Positions 1-48,213 of a stretch of DNA of 48,213 nucleotides are shown here, one piece after another; position 1 is the first letter of the stretch, and the number at the start of each line of letters is the position of its first letter. The notes beneath the pieces are model-generated. The model was given only the letters and a program-made list of their open reading frames with translations. It was not told the DNA's origin and did not search any database. This DNA comes from Planctomycetota bacterium (GTDB lineage: Bacteria; Planctomycetota; Planctomycetia; Planctomycetales; Planctomycetaceae), in NCBI GenBank assembly GCA_003670925.1, contig QWQG01000162.1:1-48213 (forward strand), written 5' to 3'. The translations under genes and the position numbers were made by a program.

Positions 1-272
1 CGCGAGGGCAAATGTAACAGTGCTGCCGAATCGTGTAAAGCGCGGGATTTTTGTCTCGGGCCAGTGTTTCAGACACGGGATTTCCTTGAAACGACAATCG
101 CATGACTGGGGCGGCCGGGCCTGTGATCCGGCGATGCACCATGCGTGTTGGTTCATGGAGTAGGAAGCCCTGCAATATCGTCAATTTGCCTGATTGATCA
201 GCATTCGTGCGAGAAAAATGATGTTAAGCACGCGGATCCTGCTGAACAAGTACTCTGCAGGGGTTTAACGGA

Positions 273-404
273 GGGAAGGTCAGGAAACTCGCCTGTTCCT
301 GCTCACATGGGTGCGTGGCCCGAGCGGGAAGCTCCTGCCGGGAAGAGTCACTTCGGTGCAATTCTCGGTGCAAATGAGGGGAAGGATTCGTCCTTCCCCT
401 TTTT
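273..404 (+). promoter_or_regulatory. Candidate attenuator leader upstream of dnaJ-like gene
   Basis: This stretch ends in an intrinsic terminator (378-404). The segment GGGAAGG at 273-279 is fully complementary to CCTTCCC at 392-398, the 3' arm of that terminator, so an alternative long-range pairing could in principle stop the terminator forming. Between the two arms lie a hairpin at about 282-302 (CAGGAA with TTCCTG), a possible helix around 319-342 (CCCG with CGGG) and a direct repeat TCGGTGCAA. No known riboswitch class was recognised. Equally possible is a small RNA of about 130 nt closed by the same long-range helix. The regulatory reading is inference from base pairing only. Confidence 0.35.
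378..404 (+). terminator. Intrinsic terminator with TTCG tetraloop
   Basis: A perfect 9-bp stem (GGGGAAGGA 378-386 with TCCTTCCCC 391-399) is capped by a TTCG tetraloop and followed directly by five T (400-404). It lies 104 bases before the dnaJ-like start codon. It therefore ends an upstream transcript, or a leader, rather than the dnaJ-like message. Confidence 0.85.
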
Positions 405-507
405 GTTTAAGGCAGAGAATAGCTGCACGACTGGGAAGAGTTGTGATCGTGTGGGTGAGAACATGGCTGCCCCTTTTTTCTGTCACGCCAGATGTTATCC
501 TTTCGCA

Positions 508-1425
508 ATGTCAAAACGCGATTTTTACGAAGTGCTTGGTGTTTCCCGGTCTGCATCAAAGGATGAAGTCCGCAAGGCCTATAAAAAGCTAGCGCGGAAG
601 TTTCATCCCGACGTGAAGCCGGCAGATCCTAACTCTGAAAAAACGTTTTCAGAAATTACGGAGGCTTACGACGTTCTGAGTGACGAAGAAAAACGGCGGA
701 GCTACGACCAGTTCGGTCATACGTCTCGTGGTGGTCGCCCGTCCGCAGGACATCCGTTTGAGGGATTTGGCGGCGGCGGCGGCGGCGGCGGCTCGTTTGA
801 TCTCGAAGATTTGCTTGGCGGAATGTTCGGCGGTGGTGGCAAAGGCGGCGGACGGCGAGGTCAACCGAGGGCTCAGAATGGCAGTGACGTCAAAGCCGAG
901 ATCATGGTTCCGTTCACGGTTGCCGTTGAAGGCGGTGACTATTCCTTGAACGTGCAGCAGGGTTCAAAGACCGAGCAGTTGACGGTGAAGATCCCTGCAG
1001 GTATCGACGATGGACAATCGATTCGTCTGGCAGGTCAAGGTAGTGCCGGTTCCGGAGGCGGTGCCGCAGGTGACTTGCTCATCACGATACGCATCTCCGT
1101 TCATCCGTGGTTCCGGCGCGACGGTCACAACTTGCTCATTGATGTGCCGGTCACCCCCAGTGAGGCAGCTTTAGGGGCCAAGATTGATGTGCCGACGCTG
1201 ACGGAAGGTGTGGTAGTCCTCAGTATTCCTGCCGGCACTTCCAGTGGTGCCAAATTGCGGCTCCGCGGCAAAGGTGTGCGGAACCCGAAGACCGGTGATC
1301 GCGGCGACCAGTTTGTGGTGCTGAAGATTGTACTTGCCAAAGACCTTTCCGAAGCTGCTCGGGGACTTTATCAGCAGCTTGCTGAACTTCCGTTTGTTGA
1401 TCCGCGTGACGGGCTTTGGGTGTAG
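508..1425 (+). CDS. DnaJ-like co-chaperone without zinc finger (CbpA type)
   Basis: This is a J-domain co-chaperone of 305 aa, expected to stimulate the ATPase of a DnaK-type Hsp70 and deliver substrates to it in the cytoplasm. The J domain is at residues 1-70 with the HPD motif at 33-35. A Gly/Phe-rich linker at about 75-120 includes eight consecutive Gly codons, and two C-terminal substrate-binding beta domains follow at about 125-305. The CxxCxGxG zinc-finger repeats of classical DnaJ are absent, so it belongs to the shorter CbpA/type-B class. The frame is open far upstream. I chose ATG 508 because J domains normally begin almost at the N-terminus; ATG 463 would add 15 residues. No clear ribosome site precedes 508. 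Not linked to dnaK or grpE here. Confidence 0.92.
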   Translation: MSKRDFYEVLGVSRSASKDEVRKAYKKLARKFHPDVKPADPNSEKTFSEITEAYDVLSDEEKRRSYDQFGHTSRGGRPSAGHPFEGFGGGGGGGGSFDLEDLLGGMFGGGGKGGGRRGQPRAQNGSDVKAEIMVPFTVAVEGGDYSLNVQQGSKTEQLTVKIPAGIDDGQSIRLAGQGSAGSGGGAAGDLLITIRISVHPWFRRDGHNLLIDVPVTPSEAALGAKIDVPTLTEGVVVLSIPAGTSSGAKLRLRGKGVRNPKTGDRGDQFVVLKIVLAKDLSEAARGLYQQLAELPFVDPRDGLWV

Positions 1426-1545
1426 GCTGTACCTAGCGACGTGCGGTCGTTATTTTCTGAGCGCGGGAGCAGCTGCGTTATGCTTGTCTGTCTGTTCGAG
1501 TCTCAGTGACATCTACGCCTCGTTGAGTTCCAGAGAAAGTGTTGC

Positions 1546-3042
1546 ATGTCGGCTACACCGAATTCGTTGGAGTTTTTGAAAGCCACATCAGCATCGCCTG
1601 CAGGTGGACCACGCACAAAGGCTTGGATCTGGTGGGTCAGCGGACTGCTGCTGCTGGCGACGATGCTGAATTATATGGATCGTCAGACGCTAGCCAATCT
1701 TTCTGTGCGTATTACGAAAGAGTTGTCGCTCAGCAACGAGCGTTATGGCGTCATCGAGTGGGGCTTTGGCTGGGCCTTTGCCGCTGGTTCGTTGTTCTTT
1801 GGATTCCTATCGGATCGGATCTCTGTCAGGTTCCTTTATCCGAGTGTTCTTCTGGCTTGGTCATTGACCGGCGTGCTGACAGGATTCTGTGACGGATATG
1901 AGTCGATGCTCGGGTGTCGCATCCTGTTAGGATTTTTTGAAGCCGGGCATTGGCCGTGTGCTTTACGGACCACGAAGATTGTCCTCGATCGTCAGAATCG
2001 CACGATGGGCAATAGTATTCTGCAAAGCGGAGGCGCGCTAGGAGCCATCCTGACACCGCCCGTGATCCTCATGATTGTCGGGAAGAGCGAAACAGTCGGG
2101 GTATGGCGATTGCCATTTATTATTATCGGATCGATGGGAGTGATCTGGGTGATCGCATGGCTGTTTACCGTCGGCTCAAATGACCTTCCATCCCCGGGAA
2201 CACCGGATCGGAAAGTTTCAAAATTAGGCAATGGTTGGCTTGTGCTGCTCTTGGGCGGCATCGTCGCGAGCATCACGCTTTATGTGATGCGGGAGCAGCT
2301 GAATCCATGGATGCCGGATGGAATCAGGATTCGTGCATTCTTTGACCAACACCCGATCTGGATTACTGCAGCGGCATGTCTGTTGTGCCTTACAGTTGCC
2401 GGAGCGAGTGACCGGGAGTTCTTTTTGGAGTGCGTGGGCAATCGTCGATTCTGGACATTGATTCCAGTCGTCGTCTGCATCAACATGACGTGGCAGTTGA
2501 TTCGTGCTTGGCTGCCGAAATTTCTGCAGGAAGGACGCGGCGCTTCGGAGGAGCAGGCGCTTTTGTTCAACTCGGCCTATTACATTGCGGCGGATATCGG
2601 ATGTCTCGCAGCTGGAGCGGCTTCGCTGTGGCTAGCGCGCCGCAGCCTAGGCGTGCATCGGACTCGGTTGCTCGTGTTTGGCGTCTGTGCGGCCTTAACG
2701 TCGCTGACGTTCGTGGCGGCTAGACTTCCACTAGGCTGGGGACTTTACAGTGTGTTGCTGATCGTAGCGGCCGGTTCCTTGGGATTATTTCCCTGCTACT
2801 ACTCGCTGTCACAGGAAACCAGCGAGCGGCATATGGGTAAGACAACCGGGTTATTGGGGGCGTTCGCATGGCTCGTGTCTTCACCGATGCAGAAGGAGTT
2901 TGGCCGTGTCGTCGATAAAACGCATTCCTTTAATGAAGGTCTCGCGTGGGCTGGGTTGGCCCCCCTGATTGCCCTTGTGGTGCTGTTTGTGGCATGGCCG
3001 CGTGAGACGCATGCGCCAGATGCCCGCCCAACATCATTTTGA
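1546..3042 (+). CDS. MFS transporter, anion:cation symporter-like
   Basis: A major facilitator superfamily carrier of 498 aa in the inner membrane. It has about twelve hydrophobic segments after a 25-residue hydrophilic N-terminus. The first helix carries an LNYMDRQ motif, typical of the ACS family (hexuronate, glucarate and phthalate carriers), followed by a conserved GFLSDRI-type loop between helices 2 and 3. The likely substrate is an organic anion such as a sugar acid, inferred from the family only. It lies 120 bases after the dnaJ-like gene. Its last 9 bases overlap the end of the convergent gene on the other strand. No other transport or catabolic gene is clearly linked, so the substrate cannot be narrowed. 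Confidence 0.9.
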
Positions 3043-4323
3043 CGTTGGATTGGAATCGAGGCTAGGGAGCGGAGCGTGTGGGTAAGCAACTGGCTGATAG
3101 TGAATCGCCAGTTCAGGCGTCATGAGTTTTTCATGTTTTCGAAACCGTGATGTCAGTGCGCGGTCCAGAATACCGCCGGTCAGCAAGGTGCGTTCGACAG
3201 GGTAACTGGGGCGCCCCGTGTGAAACATGCGTTCGATGCCTTTTAGCAGCCACGCAAAGTGCGGGTAACTTGGTTGGGGCTGCTCGTCGAATCTGGTGGC
3301 CAGAAGTTCTTCCTGACCGTTAAGTTTAAGGGCGATGGATGTGCCTCCTGCAACTTGTGGGAGCATAAAAATGGCACCAAGGAGGCCATCGTTGTATTGA
3401 AAGAGGAACAGGGTCGCATCTAAATCGGAACGTGCGTCGTCTCTTGAATGTGGCAGGGCTGCGAATGCGGCATCGAACAGTTTCTGAGAAACCGTACCGT
3501 CATCGATTGTGTTCCATACGGCTTCGCCTTGGAGGCATTGCACCCAGCGAACTCCGGATTCGGCCCCGCGACGGAGTTCGACGTGGCTTTGAAAGAACTC
3601 TAATGCGTGAATTCCATAGATATCCAATCCCGAGTAGCCAATTCCTATCGCCATCTCGATGTCGGCACCAAGCGGGAGCGAAATTTCTGGTGTTCGAGCG
3701 CCGACCGCCATTGACGAACCAGCCATGAACGGGACTTTTAAATCAACCGCCCGATCGTACATCCACTTTGCATCTTCCCATTCCGGTCCAAGATTTTTGT
3801 CATTGAAGACCGGAACGACACGCCCGTATTTTTGAAATGCATCCGTGATTTCTGTGAAGAAGCGGCGGCGTGGATACAGATGCTGTTCTAGGTCGTTCCA
3901 TGGGTATTCGCCGTGTTCGCCAATGCTGATCACACCATCTACGGGAATATGATCACCGCCGACGGTCAGTGCCTTCTCGATGGAGTCAAATAGCGGCACG
4001 TTGTACTTTTGCGACATGGCCCGAGCCATGTCTCTGTTTGTAAACTGATCGGCATACATCGACGCCAATTTCAAGGCCGGCCCGGGACCACCATCCTGTT
4101 TCCAGCCCTCAAGGATCTTGCCGATCAACACGTCTGCGTGCAGTCCTTTTTCGTAGGCTGTAAAGACGGCAGCAACTGATTTCGGAGCGATCGATTTGCC
4201 AGACGTCACGAGCTGTGCATTCGCGACCGGAGCAATGTTAGCAGCCCATGTGCTAGCCGCAACGCTAGCGAGCCAGTTGCGTCGAGTGAGGTTCGCGGAA
4301 AACGTCGTGTGGCTCTGAAACAT
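3034..4323 (-). CDS. Tat-exported protein of unknown function
   Basis: A protein of 429 aa with a probable twin-arginine signal (T-R-R-N-W at about 13-17 followed by a small hydrophobic stretch), so it is probably folded before export. The rest is soluble and rich in Trp, His and acidic residues, with no motif I can assign. Its general feel is of a secreted planctomycetal protein related to Gfo/Idh-type exported proteins, but I see no Rossmann glycine motif. The start at 4323 is preceded by GAGG at a normal distance; the open frame extends 25 codons further without a better start. It is divergent from the DUF1501 gene and converges with the MFS gene. Confidence 0.82.
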
Positions 4324-4697
4324 GAAAGGCCTCGATTTTTGGAGTGTTGAAAAACGTGCGGTGGGGGGACGCGGACTTGTGTTTACTTTTTTAAGCAAGC
4401 TGCCTAAAGCGTTAACTCCGAGTCAGGCACGATCCTCGCGACGGAAAACGCATGTGCGACATGTGCGCAGTTGGGTAGTTGTGACAAATACTCGACAGAA
4501 TGAAAAGGAAAGCGGCAACAAGTCACGGCAATCCAAAGCCGGATGGCTGGTCCACGACGGCAGGTTGGGTGTGGTGCAATTCTGGTGTTTGGCCTGTTTT
4601 TGAGCATGCTCTTTCGTCGTGATTTGATAAACTCTGGTGGTGTTTTCATGTGGCCTTGTTTTTTTTCATCGATCGAAATGTTTAAGAGGGATTCCCT
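4324..4697. other. Divergent intergenic region
   Basis: This 374-base gap separates two divergent genes for exported proteins and should hold both promoters, but no convincing -35/-10 pair was found on either strand. The one notable element is a 9-base tandem repeat, CATGTGCGA followed by CATGTGCGC (4451-4468), a possible operator. The right end carries the ribosome site AGAGGG (4685-4690) of the DUF1501 gene. Confidence 0.4.
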
Positions 4698-6110
4698 GTG
4701 GACATGCGGCAACCGTTTTCCGATGTGATGTCGCGCCGAAACCTCTTGCAGGCAGCGGGGATCAGCGGGCTGCCAATGGCGTTACCAGGAATGGTCGCAG
4801 CGGGGGTAAATGAGAACGGCAGTTTGGGAAAAGGTGCCGCGGAGAAATCCTGCATCTTTATTTTGCTTTGCGGTGGGCCTAGTCACCTAGATACATGGGA
4901 CCTAAAACCCGGTGCTCCCGATGCGATTCGGGGACCATACAAGCCCATCTCCACGACCGTCCCAGGCATGCAGATTAACGAACTGCATACCAAGATGGCT
5001 CAGCTAACTGATCATTTCAGCCTGATCCGTTCGATGACGCATGTCGGTAATATCAGCAACCACTTTGACGCGATGCATCATTGCCTGAGCGGGCAAGCTG
5101 CTGCTCCGCCTGATGCTCCGTATATGGGTTCAATTCTGGCCAAGGTGCGACCGAGTGGAAAGACGATCGCTCCCTATGTATGGCTCATTAAATGCGTCGG
5201 TGATCCCGTGTTCTGTGCTCCTAACATTGGAACCGGAGGACATCTTGGTGCGGGGCATAGTCCATTGTTTGTCGGTTCGGCCGCAGATAATCCGTCGATG
5301 CCTACATTCAAGGCCCCAGACGACCTCCAAGCTGCCGTGGGCACCGATCGCATGCTTGAACGTCGCCGTTTGCTGAATGGACTCAGCCCTTCCCTGCATT
5401 CTGGTGATGTGGCCAACGCTACCAAGGACTGGCAGGACATCTATGGCCGCGCCTTTGAGTTGACCGCCGGTCCAGAAGCACGTGAGCCTTTTGAATTGAG
5501 CCGCGAATCGGACAGTGTGCGAAATCGATATGGGATGCATCCGATCGGACAGAACCTGTTGCTTGCGCGGCGCTTGGTTGAAAGCGGCGTGGGCTATGTG
5601 ACGGTGAATGGCTGGACAGGGTCGGCTCCGGAAGGCGGCGGTGGTGCCCCTAGTTCGAGCTGGGACATGCATGGCGGTGAAATGGGAATGGGGAGTGCGT
5701 TCGGTAATGGATCGTATGGCATGGGGTGGTGTCTGCCAAAACTGGATCAGGCTCTTTCGGCGTTGATCTTGGATCTAAAAGATCGCGGGATGCTGGAAAG
5801 TACACTGGTCGTCGTTGTGGGCGAATTTGGCCGCACGCCAACGATCAATGCGCCCGGCACAAACCCTGGTCGCCAGCACTGGCCGTCTTGCTTTTCTGCG
5901 ATCCTAGCGGGCGGCGGTATCCGGGGCGGAGCGGTTTACGGAGAGTCTGACAAACACGGAGCGTTTGTGGTGGACCGTCCCGTGCGACCTCAAGATCTGG
6001 GCGCTACGATCTTTCATTCACTCGGAGTCCCGCTCAATCTCCGTCTTGGCCGCGACGGTTTCACGCGTCCGCTCTCTACCGGCGAACCGCTGCTCGACTT
6101 GTTCGGATGA
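4698..6110 (+). CDS. DUF1501 Tat-exported protein
   Basis: A DUF1501 family protein of 470 aa. These are exported alkaline-phosphatase/sulfatase-fold-like proteins, abundant in Planctomycetota, whose reaction is not established. A Tat signal is visible (S-R-R-N-L-L-Q-A-A-G at about 12-21). Family landmarks follow: CGGPSHLDTWD at about 58-68, a central region with clustered Trp and His, and the VVGEFGRTP block at about 375-383. The start is GTG 4698, placed 7 bases after AGAGGG; ATG 4704 is an in-frame alternative. DUF1501 genes usually follow a DUF1549/DUF1553 gene, as the second copy at 24973 does, but this one stands alone. Confidence 0.9.
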   Translation: MDMRQPFSDVMSRRNLLQAAGISGLPMALPGMVAAGVNENGSLGKGAAEKSCIFILLCGGPSHLDTWDLKPGAPDAIRGPYKPISTTVPGMQINELHTKMAQLTDHFSLIRSMTHVGNISNHFDAMHHCLSGQAAAPPDAPYMGSILAKVRPSGKTIAPYVWLIKCVGDPVFCAPNIGTGGHLGAGHSPLFVGSAADNPSMPTFKAPDDLQAAVGTDRMLERRRLLNGLSPSLHSGDVANATKDWQDIYGRAFELTAGPEAREPFELSRESDSVRNRYGMHPIGQNLLLARRLVESGVGYVTVNGWTGSAPEGGGGAPSSSWDMHGGEMGMGSAFGNGSYGMGWCLPKLDQALSALILDLKDRGMLESTLVVVVGEFGRTPTINAPGTNPGRQHWPSCFSAILAGGGIRGGAVYGESDKHGAFVVDRPVRPQDLGATIFHSLGVPLNLRLGRDGFTRPLSTGEPLLDLFG

Positions 6111-6113
6111 CGG

Positions 6114-6152
6114 TCACGATGCCTTAGCTGTCACGATGCCTTAGCTGTCACG
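6114..6152. repeat. 17-bp tandem duplication
   Basis: The unit TCACGATGCCTTAGCTG occurs twice without gap (6114-6130, 6131-6147) and begins a third time (TCACG, 6148-6152). It lies just after the stop codon of the DUF1501 gene and ends inside the stop codon of the convergent gene. It looks like a recent slippage duplication. Confidence 0.85.
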
Positions 6153-6453
6153 CAACCTTATTGGGCAGTCGAATACGTCCAAAGCGGTTTCCTGTGGCGT
6201 CATAGAACAACACTTCGTTCGATGCTGACGACCAGACGGCTGCCAGCTTCACGGAACGTGGTCCGTGGAGGACAAACTGGAATCCGCAGCGCGTGCCATT
6301 TTGGCGGAGTTCCAGTTCCGTCATTGGAAAATGGTGTTCTAGCAGATTTTCTTTGCGGCACAGGGCGACATGGACAAATAGGCGGAGCTGATCGAATGAT
6401 CTCACGTCCGCCGGAGTGTCAGGTAAGCGGGAGGCTGCTGCGGGTTGACACAT
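6148..6453 (-). CDS. Small conserved planctomycetal hypothetical protein
   Basis: A small soluble protein of 101 aa with no signal peptide. Coding is supported by a natural composition and by a C-terminal half that resembles small hypothetical proteins I recall from other planctomycetes, with the block CGFQFVLHGPRSVKLAAVW followed by FYDATGNRFGRIRL. The N-terminal 20 residues look less conserved, so the true start may lie inside. No function is known to me. It converges with the DUF1501 gene, and its stop codon lies in the tandem duplication. No clear ribosome site was seen. Confidence 0.65.
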   Translation of the reverse strand: MCQPAAASRLPDTPADVRSFDQLRLFVHVALCRKENLLEHHFPMTELELRQNGTRCGFQFVLHGPRSVKLAAVWSSASNEVLFYDATGNRFGRIRLPNKVA

Positions 6454-7132
6454 TCAGAATCGACCTTTATCAGGAAGTTAGCGGATGTATCTCCATGGGA
6501 ACGACTAAGCAGATGACTCCAACGAGCGTGAGCTGCTGAGCGCTTCATGCGAGTGGAAGTATCGGAAGCCGGCTGTTCGAACCTTCCGAATTCAGTCATA
6601 ACGCCGAACAAGCGGCAGTAACTGCCTGCAGAGCACGACCGGACAAACCGTACACAAGGCAGTGAATGTTTGGCAGAAATTCAGCAAACGCGGCAGCAGC
6701 ACTGTAATTGTGCTGAGTTGTCGGTTTGCCTAAACAAAAACAGCCGAAAAAAAAGACAGCCCACGGCGATCTGCCTGTGGATTGAATCACGGCGTGACAT
6801 AGATGGTTAGCGTTGTTGCCGATTGGTACGGTCTGTGTGAATTTGCGGCAGGGAGCGATGACGCCGATCTTGATGGTTATTTAAGGCCGCTGGCGTGTTG
6901 ACAGAATTTTGACGTCGTGGGAGTGTGTTTATTCTATTTGTCGGTACGATATGAAGCGTGTAAGTTGCGTCTGAGAACGACTGGCTGCCTTCAATTTTAA
7001 AAAAAAACTGGAATTGGATTCGGAACGATTTGTGCGAACGCCGTTTTGTGACGTACAAGAAAGAACTCGGTTACACCCAGTGAGCGTTGGGTTTCTGGTC
7101 GCAATTGAAGCATTCCGGAGGGTGGTTTCACA
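6454..7132. other. Long intergenic region before the FHA gene
   Basis: This gap of 679 bases has no supported gene; the short open frames look random. It contains small hairpins (for example CAGCAC with GTGCTG near 6705) and an A8 run near 6748-6755 beside an imperfect 7-bp stem, which would read as a weak terminator on the minus strand. A TTGACA at 6898-6903 has no good -10 partner at normal spacing. The right end holds a strong ribosome site, GGAGGG, for the FHA gene. Confidence 0.4.
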
Positions 7133-7606
7133 ATGCTTGGACAACTGATTCCATGCGGCGGCGGGGATGCAATTCCTCTGACCGGCCCGAAGCTTTTGGT
7201 TGGCAGACGATCAACCTGCGACATCAAACTGGATTTCCAGAACGTGTCGTCGCACCACTGTGAATTCGAACTCCGGGATGGCTATTGGCATATTCGTGAC
7301 CTAAGCAGCAGTAACGGCATTAAAGTAAATGGCGAACGCTGTAATACCAGATGCATAACCCCCGGCGACGTGGTTACCATTGCCAAGCACGCGTTCACGA
7401 TACAGTACACGGTGACGGGCGATGCTCCTGCACCGGAAGAGGAGGACACTTTCGCGCGCAGCCTTATGGAAAAAGCGGGCTTGGAAGTCGAACGCCGCCA
7501 CAGCAAAGTTCCTGAAGCAACTCGTGCATCAGCGCCGCGTGCTAAACAAAGCCGCCGGGGTTCGACTGAAGATGATTTTATTATGGACTGGTTGATCGAA
7601 GAATAG
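7133..7606 (+). CDS. FHA domain protein
   Basis: A cytoplasmic forkhead-associated domain protein of 157 aa. FHA domains bind phosphothreonine peptides, usually on targets of Ser/Thr kinases. The domain spans about residues 1-100 and has the expected landmarks: VGRRSTCDIKL, then SSHHCEFE, then DLSSSNGIKVNG. The C-terminal 55 residues are charged, with an acidic cluster, a basic stretch and an acidic tail, and are probably flexible. GGAGGG about 10 bases upstream of ATG 7133 supports the start. No kinase gene adjoins it; the only kinase-like domain in the window, at 14.6 kb, appears catalytically dead. Confidence 0.92.
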   Translation: MLGQLIPCGGGDAIPLTGPKLLVGRRSTCDIKLDFQNVSSHHCEFELRDGYWHIRDLSSSNGIKVNGERCNTRCITPGDVVTIAKHAFTIQYTVTGDAPAPEEEDTFARSLMEKAGLEVERRHSKVPEATRASAPRAKQSRRGSTEDDFIMDWLIEE

Positions 7607-7668
7607 TTCTCGAACAATTGACGATCCCCGCGCGACACATTGCCTGAATCTTTTCACTGAAGCAGACT

Positions 7669-7738
7669 GCCCCGTTTTCGCATAAAGATCCGGCGAAAGT
7701 CTTGGCTGAAGATTCGTTGGGTGTTGGGGCGCTTTTTT
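7669..7738 (+). terminator. Multi-helix terminator after the FHA gene
   Basis: GCCCC (7669-7673) can pair with GGGGC (7726-7730), closing about 52 bases that hold two internal hairpins: TTTCGC with GCGAAA, then TCTT with AAGA. Two bases later comes a run of six T (7733-7738). The layout resembles a three-way junction followed by a U tract. It serves as terminator for the FHA gene; a regulatory role for the junction is speculation. Confidence 0.55.
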
Positions 7739-7943
7739 GCGACAGTCGTCTGACATGACTCAGGATGAGTTTTTCACAGCGGATGCAAATCGCAGCACGT
7801 TATTGTCTAATACTCCCCTGTCCAAACATGCCGGGAGGCGATGCACCGCGGTGACGCGAGCGTGAGTGACAGGCGGATTCTTATCCGAATCCTGCATCGT
7901 CCGTCCGGTCCCGCCAGATCTGACCAAAGGGAGAAACTCAGTG

Positions 7944-9440
7944 ATGATTCGCGTCCTGTTTGCAGCCTGCGTGCTGCTGCTGCCGTCGAGAGCGATGGCA
8001 GAATTAAAGGTACCAAACGTCTTTGGCGATCACATGGTCGTGCAACGGCAAATGCCTGTCAAAGTTTGGGGTTGGACAAAGCCCGGCCAGGATGTGACCG
8101 TGACGTTAGCGGAAAAATCGGCAACTGGGAAAGCTGGAGATGACGGCCGATTTGATGTGGCTCTTCCAGCTCTTGAAGCTGGTGGCCCTTACACCTTGCA
8201 AATAAAGGCAGATGAAACTCGCACTATACAGGATGTGTTGGTGGGGGAAGTCTGGGTCTGTTCGGGTCAGTCCAACATGCAATGGAGTGTCGGCAGCTCA
8301 ACGGATGCCGATCTTGAGCGTCTCGCGGGCAAACATCCGCAGATTCGGATGATCAATTTCCCTCAAGTGGGGGCCCAGGAACCAGTGCTGACGCACGATC
8401 GTCAGTGGTTAGAATGTACGCCGGAGACAGTCAACGGTTTCTCAGCCGTTGGCTACTTCTTTGCGCGGCAGTTGCATGAGACGATCGATGTTCCGATCGG
8501 AATGGTGAACAATGCTTGGGGGGGTTCTGCGTGCGAAGCATGGATCAACCGCGATGTCTTAAACGCTGATCCTCAGTATGCATCGATGATGGAACGCTGG
8601 GTTAGTATGGAAAAACAATTTGCTGATCTCTCAGCAAAGTCGGACCTGAACGAGGATGAAAAGAAAACGCTCCAGAATCTGAAGGGGCAGATGGGCGGAA
8701 ATCATCGTCCAGCCAACATCTACAACGGCGTGCTGAAGTCGCACTTGGGCTACACAATTCGTGGGGCGATCTGGTATCAGGGTGAGAGCAATGCGGGGCG
8801 CGCGTACCAGTATCGCGAACTGTTTCCCTTAATGATTTCTAACTGGCGGCAAGAATGGGGCCAGGGTGAATTTCCGTTCTATTGGGTACAGTTAGCGGAC
8901 TTTATGGAAGAGAAAGCGGAGCCGGCAGAGAGTGCTTGGGCGGAACTTCGAGAAGCTCAGACAATGACAATGGCGAAGTTGCCGCGTACAGGTGAGGCCG
9001 TGATTATTGACATTGGTGAAGGCAAAGACATTCATCCAAAGAATAAGGTCGATGTTGGGCGTCGCCTTGCGCGTTGGGCGTTGGCTAATGAATACGGCGT
9101 TGCGGTCCCATACCATAGTCCTCAGTATCAGAGCATGGAGAAGCAGGACGCAAAGATTGTATTGACATTCGCGCATGTGGACGGGGGCTGGCGTCCATTC
9201 GATGTGAATAAGCCGGTAGGATTTGCGATTGCCGGAGCAGACAAGAAATTTGTACGGGCAGACGCAACGATTTTGCCCGATGGCAGGATTGAAGTTTTCA
9301 GCACCACGCTCACGGACCCCGTGGCTGTGCGATATGCCTGGGCCGACAATCCCGTCTGTAATATGTTCGACGCAGCCGGTTTGCCGCTCACGCCGTTCCG
9401 CACAGATGACTGGCCTGGGGTGACGTTAAACAATAAATAG
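7944..9440 (+). CDS. Sialate O-acetylesterase-like esterase (SASA family)
   Basis: A secreted SGNH-type carbohydrate esterase of 498 aa, expected to remove O-acetyl groups from sialic acid or from other acetylated glycans. A signal peptide of about 19 residues ends at A-M-A. The nucleophile lies in SGQSNM (Ser110), followed by QGESN (279-283). The DIH motif (Asp362, His364) supplies the likely acid and base. An N-terminal beta domain precedes the catalytic part, and a second beta-rich domain ends the protein. The start ATG 7944 follows AAAGGGAG; GTG 7941 is possible. The upstream open frame is not needed and lacks a signal peptide. Glycan deacetylation suits the sulfatase and glycosidase-like genes elsewhere in the window. 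Confidence 0.9.
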   Translation: MIRVLFAACVLLLPSRAMAELKVPNVFGDHMVVQRQMPVKVWGWTKPGQDVTVTLAEKSATGKAGDDGRFDVALPALEAGGPYTLQIKADETRTIQDVLVGEVWVCSGQSNMQWSVGSSTDADLERLAGKHPQIRMINFPQVGAQEPVLTHDRQWLECTPETVNGFSAVGYFFARQLHETIDVPIGMVNNAWGGSACEAWINRDVLNADPQYASMMERWVSMEKQFADLSAKSDLNEDEKKTLQNLKGQMGGNHRPANIYNGVLKSHLGYTIRGAIWYQGESNAGRAYQYRELFPLMISNWRQEWGQGEFPFYWVQLADFMEEKAEPAESAWAELREAQTMTMAKLPRTGEAVIIDIGEGKDIHPKNKVDVGRRLARWALANEYGVAVPYHSPQYQSMEKQDAKIVLTFAHVDGGWRPFDVNKPVGFAIAGADKKFVRADATILPDGRIEVFSTTLTDPVAVRYAWADNPVCNMFDAAGLPLTPFRTDDWPGVTLNNK

Positions 9441-9498
9441 GCCTGTTTCTTTGGGCCCTAGGTTGTATGGCGGAAGTCGTTGTTGCTGCAAGCGACGC

Positions 9499-9529
9499 TG
9501 AAACCTGTGAGTCGTTCACAGGTTTCAGT
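9499..9529. terminator. 13-bp hairpin between convergent genes
   Basis: A perfect 13-bp inverted repeat (CTGAAACCTGTGA 9499-9511 with TCACAGGTTTCAG 9517-9529, loop GTCGT) lies between the converging esterase and membrane-protein genes. There is no T run on either side. It probably marks transcript ends for both directions, although the missing U tract lowers certainty. Confidence 0.6.
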
Positions 9530-9655
9530 GTTGGAGCCACGCGGCACGATGCCGGGATGTCTAGAATTCCGCTGCGGACGTGTTTGCAAAATCACAGTTA
9601 AGAAAGCGCTGTCCTTAGCAAGCGAAGGTGAACCTGAAACAGGCGTGCGTGATCG

Positions 9656-12600
9656 TTAATTCGTATTCAGGCCATTACCGGAATTGAGTAACAAGGGCAC
9701 ATCGTGTGGATCTTCCGTGTTTTGCTCGCCGGAGTTTTCGGCCTGCATGCGGTGGGCTAGTACGTGGTCCCGATAGTCGCGCAAAGGTTTGATGAGAGCC
9801 GCGTTGACGAAGCGGCGGCGGAGGAGAAAATCAGACTTATCCACGACAGCCGAACTGCAGATTTCTTCCATTTGAGCCATCGCAAGATTGGCAACTCCGA
9901 CAGACAGATTAACATCGTTCTGGACACGCAGCGCGGAGCGTGGTTCCCATGCGGTCCGCGCTTCCCAGCGTTCGATCATTTTCTGCAGCAGTGAGTTGAG
10001 CATGTCGTATCGTGCGGTGTCGTTGCTGATCAGTGACGGCTGGTCAACTAGTTGTTGCATCGCAAAAATGACGGGACGCACAGAAGCATCGACGGGTGAG
10101 GTAAAAAAAACAATATGCAAGCGATGACGAAATTCATCGGCGGGTGAGGGGTGCTGGGATAGCTCATGCAGGCGTACAATTTCATAGTGGGCGAAATTTG
10201 TGATAAGCGGCTCAAAATTCTCAGTGAATGTGTCCAGCCGGTTGATCAATTCGGAAGTTAATTCTCCGCGACTGGAGGCTGATAAGGCCTGCCCTAGCGA
10301 TACAAAATATCGTTGCCGCAGCACGTCGAGCGGATGGGCGACTTTGGTGATGCTTCCGCTTTCCACGAGGTCGCGAGGTGGTCTAGGCCTCTGCTTCATT
10401 TCCATCTGCAACGATTTGCGATACGTCCATGGCTGATCGGGCATCCCGGCAAGAATCTCCAGTTGCTGTGCCAGAGCGCTCATTCGGCGTTTGACTTCCT
10501 CATGTTCCTCCGGCGCTGGCACTGCCGCCAAAAGTTGCTGCTGGTGCGGGCCAAACGCAGCATGCAATTCCGACTGCTTGTCTCCCCGCCGAACTACTTC
10601 AAAAGGTAACGCCATGGCGAGACTACAGTTACTGCTAGAGATCGCCGCGGGTGATTCGTGGCCGAATATTCCACTCGGGTTGCGTGCATCAAGGAGCGGC
10701 AAAATGGCAACCTGAGCCCAGTCCCAGCCAGCGGTCGCGATTTCTCGACGCACATGATCCCGCTGGAGACTTGCGAGCAGACGCGGATCAATTAGTCCCT
10801 TGTCGGTGTTCGACGCCAGCAACAGAATCTCGCCTGGCATCGTCTGAATCATGCCGACATTAGTGAATGCCGTCAGCAACGTGGCCAGGGCCGCTTTCAA
10901 AGGCTCCGGTCCCAAGTCCGGCTGGCGAAATCGCTGGCAAAATATGGCATCAGGCGTCATCCGTGATCTGGCTGCCAAATAGTACTCGGCGGTGAACTGA
11001 CACGCCGCGGACGGCAAACTGGCAATCTCGCCGGACGAAATTACGACATCGAAGTGATTCAGCTCTCGCCGCCGCAGTGCGAGCATGGCCGGCTCGTGCA
11101 GGATGTGGACACGTGCGTCCTGATCGGGCGGCAACTGCAGTTTGCTCCACGTGAAGCGTTGAGCCAACTCCGTGATTTTTGGATCAGTGCGGACTGCGAC
11201 AATTTCTTGGACAGGAAAATGTGAGCAAATCCGCAGGCAGACCCCCGTGTCGTCCCCCAACAGTAGGACGCGTGCGGGTTGGTCATGGTTGGCAAGCGGC
11301 AGGATGGCAGGCAGGATGTCCTCGATGGGTTGAGGCGAGACGTTCGTGTCAGTGCTCGTTCGTCCAACGGGCATCCCGTTGCGTTGGAATTCGAGAACGT
11401 TTCCAGTTCGCTGCCACACTGTGACTTCGCCGCATGAAGTGTGCACAGTGGTGACTAACCGATTGGCATGCGACTGCGCAATTAGTTCAGCCGCGACACC
11501 ATGTTGGAGAGCCGCGGCCGTTCGTTCAGAAAACAGAAGTGACGATGTCCGCGAAGTATCGACTGAACCAAGTTCAACAAGCAGCATGCTGAGCAGACTT
11601 AGAACTGGCATGGCGTATAAACGTACGATGGAAAACCTTTGAACCGAGGCTGACCGAGCACCTTCATTCCTAAGAATATCGTTGATCTGCGACAACGCAT
11701 GCAACCCAATGCCGATAACCAACAGCACGGTCGGGGAGACCCCGTGGGAAACGGCAGCCAGCCCAGAAACCGCACCGCTTAAAAAACACAACACTGGCAG
11801 ACGAGACAAAAACGATCGAGGTATTTTATGCGACCCGAAAAGGACTGGCACAAATGCCGCTATCGCGAAAACTGCGCACTGCACCGCACGCAAAAATAAC
11901 ACCGAAATCGCTGACAAACTTCCGGTATTGATTGCCAGATTCAGATTTGCCAACGGTCCAAAGAGGACAGGCAACAGGGCCAGCGTCAGGATCGCCAGAA
12001 ACCGCAGGGCGGGCGTTGTTAGAAGTTTGACTGTCAGGGGCCGTGATAAAACGGCAAGCGCCATAGCCGTGATGCACACGCACTGGATCAGAACAGGCAG
12101 GCTAGCGGGCATCAGGCGACACAGGATTTCGGTGATCGCAACCAGCAGAATTCCCGCTGCGGCAAGGGGAATAACGACAGTATCACGGTGCCCTGTACCG
12201 CGTGCCGATGCACTGCGTGCCGTCGCGACCGAGTCATTCGAAATGCACGAGTGGCCTGAAATTTGATCGGTTGGACGTATCAGGAATTGAGTGGCTAACG
12301 CGAGTCCCACCATGAGCGTCGCTAATCCAGCCACGGGAAACGCCGGAATCCCCAGCGCGACTGGAATCAGCAAAACCAAAGTAGCAGGAGCACCTGCTAA
12401 CGCAGTGTCGATCCACGGCGTATCGGATTCCGCAACTGTCACTTTGAAAAATAATCCTGCCGTCGCGGTGACCAACGCCACAATCAATGCCGGGAAAAGC
12501 ATCGTCAGGATCGATGCGACCGGCCACGTTGATCCAATCGTTTCGCAGCCCGCCAGCAACGTTGCATTTAATAGAGTCGGGGTAAGCCAACTCAATGCGA

Positions 12601-12859
12601 TCAGCATCATGGCAAATAGCAACGGAACGACAGGCATCGGTCGCCGACGGATCGTCTGCTGCGGAAGGTGATCGCCGATGTAGCGGAGAGCCATCACGCT
12701 GGCAGCAAAGCCCAACGCAAGCGTTGCAATTGAATCCCACGACGTGCCGCAGAGATTCAGCCAGCTTGCGGACAATTGGCCGACAATGACCGAGACCGCC
12801 GCCGCGGTCGTGGCCCAAATCAAAGTCCGTCCGTCCGAATTTCGAATGTGCGAGATCAT
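9656..12859 (-). CDS. Large membrane protein with degenerate spermidine-synthase-like domain
   Basis: A polytopic inner-membrane protein of 1,067 aa. The first 430 residues or so contain about a dozen hydrophobic helices. A soluble domain at about 500-720 follows the fold of spermidine-synthase-like methyltransferase relatives: ARVLLLGDDTGVCLR at about 525-540 sits where the glycine-rich cofactor motif belongs, and HFDVVISSGE where the acidic DSSDP-type motif belongs. Both are altered, so aminopropyl transfer is unlikely. The remaining 350 residues are helical and soluble with no recognised family. ATG 12859 is preceded by AAGG. Planctomycetes and relatives often carry such membrane-fused spermidine-synthase-like proteins of unknown role. 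Confidence 0.85.
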   Translation of the reverse strand: MISHIRNSDGRTLIWATTAAAVSVIVGQLSASWLNLCGTSWDSIATLALGFAASVMALRYIGDHLPQQTIRRRPMPVVPLLFAMMLIALSWLTPTLLNATLLAGCETIGSTWPVASILTMLFPALIVALVTATAGLFFKVTVAESDTPWIDTALAGAPATLVLLIPVALGIPAFPVAGLATLMVGLALATQFLIRPTDQISGHSCISNDSVATARSASARGTGHRDTVVIPLAAAGILLVAITEILCRLMPASLPVLIQCVCITAMALAVLSRPLTVKLLTTPALRFLAILTLALLPVLFGPLANLNLAINTGSLSAISVLFLRAVQCAVFAIAAFVPVLFGSHKIPRSFLSRLPVLCFLSGAVSGLAAVSHGVSPTVLLVIGIGLHALSQINDILRNEGARSASVQRFSIVRLYAMPVLSLLSMLLVELGSVDTSRTSSLLFSERTAAALQHGVAAELIAQSHANRLVTTVHTSCGEVTVWQRTGNVLEFQRNGMPVGRTSTDTNVSPQPIEDILPAILPLANHDQPARVLLLGDDTGVCLRICSHFPVQEIVAVRTDPKITELAQRFTWSKLQLPPDQDARVHILHEPAMLALRRRELNHFDVVISSGEIASLPSAACQFTAEYYLAARSRMTPDAIFCQRFRQPDLGPEPLKAALATLLTAFTNVGMIQTMPGEILLLASNTDKGLIDPRLLASLQRDHVRREIATAGWDWAQVAILPLLDARNPSGIFGHESPAAISSSNCSLAMALPFEVVRRGDKQSELHAAFGPHQQQLLAAVPAPEEHEEVKRRMSALAQQLEILAGMPDQPWTYRKSLQMEMKQRPRPPRDLVESGSITKVAHPLDVLRQRYFVSLGQALSASSRGELTSELINRLDTFTENFEPLITNFAHYEIVRLHELSQHPSPADEFRHRLHIVFFTSPVDASVRPVIFAMQQLVDQPSLISNDTARYDMLNSLLQKMIERWEARTAWEPRSALRVQNDVNLSVGVANLAMAQMEEICSSAVVDKSDFLLRRRFVNAALIKPLRDYRDHVLAHRMQAENSGEQNTEDPHDVPLLLNSGNGLNTN

Positions 12860-13337
12860 GGCATCCTTGCCTAAAGTAAATTCAACGAGTCGATCATCGT
12901 TTTCCGCCTTTTTACCGATAAAGCAGGGTTTGCCTCAAGACTGAAGGCAGCAGCTTTCCATCGACATGATTGTGCGCGTCATTTTGAGTTCAAGATCAGT
13001 AATACTGGGGGTTATGGGGTGAATGCATTGATGATGGTGCAGGTCTAGGCGGTTGGTAATTGGTCATCGAGGCTGTCACCGGGACAGTGACGTTGGCGGC
13101 AGTAGTGATTGCCATCGGAATGATTGCTACCGACCGCGTGAATTGCCCAATCGCGTTGCGTTTTGGCAACAAAAGTCGATCGACCTGATTTCTTAGCGTA
13201 TGTTTAGCTAAACACAGGCAGTGTAGTTGAGTGCCTTTGGACTCATATGTTCCCTTTGGTGGAGTCAATGAGGACGTTTACTGTGGCGGGATCGTGGAAA
13301 ATCATTTTTTACAAGTCGCCAGACTAAGACAAGCCAT
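12860..13337. other. Divergent intergenic region before the HD-GYP gene
   Basis: A gap of 478 bases between divergent genes. No gene is supported. A TTG-started minus-strand frame of 90 codons exists, but it has no ribosome site or recognisable content. The region holds the 14-bp palindrome listed separately. No clear sigma-70 promoter was identified. Confidence 0.4.
13201..13214. promoter_or_regulatory. 14-bp perfect palindrome, possible operator
   Basis: TGTTTAGCTAAACA is a perfect palindrome about 124 bases before the HD-GYP regulator start, in the divergent promoter region. Such sites often bind dimeric helix-turn-helix regulators. The role is inferred from symmetry and position only. 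Confidence 0.3.
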
Positions 13338-14534
13338 ATGCTGACTTTACAAACATCGGATTTACCAGCGGGGACGCGAAAATCTGGGTCGTCGTTGCTT
13401 CGTCGTTTCCACGACCGCGACATCAAGCAATCTCGAATTCTAATGGTTGACGACGAAGAGCTGAATATTGAGGTCGTGCGTCGGTATTTGGCAGTTGGTG
13501 GCTACGGAAATCTGATTTCGACAGACGACTCAGGACAGGCGTTGGCGCTGATCGAGCAGCACTGCCCGGACGTGGTGTTGCTGGATATCCAGATGCCGGA
13601 AATTGATGGGATGGAGATTCTTGCGGCCATTCGTTCTAATGAAAATTTGTGCCAGACCCCCGTTGTGATTCTGACAGGCAGTTCGGACCCTGAAACAAAA
13701 CTTATCGCGTTGCGGGCGGGGGCGACCGACCTGTTGCAAAAGCCAATCCACCGCGAGGAATTGCTGGCGCGACTTAGTAATGTGCTGAAGATCAAGGCAT
13801 ATCAGGATCGGCTTCACCGACATTCAGAAGAGCTTGAAGATGCGGTACAACGGCGAACAGCGGAATTGGAGGCATCGCGTCTGGACCTGATCCATTGTTT
13901 AGCACGTGCTGCTGAATTCCGGGATGACGACACCGGACAGCACATTATCCGCGTGGGACGATATGCGCGTGTGATTGCTGAACAACTTGGATTCACGAAG
14001 CGGGACCTCGACATACTTGAGCCAGCGGCTCAGTTGCACGATGTAGGCAAAATCGGGATTTCTGACGCCATTCTGCTGAAGTCTGGCAAGCTGACCCCGG
14101 AAGAATTCGAAATGATGCAGAAGCACTGTCTGTTTGGCTTGAAAATTGTGCAGCGTGTTCCGGCCGCAGATGTGGCAGTGCTTCAAGGGCATACGGAGAT
14201 GGGTGGGCGGATCATGGACGTGAGTTCCTCTCCAGTCCTTGAAATGGCTCGTCGAATCGCGCTCACGCACCACGAGAGATGGGATGGAAACGGATATCCA
14301 TTGGGACTGGCGGGAGACGATATTCCGCTGGAAGGACGGATCACCGCGGTCGCAGACGTATTTGACGCTTTGAGCAGCAGGAGGCCGTACAAGCCCCCGT
14401 TTCCTTTGCAAAAGTGTTTCGCGATCATGGAAGACGGACGACAAACGCAATTTGATCCGACGGTTCTTGATGCCTTTTTTGCACGCCGGCATGACATCAT
14501 TAAGGTGCAGATTGAATCTGCAGATACAGCTTGA
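13338..14534 (+). CDS. Response regulator with HD-GYP phosphodiesterase domain
   Basis: A two-domain cytoplasmic response regulator of 398 aa. The REC domain is at about 33-150 with phospho-acceptor Asp83 and conserved Lys135. A helical linker at about 150-185 leads to an HD-GYP domain that hydrolyses cyclic di-GMP. Catalytic features are present: HDVGKIG (His234, Asp235), a THHERWDG block, and the signature GNGYP (317-321). Nothing essential appears lost, so it should be an active phosphodiesterase switched by phosphorylation. It lies 75 bases upstream of the giant hybrid kinase in the same direction and is probably co-transcribed with it. The N-terminal 30 residues are poorly conserved, and the start lacks a strong ribosome site. 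Confidence 0.93.
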   Translation: MLTLQTSDLPAGTRKSGSSLLRRFHDRDIKQSRILMVDDEELNIEVVRRYLAVGGYGNLISTDDSGQALALIEQHCPDVVLLDIQMPEIDGMEILAAIRSNENLCQTPVVILTGSSDPETKLIALRAGATDLLQKPIHREELLARLSNVLKIKAYQDRLHRHSEELEDAVQRRTAELEASRLDLIHCLARAAEFRDDDTGQHIIRVGRYARVIAEQLGFTKRDLDILEPAAQLHDVGKIGISDAILLKSGKLTPEEFEMMQKHCLFGLKIVQRVPAADVAVLQGHTEMGGRIMDVSSSPVLEMARRIALTHHERWDGNGYPLGLAGDDIPLEGRITAVADVFDALSSRRPYKPPFPLQKCFAIMEDGRQTQFDPTVLDAFFARRHDIIKVQIESADTA

Positions 14535-14609
14535 CTGAGGCATGCGGGATGCTGTGGAATTGGGATTTGAGCACCCGCCACATTGTGCCTGTCAATCAAG
14601 GGGATTTCA

Positions 14610-17600
14610 GTGTCCAAAAAAAGTCAGAAATCGTGGTCACAGTATCATCGGCATACAGTGATCCAAGGGGATGAGTTCTGTAATTCCGTGATTGCAGAGA
14701 ATGACGCAGGCGAGAAGGTTATCATCCATCACGTGTCCTTCAGCTCTGACACTGCTCCGGCAGTTCGGATGCGTCTAAAGTATGAAACAGCGCGGCTGGC
14801 GTTGATGTCATGTGACCGGATGACGGTTCCCCTCGACTTTGAATTCAACGAGGCCAACAGTCACGTTATTTGCCCGTGGATTCCCGGCAGGACTCTGGCT
14901 GATCAGCTTGCATCATCGCAGCTTTCGATTGCAGCGACACTGGGTATTGCTGAAGATCTCCTGTTGGCATTGGAAGCTCTTCATGAGCACGGCCTGATTC
15001 GTCGCTGCCTTCTTCCGCGAGAAATCATCATCGGGGAATCTTCAGGAAACACACGAGCATTCATTGGGGGATTTGGTCCCTTGATGATGCTACAGGGATG
15101 GCAAAATACTGCAGTTGGCATCGAAATCGCTGCGTACACATCGCCGGAAGCGCTCGGTGCTCTCGACGAGGATGTCCGTGCGGCATCAGATCTGTACTCG
15201 CTCGGTATTGTGCTCTTTGAGTGCCTGACGGGGCATGTTCCGTTCGTAGCGGACAATGTGGGTGAGCTGATTTTTCACCACATGACCTCACCCATTCCTG
15301 ATCCGACTTTAATAAACTCGTTGATTCCTCGGCACCTCAGCGACATTGTCTTGAGGTTATTGCAGAAGCATCCTCGAGACCGTTACCAGTCTGCTGCTGG
15401 AGTGCTGTACGACCTACGACAGATCGAAACGGTAGTGGGTGCAGCCAATCCGCAATGCCTAGTTCTTGGGACGAAGGATCGCCGGGAGTCGCTGATTGAA
15501 CCTGCGTTCGTCGGACGATCTCGTGACATGACATTCCTGAGGTCTGAACTCGAAGCTGTGGCGCAGGGCGTGAGCCGTACGGTTTTGGTGACAGCGGCTG
15601 CGGGGCTAGGCAAGTCAAGGCTGCTGCTGGAAATTTCACGGATAGCAGTGTCAAATGGATTTCGGGTGTTTCGTGCGCAAGGCCAGAATCAGATTGGACT
15701 TGCTGGCGTGGCTTCCCTGAGGGGGATTCTGTCGCAGTGCATGGCGTTGATCCGTGAGGACGAAGCTCTCAAAAGTCGCCTGCAAACTGAGTTGAGTGAG
15801 TTTGGGCGAGAGCTCATGACCGTGGTACCAGAGTTGGTGATGGCGCTAGCGTTGCACGTGTCTACTGAACGCATGCATGATCTCTCTGATCGACGCATTG
15901 CAATCGCGTTAGCCACACTCTTGCGCGCGTTGGGGACACATGAGAGACCGGTTTTGATCCTGCTGGATGACATGCATTGGGCAGATGACCTCACCTTGAC
16001 GATGCTCGAATGCTGGCATCTGGCAAATTCTACCTCTACGCTGCTGATTGTCGGGACTCAAGCGTCCGACACCACGGCAACGCGTCTGAGGGACAATCTG
16101 AATTCCGCCACAAACCTGACTCTTGAACCATTGGTACGGGCAGACCACGACCGTCTGCTGGGATCAATGACCGGCGGCCTTCCCGGGCAAATTCTGGCGA
16201 CTGTTTGGAAGATGTCAGCTGGCAATCCATTCATGGCATCGGCCGTTCTACGGGGACTCGTGGAGGGCCGTGTCTTGACTCCATCCGCCTCAGGTTGGCA
16301 ACTTGATGAGCGAAAACTGCAGCATCTGCAGATGTCGGGCGAAGCTGCCGAGGTGATGAAACAGCGTTTATTCTTGCTGTCAAAAGAGTCAAAGGATTTG
16401 CTGAGTATTGGTGCCATTCTGGGGAAAGATTTTCCCATTGAAATGGTGGCTGATCTCGCCGAAATTACCGCGGAGCGGGTGCTGGAGTTGCTAGTCGAGC
16501 CACGTCGTAACTGTTTAATTTGGGAGCGTGCATCGGGAAGTATTTGCTCCTTCATGCATGATCTGATTCAGGATGCTGCTCTGCAGTGTCTGACTCCGCT
16601 GCGGCGGGAATTGATTCATCTCAGGGCCGCTGCCTATTTGATTCGCGTTCAACCGCACCGCGTCTGCGGTATCGCATTTCATTACGATGCATCCGGACGT
16701 CCGGATTTGGCTCGGGATTACGCGATTGAGGCTGGCGAGTTGGCGCGCACAGGTCACGCCTTGGAGTCTGCCGAGCAGCAGTACCGCATCGCGTTGAGAG
16801 GTTTTTCCGCTCGGTTCGAAGAGCCGAACTTCAGGGTGCTGTATGGACTTGGTGATGTGCTCATGCTGAGCGGTCGCTATGGAGAAGCAGCACCGTTTTT
16901 TGAACGGGCAATCACTTGTGCAGATTCAACGATCCTGCGGGCAGAGGTGACGCTCAAGTTGGGCGAACTGGCGCTCAGGGAAGATCGTACACATCAGGCC
17001 GTCGGACTGTGGGAATCAGCATTGTGCAGTCTGGGGGGAAGGCTGCCCTCTGCGTGGATGTTAGCACTGGCGACTGTGCGTGAAATTGGAGTGCAGGCAC
17101 TGCATACACTCCTGCCTCGTTGGTTTCTGGGCAGGCTTGCGACAGCACCTTCAGCCAGTGATCGCCTACTATGGCGACTGCACAGCCGACTGAGCCATGC
17201 GTACTTATTTTCGCGCAGCAGAATGGCCGGATTGCATCTTCATCTCCGCTGTATGAATCTGGCTGAGCGTTATCAGCCCACCGCCGAACTTGCCCAAGTC
17301 TACGCAGAGCATGCGCCTGCGATGAGCTTGATTCCGCTCAGTACGCGCGGGATCGTCTATGGTGAACGTTCCCTTAAGATTCGCACTGCGCAGAATGACT
17401 TCAGGGGTCAGGGGCAGTCTCTGCATTTTCTCGCTATCGCCCTATATTCGGCAGCGAAGTTTGAAGAATGTGTCAATGTTGGTCGCCGGAGCGTGTGGAT
17501 TTTGGAACGTGCGGGCGATTTCTGGAAGAAGCATGTTGCGCAATATCAGGTCGCAGCAGCGTTGTACCGTCTAGGCCGTTTCACTGAAGCGGCAAATCTG

Positions 17601-20411
17601 GCTAGGGAAGTGTACGAGTCTGGTTTGGCTAATGGTGATTTTCAGATTTGCGGCAAGATTATCGAAGTCTGGATGCTCGCGACCAATGGATCTATTCCCC
17701 TGAAGATTCTGGAGTGCGAACTGGCACGTCCTCGCGAGGATGTGCAGGGGCAGGCGCAGGTGCTTTTAGCACAGGGTGTTCATTTTATATCTGAAGGGCG
17801 TTTCGAAGAGGCCCTGAAGTCTCTCGATCAGGGAATCAATGTGGCCCGTGTGGCCGGTATTTCTAATTGCTACACGTCGCCTCTGTTTGCGTGGAAAGCC
17901 ACCGCGTTACGCGGTCTTTTGGAGAATAAAACTTCCTTGACTTGCAGGTGGCTGCGGATAATCACTCGGGATCATCATCGAGCGGCCCGCAAGGCACTGT
18001 TGATTGCACTCCGATTTCGAAACGAACTTCCACATGCTCTCCGGGAATATGCATCGGCAGAATTGTATCGAAATTGTAATCGTAGGGCGATATTTTTGCT
18101 GCAGAAAAGCATTCAGACGGCCAACCTTCAGTCGGCTGAATACGAGCTCATTCAGAGCAATTTGTTGTTGCAGAAAATTCGCGTAGAAGTGGGCTATTTG
18201 GATGCTGAGAAGGAGTTGAGAAATGCTGAGCGACGTTATTCCGCGTTTAGGGATGAGCAGTTTCCACAACGAATATCATCTTCCATGTCACTTGTAGATC
18301 GATTTGAATCCTTGTTGGATTCTGGCAGAAAAATCGTATCCGCAATTGAACCAACCGTGATCATTGACAATGCGGCGGAGGCAGCACGGCGACTTCTGCG
18401 GAGCAACCATTGCAAAATTATCTACATCGATGAGAGCGGCCAGCCAGCAGTCCAATCTGAAGCGATCCGAGCTTGTGTGCTAACATCACTGAGGACTCTA
18501 GATGTCTTTGCTGTCAGCGGTTCAGACTCGGAGTTTCGCTCCCTGCTCGCCTGCCCGATCGTGGTTCGGTCAAGGGTCGCGGCCTGCCTTGTCGTTTGTA
18601 ACTCTGAAGTGCGGAATTTGTTCGGCCCCAATGAACTACGCATCGCCAAGTATCTAGCGACTCTCGCTGGTGCTGGACTGGAAAACGCTGAGGGATTCAG
18701 CACCTTGCAGGATCTGAATTCGAATCTGGAACGCATCGTCAAAGAGCGGACTACTGTCGCCGAAGCAAGGGCCACTGAACTTCAAGAAACAGCAGATCAT
18801 CTTCGCCACGTACAGACTCAATTGGCGGCAGCTCGCGACTCAGCGGAGAGTGCTAGTCGGGCAAAGAGCGATTTTTTGGCGCACATGAGTCACGAAATTC
18901 GGACACCCCTCGGAGCAGTATTGGGTTTCACCGAACTTGTACTCAATAGTGATGCACCGCTTCTACCAATCCAGCACGCTCATCTGCAGCGCGTGTTGAG
19001 CAACGGGAATCACCTGCATAATTTGCTGAATGACATCTTGGATCTGTCTCAGATCGAAGCCGGAGCGTTGACCGTTGAATCTATCGCATGCGCACCATAC
19101 GCAATATTGCATGAGATTCTGTCTGCAATGCAGTCTCGCGCGATCACCAAAAATCTGATGCTGACGCTGAAAGTCGCTGCTGGAATTCCAGAGCAGATTT
19201 TTACGGATCCTACTCGCCTCCGCCAGATTTTGACGAATTTGATCGGGAATGCCATTAAGTTCACCGCCGCCGGAAGTGTGAGTCTGATCGTGGATACTAA
19301 TGTCGATCAAAACCAGCTTAGAATCCGGGTTCAAGACACCGGTTTGGGAATTGACGTCGCTGCGCAGAATAAGGTATTCGAGCCATTCAAGCAGGCTGAT
19401 GAAACTGTGGCACGACACTTTGGTGGGACGGGATTGGGACTGCCCATCAGTCGGAAACTGGCCCAGGCGTTAGGGGGAGACATCGTGCTTGCGAGTGAAC
19501 GTGGTTTCGGAAGTACTTTTTGCGTTACGATCGCAACAGGGTCTCTTAACGGTGTGCGAATTTTGAACGGACGTGAAGCCGAGGCAACTCTCATGCCGCC
19601 GGTTGCTGAGCGGGAGAAAAATCTGAATCTGAGTCTCAAGGGATTCCGGATTCTGATCGCCGATGATGTTGAAGCGAACCGCGCGTTCTTCGCTCACGTG
19701 TTGCACGCGACCCATGCTGAATGCCTGTTTGCCTGCAACGGCCAAGAGGCGGTTGAGATCATTCAGCGTGAGAATGTTGATTTGGTCCTCATGGATATTA
19801 TGATGCCAGTTCTGGATGGCTATGCGGCAACACAGATGCTGCGCTCGGCGGGCGTCAAGATTCCCATCGTCGCAATCACGGCGAATGGCACAGAAGACGA
19901 TCAACAACGATGTCGGGAACTTGGTTTTACTGGCTATTTGACGAAGCCGATTTCCATCTTGAGCTTGCTGCGCGGTATTAGCGAACAGCTCGGAGGGGTT
20001 TTGGAACACACCTCCGTGCGCTTGGAAAATTCTCCGACCGCGATTCCGGTGATAATGAACGCCACGATAGAACGTGCACGAACCGCCACAACTCGACCGG
20101 TTGTGACCCTTCCCGTGGATCCCGTGTTTCGTGATTTTTCCTCGCGGTTTCTGCGAAAGATCCAAGACTCCCTGCCGCAAATGATGTCGGCAATTGATGC
20201 GGCCAACGGCACGACACTGGCGGGACTGGCGCACTGGATCATGGGGACGGGGGGCACTGTGGGGCTTCCTGGGTTGACGAACATCGGCCGGGAACTTCAG
20301 GCTTTGGCAAGAGCCGAAGATTATCTGGGTGCCCGCATCATTGCGTTGGAACTCCAGACGATCGTGGCAAGATTGCAATGCGAATTGCAATCAGAACCAG
20401 CCATACGATAG
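14610..20411 (+). CDS. Giant hybrid histidine kinase with N-terminal pseudokinase, AAA ATPase and TPRs
   Basis: A multidomain signalling protein of 1,933 aa with no membrane segments. Domains in order: Ser/Thr kinase-like (about 20-285), AAA_16-type ATPase (about 300-650, Walker A Lys335, Walker B LLDD near 450), TPR/helical repeats (about 700-1180), GAF (about 1240-1360), coiled coil, HisKA (SHEIRTP, His1428), HATPase (N box LIGNAIKFT, DTGLGI, GTGLGL near 1605), REC (Asp1729, Lys1779) and a C-terminal Hpt with His1875 in an AHWIMG motif. The kinase-like domain has lost its chemistry: HRD reads R-R-C (131-133), DFG reads G-F-G (154-156), and neither a glycine loop nor the ATP-binding Lys is visible. 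GTG 14610 is chosen because AAGGGGA lies just upstream. The layout resembles PknK/HstK-type hybrid kinases. It probably feeds phosphate to the adjacent HD-GYP regulator. Confidence 0.93.
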   Translation: MSKKSQKSWSQYHRHTVIQGDEFCNSVIAENDAGEKVIIHHVSFSSDTAPAVRMRLKYETARLALMSCDRMTVPLDFEFNEANSHVICPWIPGRTLADQLASSQLSIAATLGIAEDLLLALEALHEHGLIRRCLLPREIIIGESSGNTRAFIGGFGPLMMLQGWQNTAVGIEIAAYTSPEALGALDEDVRAASDLYSLGIVLFECLTGHVPFVADNVGELIFHHMTSPIPDPTLINSLIPRHLSDIVLRLLQKHPRDRYQSAAGVLYDLRQIETVVGAANPQCLVLGTKDRRESLIEPAFVGRSRDMTFLRSELEAVAQGVSRTVLVTAAAGLGKSRLLLEISRIAVSNGFRVFRAQGQNQIGLAGVASLRGILSQCMALIREDEALKSRLQTELSEFGRELMTVVPELVMALALHVSTERMHDLSDRRIAIALATLLRALGTHERPVLILLDDMHWADDLTLTMLECWHLANSTSTLLIVGTQASDTTATRLRDNLNSATNLTLEPLVRADHDRLLGSMTGGLPGQILATVWKMSAGNPFMASAVLRGLVEGRVLTPSASGWQLDERKLQHLQMSGEAAEVMKQRLFLLSKESKDLLSIGAILGKDFPIEMVADLAEITAERVLELLVEPRRNCLIWERASGSICSFMHDLIQDAALQCLTPLRRELIHLRAAAYLIRVQPHRVCGIAFHYDASGRPDLARDYAIEAGELARTGHALESAEQQYRIALRGFSARFEEPNFRVLYGLGDVLMLSGRYGEAAPFFERAITCADSTILRAEVTLKLGELALREDRTHQAVGLWESALCSLGGRLPSAWMLALATVREIGVQALHTLLPRWFLGRLATAPSASDRLLWRLHSRLSHAYLFSRSRMAGLHLHLRCMNLAERYQPTAELAQVYAEHAPAMSLIPLSTRGIVYGERSLKIRTAQNDFRGQGQSLHFLAIALYSAAKFEECVNVGRRSVWILERAGDFWKKHVAQYQVAAALYRLGRFTEAANLAREVYESGLANGDFQICGKIIEVWMLATNGSIPLKILECELARPREDVQGQAQVLLAQGVHFISEGRFEEALKSLDQGINVARVAGISNCYTSPLFAWKATALRGLLENKTSLTCRWLRIITRDHHRAARKALLIALRFRNELPHALREYASAELYRNCNRRAIFLLQKSIQTANLQSAEYELIQSNLLLQKIRVEVGYLDAEKELRNAERRYSAFRDEQFPQRISSSMSLVDRFESLLDSGRKIVSAIEPTVIIDNAAEAARRLLRSNHCKIIYIDESGQPAVQSEAIRACVLTSLRTLDVFAVSGSDSEFRSLLACPIVVRSRVAACLVVCNSEVRNLFGPNELRIAKYLATLAGAGLENAEGFSTLQDLNSNLERIVKERTTVAEARATELQETADHLRHVQTQLAAARDSAESASRAKSDFLAHMSHEIRTPLGAVLGFTELVLNSDAPLLPIQHAHLQRVLSNGNHLHNLLNDILDLSQIEAGALTVESIACAPYAILHEILSAMQSRAITKNLMLTLKVAAGIPEQIFTDPTRLRQILTNLIGNAIKFTAAGSVSLIVDTNVDQNQLRIRVQDTGLGIDVAAQNKVFEPFKQADETVARHFGGTGLGLPISRKLAQALGGDIVLASERGFGSTFCVTIATGSLNGVRILNGREAEATLMPPVAEREKNLNLSLKGFRILIADDVEANRAFFAHVLHATHAECLFACNGQEAVEIIQRENVDLVLMDIMMPVLDGYAATQMLRSAGVKIPIVAITANGTEDDQQRCRELGFTGYLTKPISILSLLRGISEQLGGVLEHTSVRLENSPTAIPVIMNATIERARTATTRPVVTLPVDPVFRDFSSRFLRKIQDSLPQMMSAIDAANGTTLAGLAHWIMGTGGTVGLPGLTNIGRELQALARAEDYLGARIIALELQTIVARLQCELQSEPAIR

Positions 20412-20545
20412 CTTACGAAACACCTCCGCTGTGTTTGGGCGGAAGCCCCCTACGACGATTGTTAAACAGGTCCTGACCGCCCATTTCAAGGATTGTGACA
20501 GATAAGTACGTGAGGGCTCGCCCGAGTGATCCGTAAGATTCGCGG

Positions 20546-21283
20546 TCAGGCTTTTGCACGTGGAGCTAAACGACTTAAACCGCCATCGACGCTGATGGTT
20601 TGCCCGGTGACCCAACTGCTTTCAGCATCCAGCAACCATAAGATTGCTTTGGCGATGTCGTCTGGTTCTCCGAGACGACCAAGAGCGTGCATTCTCGTGG
20701 ATGCTGCCGCTGCGGATTCGGTTTCCCAGAGCTTTCGAGTCATTTCAGATTTCACCAGCCCCGGAGCCACTGTGTTGACTCGAATACCACGTCCGGCATA
20801 AGTCGCCGCCGCCGAGAGCGACAGTCCGATGATTCCTGCCTTTGCCGCCGCAATTGCTTCGTGATTCGCCAGTCCAATTTGGGCCGCTGCGGAAGAGATC
20901 AGCACAATCGAACCACCGCGTTCCCTCATCGCTTTGACGGCGGACCGAATGAGGAAGAAAGAGGATGTGAGATTTACCGACAGCGTGTCATGCCATTCCT
21001 TGTCGGTGGTCAAGTGGGCTGGTTTCAGGAGCACGGTTCCCATGCAGTTTACAACACCATCAATTTTTCCGAAGCGTTCCATCGCGAGCTGCACAGCACC
21101 ATCGATCGCGGTGGAGTCATCAGCACTTGCCACGGCCGTCTCGCAAGAGAATTGCTGAGCCAGTTGGGCAGCAGACGCCGAGCTGCGAGCGGTGAGCATC
21201 AAATTTCCACCGGCCGCGCGAATCCGGAGCGCCAGGGCTTTGGCCACGGAAGATGTTCCGCCGAGTACCACATACGATTGCAT
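20546..21283 (-). CDS. SDR-family protein lacking the catalytic tyrosine
   Basis: A short-chain dehydrogenase/reductase fold protein of 245 aa. The N-terminal nucleotide motif is altered to GGTSSVAKAL (8-17), and the NAG motif reads NCMG (79-82). Ser131 and Lys148 of the active site are present, but the Tyr of YxxxK is replaced by Ile144 (I-A-A-A-K). The C-terminus has the usual RVNTVAPG and GQTISVDGG blocks. Family knowledge says the Tyr is the general acid/base, so normal reductase activity is doubtful. ATG 21283 has AAGGGA upstream; the longer frame would run into the neighbouring gene. It lies 62 bases after the small gene at 21346 in the same direction, probably in one operon. Confidence 0.88.
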   Translation of the reverse strand: MQSYVVLGGTSSVAKALALRIRAAGGNLMLTARSSASAAQLAQQFSCETAVASADDSTAIDGAVQLAMERFGKIDGVVNCMGTVLLKPAHLTTDKEWHDTLSVNLTSSFFLIRSAVKAMRERGGSIVLISSAAAQIGLANHEAIAAAKAGIIGLSLSAAATYAGRGIRVNTVAPGLVKSEMTRKLWETESAAAASTRMHALGRLGEPDDIAKAILWLLDAESSWVTGQTISVDGGLSRLAPRAKA

Positions 21284-21345
21284 TCCATTTATCCCTTCAA
21301 ACTCTCCAGTTGTTTGGAGTTTGTTAACACATTCGACCCATGAAT

Positions 21346-21603
21346 TCAGCTGTAGGATGTCAAGCCTTCGGCAAAGACTTGGATATGTTCGTCCATCCAT
21401 TTTTGCATGGAGATGGCGTTGCCGAGACAGCTATGAGTCGGCAAGACGTGGCGTGAACCAGATACGGGAATTACATCCACAGACAGAAAGCCAGTTTTGT
21501 TTTGAATTTCAACGCGACGCAGAACGACCTCAAACGTGCCGTGCGGATGCTCTATTAATAAGGATAAAAGTGCTGATTCATCGTTGGCCAATGGCTCGGG
21601 CAT
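21346..21603 (-). CDS. Small conserved hypothetical protein next to the SDR
   Basis: A soluble protein of 85 aa with no signal peptide and no family I recognise. The start at 21603 is supported by AGGAAG about 6 bases upstream. The composition looks natural, with a mixed alpha/beta pattern and the segment EHPHGTFEVVLRRVEIQNKT. It is followed by the SDR gene on the same strand with 62 bases between, which suggests a two-gene operon and a shared role. Its other neighbour, the DUF1549/DUF1553 gene, is divergent. Confidence 0.7.
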   Translation of the reverse strand: MPEPLANDESALLSLLIEHPHGTFEVVLRRVEIQNKTGFLSVDVIPVSGSRHVLPTHSCLGNAISMQKWMDEHIQVFAEGLTSYS

Positions 21604-21886
21604 TTTAAGCTTCCTGCTGTGTAACAATTCATCCCTGTTTTAGAGTTGCGTCTGAGACTTTCAAGGCAAGAAAACGACTTTCTATTTCACCTCCTCCTCA
21701 GCTTCACCAGCGAGCGAGCGTTGTGGGCAGCCTCCCTCACCGCTATCTTGTGAGGACGTCAGCAGTGGAGAGCATCGAATAAGCAGGTTCGCCCTGCGAT
21801 CAGCAGCCCGATAGCCGTGGTTGATGGCTCGGGGCGAGACCCCTCGCTGCGTTGACACCCTCCGGGATTTGAATTTGAGTCTAAAC

Positions 21887-24800
21887 ATGTCCTCAATCAT
21901 GCGTATTTCTGCGGCATTGTTTACGATGATCGTCTTGGGCGTGACATTGTCCGCAGAAGACACGCAAATCGCCTTCAGCCGCGATATCCGTCCGATCCTT
22001 GCTGGTCATTGTTTTCAGTGCCACGGCCCGGACGAAGCGTCGCGTGAAGCAGGTTTGCGGCTGGATACTGAGCAGGGAGCGCGGCAGGCGCTTGAAGCAG
22101 AAGACGGCATCACAAAATTGCTTGGTCGGGTCACGAGTCACGATCCTGATCTTGTGATGCCGCCGACGGAGACGAAAAAGCCACTCAAGCCGGCTCAGAT
22201 CCAACTGCTGACGCGGTGGGTGGCAGGTGGTGCACAGTGGGGGTCGCATTGGGCATTTGAAACTCTGGTCGCACCCGCAGTTCCTGAAGTTGCTTTGCAT
22301 CCGCCGCGCACGCTGCGTAATCCCATCGATCATTTCGTCCAAGGTCGACTCGCCATGCGCGGAATTCTGGCTTCCCCGGAAGCGTCCTCAGAATCCCTCA
22401 TCCGTCGCGTGACTCTGGATCTCACGGGGCTTCCGCCAACTCTGGAGGAGGTAGACGCGTTCGTGGGTGATACATCAGATGACGCGTGGGAGAAAGTTGT
22501 CGATCGATTACTGAGTTCAACGGCCTATGGAGAACGCATGGCATGGAGCTGGCTTGATGCCGCGCGCTACGCGGACTCAAATGGCTATCAGGGCGACAAT
22601 GAACGTACGATGTGGCCATGGCGGGACTGGGTAGTTGCGGCCTTCAATCGGAATCTGCCATATGATGATTTTACCGTCTGGCAACTGGCCGGAGATCTAC
22701 TGCCGGATGCCACGTTTGAGCAGAAGCTGGCCACCGGTTTCTGTCGAAATCATATGATCAACGGAGAAGGCGGTCGGATTGCTGAAGAAAATCGCGTGGA
22801 CTATGTCATGGACATGAGCGAAACCACTGGTACGGTCTGGCTCGGCCTCACGATGAACTGCTGTCGTTGCCACGACCATAAGTTTGATCCGTTGACGCAG
22901 CGTGACTATTACCGACTGTCTGCGTTCTTTAATCAAACGCCCGTTGATGGTGGCGGCGGAAACCCCCAGACACCGCCTGTGCTTGAGGCTCCGAGCGGCG
23001 TGCAGCGGCAACAAGAGGCAACGTTTGACGCGCAACTCGTGGAGCTGAATCGGGCAAAGCAGCAGCGCGAAAATGAACTGTCGGGGTCGCAGGCTGACTG
23101 GGAAAAGCAAACATTGGCAGGCGCAGTTGGATCTATGTGGCAGCCACTGACGCCCATCCAATTGAACGCAGTGTCTCAAACGCTGACATCGCAGGGCGAC
23201 GGTTCGATCTTAGCTACCGGTGAAAGCCCACGCAACGACACATACACAATCACGCTGCAGGCCGGCCTTGAAAGACTTACGGCCGTCAGGCTCGATGCAT
23301 TGAGGCACGAAAGCCATACGCTCGGTGGTTTAGCGCGTTCCGACAGTGGAAATTTCGTGCTGACTGAAATTGAAATCTCCGTCCAGCACCCGGGGCACGA
23401 GAAGGCATCTCCTGTGAAAATCGCTTCTGGCGAAGCGTCGTTTGAGCAAGGAAGTTTCAAAATCGATCTGGCATTTGATGGCGATTCAAACACGGGCTGG
23501 GCTGTTTACGATGGCCAACCGATCGCGCGCGAGCACGCGGCTGTTTTTCATCTAGCCGAACCCCTGACTTTGGAAAAAGACGCGACCCTGACGATTGTGC
23601 TGCGGCATGATTCGTCGCATGTGTCGCACAACATCGGGCGGTTTCGTCTCAGCGGCAGTGGATTGCCTGAGGCACGGCTCGACCACAGCAACATACTCAT
23701 TGCCGTGTTACAGGTTTCGCCGGACAAACGGACGCAGGAACAGCGTCAGCAGCTGGTGGCTGGGCACCGTGCTGCGGATACGGCATATGCAGCATTGGTG
23801 GTTGAGCAGGAGCGGTTGACGAAGTTACTGACTGACCTGCGGGGCAGTTTTCCGAAAGTGATGGTGATGCAGGATTTGCCTGAGCCACGAAAAACGTGGG
23901 TGCTCACGCGAGGTCTGTACAGTAAGCACGGAGCTGAAGTCACGGCCAACATTCCGGAGAAATTGCCTCCGTTGCAGGAGGGCGAGACGATCAATCGCTT
24001 GGCTCTTGCGCGTTGGATCGTGTCGGATGACAATCCGCTGACGGCGCGAGTGACCGTCAATCGTTTCTGGCAGCAGTTTTTCGGGATTGGGCTGGTCAAG
24101 ACGACTGAAGATTTCGGTGTGCAGGGGGAGATTCCTCTGCATCAGGATCTACTCGACTGGCTGGCCGCGGACTTTCGCCAGCACGGCTGGGATGTGAAAC
24201 GCTTGCTGCGGCAGATCGTCACCAGTCACACATATCGGCAGACTTCTGGAATCGCAGGGCAACCCGTCGCGCGCGGCAACCCCGTCGCCAGCTCAGCAGG
24301 GCTGTCATACGAGGACGATCCAGAAAATCGATACCTGTCCCGCGGTTCACGGTTCCGGCTTCCATCATGGATGCTTCGCGATCAGGTTTTGGCAGCCAGC
24401 GGGCTCTTGGTCCGAGTTAGCGGAGGTTCGCCTGTGAACGGTTATCAGCCAGCTGGAGTTTGGGAGGAGACGACGTTTGGTCGCAAACAATATCAACAGG
24501 AGCACGGCGATGCCTTGTATCGTCGCAGCCTCTACACGTTTTGGCGCAGAATTATCGCCCCGACGATGTTCTTTGACAACGCGTCTCGTCAATCTTGTAC
24601 GGTCAAATCATTTCGCACAAACACACCGCTGCACGCCCTGCTGACGCTGAATGACATCACGTTTGTGGAGGCCGCGCGGGCGTTAGCCGAGCATGTGCTG
24701 CTGGCTGAAATTGCCGACGATGAAGCTCGCATTGATAACGTCTTTCGGCGCCTCTTGGCACGTCATGCAACGGACAACGAAAAAAATATTCTGGTTGTCG

Positions 24801-24970
24801 CCATTGAGCGATCTCGAGGCGAATTTAGAGCCGACCCGGATGCCGCTCTGAAACTCTTAACAATCGGTGAATCCAAACGTAACGCACAACTGGACAATGT
24901 TGAGCACGCCGCATGGACAAGTCTGGCGCTCGCCGTGATGAATCTCGACGAAGCTCTCACAAAGGAATAG
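21887..24970 (+). CDS. DUF1549/DUF1553 protein with PSCyt1 cytochrome domain
   Basis: A large secreted protein of 1,027 aa of the planctomycetal PSCyt1-PSCyt2-PSD1 type. A signal peptide (about 1-23) is followed by a cytochrome-like domain with CFQCH (Cys42, Cys45, His46), a c-type heme site. DUF1549 occupies about 120-340 and includes a second CxxCH in a CCRCHDHKFDP block. A middle beta-sandwich segment at about 430-620 looks like a carbohydrate-binding module, and DUF1553 ends the protein. The function is not established; a role in periplasmic redox or polysaccharide processing is often suggested. ATG 21887 is chosen; ATG 21899 is possible. It is translationally close to the DUF1501 gene, only 2 bases downstream. 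Confidence 0.9.
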   Translation: MSSIMRISAALFTMIVLGVTLSAEDTQIAFSRDIRPILAGHCFQCHGPDEASREAGLRLDTEQGARQALEAEDGITKLLGRVTSHDPDLVMPPTETKKPLKPAQIQLLTRWVAGGAQWGSHWAFETLVAPAVPEVALHPPRTLRNPIDHFVQGRLAMRGILASPEASSESLIRRVTLDLTGLPPTLEEVDAFVGDTSDDAWEKVVDRLLSSTAYGERMAWSWLDAARYADSNGYQGDNERTMWPWRDWVVAAFNRNLPYDDFTVWQLAGDLLPDATFEQKLATGFCRNHMINGEGGRIAEENRVDYVMDMSETTGTVWLGLTMNCCRCHDHKFDPLTQRDYYRLSAFFNQTPVDGGGGNPQTPPVLEAPSGVQRQQEATFDAQLVELNRAKQQRENELSGSQADWEKQTLAGAVGSMWQPLTPIQLNAVSQTLTSQGDGSILATGESPRNDTYTITLQAGLERLTAVRLDALRHESHTLGGLARSDSGNFVLTEIEISVQHPGHEKASPVKIASGEASFEQGSFKIDLAFDGDSNTGWAVYDGQPIAREHAAVFHLAEPLTLEKDATLTIVLRHDSSHVSHNIGRFRLSGSGLPEARLDHSNILIAVLQVSPDKRTQEQRQQLVAGHRAADTAYAALVVEQERLTKLLTDLRGSFPKVMVMQDLPEPRKTWVLTRGLYSKHGAEVTANIPEKLPPLQEGETINRLALARWIVSDDNPLTARVTVNRFWQQFFGIGLVKTTEDFGVQGEIPLHQDLLDWLAADFRQHGWDVKRLLRQIVTSHTYRQTSGIAGQPVARGNPVASSAGLSYEDDPENRYLSRGSRFRLPSWMLRDQVLAASGLLVRVSGGSPVNGYQPAGVWEETTFGRKQYQQEHGDALYRRSLYTFWRRIIAPTMFFDNASRQSCTVKSFRTNTPLHALLTLNDITFVEAARALAEHVLLAEIADDEARIDNVFRRLLARHATDNEKNILVVAIERSRGEFRADPDAALKLLTIGESKRNAQLDNVEHAAWTSLALAVMNLDEALTKE

Positions 24971-24972
24971 GC

Positions 24973-26424
24973 ATGAATCCCTTGGACGAAAACGCGCGGC
25001 ATGTTAGCCGTCGAGAATTCTTTGGCCGTTCTGCTACTGGACTCGGCACTGCGGCCTTGGCATCGATGCTTGCCACAGATGGTCAGGCGGCCAACCGGAT
25101 CGCCGGGCTCAGCGACGTTCCCCACTTTAAGCCAAAAGCACAGCGGGTGATCTACCTCTTCCAGAATGGCGGGCCGACGCATGTCGATTTATTTGACTAT
25201 AAGCCGAAATTGCAGGCGATGCACGGTCAGCCTGTTCCGGCCGAGTACATCGGCGAGAAACGTTTCAGCACCATGACAGGCAACGCGTCAGGAAAGCTGA
25301 TGCTTGCTCCGGTTGAGCCTTTCAGGCAGCATGGTCAATCCGGAGCATGGGTCAGCGGTTTTCTCCCACACACCGCAAGCATCGCCGACGACGTGTGCTT
25401 CATTCACAGTTTGCACACAGAACAGGTCAATCATGCTCCGGCGATCCAGTTTCTGCTGAGCGGTGGGGAGCAGCCTGGGCGGCCGACTGCTGGAGCTTGG
25501 CTCAGCTATGGATTGGGAAGTGACAACGACAGCCTACCAGCGTTTTGCGTGATGACCAGCGTCAGTAAAGGCACATCCTGCGGGCAGATTTTCTATGATT
25601 TCTACTGGGGCAGCGGTTTTCTGCCGTCTCGGTTTCAGGGTGTTAAATTTCGGGCCAGCAGTGATCCGGTGCTATATCTGCAAAACCCCGATGGGATGAC
25701 GCGCCGGATGCGTCGCAACTGGCTGGACGATATCGCCCGACTCAATGAACTGAAGCTTGCCGATTACGGCGATCCGGAAATTGCCACGCGTATCGCCCAA
25801 TATGAAATGGCCTACAAGATGCAGGCCAGTGTTCCTGAACTGACCGACTTCAGCGACGAGACGGAGGCCACGCTGGCGTTGTACGGACCGCAGGTGAAAG
25901 AACCAGGGACGTTCGCATACAACTGCCTGATGGCTCGGAGACTGGCGGAGCGCGGTGTGCGTTTTGTTCAGCTGATGCATGCGGGCTGGGATCAGCACGG
26001 GAGCGTCACGACAGAACTTTACACCCAATGCAAAGATACCGATCAGCCATCGGCCGGGCTGGTGCAGGATCTGAAGCAACGCGGTCTGCTGGATGATACG
26101 CTTGTGATCTGGGGTGGCGAATTCGGAAGGACGCCTTTTCTTCAAGGAAACATCGACGATCGGCCAAAATGGGGGCGTGATCACCATCCGTACGCTTTCT
26201 CAATCTGGATGGCAGGCGGCGGGGTCAAAGCCGGATTTCAATACGGGCAAAGCGACGATTTGGGGATCAATATCGCGAGCGACGGCGTGCATGTCCACGA
26301 TTTTCAAGCGACACTTCTGCATCTGCTCGGGATCGATCACGAACGGCTGACCTACCGTTTTCAAGGCCGCGACTTCCGCCTGACGGATGTGCATGGAAAG
26401 GTCGTGCAGGCTGTCCTTGCCTGA
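24973..26424 (+). CDS. DUF1501 Tat-exported protein, partner of PSD1
   Basis: A second DUF1501 protein, 483 aa. The Tat signal is clear (S-R-R-E-F-F-G-R at about 12-19). Landmarks are FQNGGPTHVDLFDYKPKL at about 60-77, HAGWDQHG in the centre, and the IWGGEFGRTP block near 390-400. The start codon lies 2 bases after the stop of the DUF1549/DUF1553 gene, and its ribosome site AAAGGA (24961-24966) is inside that gene, so the two are almost certainly co-translated. This pairing is one of the commonest gene pairs in planctomycetes, and the products probably act together outside the inner membrane. The molecular function is unknown. Confidence 0.93.
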   Translation: MNPLDENARHVSRREFFGRSATGLGTAALASMLATDGQAANRIAGLSDVPHFKPKAQRVIYLFQNGGPTHVDLFDYKPKLQAMHGQPVPAEYIGEKRFSTMTGNASGKLMLAPVEPFRQHGQSGAWVSGFLPHTASIADDVCFIHSLHTEQVNHAPAIQFLLSGGEQPGRPTAGAWLSYGLGSDNDSLPAFCVMTSVSKGTSCGQIFYDFYWGSGFLPSRFQGVKFRASSDPVLYLQNPDGMTRRMRRNWLDDIARLNELKLADYGDPEIATRIAQYEMAYKMQASVPELTDFSDETEATLALYGPQVKEPGTFAYNCLMARRLAERGVRFVQLMHAGWDQHGSVTTELYTQCKDTDQPSAGLVQDLKQRGLLDDTLVIWGGEFGRTPFLQGNIDDRPKWGRDHHPYAFSIWMAGGGVKAGFQYGQSDDLGINIASDGVHVHDFQATLLHLLGIDHERLTYRFQGRDFRLTDVHGKVVQAVLA

Positions 26425-26602
26425 CAAGGGATGAGACGCCGTTGATTCGGTCCGTGCTGCCGCCCGGAAGCCCCCGCGCTGCCGCACAAATCGTAGTGAA
26501 TACATTTTTGGCACCGGCGCAGCGAAACTAACGGAATGGGCAAAAAACGCTTTGATAGCGTGTAGATGTGTTCTAACTCGAATTGACTGTTTGGGGTTTT
26601 CT

Positions 26603-28519
26603 ATGACGTTTCGATATGGCCTTATCCAGTGTCACAGCATGGCCGCACGTGCCTTTACAATTCTAATTTTCATGCTGCCACACGGACTTCTGGCGAAGGA
26701 CAAGCCGGAGCGCGCTGGTGCAGACAAACAGCAAAACACAGAACTCCGGCAGAGTGAACTTCCTGATCCAAGTTTTTCCCCGCGCGGCTCGTTTCGTGGC
26801 CCGCTCGAAATTACTCATATTGCACGCTTCGATAATCTTCCACGGCGGATGTTTCTGGAACCACATTTGATTTCGCCTGGGAGCGTCAGGACACTGGGGC
26901 TGAGTTTTGTGTCATTGTTTGACCAGACGCTCCGTGGAATCAACGATGCGGAACTGCAGGAAACGGCAGCTCTTAGTCTGGCGCGAGTCGCCCGCGAAAA
27001 ACTGCAAGACATCAGTGGGTCATCCGACATCCTCCTGCAACATCTGGAGTCGCATTCAAATTTGCGTGTGCGCTTTGCATGTGCTAGAGCCCTTGTGAAT
27101 GCTGATTGGCAGCAGTCCGGTGCTGCTTTACTCAACATGGATGAGTACGCCGATGACTCGCAGCGACTCTGGATCGACCCTGCGCTGGCACGCTGGAAAG
27201 TCCTGGCAGCAGCCGACATTTGGAGACAACGTCTGGAGTTTGACACTGAGACTACGGTCGCTGTGTCACTGGCCTGTGACGGACTTGCGGCACTGGGTGA
27301 TGCGCAGGCTTTGGAGCTACTGACTTCTGTGCTCAACGATAATTTGCTGGCGTACGATAAACGAATGGCGGCGGCGAAAGCTATTTGTGTTCTGGCTCCG
27401 GACATGGCACTTACCCAAGCGGATTTATTTACAGGTGGCAGTGTACCGGAGCGGATACTTGAGATTGAACTGTTGTCGAGTTCGAAGCCCGTCGCACACG
27501 CTCGGTTGTTTTCGCTGTGTGGCGACGTCTCAGACGGAGTGGCGGCGGCAGCATGGACGACACTGTTTCGACTGAATCCGGATGCTCTGCTTCCGGCCGT
27601 GGCAACGGGGGGCAATCATCGCGATGCGTTTATTCGGATGACTGCTGCCCGCATGATGCGTCTATTTCCGGATGCTGAACGCGCGGGATGGCTCCACGAA
27701 CAATTGAGCGATAAACATCTGGAAGTCCGGAATGTCGCGCGTGAAATGTTGTCGCTGGTGGCGGAAGAACAACCTGCACTGCGAGATGGCATCATGGCAT
27801 TGACCGGTGATACGCTTACGGCGAACAGTGAAAACTGGCAAGGGATTGAACAGAGCCTACTCTTGCTGGGACAACTTCGTGCCGCCCAGTTTTCGGATCG
27901 CTGCGTTCCGTTGCTGCAACATCCCCGCAACGAAGTGTTGGTAACTTCGGCATGGCTGCTGCATCTGTTTCCTGATCAAGCAGTGGAAGAAGCAGTGAGG
28001 AAGCACCTGCTGCGAAATGAGGAGATGTTTAAGAATGCCGACTTACCCCGTGCCGGCGCCGACATCGGTGAGCAGTCATCGTACCTAATTCAGTGTGCTG
28101 GTTTGATGCGATTGAAAGATATGCAGAAGTTTCTGGAGCCCAACTTCAGCAAGTTTGAACCCGGTGGGGTCCACAAGCGTGCGGCGGCAATGTGGGCATT
28201 GGGTCTGTTGCATGAACACGATCCGGCTCCGGATCTTACGGCATCATTACTGGCGCGGTTGGCAGATCGAGTCCCCCCACCGGGAATACCGCCAGAACAC
28301 GCCGAAGTGCGTCGGATGTCCGCTGTCGCTCTGGGGTTGATGCACGCCACGACAGCGGTGCCGGGACTCCTAGAAGCTTATAAAATCGATTCTTCGGATA
28401 CCGTAATTCCTGACAGCGCGCGATGGTCGCTAGGGATGGTAGGGGAGCCGCTGCTAGATTCATTAAAGCCTGTCTTGCTGCACGTTGGTGGCTGGAGATT
28501 GAGTCCATTCGGCGATTGA
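26603..28519 (+). CDS. Exported HEAT-repeat protein
   Basis: A protein of 638 aa with a hydrophobic N-terminal segment (about 13-32) that looks like a signal peptide with a long n-region. Most of the rest is an alpha-solenoid: repeated helix pairs with LxxxDAxxRWxxA and VRxxAAxALG patterns are visible from about 95 to 620, typical of HEAT/PBS-lyase-like repeats. These form protein-binding scaffolds; no catalytic motif is seen. It lies 178 bases after the DUF1501 gene in the same direction and could belong to the same transcription unit. The start ATG 26603 follows a TTGGGG stretch; ATG 26639 is an alternative that would shorten the n-region. Confidence 0.82.
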   Translation: MTFRYGLIQCHSMAARAFTILIFMLPHGLLAKDKPERAGADKQQNTELRQSELPDPSFSPRGSFRGPLEITHIARFDNLPRRMFLEPHLISPGSVRTLGLSFVSLFDQTLRGINDAELQETAALSLARVAREKLQDISGSSDILLQHLESHSNLRVRFACARALVNADWQQSGAALLNMDEYADDSQRLWIDPALARWKVLAAADIWRQRLEFDTETTVAVSLACDGLAALGDAQALELLTSVLNDNLLAYDKRMAAAKAICVLAPDMALTQADLFTGGSVPERILEIELLSSSKPVAHARLFSLCGDVSDGVAAAAWTTLFRLNPDALLPAVATGGNHRDAFIRMTAARMMRLFPDAERAGWLHEQLSDKHLEVRNVAREMLSLVAEEQPALRDGIMALTGDTLTANSENWQGIEQSLLLLGQLRAAQFSDRCVPLLQHPRNEVLVTSAWLLHLFPDQAVEEAVRKHLLRNEEMFKNADLPRAGADIGEQSSYLIQCAGLMRLKDMQKFLEPNFSKFEPGGVHKRAAAMWALGLLHEHDPAPDLTASLLARLADRVPPPGIPPEHAEVRRMSAVALGLMHATTAVPGLLEAYKIDSSDTVIPDSARWSLGMVGEPLLDSLKPVLLHVGGWRLSPFGD

Positions 28520-28579
28520 GCCCTTTATGTTGCCACTGATCGTCGTGAAAAGTTTTCATCGCAATTCTGGGTTGCAGGC

Positions 28580-30208
28580 TCAATCCCGGAACTGAAACGA
28601 AAACACATCGGCATCATGCAGCACAAATCGCAGCCGCACAGTCTGGCCAACAAGTTTTGACAGATCTGGCTTGGATTTCCAGACAACGTTTCGATCGAGC
28701 GTATCTCCGAAGAGCTCGTCGCAGTCGTCAAGCGAATATCCAGGCAGAGGCTTGCCTGCTTGATCTTGGAGTTCCACTTGCACGCTGCCCGCCGCGGAGG
28801 TGGAGAAGTTGAGCCACAGTTGATTTCCGGTAAAGGTGATTGGCTGGGTAATGAGTGCGCCGCCACTCATCGGAGCGTTGACAGAAACAAACCCATCAAG
28901 TCTCAAGGTGTAACGTCTAAGCAGATCGCTGTTCCCGGTCCAGTAACTTTCAACAGCGAAGAAAGAAAGTTCGGAGGGAGCGTCTGCGAGCGTTCCTTTT
29001 GTTTCGATGGGACGCCACGCAATTGCCTGATGGCCGTAGTTCCATGTGCCGTTGCGTTCGATGCCCGGGCGGAGGAAGCCATCGTTCCAGCGTTTAAAAG
29101 TGACACCATCGCGGCTTGCCATCAATAAGCCCTCTGTCAACGCGCGGCCATAGCGTTCGCTGGTTTTGGCTCGCCATTCGCGGTTTTCAAGTTCCGGCAG
29201 GGCCCTTAGCGATGCGGACCACGCGCGAATTCGCTCTGGACTGCCGCCGGCCCGTGCTTCATGCAGCCGATCGTCTTTGTGGCCGCGTTCTACATAGCGC
29301 ATCGGAAAGCCTATCAAGACATGCGGTGCACGGTGGTACGGCGACACGACGTTGGTATAGAGCTGCTCTGACGGCGAATCGACATATTGCAAATCCGCGT
29401 GGTCAGTCCACGTTAGGAAATCTTTTGAGATAGCAGTGCGGATGGCTCGGTGCCCCTGCGGATTCCACAACTTCTCGTCGTCGTAACCACCCTTGGTAAA
29501 ATATCGCCAATAGGCCCGGTAATGGCCGTGGGTCGAATCCCAAAATGCCAGATTCTGCGAGTCAAACGCGCCATCGATGATGATCGGTTTGTCGCTCATG
29601 GGCGACCAGTGCAGGCCGTCGGGTGACTTGAACGCGAGGAGTCCACGTCGTTGATCTTTGGGCAAACGGCTGGCTGGCAGCAGTGCCTTGTACCGTGCAT
29701 CGGCCGGAGCATCCGGATTTTCGTCTTTGAAGACAGCAGGCTCACCGGGTTCTGAAGTCGCATCGCCAACTTGCTGTCGGATCATCACAATGTTGTTGGC
29801 CGTGCTACCATTGAATTCGTGTAGTCCCAATGCCGGCTTCTGCCAGTGGATTCCGTCTGCGCTTTCGGCATAACAACAGAACAGACCATGGGTACTGCCA
29901 TTCACGCCTTGCGGAGTTACGTCGAGATGCCCACCTGCGTAGTACATCCGATACCGGTCGTCGTCCTTGAAGATGCTGTGATAGACGCAGCCACTTCCTT
30001 CCCACGGTTCATCGTGTTCCAAGACGATTTCCTGCGGTACAGGGTGCTGCAATCGCAATTCAGCTTTTTCGACCAAACTTTCAATGAGCGTGGCATCGAC
30101 GAACAATTCTCGCCGCGAACCAATCTCGTGAACTGCAACTGGCGGCTGCGCGACAGCCAGAGAGCATACTGCGTGAAGGAGCACAGTCAACGTGATACAG
30201 CGTGTCAT
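28580..30208 (-). CDS. Secreted glycosidase-like beta-propeller protein
   Basis: A secreted protein of 542 aa with a signal peptide of about 20 residues ending A-V-A. The body reads as a five-bladed beta-propeller of the GH32/43/130 kind: repeated blocks such as YYAGG, SADGIHWQKP, SPDGLHWSPM and SRDGVTFKRW mark successive blades, and the last 120 residues form a beta-sandwich. Planctomycetes carry many such proteins, often annotated only as hypothetical or glycosyl-hydrolase-like. Catalytic acids cannot be placed with confidence, so enzymatic activity is inferred. ATG 30208 has AGGA about 11 bases upstream. It converges with the HEAT-repeat gene. Confidence 0.85.
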   Translation of the reverse strand: MTRCITLTVLLHAVCSLAVAQPPVAVHEIGSRRELFVDATLIESLVEKAELRLQHPVPQEIVLEHDEPWEGSGCVYHSIFKDDDRYRMYYAGGHLDVTPQGVNGSTHGLFCCYAESADGIHWQKPALGLHEFNGSTANNIVMIRQQVGDATSEPGEPAVFKDENPDAPADARYKALLPASRLPKDQRRGLLAFKSPDGLHWSPMSDKPIIIDGAFDSQNLAFWDSTHGHYRAYWRYFTKGGYDDEKLWNPQGHRAIRTAISKDFLTWTDHADLQYVDSPSEQLYTNVVSPYHRAPHVLIGFPMRYVERGHKDDRLHEARAGGSPERIRAWSASLRALPELENREWRAKTSERYGRALTEGLLMASRDGVTFKRWNDGFLRPGIERNGTWNYGHQAIAWRPIETKGTLADAPSELSFFAVESYWTGNSDLLRRYTLRLDGFVSVNAPMSGGALITQPITFTGNQLWLNFSTSAAGSVQVELQDQAGKPLPGYSLDDCDELFGDTLDRNVVWKSKPDLSKLVGQTVRLRFVLHDADVFSFQFRD

Positions 30209-30490
30209 AGTTTTCAATTCCTCAGCGTGAACTCCGCGGACGTGTGCCACCCTGCTCTACGGCCGTAGCAAGTGTAGGTTTGCGAAGGATGTTAAATTTA
30301 CCTAATGCTTACTTTGGATGGAGCGTGATTCCCCTTCGGGCGGGCACCAGTGGCATAGAGCCGGCTTTGCAAGAATTTGCAGTGTTACCTTATCCCTGGC
30401 CGAACTCGGACTAATAACGCGGCAACAAAACGTCTGAAGCAAACCTCGGCGGAATAGGGTTGACTTAAAATCAGCGAACGCGGTCGCATG

Positions 30491-31336
30491 TTAACCGCGA
30501 CGCTTAATGGCTGCCGCGATCTCTATTTCAATGGCAGGCAGAGAATTCAAAGGGGTCAGCGGATCCGTGACTGCCGTGACTGTATTCTGTGATGCATCCC
30601 AATGGACTGGACCGTAGCGGGCAGGTGCCGGATTATCGGTGAGGAGATGAGCACCGGCGTCACCTTTGTTGTAGTGCCAGAACTCATACGGAAAATGCAT
30701 GAAGCCGTGCAACTCCATAAGTTCGGTGATTTCGAGCCGGTTTCGCAAATCGCTTTCACTGATGAACGGCGAGCGCATGGGTGTCCGTTCACTGACTTCT
30801 AGATATGGTCCACCACGCCAAACTTCCTGGCCGTCACGTTCAAACACAGAAATGTCGATGGCCGAGGCAGACATATGTGTGCCAGTCTTCGGGATGTTCG
30901 CGACCATCACCATCGCGCGGCGAAACACGAATTCGACGGGCGGAATTTCACCACCCGACTCCCAGATGCACTTTTGCAGGATCGAGTCGAAGACTTCCGG
31001 CTTCCGCACCAAGGTGCTTTGCATCTGCAATGAACGAAAACCGTCTTCAACCTTCATCACCCAGCCACGACGATTCATGTCAGCAGCGATAGCAATTACG
31101 TCGTGAACGAGTGATTCGCGGATGAAATAGACGCGGTCGAGATCTCCGGCGATTTTTGAGGTGGAAAACAGCATCTCCACGCCGGCCGCCGTTGCGGCGT
31201 CAGGAATGGATGCTAAAGGCTCGTGGCATTCAATGACGGGAAATGCCAAAAGTTGCTCGACTAGGTTGAAACCAAGTTCGAGTTGTTGCGTCCAGTAACT
31301 TCGGCGGGCAACTTCGTCGATCACTGTAGGATGCAT
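30491..31336 (-). CDS. M15 family D-Ala-D-Ala dipeptidase-like (VanX-type) peptidase
   Basis: A predicted zinc peptidase of 281 aa. The metal and catalytic residues of the M15 family can be placed: His154 and Asp161 in a degenerate SxHxxGxAxD motif (T-H-M-S-A-S-A-I-D), then Glu218 and His221 in EFWH, matching EWWH of VanX. Arg101 in an EDGFRS block fits the conserved arginine. Substrates of the family are D-Ala-D-Ala dipeptides or peptidoglycan stem ends. There is no signal peptide, as in VanX, so it probably acts in the cytoplasm, for example in dipeptide salvage. The start ATG 31336 has no good ribosome site. It is divergent from the Gfo/Idh/MocA gene. Confidence 0.82.
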   Translation of the reverse strand: MHPTVIDEVARRSYWTQQLELGFNLVEQLLAFPVIECHEPLASIPDAATAAGVEMLFSTSKIAGDLDRVYFIRESLVHDVIAIAADMNRRGWVMKVEDGFRSLQMQSTLVRKPEVFDSILQKCIWESGGEIPPVEFVFRRAMVMVANIPKTGTHMSASAIDISVFERDGQEVWRGGPYLEVSERTPMRSPFISESDLRNRLEITELMELHGFMHFPYEFWHYNKGDAGAHLLTDNPAPARYGPVHWDASQNTVTAVTDPLTPLNSLPAIEIEIAAAIKRRG

Positions 31337-31389
31337 AGGATGAATCTGGTGAGTTGCAGTGGTTGGACTCTTGCAGACCGCGAATGTAC

Positions 31390-31430
31390 GCAAAGAGTCG
31401 CGGGATGCACAAGCGTCAGCAAAGAGTCGC
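31390..31430. repeat. 12-bp direct repeat in divergent promoter region
   Basis: GCAAAGAGTCGC occurs at 31390-31401 and 31419-31430, 29 bases start to start, in the 282-base gap between the M15 peptidase and Gfo/Idh/MocA genes. The spacing, close to three helical turns, would suit a regulator binding the same DNA face. The role is inferred. Confidence 0.35.
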
Positions 31431-31618
31431 CTAAATCTTTTCAAAGGAATGACTCACGCGAGTTGGTGGTGTATCCGAAATTCGAAGCGGAAATGGCACG
31501 AAGAAAAACTACCCAGCCGAGGTGTTTTGGCATTGCCGAGCAGTTGACCTGCGGGCGGCGACTCGTCACGATAGTTGAAGAGGAAACGTCTGTTCTCGCC
31601 ATTAGCGGAAGTAATGCC

Positions 31619-32971
31619 ATGCTGAAGAACGCTACTAACCGACGCAGTTTTCTGAGATCTGCAGGAGCCACAGCGGCGACGTTCACAATTTTGAAAGCTG
31701 GATCGGCGCGCACGTACGCAGCCAATGAGACTCTGAATATCGCATCGATCGGAGCAGGTGGTCAGGCCGCCAGTGATATTCAGGCCGTGGCATCGCAAAA
31801 CATTGTGGCCTTGTGCGATGTCGATCATGATCGTGCTGCGGGGATGTTCGATAAGTTTCCGAAAGCCAAGCAGTTCAAAGACTATCGCGTCATGCTGCAA
31901 GAAATGAATTCTGAGATTGACGCGGTCATCGTAGGCACACCGGATCATCATCACTTTCATGCGTCGATGGCCGCCATTCGACACGGAAAACATGTGTACT
32001 GCGAAAAGCCATTGACGCATTCCGTGTGGGAAGCCCGAGAACTCACGCTCGCAGCCCGCAAAGCTGGGGTGGCGACGCAGATGGGTAATCAGGCGCAGGC
32101 GAATGAGCAAACTCGGATTGTCCAAGAATACGTGATGGACAATGCGATCGGACAAATTCGAGAAGCGCATATCTGGACCGATCGTCCCTCGCGTGGACTG
32201 TTCGACGAATACTGGCCGCAGGGCGTTTCGCGTCCTACTGACGCGCCCGTGATTCCCGATACGCTAGCGTGGGACTTGTGGCTCGGTCCAGCCCCGCAAC
32301 GGCCGTATCATTCGGCTTATTTGCCAGTCAAGTGGCGAGGCTGGTGGGATTTTGGAACGGGAGCACTCGGCGACATCGCGTGTCATTACTTTGATCCAAT
32401 TTTTCGAGCTCTGAAGTTAGGTGCGCCGACCAGTGTTGAAGCGTCTTCCACCCGCGTCAACACAGAAACCTATCCCGTCGGTTCAATGATCACGTTTAAC
32501 TTTCCAGCGCGGGACAACATGGCCCCCGTGAAACTTGTCTGGTATGACGGTGGTTTAAGACCACCGCGACCAACGGCCATCAAAGCCGGGGATGAGATGG
32601 GTACGAACGGACTCTTGCTGATCGGTGACGATGAAGCGGTACTGATGTCGGACTGGAACACTTGGCGGATGTATCCGGAAGACAGCGCTCAGCAATATGG
32701 ATCACCACCTATCAAGCTTCTGCGATCGGCTGGACACCATCAAGAATGGATCGATGCCTGCAAAGGCGGCGCTGCAGCCGGATCAAATTTTGAGTGGTCA
32801 GGACCGATGACTGAAACCATTCTGCTGGGGAACGTCGCCCTGCGTTCACAGTTGCGGGAAGATCTGACAAGAACAAAACTCGAATGGAACCATGCAAAGC
32901 TGACGTTCACCAATCACGACGCGGCAAATCAATTTCTGCGGCGAGAATATCGTAAAGGTTGGGAGGTGTGA
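31619..32971 (+). CDS. Tat-exported Gfo/Idh/MocA family oxidoreductase
   Basis: An NAD(P)-dependent oxidoreductase-fold protein of 450 aa, exported by the Tat pathway (N-R-R-S-F-L-R-S-A-G at about 7-16). The Rossmann glycine motif IGAGGQA (44-50) and the EKP motif (129-131, in HVYCEKPL) are intact. A C-terminal domain with a W-rich substrate region at about 220-260 follows, including GTGALGDIACH. Such exported planctomycetal members probably act on sugar derivatives outside the cytoplasm with tightly bound cofactor. ATG 31619 is chosen because it opens the Tat signal and has GGAAG upstream; the longer frame would place 112 unrelated residues before it. No catabolic partner adjoins it in the same direction. 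Confidence 0.92.
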   Translation: MLKNATNRRSFLRSAGATAATFTILKAGSARTYAANETLNIASIGAGGQAASDIQAVASQNIVALCDVDHDRAAGMFDKFPKAKQFKDYRVMLQEMNSEIDAVIVGTPDHHHFHASMAAIRHGKHVYCEKPLTHSVWEARELTLAARKAGVATQMGNQAQANEQTRIVQEYVMDNAIGQIREAHIWTDRPSRGLFDEYWPQGVSRPTDAPVIPDTLAWDLWLGPAPQRPYHSAYLPVKWRGWWDFGTGALGDIACHYFDPIFRALKLGAPTSVEASSTRVNTETYPVGSMITFNFPARDNMAPVKLVWYDGGLRPPRPTAIKAGDEMGTNGLLLIGDDEAVLMSDWNTWRMYPEDSAQQYGSPPIKLLRSAGHHQEWIDACKGGAAAGSNFEWSGPMTETILLGNVALRSQLREDLTRTKLEWNHAKLTFTNHDAANQFLRREYRKGWEV

Positions 32972-32984
32972 AGTTCCGGCTGCG

Positions 32985-33333
32985 ACTTGCCCAACACTCA
33001 ACACCAGTTGATACTGTTTCAGGATGTCGGGATGGTACTGTTGACGGCATCGTCAATCACGTAGCGATTCGTCTCCGCCCATTGAACAAAGGGCAACTCC
33101 CAATTCGTAGATTGCGACTCCAGCGGGTAATCGAATGATACGTGATGTCCCTGCACACTGGCGCGATCGTGAGAGGCCTACAGGCTGTGGCCACCCCAGT
33201 TCGTGTAAGCGTTGTAAGTGTTGGTTGCCAGCTGCAGCAAAATCTTGGTGTGCTTTCGGGGTTCAGCGGATCGTACGATGAACTGCACTTTACCGCGCGT
33301 GTCCTGCACGCCTTTCCGTACCGACTGAACTAG
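32985..33333 (-). pseudogene. Remnant of N,N-dimethylformamidase beta-subunit-like gene
   Basis: Read on the minus strand from 33333, the DNA encodes TNTYNAYTNWGGHSL, then an in-frame TAG (33180-33178) where a Tyr codon is expected, then VSFDYPLES, NWELPFVQWAE and VIDDAVNS. The frame then shifts, and HPDILKQYQLVLSVG follows in another frame before similarity ends near 32985. These blocks are, in the same order, what I recall of the C-terminal domain of N,N-dimethylformamidase beta-subunit-like proteins. The fragment lacks both the N-terminal part and the true C-terminus. It begins directly after the sulfatase stop on the same strand. One stop, one frameshift and both ends missing make a functional product very unlikely. 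Confidence 0.75.
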
Positions 33334-33334
33334 C

Positions 33335-34948
33335 TCAAAGACCTTTGTCGGTCGCCAACTTGGTGAATTCCTGGGTCGTCGAATCCCATTGGGCCGTGAG
33401 TCGTGAAAGAATCTCGGGCTGGGACTGGGCTATGTTGGACTGTTCGCTTCGATCGATTGTCACATCATACAACTCCCATGGCTGATCCTTAGCCGCGACT
33501 GCTTTCCACTGGCCCATGCGAATCGCGCGGTTTCCTTCGTGCAGCCACCAGATCGATTCGTGGAGCATCGGATCGTCCTTGGCGAAAGAATGTACCAGAC
33601 TGCGACCCGGTGATTTTGGAACGGGGATGCCTCCAATTGCGACGGGTGATTCTACACCAGCAAGATTCAGGACTGTCGGCACGATATCAATCACATGCCC
33701 GACCGTGTGCCGCAGTTCGCCTCGAGTTTTGATTCCGGCAGGCCAATGTGCGATCAGTGGTGTGGAAATTCCACCTTCGTGGACCCATGTCTTGTGACGT
33801 CGGAAAGGCGTATTACTGACTGTCGCCCAGCCTGGCCCCAGACACAAGTGCGTCTCTGCAGAACCTGGCGCGGCGTGCGGATCATGGCCGTCGTCTCGTA
33901 CCATCATCTCGGCCGAAGCACCGTTATCGGACAGAAACAAGATGAGTGTATTGTCAAACGCCTGCATCGCACGAAGCTGTGCGAGAATTCTGCCAATCTC
34001 ACGATCCATCCGATCGATCATCGCCGCATGAATGGCCATCTTGGTCGCTTGGAACGCTTGCTGGCGGGCATTCAGTTGGTCCCATGATAACGGCAACGCG
34101 ACTTCATTGGGGCCAAACTGTTGAATCTGTTCGGGATAGGCATACGGCGGCCCCTGCGTACGCTCGCTGTCACTCAAGTCTCCTGAAATCAGGCCACGCG
34201 CGACCATGCGGTCAAACCTCGCCTGCCGAATTTTGTCCCAACCGTCCTTGTAATGATCCGCGTAACGCGCGATATCTTCGGGCGGTGCCTGCAGAGGAAA
34301 GTGAGGCGCCGTGAATGCCACATATTGAAAGAACGGCTGTTCGATGCCAGCATCTGCATGTGCCTTCAGGCAGCGAATCGCATGATCGGCAATTGCCACG
34401 GTGGAGTAATAGCCATCGCCGTTCTTGACCTTCAGCAAAGGCATTCCATCTTCCAAATGCCGGTTAGGGCGAAAGAATCGCCCTTGATCCTGCAGTTCGT
34501 AGCTCCGCGTAAAACCAGAGGCGGCAGGTGTTCCATCGATGTGCCATTTGCCCGAATAATAGCATTGGTAGCCCGCAGATTTGAGCAACAACGGGAGCAA
34601 CGGCGCCCAGACTGGCCTGACAGATTTAGGTCCGGAACCTCCCTCAACTGTTGGTAAGGCATCCCGGCCAACCTGCTGCGGATAGTAGCCGGTTAGCAAC
34701 GCAGCGCGGGTAGGCCAGCACCGCGCAGTGTTGTAGAACTGCGTGTACTGCAGGCCATCTTGAGCCAACTGATTCAGATGCGGCGTGGCAATTTCACTGC
34801 CGTAGCAGCCGAGGTCAGAATAGCCCAGATCATCCGCAAGAATTACCAGCACATGCGGTTTTGTCCGTGCGGACTCTGCGGCGTTGCCGACTGGCCTGAC
34901 ACACATTACCGCGACGAAAAGAATCAGGCATACTGCGAAGAGCCTCAT
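33335..34948 (-). CDS. Secreted Cys-type sulfatase
   Basis: An arylsulfatase-like sulfate ester hydrolase of 537 aa with a signal peptide of about 23 residues. The metal-binding Asp pair is at 39-40 (ILADDLGYSDLG). The active-site signature CWPTR (77-81) fits CxPxR, so Cys77 should be converted to formylglycine by a maturase that is not in this window. A GKWHIDG block and an LFLSDNGAS block supply further metal and sulfate ligands. Substrates in marine planctomycetes are often sulfated algal polysaccharides; this one cannot be specified. Its start codon overlaps the stop of the ferritin-like gene (ATGA), so translation of the two is probably coupled. Downstream lies a decayed gene. Confidence 0.94.
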   Translation of the reverse strand: MRLFAVCLILFVAVMCVRPVGNAAESARTKPHVLVILADDLGYSDLGCYGSEIATPHLNQLAQDGLQYTQFYNTARCWPTRAALLTGYYPQQVGRDALPTVEGGSGPKSVRPVWAPLLPLLLKSAGYQCYYSGKWHIDGTPAASGFTRSYELQDQGRFFRPNRHLEDGMPLLKVKNGDGYYSTVAIADHAIRCLKAHADAGIEQPFFQYVAFTAPHFPLQAPPEDIARYADHYKDGWDKIRQARFDRMVARGLISGDLSDSERTQGPPYAYPEQIQQFGPNEVALPLSWDQLNARQQAFQATKMAIHAAMIDRMDREIGRILAQLRAMQAFDNTLILFLSDNGASAEMMVRDDGHDPHAAPGSAETHLCLGPGWATVSNTPFRRHKTWVHEGGISTPLIAHWPAGIKTRGELRHTVGHVIDIVPTVLNLAGVESPVAIGGIPVPKSPGRSLVHSFAKDDPMLHESIWWLHEGNRAIRMGQWKAVAAKDQPWELYDVTIDRSEQSNIAQSQPEILSRLTAQWDSTTQEFTKLATDKGL

Positions 34949-35421
34949 CCTTCGTACTCAGAGAGATATCCCATAAACTCGCGGCGGTGCTCTTCTTCGT
35001 CACCTAGGGCTGTGATGCACAGATCCTGCGTCACATAGTCGAAGCCATCGCAGAGTTGAATGATTTTTGAATACTGAGCAATCGCAGCATCCTCGGCAAT
35101 AATTACGCCCTTAATGATGGCGACGACGTCCGTCATTTTCTGCGGAGGTTGCAAGCTGTCTTGGCGTGCCACAAATGACGCACTGCCGGGAACAATGCCT
35201 CCAACCGTCTTGATCCGCTTCGCCAACAACTGAGCATGCATCATTTCTGCTGTGATGTCTGCTTGCAGTGACGATTTTATTTCCTCCGCTCGAACGCCAT
35301 CCAGATTGATGGAGCACGCGATGTAATTCATGACTGTTTCCATCTCCATCCAGTACGCGACACAAAGCTCACGAATAATGGTGTGGCGTTTTTCCTGATC
35401 GGACATAACCTGTACTTTCAT
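34945..35421 (-). CDS. Ferritin-like diiron protein
   Basis: A four-helix ferritin/bacterioferritin-like protein of 158 aa without signal peptide. Metal-ligand candidates fall in the expected helices: Glu in WMEMETV (helix 1), ExxH in EMMHAQ (helix 2), Glu in IIAEDAAIAQY (helix 3) and ExxH in DEEEHRREF (helix 4). Likely roles are iron storage or a small oxidase/peroxide function. The start is given at 35421; ATG 35406 is possible. A candidate promoter (35541-35568) and an 18-bp inverted repeat (35456-35510) lie upstream and would both precede the coding region on the message. It overlaps the sulfatase gene by 4 bases, an unusual pairing. Confidence 0.88.
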   Translation of the reverse strand: MKVQVMSDQEKRHTIIRELCVAYWMEMETVMNYIACSINLDGVRAEEIKSSLQADITAEMMHAQLLAKRIKTVGGIVPGSASFVARQDSLQPPQKMTDVVAIIKGVIIAEDAAIAQYSKIIQLCDGFDYVTQDLCITALGDEEEHRREFMGYLSEYEG

Positions 35422-35455
35422 TTTTTGGATATAACCCGCGCGGCGACAAGTGGCG

Positions 35456-35510
35456 GGAGTCGTCAGAATTCGGAGTTGTGCTAAATTTATTGCCGAATTC
35501 TGACGACTCC
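35456..35510. repeat. 18-bp perfect inverted repeat upstream of ferritin-like gene
   Basis: The arm 35456-35473 (GGAGTCGTCAGAATTCGG) is the exact reverse complement of 35493-35510, with a 19-base AT-rich spacer. It lies 35-89 bases before the ferritin-like start and would form a long hairpin in that message's leader. There is no T run, so it is not a simple terminator. It may be a REP-like element or a regulatory/processing hairpin. Confidence 0.85.
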
Positions 35511-35540
35511 GGCAACAACGAAGTGTCTCAAACCGCGTTC

Positions 35541-35568
35541 AGTATAAATCAAGCATGCAGAGATGCAA
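35541..35568 (-). promoter_or_regulatory. Candidate sigma-70-type promoter for the ferritin-like gene
   Basis: On the minus strand, TTGCAT (35568-35563) and TATACT (35546-35541) are separated by 16 bases. The -10 matches consensus at five of six positions and the -35 at three. Transcription would begin near 35533, giving a leader of about 110 bases that contains the 18-bp inverted repeat. Confidence 0.4.
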
Positions 35569-35688
35569 CGTGTTTCATGCGAAGTCGCAGAACCGGTTTT
35601 GAAGGTCGGTTGCGGGGAACCGTGGTTGTTGCCGGTGCTGAGTCTATGGAATTCGCTGCCGTTAGAAAAATCACCCACCGTGGCGCAT

Positions 35689-35731
35689 AAAAAAAGGCCG
35701 ATCGGATTAAAATGAATCCGATGGCCTTTTT
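35689..35731. terminator. Strong bidirectional intrinsic terminator
   Basis: The A-rich arm, GGCC and ATCGGATT on the left pair with AATCCGAT, GGCC and five T on the right, with one bulged G (35700) and the loop AAAATG. The plus strand ends in five T, and the minus strand in seven T (35695-35689). On the minus strand it directly follows the four-hairpin array, so it is the natural 3' end of an RNA made from there. Confidence 0.85.
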
Positions 35732-35735
35732 CAAG

Positions 35736-35901
35736 GAGCGAGGTTTCTCAGGCACTCGCTCAAATACATCGGCTCGTTTCTCAGGCGAGCCATCGTCTCT
35801 TTCTTACTGCGTTCTCAGGGCAGTACGCTGCGTTCTCAAGGCAGCGGTCAGGCTCAAGGATCTCACTCCGAGCCCGTTATCTCTCTCGAGAGAAGAGATA
35901 A
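35736..35901 (-). ncRNA. Tandem hairpin array with a conserved loop, candidate structured RNA
   Basis: Four neighbouring hairpins have perfect stems: 35736-35761 (7 bp), 35771-35791 (6 bp), 35805-35825 (6 bp) and 35826-35846 (6 bp). Stem sequences differ in each (GAGCGAG, GGCTCG, TACTGC, CGCTGC as left arms on plus), but the loops share TTCTCAGG or TTCTCAAG; on the minus strand the last three loops read CCTGAGAAA, CCTGAGAAC and CTTGAGAAC. Two further hairpins (35851-35874 and 35877-35901) complete the row. The terminator at 35689 follows on the minus strand, and a weak promoter (CTGAAA 35996-35991, TATTTT 35974-35969, 16-base spacing) precedes it, giving an RNA of about 270 bases. Strand choice is inference. 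No known RNA family was recognised. Confidence 0.55.
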
Positions 35902-36144
35902 GCAAGGTCCGTGCCATTCGCGTCTCAATGTTTGCGGGAAGCTGATTCTGGGTTGGGTAGGAAATGATAAAATAGCAGGTATTTACAGTGTTTCAGGCAT
36001 TTTTATGAATTTATGAATGACGTCTAGATGTGTTCGAGTGAACATGATTCGTCGAATGGTTTTGAATTTCTTACAATGACTTGGGTTTGCAATGTTTACA
36101 AAATTGCAATTTTTGAGTTCTGTTTTTTGTGAGGATCGTTGCCT

Positions 36145-36636
36145 GTGTCGGACGCTTTGCTAACGCACCCTTTTATGCCGCATGATTTTTGGATGAGGAA
36201 GGCTTTGGATCAGGCTGTGCTCGCGTTTGATCAGGGTGAAGTTCCGGTTGGTGCGATTATTGTGCATCAGGAAAAAATCATCGCTGAAGCCAGCAACCAG
36301 CGTGAGATGCTGAATGATCCAACGGCCCATGCAGAAATGATCGCCATCACGCAGGCCGCGGAAGTGCTGCAGTCGTGGAGATTGCTTGATTGCACGCTGT
36401 ACGTCACGCTTGAACCATGTCCGATGTGTGCTGGGGCGATCGTGCAAGCCAGAATTCCGCGGGTGGTTTATGGGGCAGTCGATCCCAAAGCGGGGGCCTG
36501 TCACACGCTGTTCAGTCTGACTTCTGACATTCGACTCAACCATCAGGCGGCAGTACTGGGTGGCGTGATGCAGGAAGACTGTCGGGCAATTCTTCAAGAA
36601 TTTTTTCGGCAGCAGCGCGCACTTGGTAAGAAATAG
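36145..36636 (+). CDS. tadA: tRNA-specific adenosine deaminase TadA
   Basis: Converts adenosine 34 of tRNA to inosine so that one tRNA reads several codons; normally essential. The protein is 163 aa. The zinc-dependent deaminase motifs are intact: HAEM with the catalytic Glu, then PCPMCAGAI carrying two zinc ligands. The length fits the family. GAGGA at 36131-36135 places the start at GTG 36145; TTG 36139 would be only 3 bases from it, and ATG 36175 is also in frame. It stands alone, with the non-coding hairpin region upstream and no gene close behind. Confidence 0.94.
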
Positions 36637-37129
36637 ATGTTCGTCTCTGCCGCTGTGTGAAGTGCGGGGTGTATGAAACCGCGTTGAGACACGCCAGACA
36701 TGCCGCTGATCGTGCTGATCGGCGGGAACTGCCGATTCATACCGGCGTTTTGCTGAGATTCACGCGCTGCTTTGCAGAGCTGTCAAATAATTGCAATCAA
36801 AACTTTAAGAGGTATTGACCCAAATTTTGAGTTGGGATAAATCTCCCCCCGCACGCAACGGGTTTCCCGGCAGATTCAGCCAAACTGTTGCGACTCCCTT
36901 CCAATTTCTGCTGTTGATCCTGCTCTCTTTGCTGATCTGCTTTCCTGCAGAAAGACAAACGAGCCTCCTGTCTCAAATCTGTGGTTTCAGACGCACCCCA
37001 ATCTCGCTTCAGCCGCACTGAAGGAAACTGTGTTGTCACACTGATACCAGAACCCGTCTCATCCGCCCGCTGACAATTCATTGTCGAATTGTCTGCAGGT
37101 TCGTGATCCTTTCTTCAGGGAAGAAGCTC
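36637..37129 (+). other. Intergenic region between tadA and the YTV-like gene
   Basis: A gap of 493 bases without a supported gene; a minus-strand frame at 36797-37081 has no recognisable content. A 9-bp stem with one G-T pair (36703-36725, loop GTGCT) lies 67 bases after tadA and lacks a T run; it may mark the end of the tadA message. At 37072-37093 an 8-bp inverted repeat (GACAATTC and GAATTGTC around ATTGTC) sits 37 bases before the next start codon, an operator or leader-hairpin candidate. AGGGAAG near 37118-37124 is that gene's ribosome site. Confidence 0.45.
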
Positions 37130-38287
37130 ATGCTGTCCAGAAGAATCGCCCTTGGTGCCGCGCTTGGAGCGCTGGCTATATCATTGCAATGCAATGTTGC
37201 AAGGGCTCAATATTATGGTGCTGGATGTTCCGGTTGCGGAACATCTATGGCGGCACCAATTACTGCTGCAAGTTGTTGCACACCAATTCCACCGGTGCAG
37301 ACGACTTGCTATCAGACGGTTCCTGTGACGACCTACGCTCAGGTCAAACAGACCGTTGAAGTCCCGCGTTACGAAACTGCGATGGAAGAACGTGAAGTTA
37401 CGGTTTACCGTCCAGTGACATCCAGCAGGGAAGTCGAAGTGCCGACGGTTTCGTATCAAAACGTCGTCGAGAATCGTACGGTAAATCGTGATATGGGCCG
37501 CTGGGTTACGAATTACCACCCGGTCGCTAAATGTGCTCCGGGTAGAGTTGATGCTCGACCGGGCGTGTTGGGATGGATGAGTCGCACAGGCTACTCCATG
37601 CGAACCGCTTTCGTGCCCAATTACACGACTTCGCGCCAATATGTGCCAAGCATGATGACGTGCAACGTGCCTTCGGTGCGTCAGGTGGCTGTCCAAGGGA
37701 CACGCCGCGTCACCGTTCAAGAAACCAAGATGGTGGCTGAACGCAAGATGGAAAAAATCTCCGTCCAGAAGCTGGTGATGCGGAAAGAAGAAGTGACCGT
37801 GTTGCGTCCCCAGACGGCGTATCGCACTGTTCCAATCGGCTCATCCATGGCTTATGGCGGATATTACGGTAGCCCTCAAATGGCCTTTGGATACCCCATC
37901 ATCGACGGCACTACGCAGACAGCTCAACGACCGACTCCCGATGCTATTGGTGGTGGGGCAGCCCGGAGTGCCACCAAGGACAACTTTGAAGCAGACAAAC
38001 CGTACGACCGCAGCGATTCCCCAGCTCCAGCGAATGGTGCCTCATACGAAGCCCCTGACCGGGAGAATGAGCCTACTGTTTTTCCACCCTCAGCTCGTCG
38101 TGCTGCCAATAAAGCAGTCGTCCCGACAGCTGATCATCGCTCGTCTTCAATTACAACAGCGGCCGAAACGGCCGGGAGTCAGCCATCGCGCTGGCACGCT
38201 ACCCGCAAGTCCAGCGAACGAAGTGTTTCTCAAAGTGACCTGACGAAGCCGTCAATCTCGATGGCCGATTCAGTGCGTGAACGATAG
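37130..38287 (+). CDS. Secreted YTV-like planctomycetal surface protein
   Basis: A secreted protein of 385 aa with a signal peptide of about 26 residues ending A-R-A. A Cys-rich stretch follows, then a long region (about 50-250) dominated by short beta-forming repeats rich in Val, Thr, Tyr and Arg such as QTVEVPRYE, REVEVPTVSYQNVVE and RRVTVQETKMVAE. This pattern resembles the YTV-type cell-surface proteins known from planctomycetes. The C-terminal 130 residues are low-complexity, polar and Pro/Ser/Ala-rich. A structural role in the cell envelope is inferred. ATG 37130 with AGGGAAG just upstream is preferred to the longer frame. A hairpin overlaps its stop codon (38283-38307), and a strong terminator follows at 38406. 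Confidence 0.85.
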   Translation: MLSRRIALGAALGALAISLQCNVARAQYYGAGCSGCGTSMAAPITAASCCTPIPPVQTTCYQTVPVTTYAQVKQTVEVPRYETAMEEREVTVYRPVTSSREVEVPTVSYQNVVENRTVNRDMGRWVTNYHPVAKCAPGRVDARPGVLGWMSRTGYSMRTAFVPNYTTSRQYVPSMMTCNVPSVRQVAVQGTRRVTVQETKMVAERKMEKISVQKLVMRKEEVTVLRPQTAYRTVPIGSSMAYGGYYGSPQMAFGYPIIDGTTQTAQRPTPDAIGGGAARSATKDNFEADKPYDRSDSPAPANGASYEAPDRENEPTVFPPSARRAANKAVVPTADHRSSSITTAAETAGSQPSRWHATRKSSERSVSQSDLTKPSISMADSVRER

Positions 38288-38405
38288 TCGCCATCGCGTC
38301 GACTATCTGAAATAGAGTGCAGTCTCCCCGGCTGTACTCATTGAACCCTTTCCCCCCCTCCTCTCGGCTCCCTCCTTTCTTGTTCAAGTTGATGCGTCCC
38401 CTCGC

Positions 38406-38434
38406 GGCACCGGTATCATGCCGGTGCCCTTTTT
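38406..38434 (+). terminator. Intrinsic terminator of the YTV-like gene
   Basis: A perfect 8-bp GC-rich stem (GGCACCGG 38406-38413 with CCGGTGCC 38421-38428, loop TATCATG) is followed by C and five T. It lies about 120 bases after the stop codon, between two converging genes. An extra 8-bp hairpin (GATAGTCG with CGACTATC, 38283-38307) covers the stop codon itself. Confidence 0.88.
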
Positions 38435-38471
38435 CTTGCGCGGATGATCACGAGAGACACGGCTGTTCATT

Positions 38472-40628
38472 CTACTTTGACGGGGGCGGCTGCAATGTGC
38501 TTGGGGCACCTGGTGCTGCTGGCCCACCCGGAAAGTCTGGCCCACTGGGCCCACTTGGAAACCCTGCCCCGCTTGGAATTGCTCCTTGCAGAATCGAGGG
38601 GTCGTCTTTCAGAATGCTAACGAGCTGGCTTGGAATCGTGAGCGAAATTGTGGCAACCGAGCCACTGTGTGACGCCGCAAGGCTACTGACCAGTTGATTG
38701 GCTGAGGCCTGCAATGGCGGTGGAACCTGTCCTGCGGCCAATGGATACATCTGTTTGGCCAGCCCCAACCCTTGATCTAGGGGTTGCTGAACTTCGACCG
38801 CCGCCTCAGGTTCAGTCAGATTCACGACGACATTCAGATCCAGATTGCTGGTAAAATTCAGGGTGATCGCCGCACCGCTGATTTTTCCCCGCACGGCCTT
38901 AATGATTTGATTTAACATTGGCGGTTCGGCCGGAGCGTCCGGAATAGATCCGCTCATGCCAGCAAGGAGTGGACTCGAAAACGCCAATACAAATGAACTG
39001 CCGTTTGACACAAAGCTAAACTGCTCATTCGTGGCTTCGCCCGGACCGTTTTTGATTGCCGTCTGGATGGCTTTTTCAACCCCGTAGATAACGGTTCTGG
39101 GATCGACTTGGTAGAGCGCAGTCTGCGGCTGATCTGGTTGCTTGCTTTCGATCAGATAGTAAGGCTTTTCTGCGAAAGTTGCCGCCACGGCTTGGCTGGC
39201 GGCGATGAACTTTTCCAGCTCAATATCCTTATTTGCTCGGACAACACCGATGGCGTTGCCGCCACTTAATACGCCTTGCAACATTGCCGTCGGATCCTGA
39301 CCACTCGCCGCAAGTACGCCCACTTGCATCATTCCCGCCATGAAATTGCTGACACCAAATGTCACGGATTCAATATCGTTTGCGTTCAATCCGGCCTGAG
39401 CCGTCATTTCACTCATGGCAATTTCAAATTCTGGCATGCTCTTGATTGGCGCCAGAAAACCGCTGGCAAGGATATCTGCAGGTCGGACGTAGAAGACAAA
39501 ATCCGCCTCAGCTGCGATATATGACATGTCAATCGGGGCCCCCGTGACGCGCGACGCTGAAGAACCAGGTACTGTCGCCTTACCACCTAAAAACGGATTA
39601 CTGGGAACTGTGGCCTCAGATGCTTCAGCCGGCAGAGGCACTTCGGCCTTTGGCGTTGCCGCTGGAATCCCGGCCTTCTTTGGTACATCCGCAGATACCA
39701 ACAGATCTGTCGCGGGAGTTTGGGGAGCGTTCAGTCGTTCTGCGTCATCCTGTTGTACCTTGTTCTCCGCCAAAATTGCCTCAGCCGCTTTCTGCTGGCG
39801 AGCCGCAATTGCCTCTTGTGCGCGTTCGGCTTCAAAAATTGCGTGAGCCCCAGCTTCTACCAAGCGTTCTTCTTGTGACAAAGAATCCGAGCGGCGAATC
39901 ATCCGATGCCTTGCCTGACGGGAAATTTGGCTGCCGTTGATCTCGACAGTAGTCTGCTCTTCAATCATCTGCCGAATGCGACCTTGCACATCAGTCAGTG
40001 CCAGATTGACTAGCTGCACATCTTTTGAGGTTTTCTCAAGTGCCAGTCCATCTGAAAACGCGAGTTTTGCTTCGTCTGTCCGGCCCTGTTCCGCCAGCAC
40101 CACTCCGCGGAGATAAAATACTCGAGCATCACTACTGCCGTTCTTGATCACAGCATCGAATTGTGTAAGTGCGGTGACCAGATCGCCAGCGTTGTATGCA
40201 TCCATGCCTTCGCGGTACAACGCTTTACTAGCCTCTGCTTGTGGATCGGGCTTGAATTTTGCACGAGCAGCCGCTCGATACTTTTCAATTTTCGCCCGTC
40301 GCGCACCCTGAACATTTTCGAGCGCTCGATTCACGAGCCGCGTCGCAGTCGTTTCGGCCTCGAGTTTGGCGGCAGCCTGAAGGTCTTCGTCGGAATCAGA
40401 TCCCAAGTGCTCAGAAATTAACGCGCGGTAATAGTACACCCGCGCGTCACGTGTTCCGTCCTCCATCATCTGGGTCAACTGTTCGTGCGCTCCGTTGAAA
40501 TCACCGGCACGCCAAGATTCCACCGCCGCCGCCATTTGATCTGCGGCTGACGGGTCGGCGACTGACGGAGACGACAAGGTGATGCCGCACAACAACACAA
40601 ATGAACCTACGACCACGTTTGATTTCAT
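38472..40628 (-). CDS. Exported TPR-repeat protein
   Basis: A protein of 718 aa with a signal peptide of about 23 residues. TPR-like helical repeats at about 25-210 (for example SWRAGDFNGAHEQLTQMM and GMDAYNAGDLVTALTQFD) come in two similar blocks, each followed by a region predicting 'number of calls' style SDARVFYLRG pattern, so an internal duplication is likely. An Ala/Glu/Gln-rich helical linker leads to an alpha/beta domain at about 390-680 with no family I recognise, and the tail is Pro/Gly-rich. The role is probably protein-protein interaction in the envelope. ATG 40628 has GGAG 7 bases upstream; the much longer open frame is not supported. It converges with the YTV-like gene. Confidence 0.85.
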   Translation of the reverse strand: MKSNVVVGSFVLLCGITLSSPSVADPSAADQMAAAVESWRAGDFNGAHEQLTQMMEDGTRDARVYYYRALISEHLGSDSDEDLQAAAKLEAETTATRLVNRALENVQGARRAKIEKYRAAARAKFKPDPQAEASKALYREGMDAYNAGDLVTALTQFDAVIKNGSSDARVFYLRGVVLAEQGRTDEAKLAFSDGLALEKTSKDVQLVNLALTDVQGRIRQMIEEQTTVEINGSQISRQARHRMIRRSDSLSQEERLVEAGAHAIFEAERAQEAIAARQQKAAEAILAENKVQQDDAERLNAPQTPATDLLVSADVPKKAGIPAATPKAEVPLPAEASEATVPSNPFLGGKATVPGSSASRVTGAPIDMSYIAAEADFVFYVRPADILASGFLAPIKSMPEFEIAMSEMTAQAGLNANDIESVTFGVSNFMAGMMQVGVLAASGQDPTAMLQGVLSGGNAIGVVRANKDIELEKFIAASQAVAATFAEKPYYLIESKQPDQPQTALYQVDPRTVIYGVEKAIQTAIKNGPGEATNEQFSFVSNGSSFVLAFSSPLLAGMSGSIPDAPAEPPMLNQIIKAVRGKISGAAITLNFTSNLDLNVVVNLTEPEAAVEVQQPLDQGLGLAKQMYPLAAGQVPPPLQASANQLVSSLAASHSGSVATISLTIPSQLVSILKDDPSILQGAIPSGAGFPSGPSGPDFPGGPAAPGAPSTLQPPPSK

Positions 40629-40957
40629 GGAATCACTCCAACCCAACAGTGACATAAACCCTGATCTGCACCACATCATTCCACAGGATGACCCCAGCAA
40701 TGACAATCCATGGCCTGCTATTTCACCAAATTGCCCAGTTATTTCCGCATCGATAACCCTCATCGATACCTTGCCGTCGAACCCCAAAAACAACACAATG
40801 AGCAAAGTTTCACTAGCCCGGCATGTCTCACAGAGAGCGAAAGCCCGTTGTGCATTCCAATGAACCGGCAGCGTAGATACATTCCCGCGGTGGTGTTCGT
40901 CGCGAGCCCGACGGATGCGTAAGTTCCGGCTCAATCTGTTCTGCCGGCTGACTCTGA
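40629..40957. other. Divergent intergenic region before the M41 peptidase gene
   Basis: A gap of 329 bases between divergent genes. The open frame of the TPR gene runs through it on the minus strand, but no start or signal peptide supports coding there. The hexamer ATCGAT occurs twice close together near 40750-40770. No convincing promoter was found on either strand, although both genes must start from here. Confidence 0.35.
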
Positions 40958-41428
40958 ATGAACACGCCTGAACGCTCACAGGAAATCTGCACCGCCTACC
41001 ATGAGGCAGGACATGCAGTGATCGCCTTAGTCTTTGAGCGACCTGTGCAGAAGGTCAGCATCCTGCCCGATCAACGCCGCCTCGGACACTGCGAACTTCG
41101 TAAAGGTGTGTCTCGCGCGTCGCAGGATCGTCTGGAAGCTGACATTTTGATTCTCCTCGCAGGCGTCGTGGCGGAAGCCATTCACTCCGGTACGTACAAC
41201 TGGACTGGTGCTGCCATGGATCTGCAATCCGTCCGGCGTCTGGCCGTCATGCGGAGCGGTCAAGGGCAGGCTGACAAACTGACGCGGCGACTGCTGGCAA
41301 AGACCGAACATTTATTGCAGCAGACGCGCAACTGGAATGCAGTCGAGCAGATTGCTGCCGAACTCATCGCAAAGAAGTCGTTGAGCGGTCGCGCTGCTCG
41401 GCATTACTTTGAACAGATGGCAAAATGA
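40958..41428 (+). CDS. Stand-alone M41 (FtsH-type) zinc peptidase domain
   Basis: A protein of 156 aa that matches only the C-terminal protease domain of FtsH. The zinc site HEAGH (His15, Glu16, His19) opens the protein, and the third ligand Asp88 lies in TGAAMDLQS, corresponding to the TGASNDIQ block of FtsH. The helix LAGVVAEAIHSG before it also fits. The AAA ATPase part and membrane helices are missing, and no AAA gene adjoins it, so it may work as a small soluble protease, need a separate unfoldase, or degrade unfolded or short peptides. The start ATG 40958 lacks a strong ribosome site. It is followed by eda on the same strand after 122 bases. Confidence 0.88.
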   Translation: MNTPERSQEICTAYHEAGHAVIALVFERPVQKVSILPDQRRLGHCELRKGVSRASQDRLEADILILLAGVVAEAIHSGTYNWTGAAMDLQSVRRLAVMRSGQGQADKLTRRLLAKTEHLLQQTRNWNAVEQIAAELIAKKSLSGRAARHYFEQMAK

Positions 41429-41550
41429 GGATTCCTTCGGAAACATGCATGCGTGTCAGGGCTAAACACTGGCATTCAGAGGCAGCTGAACTAATATCAG
41501 CGCTTTGAGTGGCGGATTCTTTCCGCACAACAATTCCGAACCGGGATAGA

Positions 41551-42216
41551 ATGATGAGCCTGTTACTCAGCGAGTCGCAACTGGGACAATTTCGCCGCAC
41601 GGGTGTGATAGCGGTGATGGTGGTTGATGATCCCGATCGCGCGGTGAGCCTCGCCAAAGCGTTGCTCGACGGCGGCGTGGACATCATGGAGTTGACTTTA
41701 CGCACGCCGCAGGCGTTGGCCTGCTTGGCAGCCATTGTGAAACAAGTTCCAGAAATGCTCGCGGGTGCCGGTACTATTCTTTTTCCGGAACAGGTCGACC
41801 AAGTTGTCCAAGCCGGTGCCGCATTTGGTGTGGCGCCGGGGACAAATCCGGTGGTAATTCGCCGAGCCGATCAGCTCAACCTTCCGTTCGCTCCCGGTGT
41901 CGCCACCCCGACCGACATCGACATTGCCGTGCAGGCGGGATGCCGATTGCTGAAGTTTTTCCCCGCAGAACACAGCGGTGGTTTGAACATGCTTGCCAGC
42001 ATCAAAGCCCCCTATGCGCATCTCGGATTGCAATACATTCCCCTTGGCGGCGTGACGACAGGCAATTTGTCGGCTTGGTTGACCGACGCCGATGTGCTGG
42101 CCGTCGGTGGGTCATGGCTCGCAAAGAAAGAATCGATCGAATCCGCTCGCTGGGATGAGATTACCCAGACATGCCGCGACGCTCGCGAAATCGTAAGACT
42201 GGTTCGTGGAGCGTAA
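41551..42216 (+). CDS. eda: KDPG/KHG aldolase
   Basis: A class I aldolase of 221 aa that cleaves 2-keto-3-deoxy-6-phosphogluconate to pyruvate and glyceraldehyde-3-phosphate (Entner-Doudoroff and hexuronate pathways), and in many bacteria also 4-hydroxy-2-oxoglutarate. The active site is complete: Glu47 and Arg51 in MELTLRTP, the Schiff-base Lys135 in RLLKFFPAE, and phosphate-binding GTNP and GGVTTGN loops. The length is typical. The start ATG 41551 follows CGGGATAGA closely; ATG 41554 is equally possible. No other Entner-Doudoroff gene is nearby, but the ACS-type carrier at 1.5 kb could bring in sugar acids that end here; that link is conjecture. Confidence 0.94.
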   Translation: MMSLLLSESQLGQFRRTGVIAVMVVDDPDRAVSLAKALLDGGVDIMELTLRTPQALACLAAIVKQVPEMLAGAGTILFPEQVDQVVQAGAAFGVAPGTNPVVIRRADQLNLPFAPGVATPTDIDIAVQAGCRLLKFFPAEHSGGLNMLASIKAPYAHLGLQYIPLGGVTTGNLSAWLTDADVLAVGGSWLAKKESIESARWDEITQTCRDAREIVRLVRGA

Positions 42217-42229
42217 GTACCGTTCGGGA

Positions 42230-42255
42230 AGTGGCCGCGTCATTCAGCGGCCACT
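42230..42255. terminator. 9-bp hairpin between convergent eda and DUF1559 genes
   Basis: A perfect stem (AGTGGCCGC 42230-42238 with GCGGCCACT 42247-42255, loop of 8) lies 14 bases after the eda stop. No T run follows, so it would be a U-less transcript-end hairpin serving one or both converging genes. Confidence 0.5.
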
Positions 42256-42406
42256 CGTGTCCGTCGTGTCTCCTCAGGAACCGAGGACGGCCGCCCAACA
42301 AATGCGATATCTGATTCTCGAACGGTCCAAACCGATCTGCAGAGCAGATTTTTGTCATTCGCCCCAGCCCGCAGAATCGCTCTATTTCTATACGCTGCCA
42401 GTGACT

Positions 42407-43396
42407 TTAGAACTCGCCAAGGACTTCACCGCCGCCCCGAGTTCCTAGGCCGCGCCAAAGTCCACGATCAGTACTGTCCGCAAATCCTCGCACCGAACCA
42501 TCGACGAGCAGCCCCTGAACGATGCCCGTATGAAAGCTGCGCGATGTCAAAACAGCGTAAGTGGGTTCCGTCGCATTGTTGCCTTCGCGGATATTCACCC
42601 AGTCTATGTCGCGAATTGAGCCGCTATCATTGTAAGGCACTTTCGTGTTCGGCGTAAACGTCGTGGTGAATCCAGTCTGGTTGCTGCGGCTATCGACCCA
42701 CTCGGCATGTCCGGAATTCTTCAACGTCCCACCCAGACTACTGATGGTAGCAGGATCATTGGGTGTGGGGGAATTCGCAATCGGACCAACATCACGCAGA
42801 TAGGACTGAAACGCCTTCACTTCGGCCATCGCCAGAGTATTGCTCGTGCCGTCCCTAAAATCTCGAAACCCTATTTTGGCATTCGGAGCAAAGGCACCTG
42901 TACCGATCTCGCCACTGAGTGGATTCCACAGAAACCACTCACCGTAATTGGCGGCATAGCTGACAGGCCAGTACGTGATTGCTCCATCAACGTATGCTTT
43001 GTCGTTAACCTCGCTGGGGCACACCAATGTGGCAATACGAACGGATGTCACTGCAGGCTGAAGCGAGTATTTTTTCCCGAAGTCTATCAGATTCGTCAAA
43101 TTTGCCAGTTCAATAAAAGGCAGAAGTCGCGCTTGAATCGACCAACCAGCCGGCTGGACCGTCCCGGCCAGATATGTGCCACCAGGCGGAAAAGCGCTAT
43201 GGACATCATGGTAGTTGTGCAACGCGAGTCCCAGTTGTTTCAGATTATTCTTGCACTGTATCCGCCGGGCGGCTTCGCGGGCGGCCTGCACGGCCGGCAG
43301 CAACAGCGCGATCAGGATCGCGATGATCGCAATCACAACTAACAGTTCGATGAGCGTAAATCCTCGCACAAAAGATTTGAATGGCCCTTTTTTCAT
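42407..43396 (-). CDS. DUF1559 pseudopilin-like protein
   Basis: A protein of 329 aa with a type IV pilin/pseudopilin N-terminus: a short basic leader, the prepilin peptidase site G-F-T-L-I-E-L-L (processing between Gly12 and Phe13), and a long hydrophobic helix. The segment with [19 protein letters not shown] and [14 protein letters not shown] is the hallmark of DUF1559, a family greatly expanded in planctomycetes. The C-terminus has the expected H[13 protein letters not shown] pattern. It is anchored in the inner membrane; its function is unknown, possibly part of a secretion or pilus-like structure. AAAGG precedes ATG 43396, and a good promoter lies about 70 bases upstream. Confidence 0.95.
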
Positions 43397-43823
43397 GATT
43401 TGCCTTTACTTTAATTTTGTGCGGAGAAGTTAGTCGAGCACATGACATTGAGACTCAGTCGCAACACAATAGTGTCTGTGCGCGGCATGTCAACGAGAAC
43501 TCTCGCAAAAATCTCGAATCTTGAAATCGTCCGAAACAGAGACCGCTCGTGAATGAATAAACATGGGCGGGGTTCGCTGAGGTCAACGAACGTCTTCTCG
43601 ATGGAGCGAGCTGGCGACTTTGGTGTGTCGAGACTTTTTTTACAGGCGACAATTGACACCGCCAGTGAAGCGACGATGTTGTGATGAATTCCTGCGTGAT
43701 CTCCACGCCCTCCGTGGTGCAAACTACGATTTGTCAACGGTGTAGTATTCGGTGCCATGTGCTGTAACATACGGAAGCAAGTTGTGTGCGTTAGCCAGAG
43801 CAGATTCACGTGAACTTTTCTAG
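43397..43823. other. Divergent intergenic region with the DUF1559 promoter
   Basis: A gap of 427 bases between divergent genes. It holds the minus-strand promoter listed separately. On the plus strand, TTGACA at 43653-43658 has only a poor -10 (TGTTGT, 18-base spacing), a weak candidate for the cytochrome/WD40 gene. A minus-strand open frame of 132 codons crosses the region but has no recognisable content and covers the promoter. Confidence 0.4.
43466..43493 (-). promoter_or_regulatory. Sigma-70-type promoter of the DUF1559 gene
   Basis: On the minus strand, a consensus -35 TTGACA (43493-43488) is 16 bases from TATTGT (43471-43466), which matches the -10 consensus at four of six positions. 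Transcription would start near 43459 and give a leader of about 60 bases ending in AAAGG and the start codon at 43396. Confidence 0.55.
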
Positions 43824-45269
43824 ATGATTAAAGGTTGCCCAGTGTTGCGATTGCTCCTAGTAGTACAGTGTGCCTTGGCCCTAGGCACCATGGATTCGCA
43901 ACACGTGACGTTGGCCGATGAGGCGTTGCTGACGGCTGAACAAGCGTCAAGAATTAGCTTTCGCGAAGATGTGTGGCCAATCCTCAATCGTCATTGTCGA
44001 GGCTGCCACACTGCGTCCGATGCCAAGGGCGGACTCAGCTTGGATACGGTCGCTGACATGCTCAAGGGGGGTGCCGGCGGCCCTTTGTTTGCGCAGGGGA
44101 AACCAGACGAGAGCCTCGTGATGGATATGATCTCCGGGGAGGTGCCCGAGATGCCGAAGAAGCAGCCGGCTCTGTCGGTGGCCAAGGTTCAGCTCATTCG
44201 AGGCTGGATTGCGGGGGGAGCCATCGATGATTCAACGGAAAGCAACACGGAACCAGTCGTGGTGATTCCCCAAACGTACCAATTCGCTCCGTCCGTCACC
44301 AGTATTTCACTCAGTCCGGACGGCAAGCTGGTGGCTGCTGCCTGTCGGAGCGAAGTTGTCCTGATCGAAGTTGAGACCGATGCACCTCCGCGCAGGTTAC
44401 CGACCGCGTGTGACCTTTTGACTCATGTGGAATTCAGTCCCGACGGCAAACTGTTGGCAGCGGTCGGCGGGTCACCGAGTCGCTCCGGTGAGATTTACTT
44501 CTTTAACCCTGTTGATGGTGCCATAATCTCTTCTCGACGCATCGGGCACGACACGCTGTTTCGCGGTAGTTTCTCACCCGATTCCACCGCGATCGCTGTC
44601 GGCGGGACCGATGGCGCGGCTCACATTGTGCCGGTGGACGTAAACGCAGCTGTCAGATTGTTTCCATTGCACAGCGACTGGGTCTTGGACGTTGCATGGA
44701 CTCCGGACGGAAAAATGCTGGTAACCGGTGGCCGCGACAAGGCAACAAAAATCTGCAGTATTGAGGATGGCAGATTGTTGCGGTCAGCGGACATGTCGAC
44801 CGAACTGATCGGCTCAGTCGCCTGCACTGCCGATTTTGCCTTTGCCTCAGGACGTGCGCGAACTCTCAACGGCTACGAACTCAAAATTGCATTGAGCGGG
44901 ATAGGAGTCACCGGGGCGGGCAATGATGCCCAGCCGGTGACAAATCGTGATCAATACGTGAAGGCCATGGAAAGTCAGCCGGGCGATGTGCTCGACATGG
45001 GCACTAGTCTAGATCGCAAACTCTTGGCCATCGCGGGAGCCTATGCTGAAGTGCGTATCTACAAGACGGATGACCGGCAGCGAGTCGCACTGATCGGCAT
45101 GGTACCCGCTCCGATCAACGCAGTGGCCCTCAGCGCGGATGGTGTTCGACTGGCGATTGGCAGCAGGCACGGACAGGTGCAGATCTATGAAGTGGCTGGC
45201 GGCAAATTACTGAAATCGCTCATTCCTGTTCCCGTTGCTAACCCCCGCGAAACTATCGTTGTGAAGTAG
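43824..45269 (+). CDS. Secreted PSCyt1 cytochrome/WD40 fusion protein
   Basis: A protein of 481 aa with a signal peptide of about 21-31 residues. A planctomycete-type cytochrome domain at about 40-135 carries the c-type heme motif CRGCH. A beta-propeller of WD40-like repeats fills about 155-480, seen as repeated SPDGKLVAAA, SPDGKLLAAVGG, SPDSTAIAVGG and TPDGKMLVTGG blocks. Such heme-plus-propeller proteins are common beside DUF1549/DUF1553 genes and are thought to act in the periplasm, perhaps in electron transfer within a larger complex. Here it converges with such a gene, 52 bases away, instead of sharing its operon. No strong ribosome site precedes ATG 43824. Confidence 0.9.
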   Translation: MIKGCPVLRLLLVVQCALALGTMDSQHVTLADEALLTAEQASRISFREDVWPILNRHCRGCHTASDAKGGLSLDTVADMLKGGAGGPLFAQGKPDESLVMDMISGEVPEMPKKQPALSVAKVQLIRGWIAGGAIDDSTESNTEPVVVIPQTYQFAPSVTSISLSPDGKLVAAACRSEVVLIEVETDAPPRRLPTACDLLTHVEFSPDGKLLAAVGGSPSRSGEIYFFNPVDGAIISSRRIGHDTLFRGSFSPDSTAIAVGGTDGAAHIVPVDVNAAVRLFPLHSDWVLDVAWTPDGKMLVTGGRDKATKICSIEDGRLLRSADMSTELIGSVACTADFAFASGRARTLNGYELKIALSGIGVTGAGNDAQPVTNRDQYVKAMESQPGDVLDMGTSLDRKLLAIAGAYAEVRIYKTDDRQRVALIGMVPAPINAVALSADGVRLAIGSRHGQVQIYEVAGGKLLKSLIPVPVANPRETIVVK

Positions 45270-45321
45270 ATTCTTGGCCGTAAAATCAACAGTGGTCGAA
45301 GCGATCGCCAAGGCAATCTAC

Positions 45322-47799
45322 TCAGTGCACCAGCATGAAGTCACTGCTATTGAGCAAAGCCCACATAAAATCTTGGGCCGCTTCACTGCGTTTGTCTGTT
45401 TCGTACGAGGCAATGAATTTTTTGCCAAGTTCAGCTTCATCAGCCGAAGGGTGTCGGGCTAGGGACCACAGATAGAGTTGTTCGATGAGTTGCTCGTCGG
45501 TGAGGTTTTGCCCGATCAGCAGACTGGCTCGACCATTGGGCGCAGCGACACGGCTGAGAATCGACTTGCCGTTGATAAAGTGCAGGGCCTGCAACATGTT
45601 GGCCCCGTCGTCGCGTTCGCATTCGCAGGCTTCCATGCGTTTCGGTTTGCCGAAGAGGCTCAGAAATTCACTGTCCACATTGCCATCGGGGAGCTGTGCG
45701 GCAGTGAATCCTGCAGGAGTCCCCGCGAATGATTCAGGAATCCCAGTCGCCTGCACTAGCGAGTCGAGGAGGGATTCAGCTGGTAGACGCCTTGGAATCG
45801 CATGCGAGAAATTCAGGTCGTCGTGTGCGTTTGTGCTGTTTGGTATGCTACTCCGCTGGTAGGTGCTCGAAAGTGTAATCTGCCGCATGAGGTGCCGCAC
45901 GTTGAACCCGTGAGCGCTAAAATCTTGCGTCAGCCCAGCGAGCAATTCAGGATTGATTGGCGGGTTTGTGGTCCGTAAGTCGTCGACAGGATCGATAATG
46001 CCACGATGGAAAAAATAGCTCCAGATGCGATTGGTAATGCTGCGTGCAAAGTGGGGATTATCAGCCGACGTCAGCCATAACGCATAAACTTCCCGGCGAT
46101 CAATGTTGGATTTGATCTCCGGTTCAGCGCCGCCCAGAAACCGCGGCGGTTGCAACTGCCCGCTGCGTGGATTGAGGGAATAGGCGGCCGGCAGGTTCAG
46201 GATCACAGATTTTGCGTTGGCAACTCCCTGTAACCGAGCATCGTTCTTGGAGGTCACCTGATTGAAAAAACTATGCAGTCCATAGTAATCCGCCTGAGTC
46301 CAGTTTTCGAAGGGATGTGGATGGCATCGCGCACATAACATGCGGACTCCACAAAAAACTTGAGTGGCCCGCTGCAGTGTTTCATCGGTGTCTTTGCTGA
46401 TCGCAAAGTATGCGGAGGCTGGATTGTCGCTGAAGCTGCCGCGACTGGTCAGAATCTCAAACGCAAACCGATCCATCGGTCTGTTTTCTTCAATTGCCGT
46501 GCGAATCCATTCCCGAAAGGCAAACACCGCCGGATCGCTTAACTGATTGCGTGAGTTCTGGAGCAGATCTCCCCATTTCAGTGACCACCAGTCCACAAAT
46601 TCCGGCCTGAGGAACAGGCCGTCGATCACGTGCGCTCGTTTCTCGGCATTCGTGTCGGCAAGGAACGCGCGTAGTTCGTCTGGTGTGGGTTGCACGCCAA
46701 TCAGGTCGAGATGCACGCGGCGCAAAAATCCGGGATCGTCAACAATCGCCGATGGCGTGATCTTCAGTTCATTTAGTTTCTGCATCACGAATCGGTCAAC
46801 CGGACCATTTTCCGGAACCGGCATCGGCTGAAAATCTGGGTTTGGTTCGAGCACGATCAGGCTAGAAGTCGCGAAGATGCGTTCAAAACGGGCCACGATG
46901 GCTGTTTCCCCAAGTTCGTTGGCCGTCACCAGACCGACGTCGTCAACCGATGCAATTCGGTCGGTGTTTGCGTTGAAAATGCTTAGCCGCGTGACGTCGC
47001 GCTCGCTGCCATCTGAATATCGAGCCACCAGTTGAAACTGCTGCTGCTTCCCTGGCCTCAGGACAGCATTCTCCGGAAAAATCCGCAGGGATTCGATTTG
47101 CACTGGATCGTCTAGGTCACTTTGAGCACCTTCTCGAATCCAGCCCAACAGCAACTCATGCATTAGACTGTCGCGGCTGAACCGCACACCGCCCTGATGC
47201 GGCACATCACCGGTAGGCTTTGTCAGCAGGAGACTGGCCATCGGATGATGGCGGTTGATCCGCCGCTCGAAGAATTCATCGGTCAGTGCCGCGTAGTCCG
47301 GAGCAGCGTCGGAACCGCGCAGGCTGAGCTTGAATCCATTCTTGCCAAGCGAGTAACCGTGGCAGGCCCCCGTGTTGCAACCCCCCTTCGACAGCACCGG
47401 CATGACATCGTTTCGGAAACTGTACGACTGCGGTGTCGCCGGCAGCTTCACGTCCACTGGAACCGTTGCCCTTCGCCCGGCCACTTCAACGGTGATCGAC
47501 GATGTGCCTGTCTTCATCGCCCGCACCCAGCCGAGCAGATCGACTTGAGCAATGCTTTCGTCGGCGCTTGTATATGTTGCTTGGGATGTCAGATCAACGG
47601 ACACACCGTCTTCAGTTTTCGCCGTGACGATCAGCGAATGCGGATGACGCAAATGATGCAATGTGATCGCCGCCGGTTCGATTCGCAGATCACCGCTGAG
47701 ATTCAACGCAGTCTCGTCGGCGGACGACACGATCGGAATGGTGGCGATCAGGAGGGTGAACGCGAACAGTCGATCGAGCGAAGAGCGAAAATTTGGCAT
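45322..47799 (-). CDS. Big2-DUF1549/DUF1553 secreted protein
   Basis: A protein of 825 aa with a signal peptide of about 26 residues. An Ig-like Big2 domain at about 30-120 is followed by a heme-like segment, CNTGACH, which has four residues between the cysteines instead of the usual two. A second Ig-like domain occupies about 230-320. DUF1549 includes a regular CxxCH in MLCARCHPHPF, and DUF1553 ends the protein. It belongs to the planctomycetal PSD1 group but to a different subtype from the 1,027-residue copy, which has a normal PSCyt1 domain and no Big2. ATG 47799 is preferred because it begins the signal peptide and has AGG about 8 bases upstream. The function is not established. Confidence 0.9.
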   Translation of the reverse strand: MPNFRSSLDRLFAFTLLIATIPIVSSADETALNLSGDLRIEPAAITLHHLRHPHSLIVTAKTEDGVSVDLTSQATYTSADESIAQVDLLGWVRAMKTGTSSITVEVAGRRATVPVDVKLPATPQSYSFRNDVMPVLSKGGCNTGACHGYSLGKNGFKLSLRGSDAAPDYAALTDEFFERRINRHHPMASLLLTKPTGDVPHQGGVRFSRDSLMHELLLGWIREGAQSDLDDPVQIESLRIFPENAVLRPGKQQQFQLVARYSDGSERDVTRLSIFNANTDRIASVDDVGLVTANELGETAIVARFERIFATSSLIVLEPNPDFQPMPVPENGPVDRFVMQKLNELKITPSAIVDDPGFLRRVHLDLIGVQPTPDELRAFLADTNAEKRAHVIDGLFLRPEFVDWWSLKWGDLLQNSRNQLSDPAVFAFREWIRTAIEENRPMDRFAFEILTSRGSFSDNPASAYFAISKDTDETLQRATQVFCGVRMLCARCHPHPFENWTQADYYGLHSFFNQVTSKNDARLQGVANAKSVILNLPAAYSLNPRSGQLQPPRFLGGAEPEIKSNIDRREVYALWLTSADNPHFARSITNRIWSYFFHRGIIDPVDDLRTTNPPINPELLAGLTQDFSAHGFNVRHLMRQITLSSTYQRSSIPNSTNAHDDLNFSHAIPRRLPAESLLDSLVQATGIPESFAGTPAGFTAAQLPDGNVDSEFLSLFGKPKRMEACECERDDGANMLQALHFINGKSILSRVAAPNGRASLLIGQNLTDEQLIEQLYLWSLARHPSADEAELGKKFIASYETDKRSEAAQDFMWALLNSSDFMLVH

Positions 47800-47914
47800 G
47801 TTTTTGACCTGCATTGTGCTTTTCATCAGAACCCAGACGACAGAAAAATTATTCATAAAATGGCGTGTTGCTCGTCCCCAATTCCTCTGTCCTGCATTTT
47901 TCTATGGACCCGTG

Positions 47915-48213
47915 TCATTTGCCTGCCGGGGTTTCTGCCATGAGCAAGTAAATTTCCACTGCGACGTCTTCGCTGCGGACTTCAACCGCCGCATTCGGCT
48001 CAAACTTACCCGTGGCAAACAGTTGCACTCCCTTGACGTCAACCGGTGTCATGTTCGCAGGAAATTTGATTTCCAGTTCGAAGTCTGTCTGATCGGCTTT
48101 GACGATTGCTGTGGGGACGGCGATTCCGGCAGGCAGACCAACCAGCGAGACCGTGACATCCTGATTCATTCCAGCCAGTCGCGCAACGTTGCCAGTGAGC
48201 TTGACGGTTGCTC
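47915..48213 (-). CDS. C-terminal end of a secreted beta-sandwich protein (partial)
   Basis: The frame stays open to the edge of the window, so only about 98 C-terminal residues are visible and the gene begins outside. The visible part is beta-rich with an Ig-like pattern: VTVSLVGLPAGIAVPTAIV followed by FELEIKFPANMTP and VQLFATGKFE. It resembles the C-terminal repeats of planctomycetal secreted proteins with pre-peptidase C-terminal-like domains that often precede Big2-DUF1549 genes. It lies 115 bases upstream of that gene on the same strand and probably shares its operon. ATG 48169 is internal and should not be taken as the start. Confidence 0.75.
   Translation of the reverse strand, partial: ATVKLTGNVARLAGMNQDVTVSLVGLPAGIAVPTAIVKADQTDFELEIKFPANMTPVDVKGVQLFATGKFEPNAAVEVRSEDVAVEIYLLMAETPAGK

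Follow-up and report, generated by a model that had tools for sequence, protein, structure and literature searches.

A hairpin array in the gap between a ferritin-like gene and a deaminase gene

The 48,213-nt stretch of planctomycete DNA analyzed here (the window) contains a run of neighboring hairpins that expose nearly the same loop on apparently unlike stems, which raises the question of whether the array belongs to an RNA gene and, if so, what its repeated loops might bind. The original prediction was a minus-strand, terminator-ended multivalent RNA of about 270 bases. The array is located in the 717 bp that separate a ferritin-like gene (34945-35421, minus strand) from a divergent deaminase gene (36139-36636, plus strand), the latter identified from Pfam and presumably tadA. 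A 24-nt inverted repeat (35450-35516; 92% complementary, with a 19-nt spacer) is also present just 5' of the ferritin-like gene.

The four neighboring hairpins are real. All are on the minus strand and carry a 9-nt loop of the form CYUGAGARM: hairpin B (35826-35846; loop CUUGAGAAC), hairpin C (35805-35825; loop CCUGAGAAC), hairpin D (35770-35792; loop CCUGAGAAA), and hairpin E (35736-35761; loop CCUGAGAAA, with a G-C pair and a bulged U beneath it). The count of four holds for B-E, but one more hairpin, A (35850-35875; loop GUGAGA, which is CCUGAGAAC in a sister clade), belongs to the set, making five. CYTGAGARM occurs only five times on both strands of the 48-kb window, and four of these are in hairpins B-E. 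The expectation of unlike stems was borne out for A, B, D, and E, but not for the pair B/C, which resembles a DNA copy: because these two hairpins are 94% alike over 17 nt and C is found in only four of 13 aligned congeners, C probably arose recently by tandem duplication of B. Hairpins C and D are separated by a linker, AGAAAGAGAC (35795-35804, minus strand; mostly GAGAGAGAC in congeners), while hairpin A is preceded by a 5' stretch, GAGAGAGA (35880-35887, minus strand), which is exact in 7/13 aligned congeners and reads GAAAGAGA or GAGAGMAA in the remainder. A hairpin followed by a U tract (35689-35731, minus strand) constitutes a predicted intrinsic terminator, although it is terminator-like on both strands. 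With the 5' end placed 12 nt past the GC of a -12 promoter element, the small RNA gene would extend over 35689-35890 on the minus strand, which shortens the predicted transcript from ~270 to ~200 nt. A palindrome at 35877-35901, previously read as a whole hairpin of the RNA, overlaps this predicted start site and does not form a complete hairpin within the transcript.

Since the plus strand of 35670-36000 folds slightly better than the minus strand (z = -4.0 and -3.4, respectively), folding by itself leaves the strand undecided. A plus-strand RNA was nonetheless rejected, as the promoter, the palindromes, and the kept loops described below all read on the minus strand. We also rejected a coding origin, because the two overlapping open reading frames (ORFs; 35549-35755, minus strand, and 35712-35945, plus strand) are entries of a mechanical list, whereas relatives keep the stems and loops instead.

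Stems covary and loops are kept within one family

A Blastn search detected the element in 13 of the genus's 18 genomes, among them that of the window. Twelve of these were aligned for a first covariation analysis, leaving out G006 as near-identical to G013. In this alignment, 94.4% of cells were paired and 13/34 pairs exhibited two-sided changes. On four of five measures none of 500 shuffles scored as high, while the fifth, further pair types, was not above the shuffles (215/500). A covariance model built from the 12 congeners (R1) was then run over 170 genomes of the family at E≤0.1 and yielded 40 places in 38 genomes. All 40 were inspected: 31 are the RNA gene, spread over 31 genomes from six genera (15/18 in the window's genus). 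The match in the window spans 35732-35887, the window itself being a training row of R1. Six of the other places are leaders of pilin-like genes (L052-L056, L060) and one is a single-hairpin locus (L061), whereas L058 and L059, also within the family, look like chance and were rejected. In the 31-locus alignment, which was fitted to R1, 94.0% of cells were paired and 22/28 pairs had two-sided change, a count matched by one of 500 shuffles. Cells with two-sided change numbered 140, compared with 36 after shuffling and 9 to 28 in slid-partner controls. Pairing is thus kept in relatives while stems change and loops stay the same, with the helices of B, D, and E all covarying, which agrees with the original prediction at 12 loci and again at 31.

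All loci accepted as the RNA gene belong to a single family, Planctomycetaceae as judged from named relatives. A class-wide draw of 397 genomes gave 29 R1 matches at E≤0.005, 26 of them in the family; the other three (G208, G222, G384) are weak, fall within open frames 264, 156, and 284 codons long, and were not retained. The order-level and family searches ran over an identical set of 170 genomes. Among named genomes, the hairpin pattern was present in 21 contigs: 14 named as planctomycetes, one labeled Kuenenia, and six named for other phyla, these last probably by chance. In Rfam 15 the window has no gathering match, the region 35650-36150 returned only MIR166 at E≤10 (E 4.2), and ten related loci returned one tRNA and nothing else. 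The CUGAGA motif occurs in the TPP riboswitch, but neither the window nor 35650-36150 matches its Rfam model.

Gene context is partly retained as well: the RNA has the deaminase gene beside it in four of the seven neighborhoods that were fetched, representing four genera. A Cys-/Tyr-rich repeat protein is also encoded close to this gene and to the RNA in four of the seven (L063, L064, L067, L068); its counterpart in the window (37103-38287, plus strand) we take to be a YTV-type envelope protein.

A sigma54-type promoter and upstream palindromes

In the window, a sigma54-type -24/-12 sequence, TGGCACGGACCTTGC (35902-35916, minus strand; GG-N10-GC), lies directly ahead of the RNA. The same GG-N10-GC box is present at all 31 loci, scoring at least 8/10 against TGGCAC-N5-TTGC and beginning 23-29 nt 5' of the RNA, while only 5.5% of shuffled upstream stretches reach even 7/10. 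Further upstream are two palindromes on the minus strand, TTGTAAACATTGCAA (36087-36101), a putative activator site, and TTGTAAGAAATTCAA (36062-36076). At least two palindromes of the TTGTAA-N3-TTRCAA kind, by a relaxed pattern, were found at 31/31 loci (three in G010), 25-35 nt apart and ~160-235 nt upstream; none of 620 shuffles had two. A strict palindrome-N145-170-promoter pattern matched 14 places in 12 of the 18 congeners, ten of which are the RNA, compared with one place for the reversed control. The other four places comprise three with a different palindrome near a coding start and one 5' of an unrelated gene. Given the presence of both features at every locus and a strict pattern that mostly hits the RNA, the RNA appears to have its own sigma54-type promoter and, we infer, a dedicated activator acting at the palindromes.

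In the three places with a different palindrome, from three congeners (L149, L154, L155), that palindrome, TTGTACACTGTACAA, is followed ~160 nt later by a TGGYA..TGC match at a coding start. Genera g57 and g29 have a single hairpin, GGCCCGCCTGAGAAACGGGCC, 3' of a sigma54-like box (L061/L089, L088, L083, L100; in L100 it is GACCCG..CGGGTC), and no such palindrome was present in the 660 nt read at these loci. They are possibly a shorter relative of the RNA.

With these data the array can hardly be put down to hairpins arising by chance, to repeated DNA, or to a stretch of coding sequence. The near identity of hairpins B and C is what one would expect of repeats, but the covariation already refutes such an origin, and the conserved promoter and palindromes, together with the deaminase neighbor in 4/7 neighborhoods of four genera, also speak against it.

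The hairpins expose UGAGA, with GGA mostly paired

Loops were counted in 30 of the 31 RNAs, leaving out L051, in which a contig end cuts the RNA. Model-free enumeration found 83 UGAGA-core hairpins compared with 3.2 in dinucleotide shuffles, or 0-4 per RNA (none in G104), under a rule that does not count hairpin E of the window. The commonest loops are 9 nt long, with CCUGAGAAA accounting for 28 of the 83, CUUGAGAAA for nine, and CCUGAGAAC for eight. In minimum-energy folds, UGAGA is unpaired in 80/128 copies (28/30 RNAs) and GAGAGA in 48/121 (23/30 RNAs).

These counts bear upon a known type of multivalent RNA, a CsrB/RsmZ-type sponge that sequesters CsrA through GGA. CsrA itself is plentiful: all seven genomes searched (G000, G009, G014, G030, G031, G032, G118) have 6-12 family matches each over the cut-off of PF02599. 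GGA, however, is unpaired in only 8/47 copies, in 6/30 RNAs. Moreover, the top of hairpin A reads GGA-GUGAGA-UCC in one clade and GG-CCUGAGAAC-CC in its sister; as GGA is lost there while UGAGA is kept, GGA is dispensable in this hairpin. An ordinary GGA sponge is consequently very unlikely, in line with the earlier remark that the loops are not of the GGA type.

The same hairpin in the leaders of pilin-like genes

Searches for the hairpin elsewhere used R2, a 21-nt hairpin model of 19 rows, among them hairpins B-D and three rows taken from loci outside the RNA; like R1, it is partly trained on what it then scores, leaders included. In the window, B, C, and D, all of them training rows, score 29-34 bits, the next-best place reaches 16 bits, and hairpin E, which is outside the training rows, scores only 12.4 bits. 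In the window's genome (G000), R2 found six places at E≤10: three in the RNA, two in coding sequence (L073, L074), which were discarded, and a sixth (L072) that falls within the leader of a pilin-like gene beginning MLKLLKTFQHDEYGVILSAEIV.

Over the 170 genomes, 102 had an R2 match at E≤0.5. By tblastn, a pilin-like gene is present at 20 of 41 collected hairpin loci, always downstream and on the hairpin's strand; at L126 and L134 none was found. Four matches (L128, L130, L131, L135) were set aside for lying in long open frames, a criterion that is weak by itself, since L127 and L144, counted as leaders, overlap such frames too. The pilin-like family has 1-23 copies in 79/101 genomes at E≤1e-6, some in tandem arrays (L178-L247; alignment A6). 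Its label rests on an N-terminal G..SAEL and a hydrophobic stretch, as Pfam gave no good match for 16 N-termini: the best was SafA (E 0.0012), below its cut-off, and Flp1_like was matched by one of the 16 (E 0.011).

Orientation of the hairpin relative to these genes was uniform. The loci of the best family member in 30 genomes, a set that is not independent because several of them supplied the protein profile, had 27 R2 matches of at least 16 bits, every one on the gene's strand, although the hairpin is upstream in only 16/30. In L184 and L192 the match is ~760 nt downstream of the gene, where it perhaps precedes another pilin-like copy. Among 40 further copies, hand-picked with hairpins disregarded, nine matches of at least 17 bits occurred in seven copies, 9/9 upstream on the gene's strand, and the next-best match was 14.9 bits. 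Combined, 36/36 strong matches are on the strand of the pilin-like gene, i.e., the leaders carry the hairpin in the sense orientation. A sigma54-like box of at least 8/10 within 300 nt upstream was found for 17/26 hairpin-bearing leaders (shuffles, 4.6%; opposite strands, 1/26), and one of at least 7/10 for 24/26 (shuffles, 19%; opposite strands, 7/26). Imperfect repeats of ~9 nt, GATTGTNNC/GGTTGTNNC, were noticed by eye around the sigma54-like box of pilin-like genes, upstream of the hairpins (L140, L103, L142, L072); one frame reads as a Cys-rich peptide, but is not open throughout all of them.

Ten genomes possess both the RNA and a leader with the hairpin (G000, G001, G004, G009, G010, G017, G028, G029, G030, G104). 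The association is not universal: in the complete genome G031, which carries the RNA, neither a pilin-like gene (E≤1e-6) nor an R2 hairpin outside the RNA (E≤8) was detected, the seven R2 matches outside the RNA in G037 and G118 (17-23 bits) include no leader and mostly lie in open frames, and genus g10 has leader hairpins without an R1 match. Targets must therefore differ between genera or escape R2.

The motif has the same sense in the RNA and in the leaders, so that base pairing of one copy with another does not account for its presence in both. This also bears upon the idea that the RNA acts by base pairing, with purine-rich loops and GAGAGA linkers serving as seeds for pyrimidine-rich mRNA sites (UUCUCAGG, UCUCUC). 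Multi-seed sRNAs likewise display repeated unpaired loops of one kept sequence, and the loops here are conserved, but the leaders bear the same-sense loop rather than its complement. RNAduplex, a crude comparison that ignores folding and was confined to pilin leaders, scored the RNA against its own pilin leader no better than shuffles in four of five genomes; in the fifth, G010, 3/100 shuffles matched the pairing. We consider a base-pairing sRNA unlikely.

The hairpin is not confined to leaders. In 14/17 congeners with an HTH_17-REC gene, a UGAGA-loop hairpin with compensatory stems (GTTGG/CCAAC, GCTGG/CCAGC, GATGG/CCATC) overlaps this gene's stop codon. The gene is present in 17/18 congeners (for example L138, 1511-2098, minus strand) and absent from the window's assembly. 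Its assignment to a Tad pilus locus was dropped, because T2SSF genes adjoin it in L092 (G004) but not in three other neighborhoods. A hairpin at a stop codon is what a stability, processing, or localization element for some general factor might look like, and the sharing would then involve no regulation by titration. Such an element would not, however, call for a sigma54-type promoter of its own, palindromes, and multiple hairpins in one RNA, which favor a regulated decoy, nor for so few hairpins per genome (the six R2 matches of G000 at E≤10 include two in coding sequence). We regard this explanation as quite unlikely.

A putative decoy and its candidate partner

A common protein ligand, with the RNA as its decoy, is the simplest account of the shared hairpin. 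On balance, we lean toward a sigma54-controlled multivalent decoy RNA for a UGAGA-loop-reading protein that also binds pilin-like leaders, at least in some of the family. Transcription of the ~200-nt RNA would be switched on by an activator that occupies the pair of palindromes upstream. The RNA, whose structure is evident from covariation, shows up to five UGAGA-loop hairpins and partly single-stranded GAGAGA stretches, and could thereby act as a multi-site decoy for a loop-recognizing RNA-binding protein. As this protein would also bind pilin-like mRNAs, whose 5' leaders carry such hairpins in at least part of the family, induction of the decoy would be expected to alter expression of the pilin-like surface proteins, in either direction. 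The minus-strand multivalent RNA originally proposed is thus supported by covariation (12, then 31 relatives), and also by the sigma54-type promoter, the upstream palindromes, and the recurrence of its loop hairpin in mRNA leaders.

For the putative partner, one of the many CsrA paralogues is the foremost named candidate. When 37 of 40 fetched CsrA-family copies were sorted by eye, groups recurred across genera. At 40 CsrA-family loci the hairpin was absent within 300 nt (best R2 match, 11 bits). A survey of promoters reports that predicted sigma54 promoters in Planctomycetia are enriched at COG1551 (CsrA) and less so at COG2165 (PMC12316311). CsrA recognizes GGA, frequently within hairpin loops; CsrB-type RNAs titrate it, as does a flagellin mRNA (PMC4894983). 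The full proposal, in which a CsrA paralogue reads UGAGA/GAGA rather than GGA, is titrated by the sigma54-induced multi-hairpin RNA, and controls pilin-like leaders, is tentative and strikes us as doubtful.

Titles and abstract openings in the open-access literature on planctomycete small RNAs, sigma54, pilins, UGAGA loops, and CsrA paralogues yielded no such RNA, and post-transcriptional control in planctomycetes appears little described in the literature searched. Having a defined loop motif, a promoter, and candidate mRNA targets, such a decoy-like RNA makes its protein partner findable; it might also explain why 6-12 CsrA-like genes are kept per genome.

Comparison with known systems

The sigma54-type promoter is shared with the Qrr, CrcZ, and GlmY sRNAs. 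Qrr and CrcZ have a sigma54 promoter together with upstream activator sites, and GlmY is likewise under sigma54 control. Qrr sRNAs act via base pairing and CrcZ titrates Hfq through A-rich repeats; to our knowledge, neither has repeated UGAGA hairpins. GlmY is a decoy sRNA for an RNA-binding protein, RapZ (PMC7073468), which is the role proposed here, but our RNA has no Rfam match to GlmY and has repeated near-identical loops.

The closer parallels are with CsrB/CsrC and RsmX/Y/Z on one side and EutX/Rli55 on the other. Like the former, the RNA has many short stem-loops with one repeated motif, an inducible type of promoter, and mRNA leaders that bear the motif; it differs in that the motif is UGAGA in 9-nt loops rather than GGA, the promoter is of the sigma54 type, and there is no Rfam match. 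In the CsrA system a flagellin leader is both target and titrator (PMC4894983); the motif-bearing pilin-like leaders would be its counterpart here. EutX/Rli55, a sponge of the ANTAR regulator EutV, is a small RNA that bears the hairpins of mRNA leaders and sequesters the protein (PMC5821096), an arrangement like the one proposed here. EutV sites are paired hairpins with hexanucleotide loops, whereas the loops here are mostly 9 nt, the hairpins vary in number, and no riboswitch match was obtained. Because the defining motifs of both classes were tested for and differ from those of the RNA, we place it in neither, and our best reading is that it would function in the manner of a CsrB or EutX decoy while being a member of neither class.
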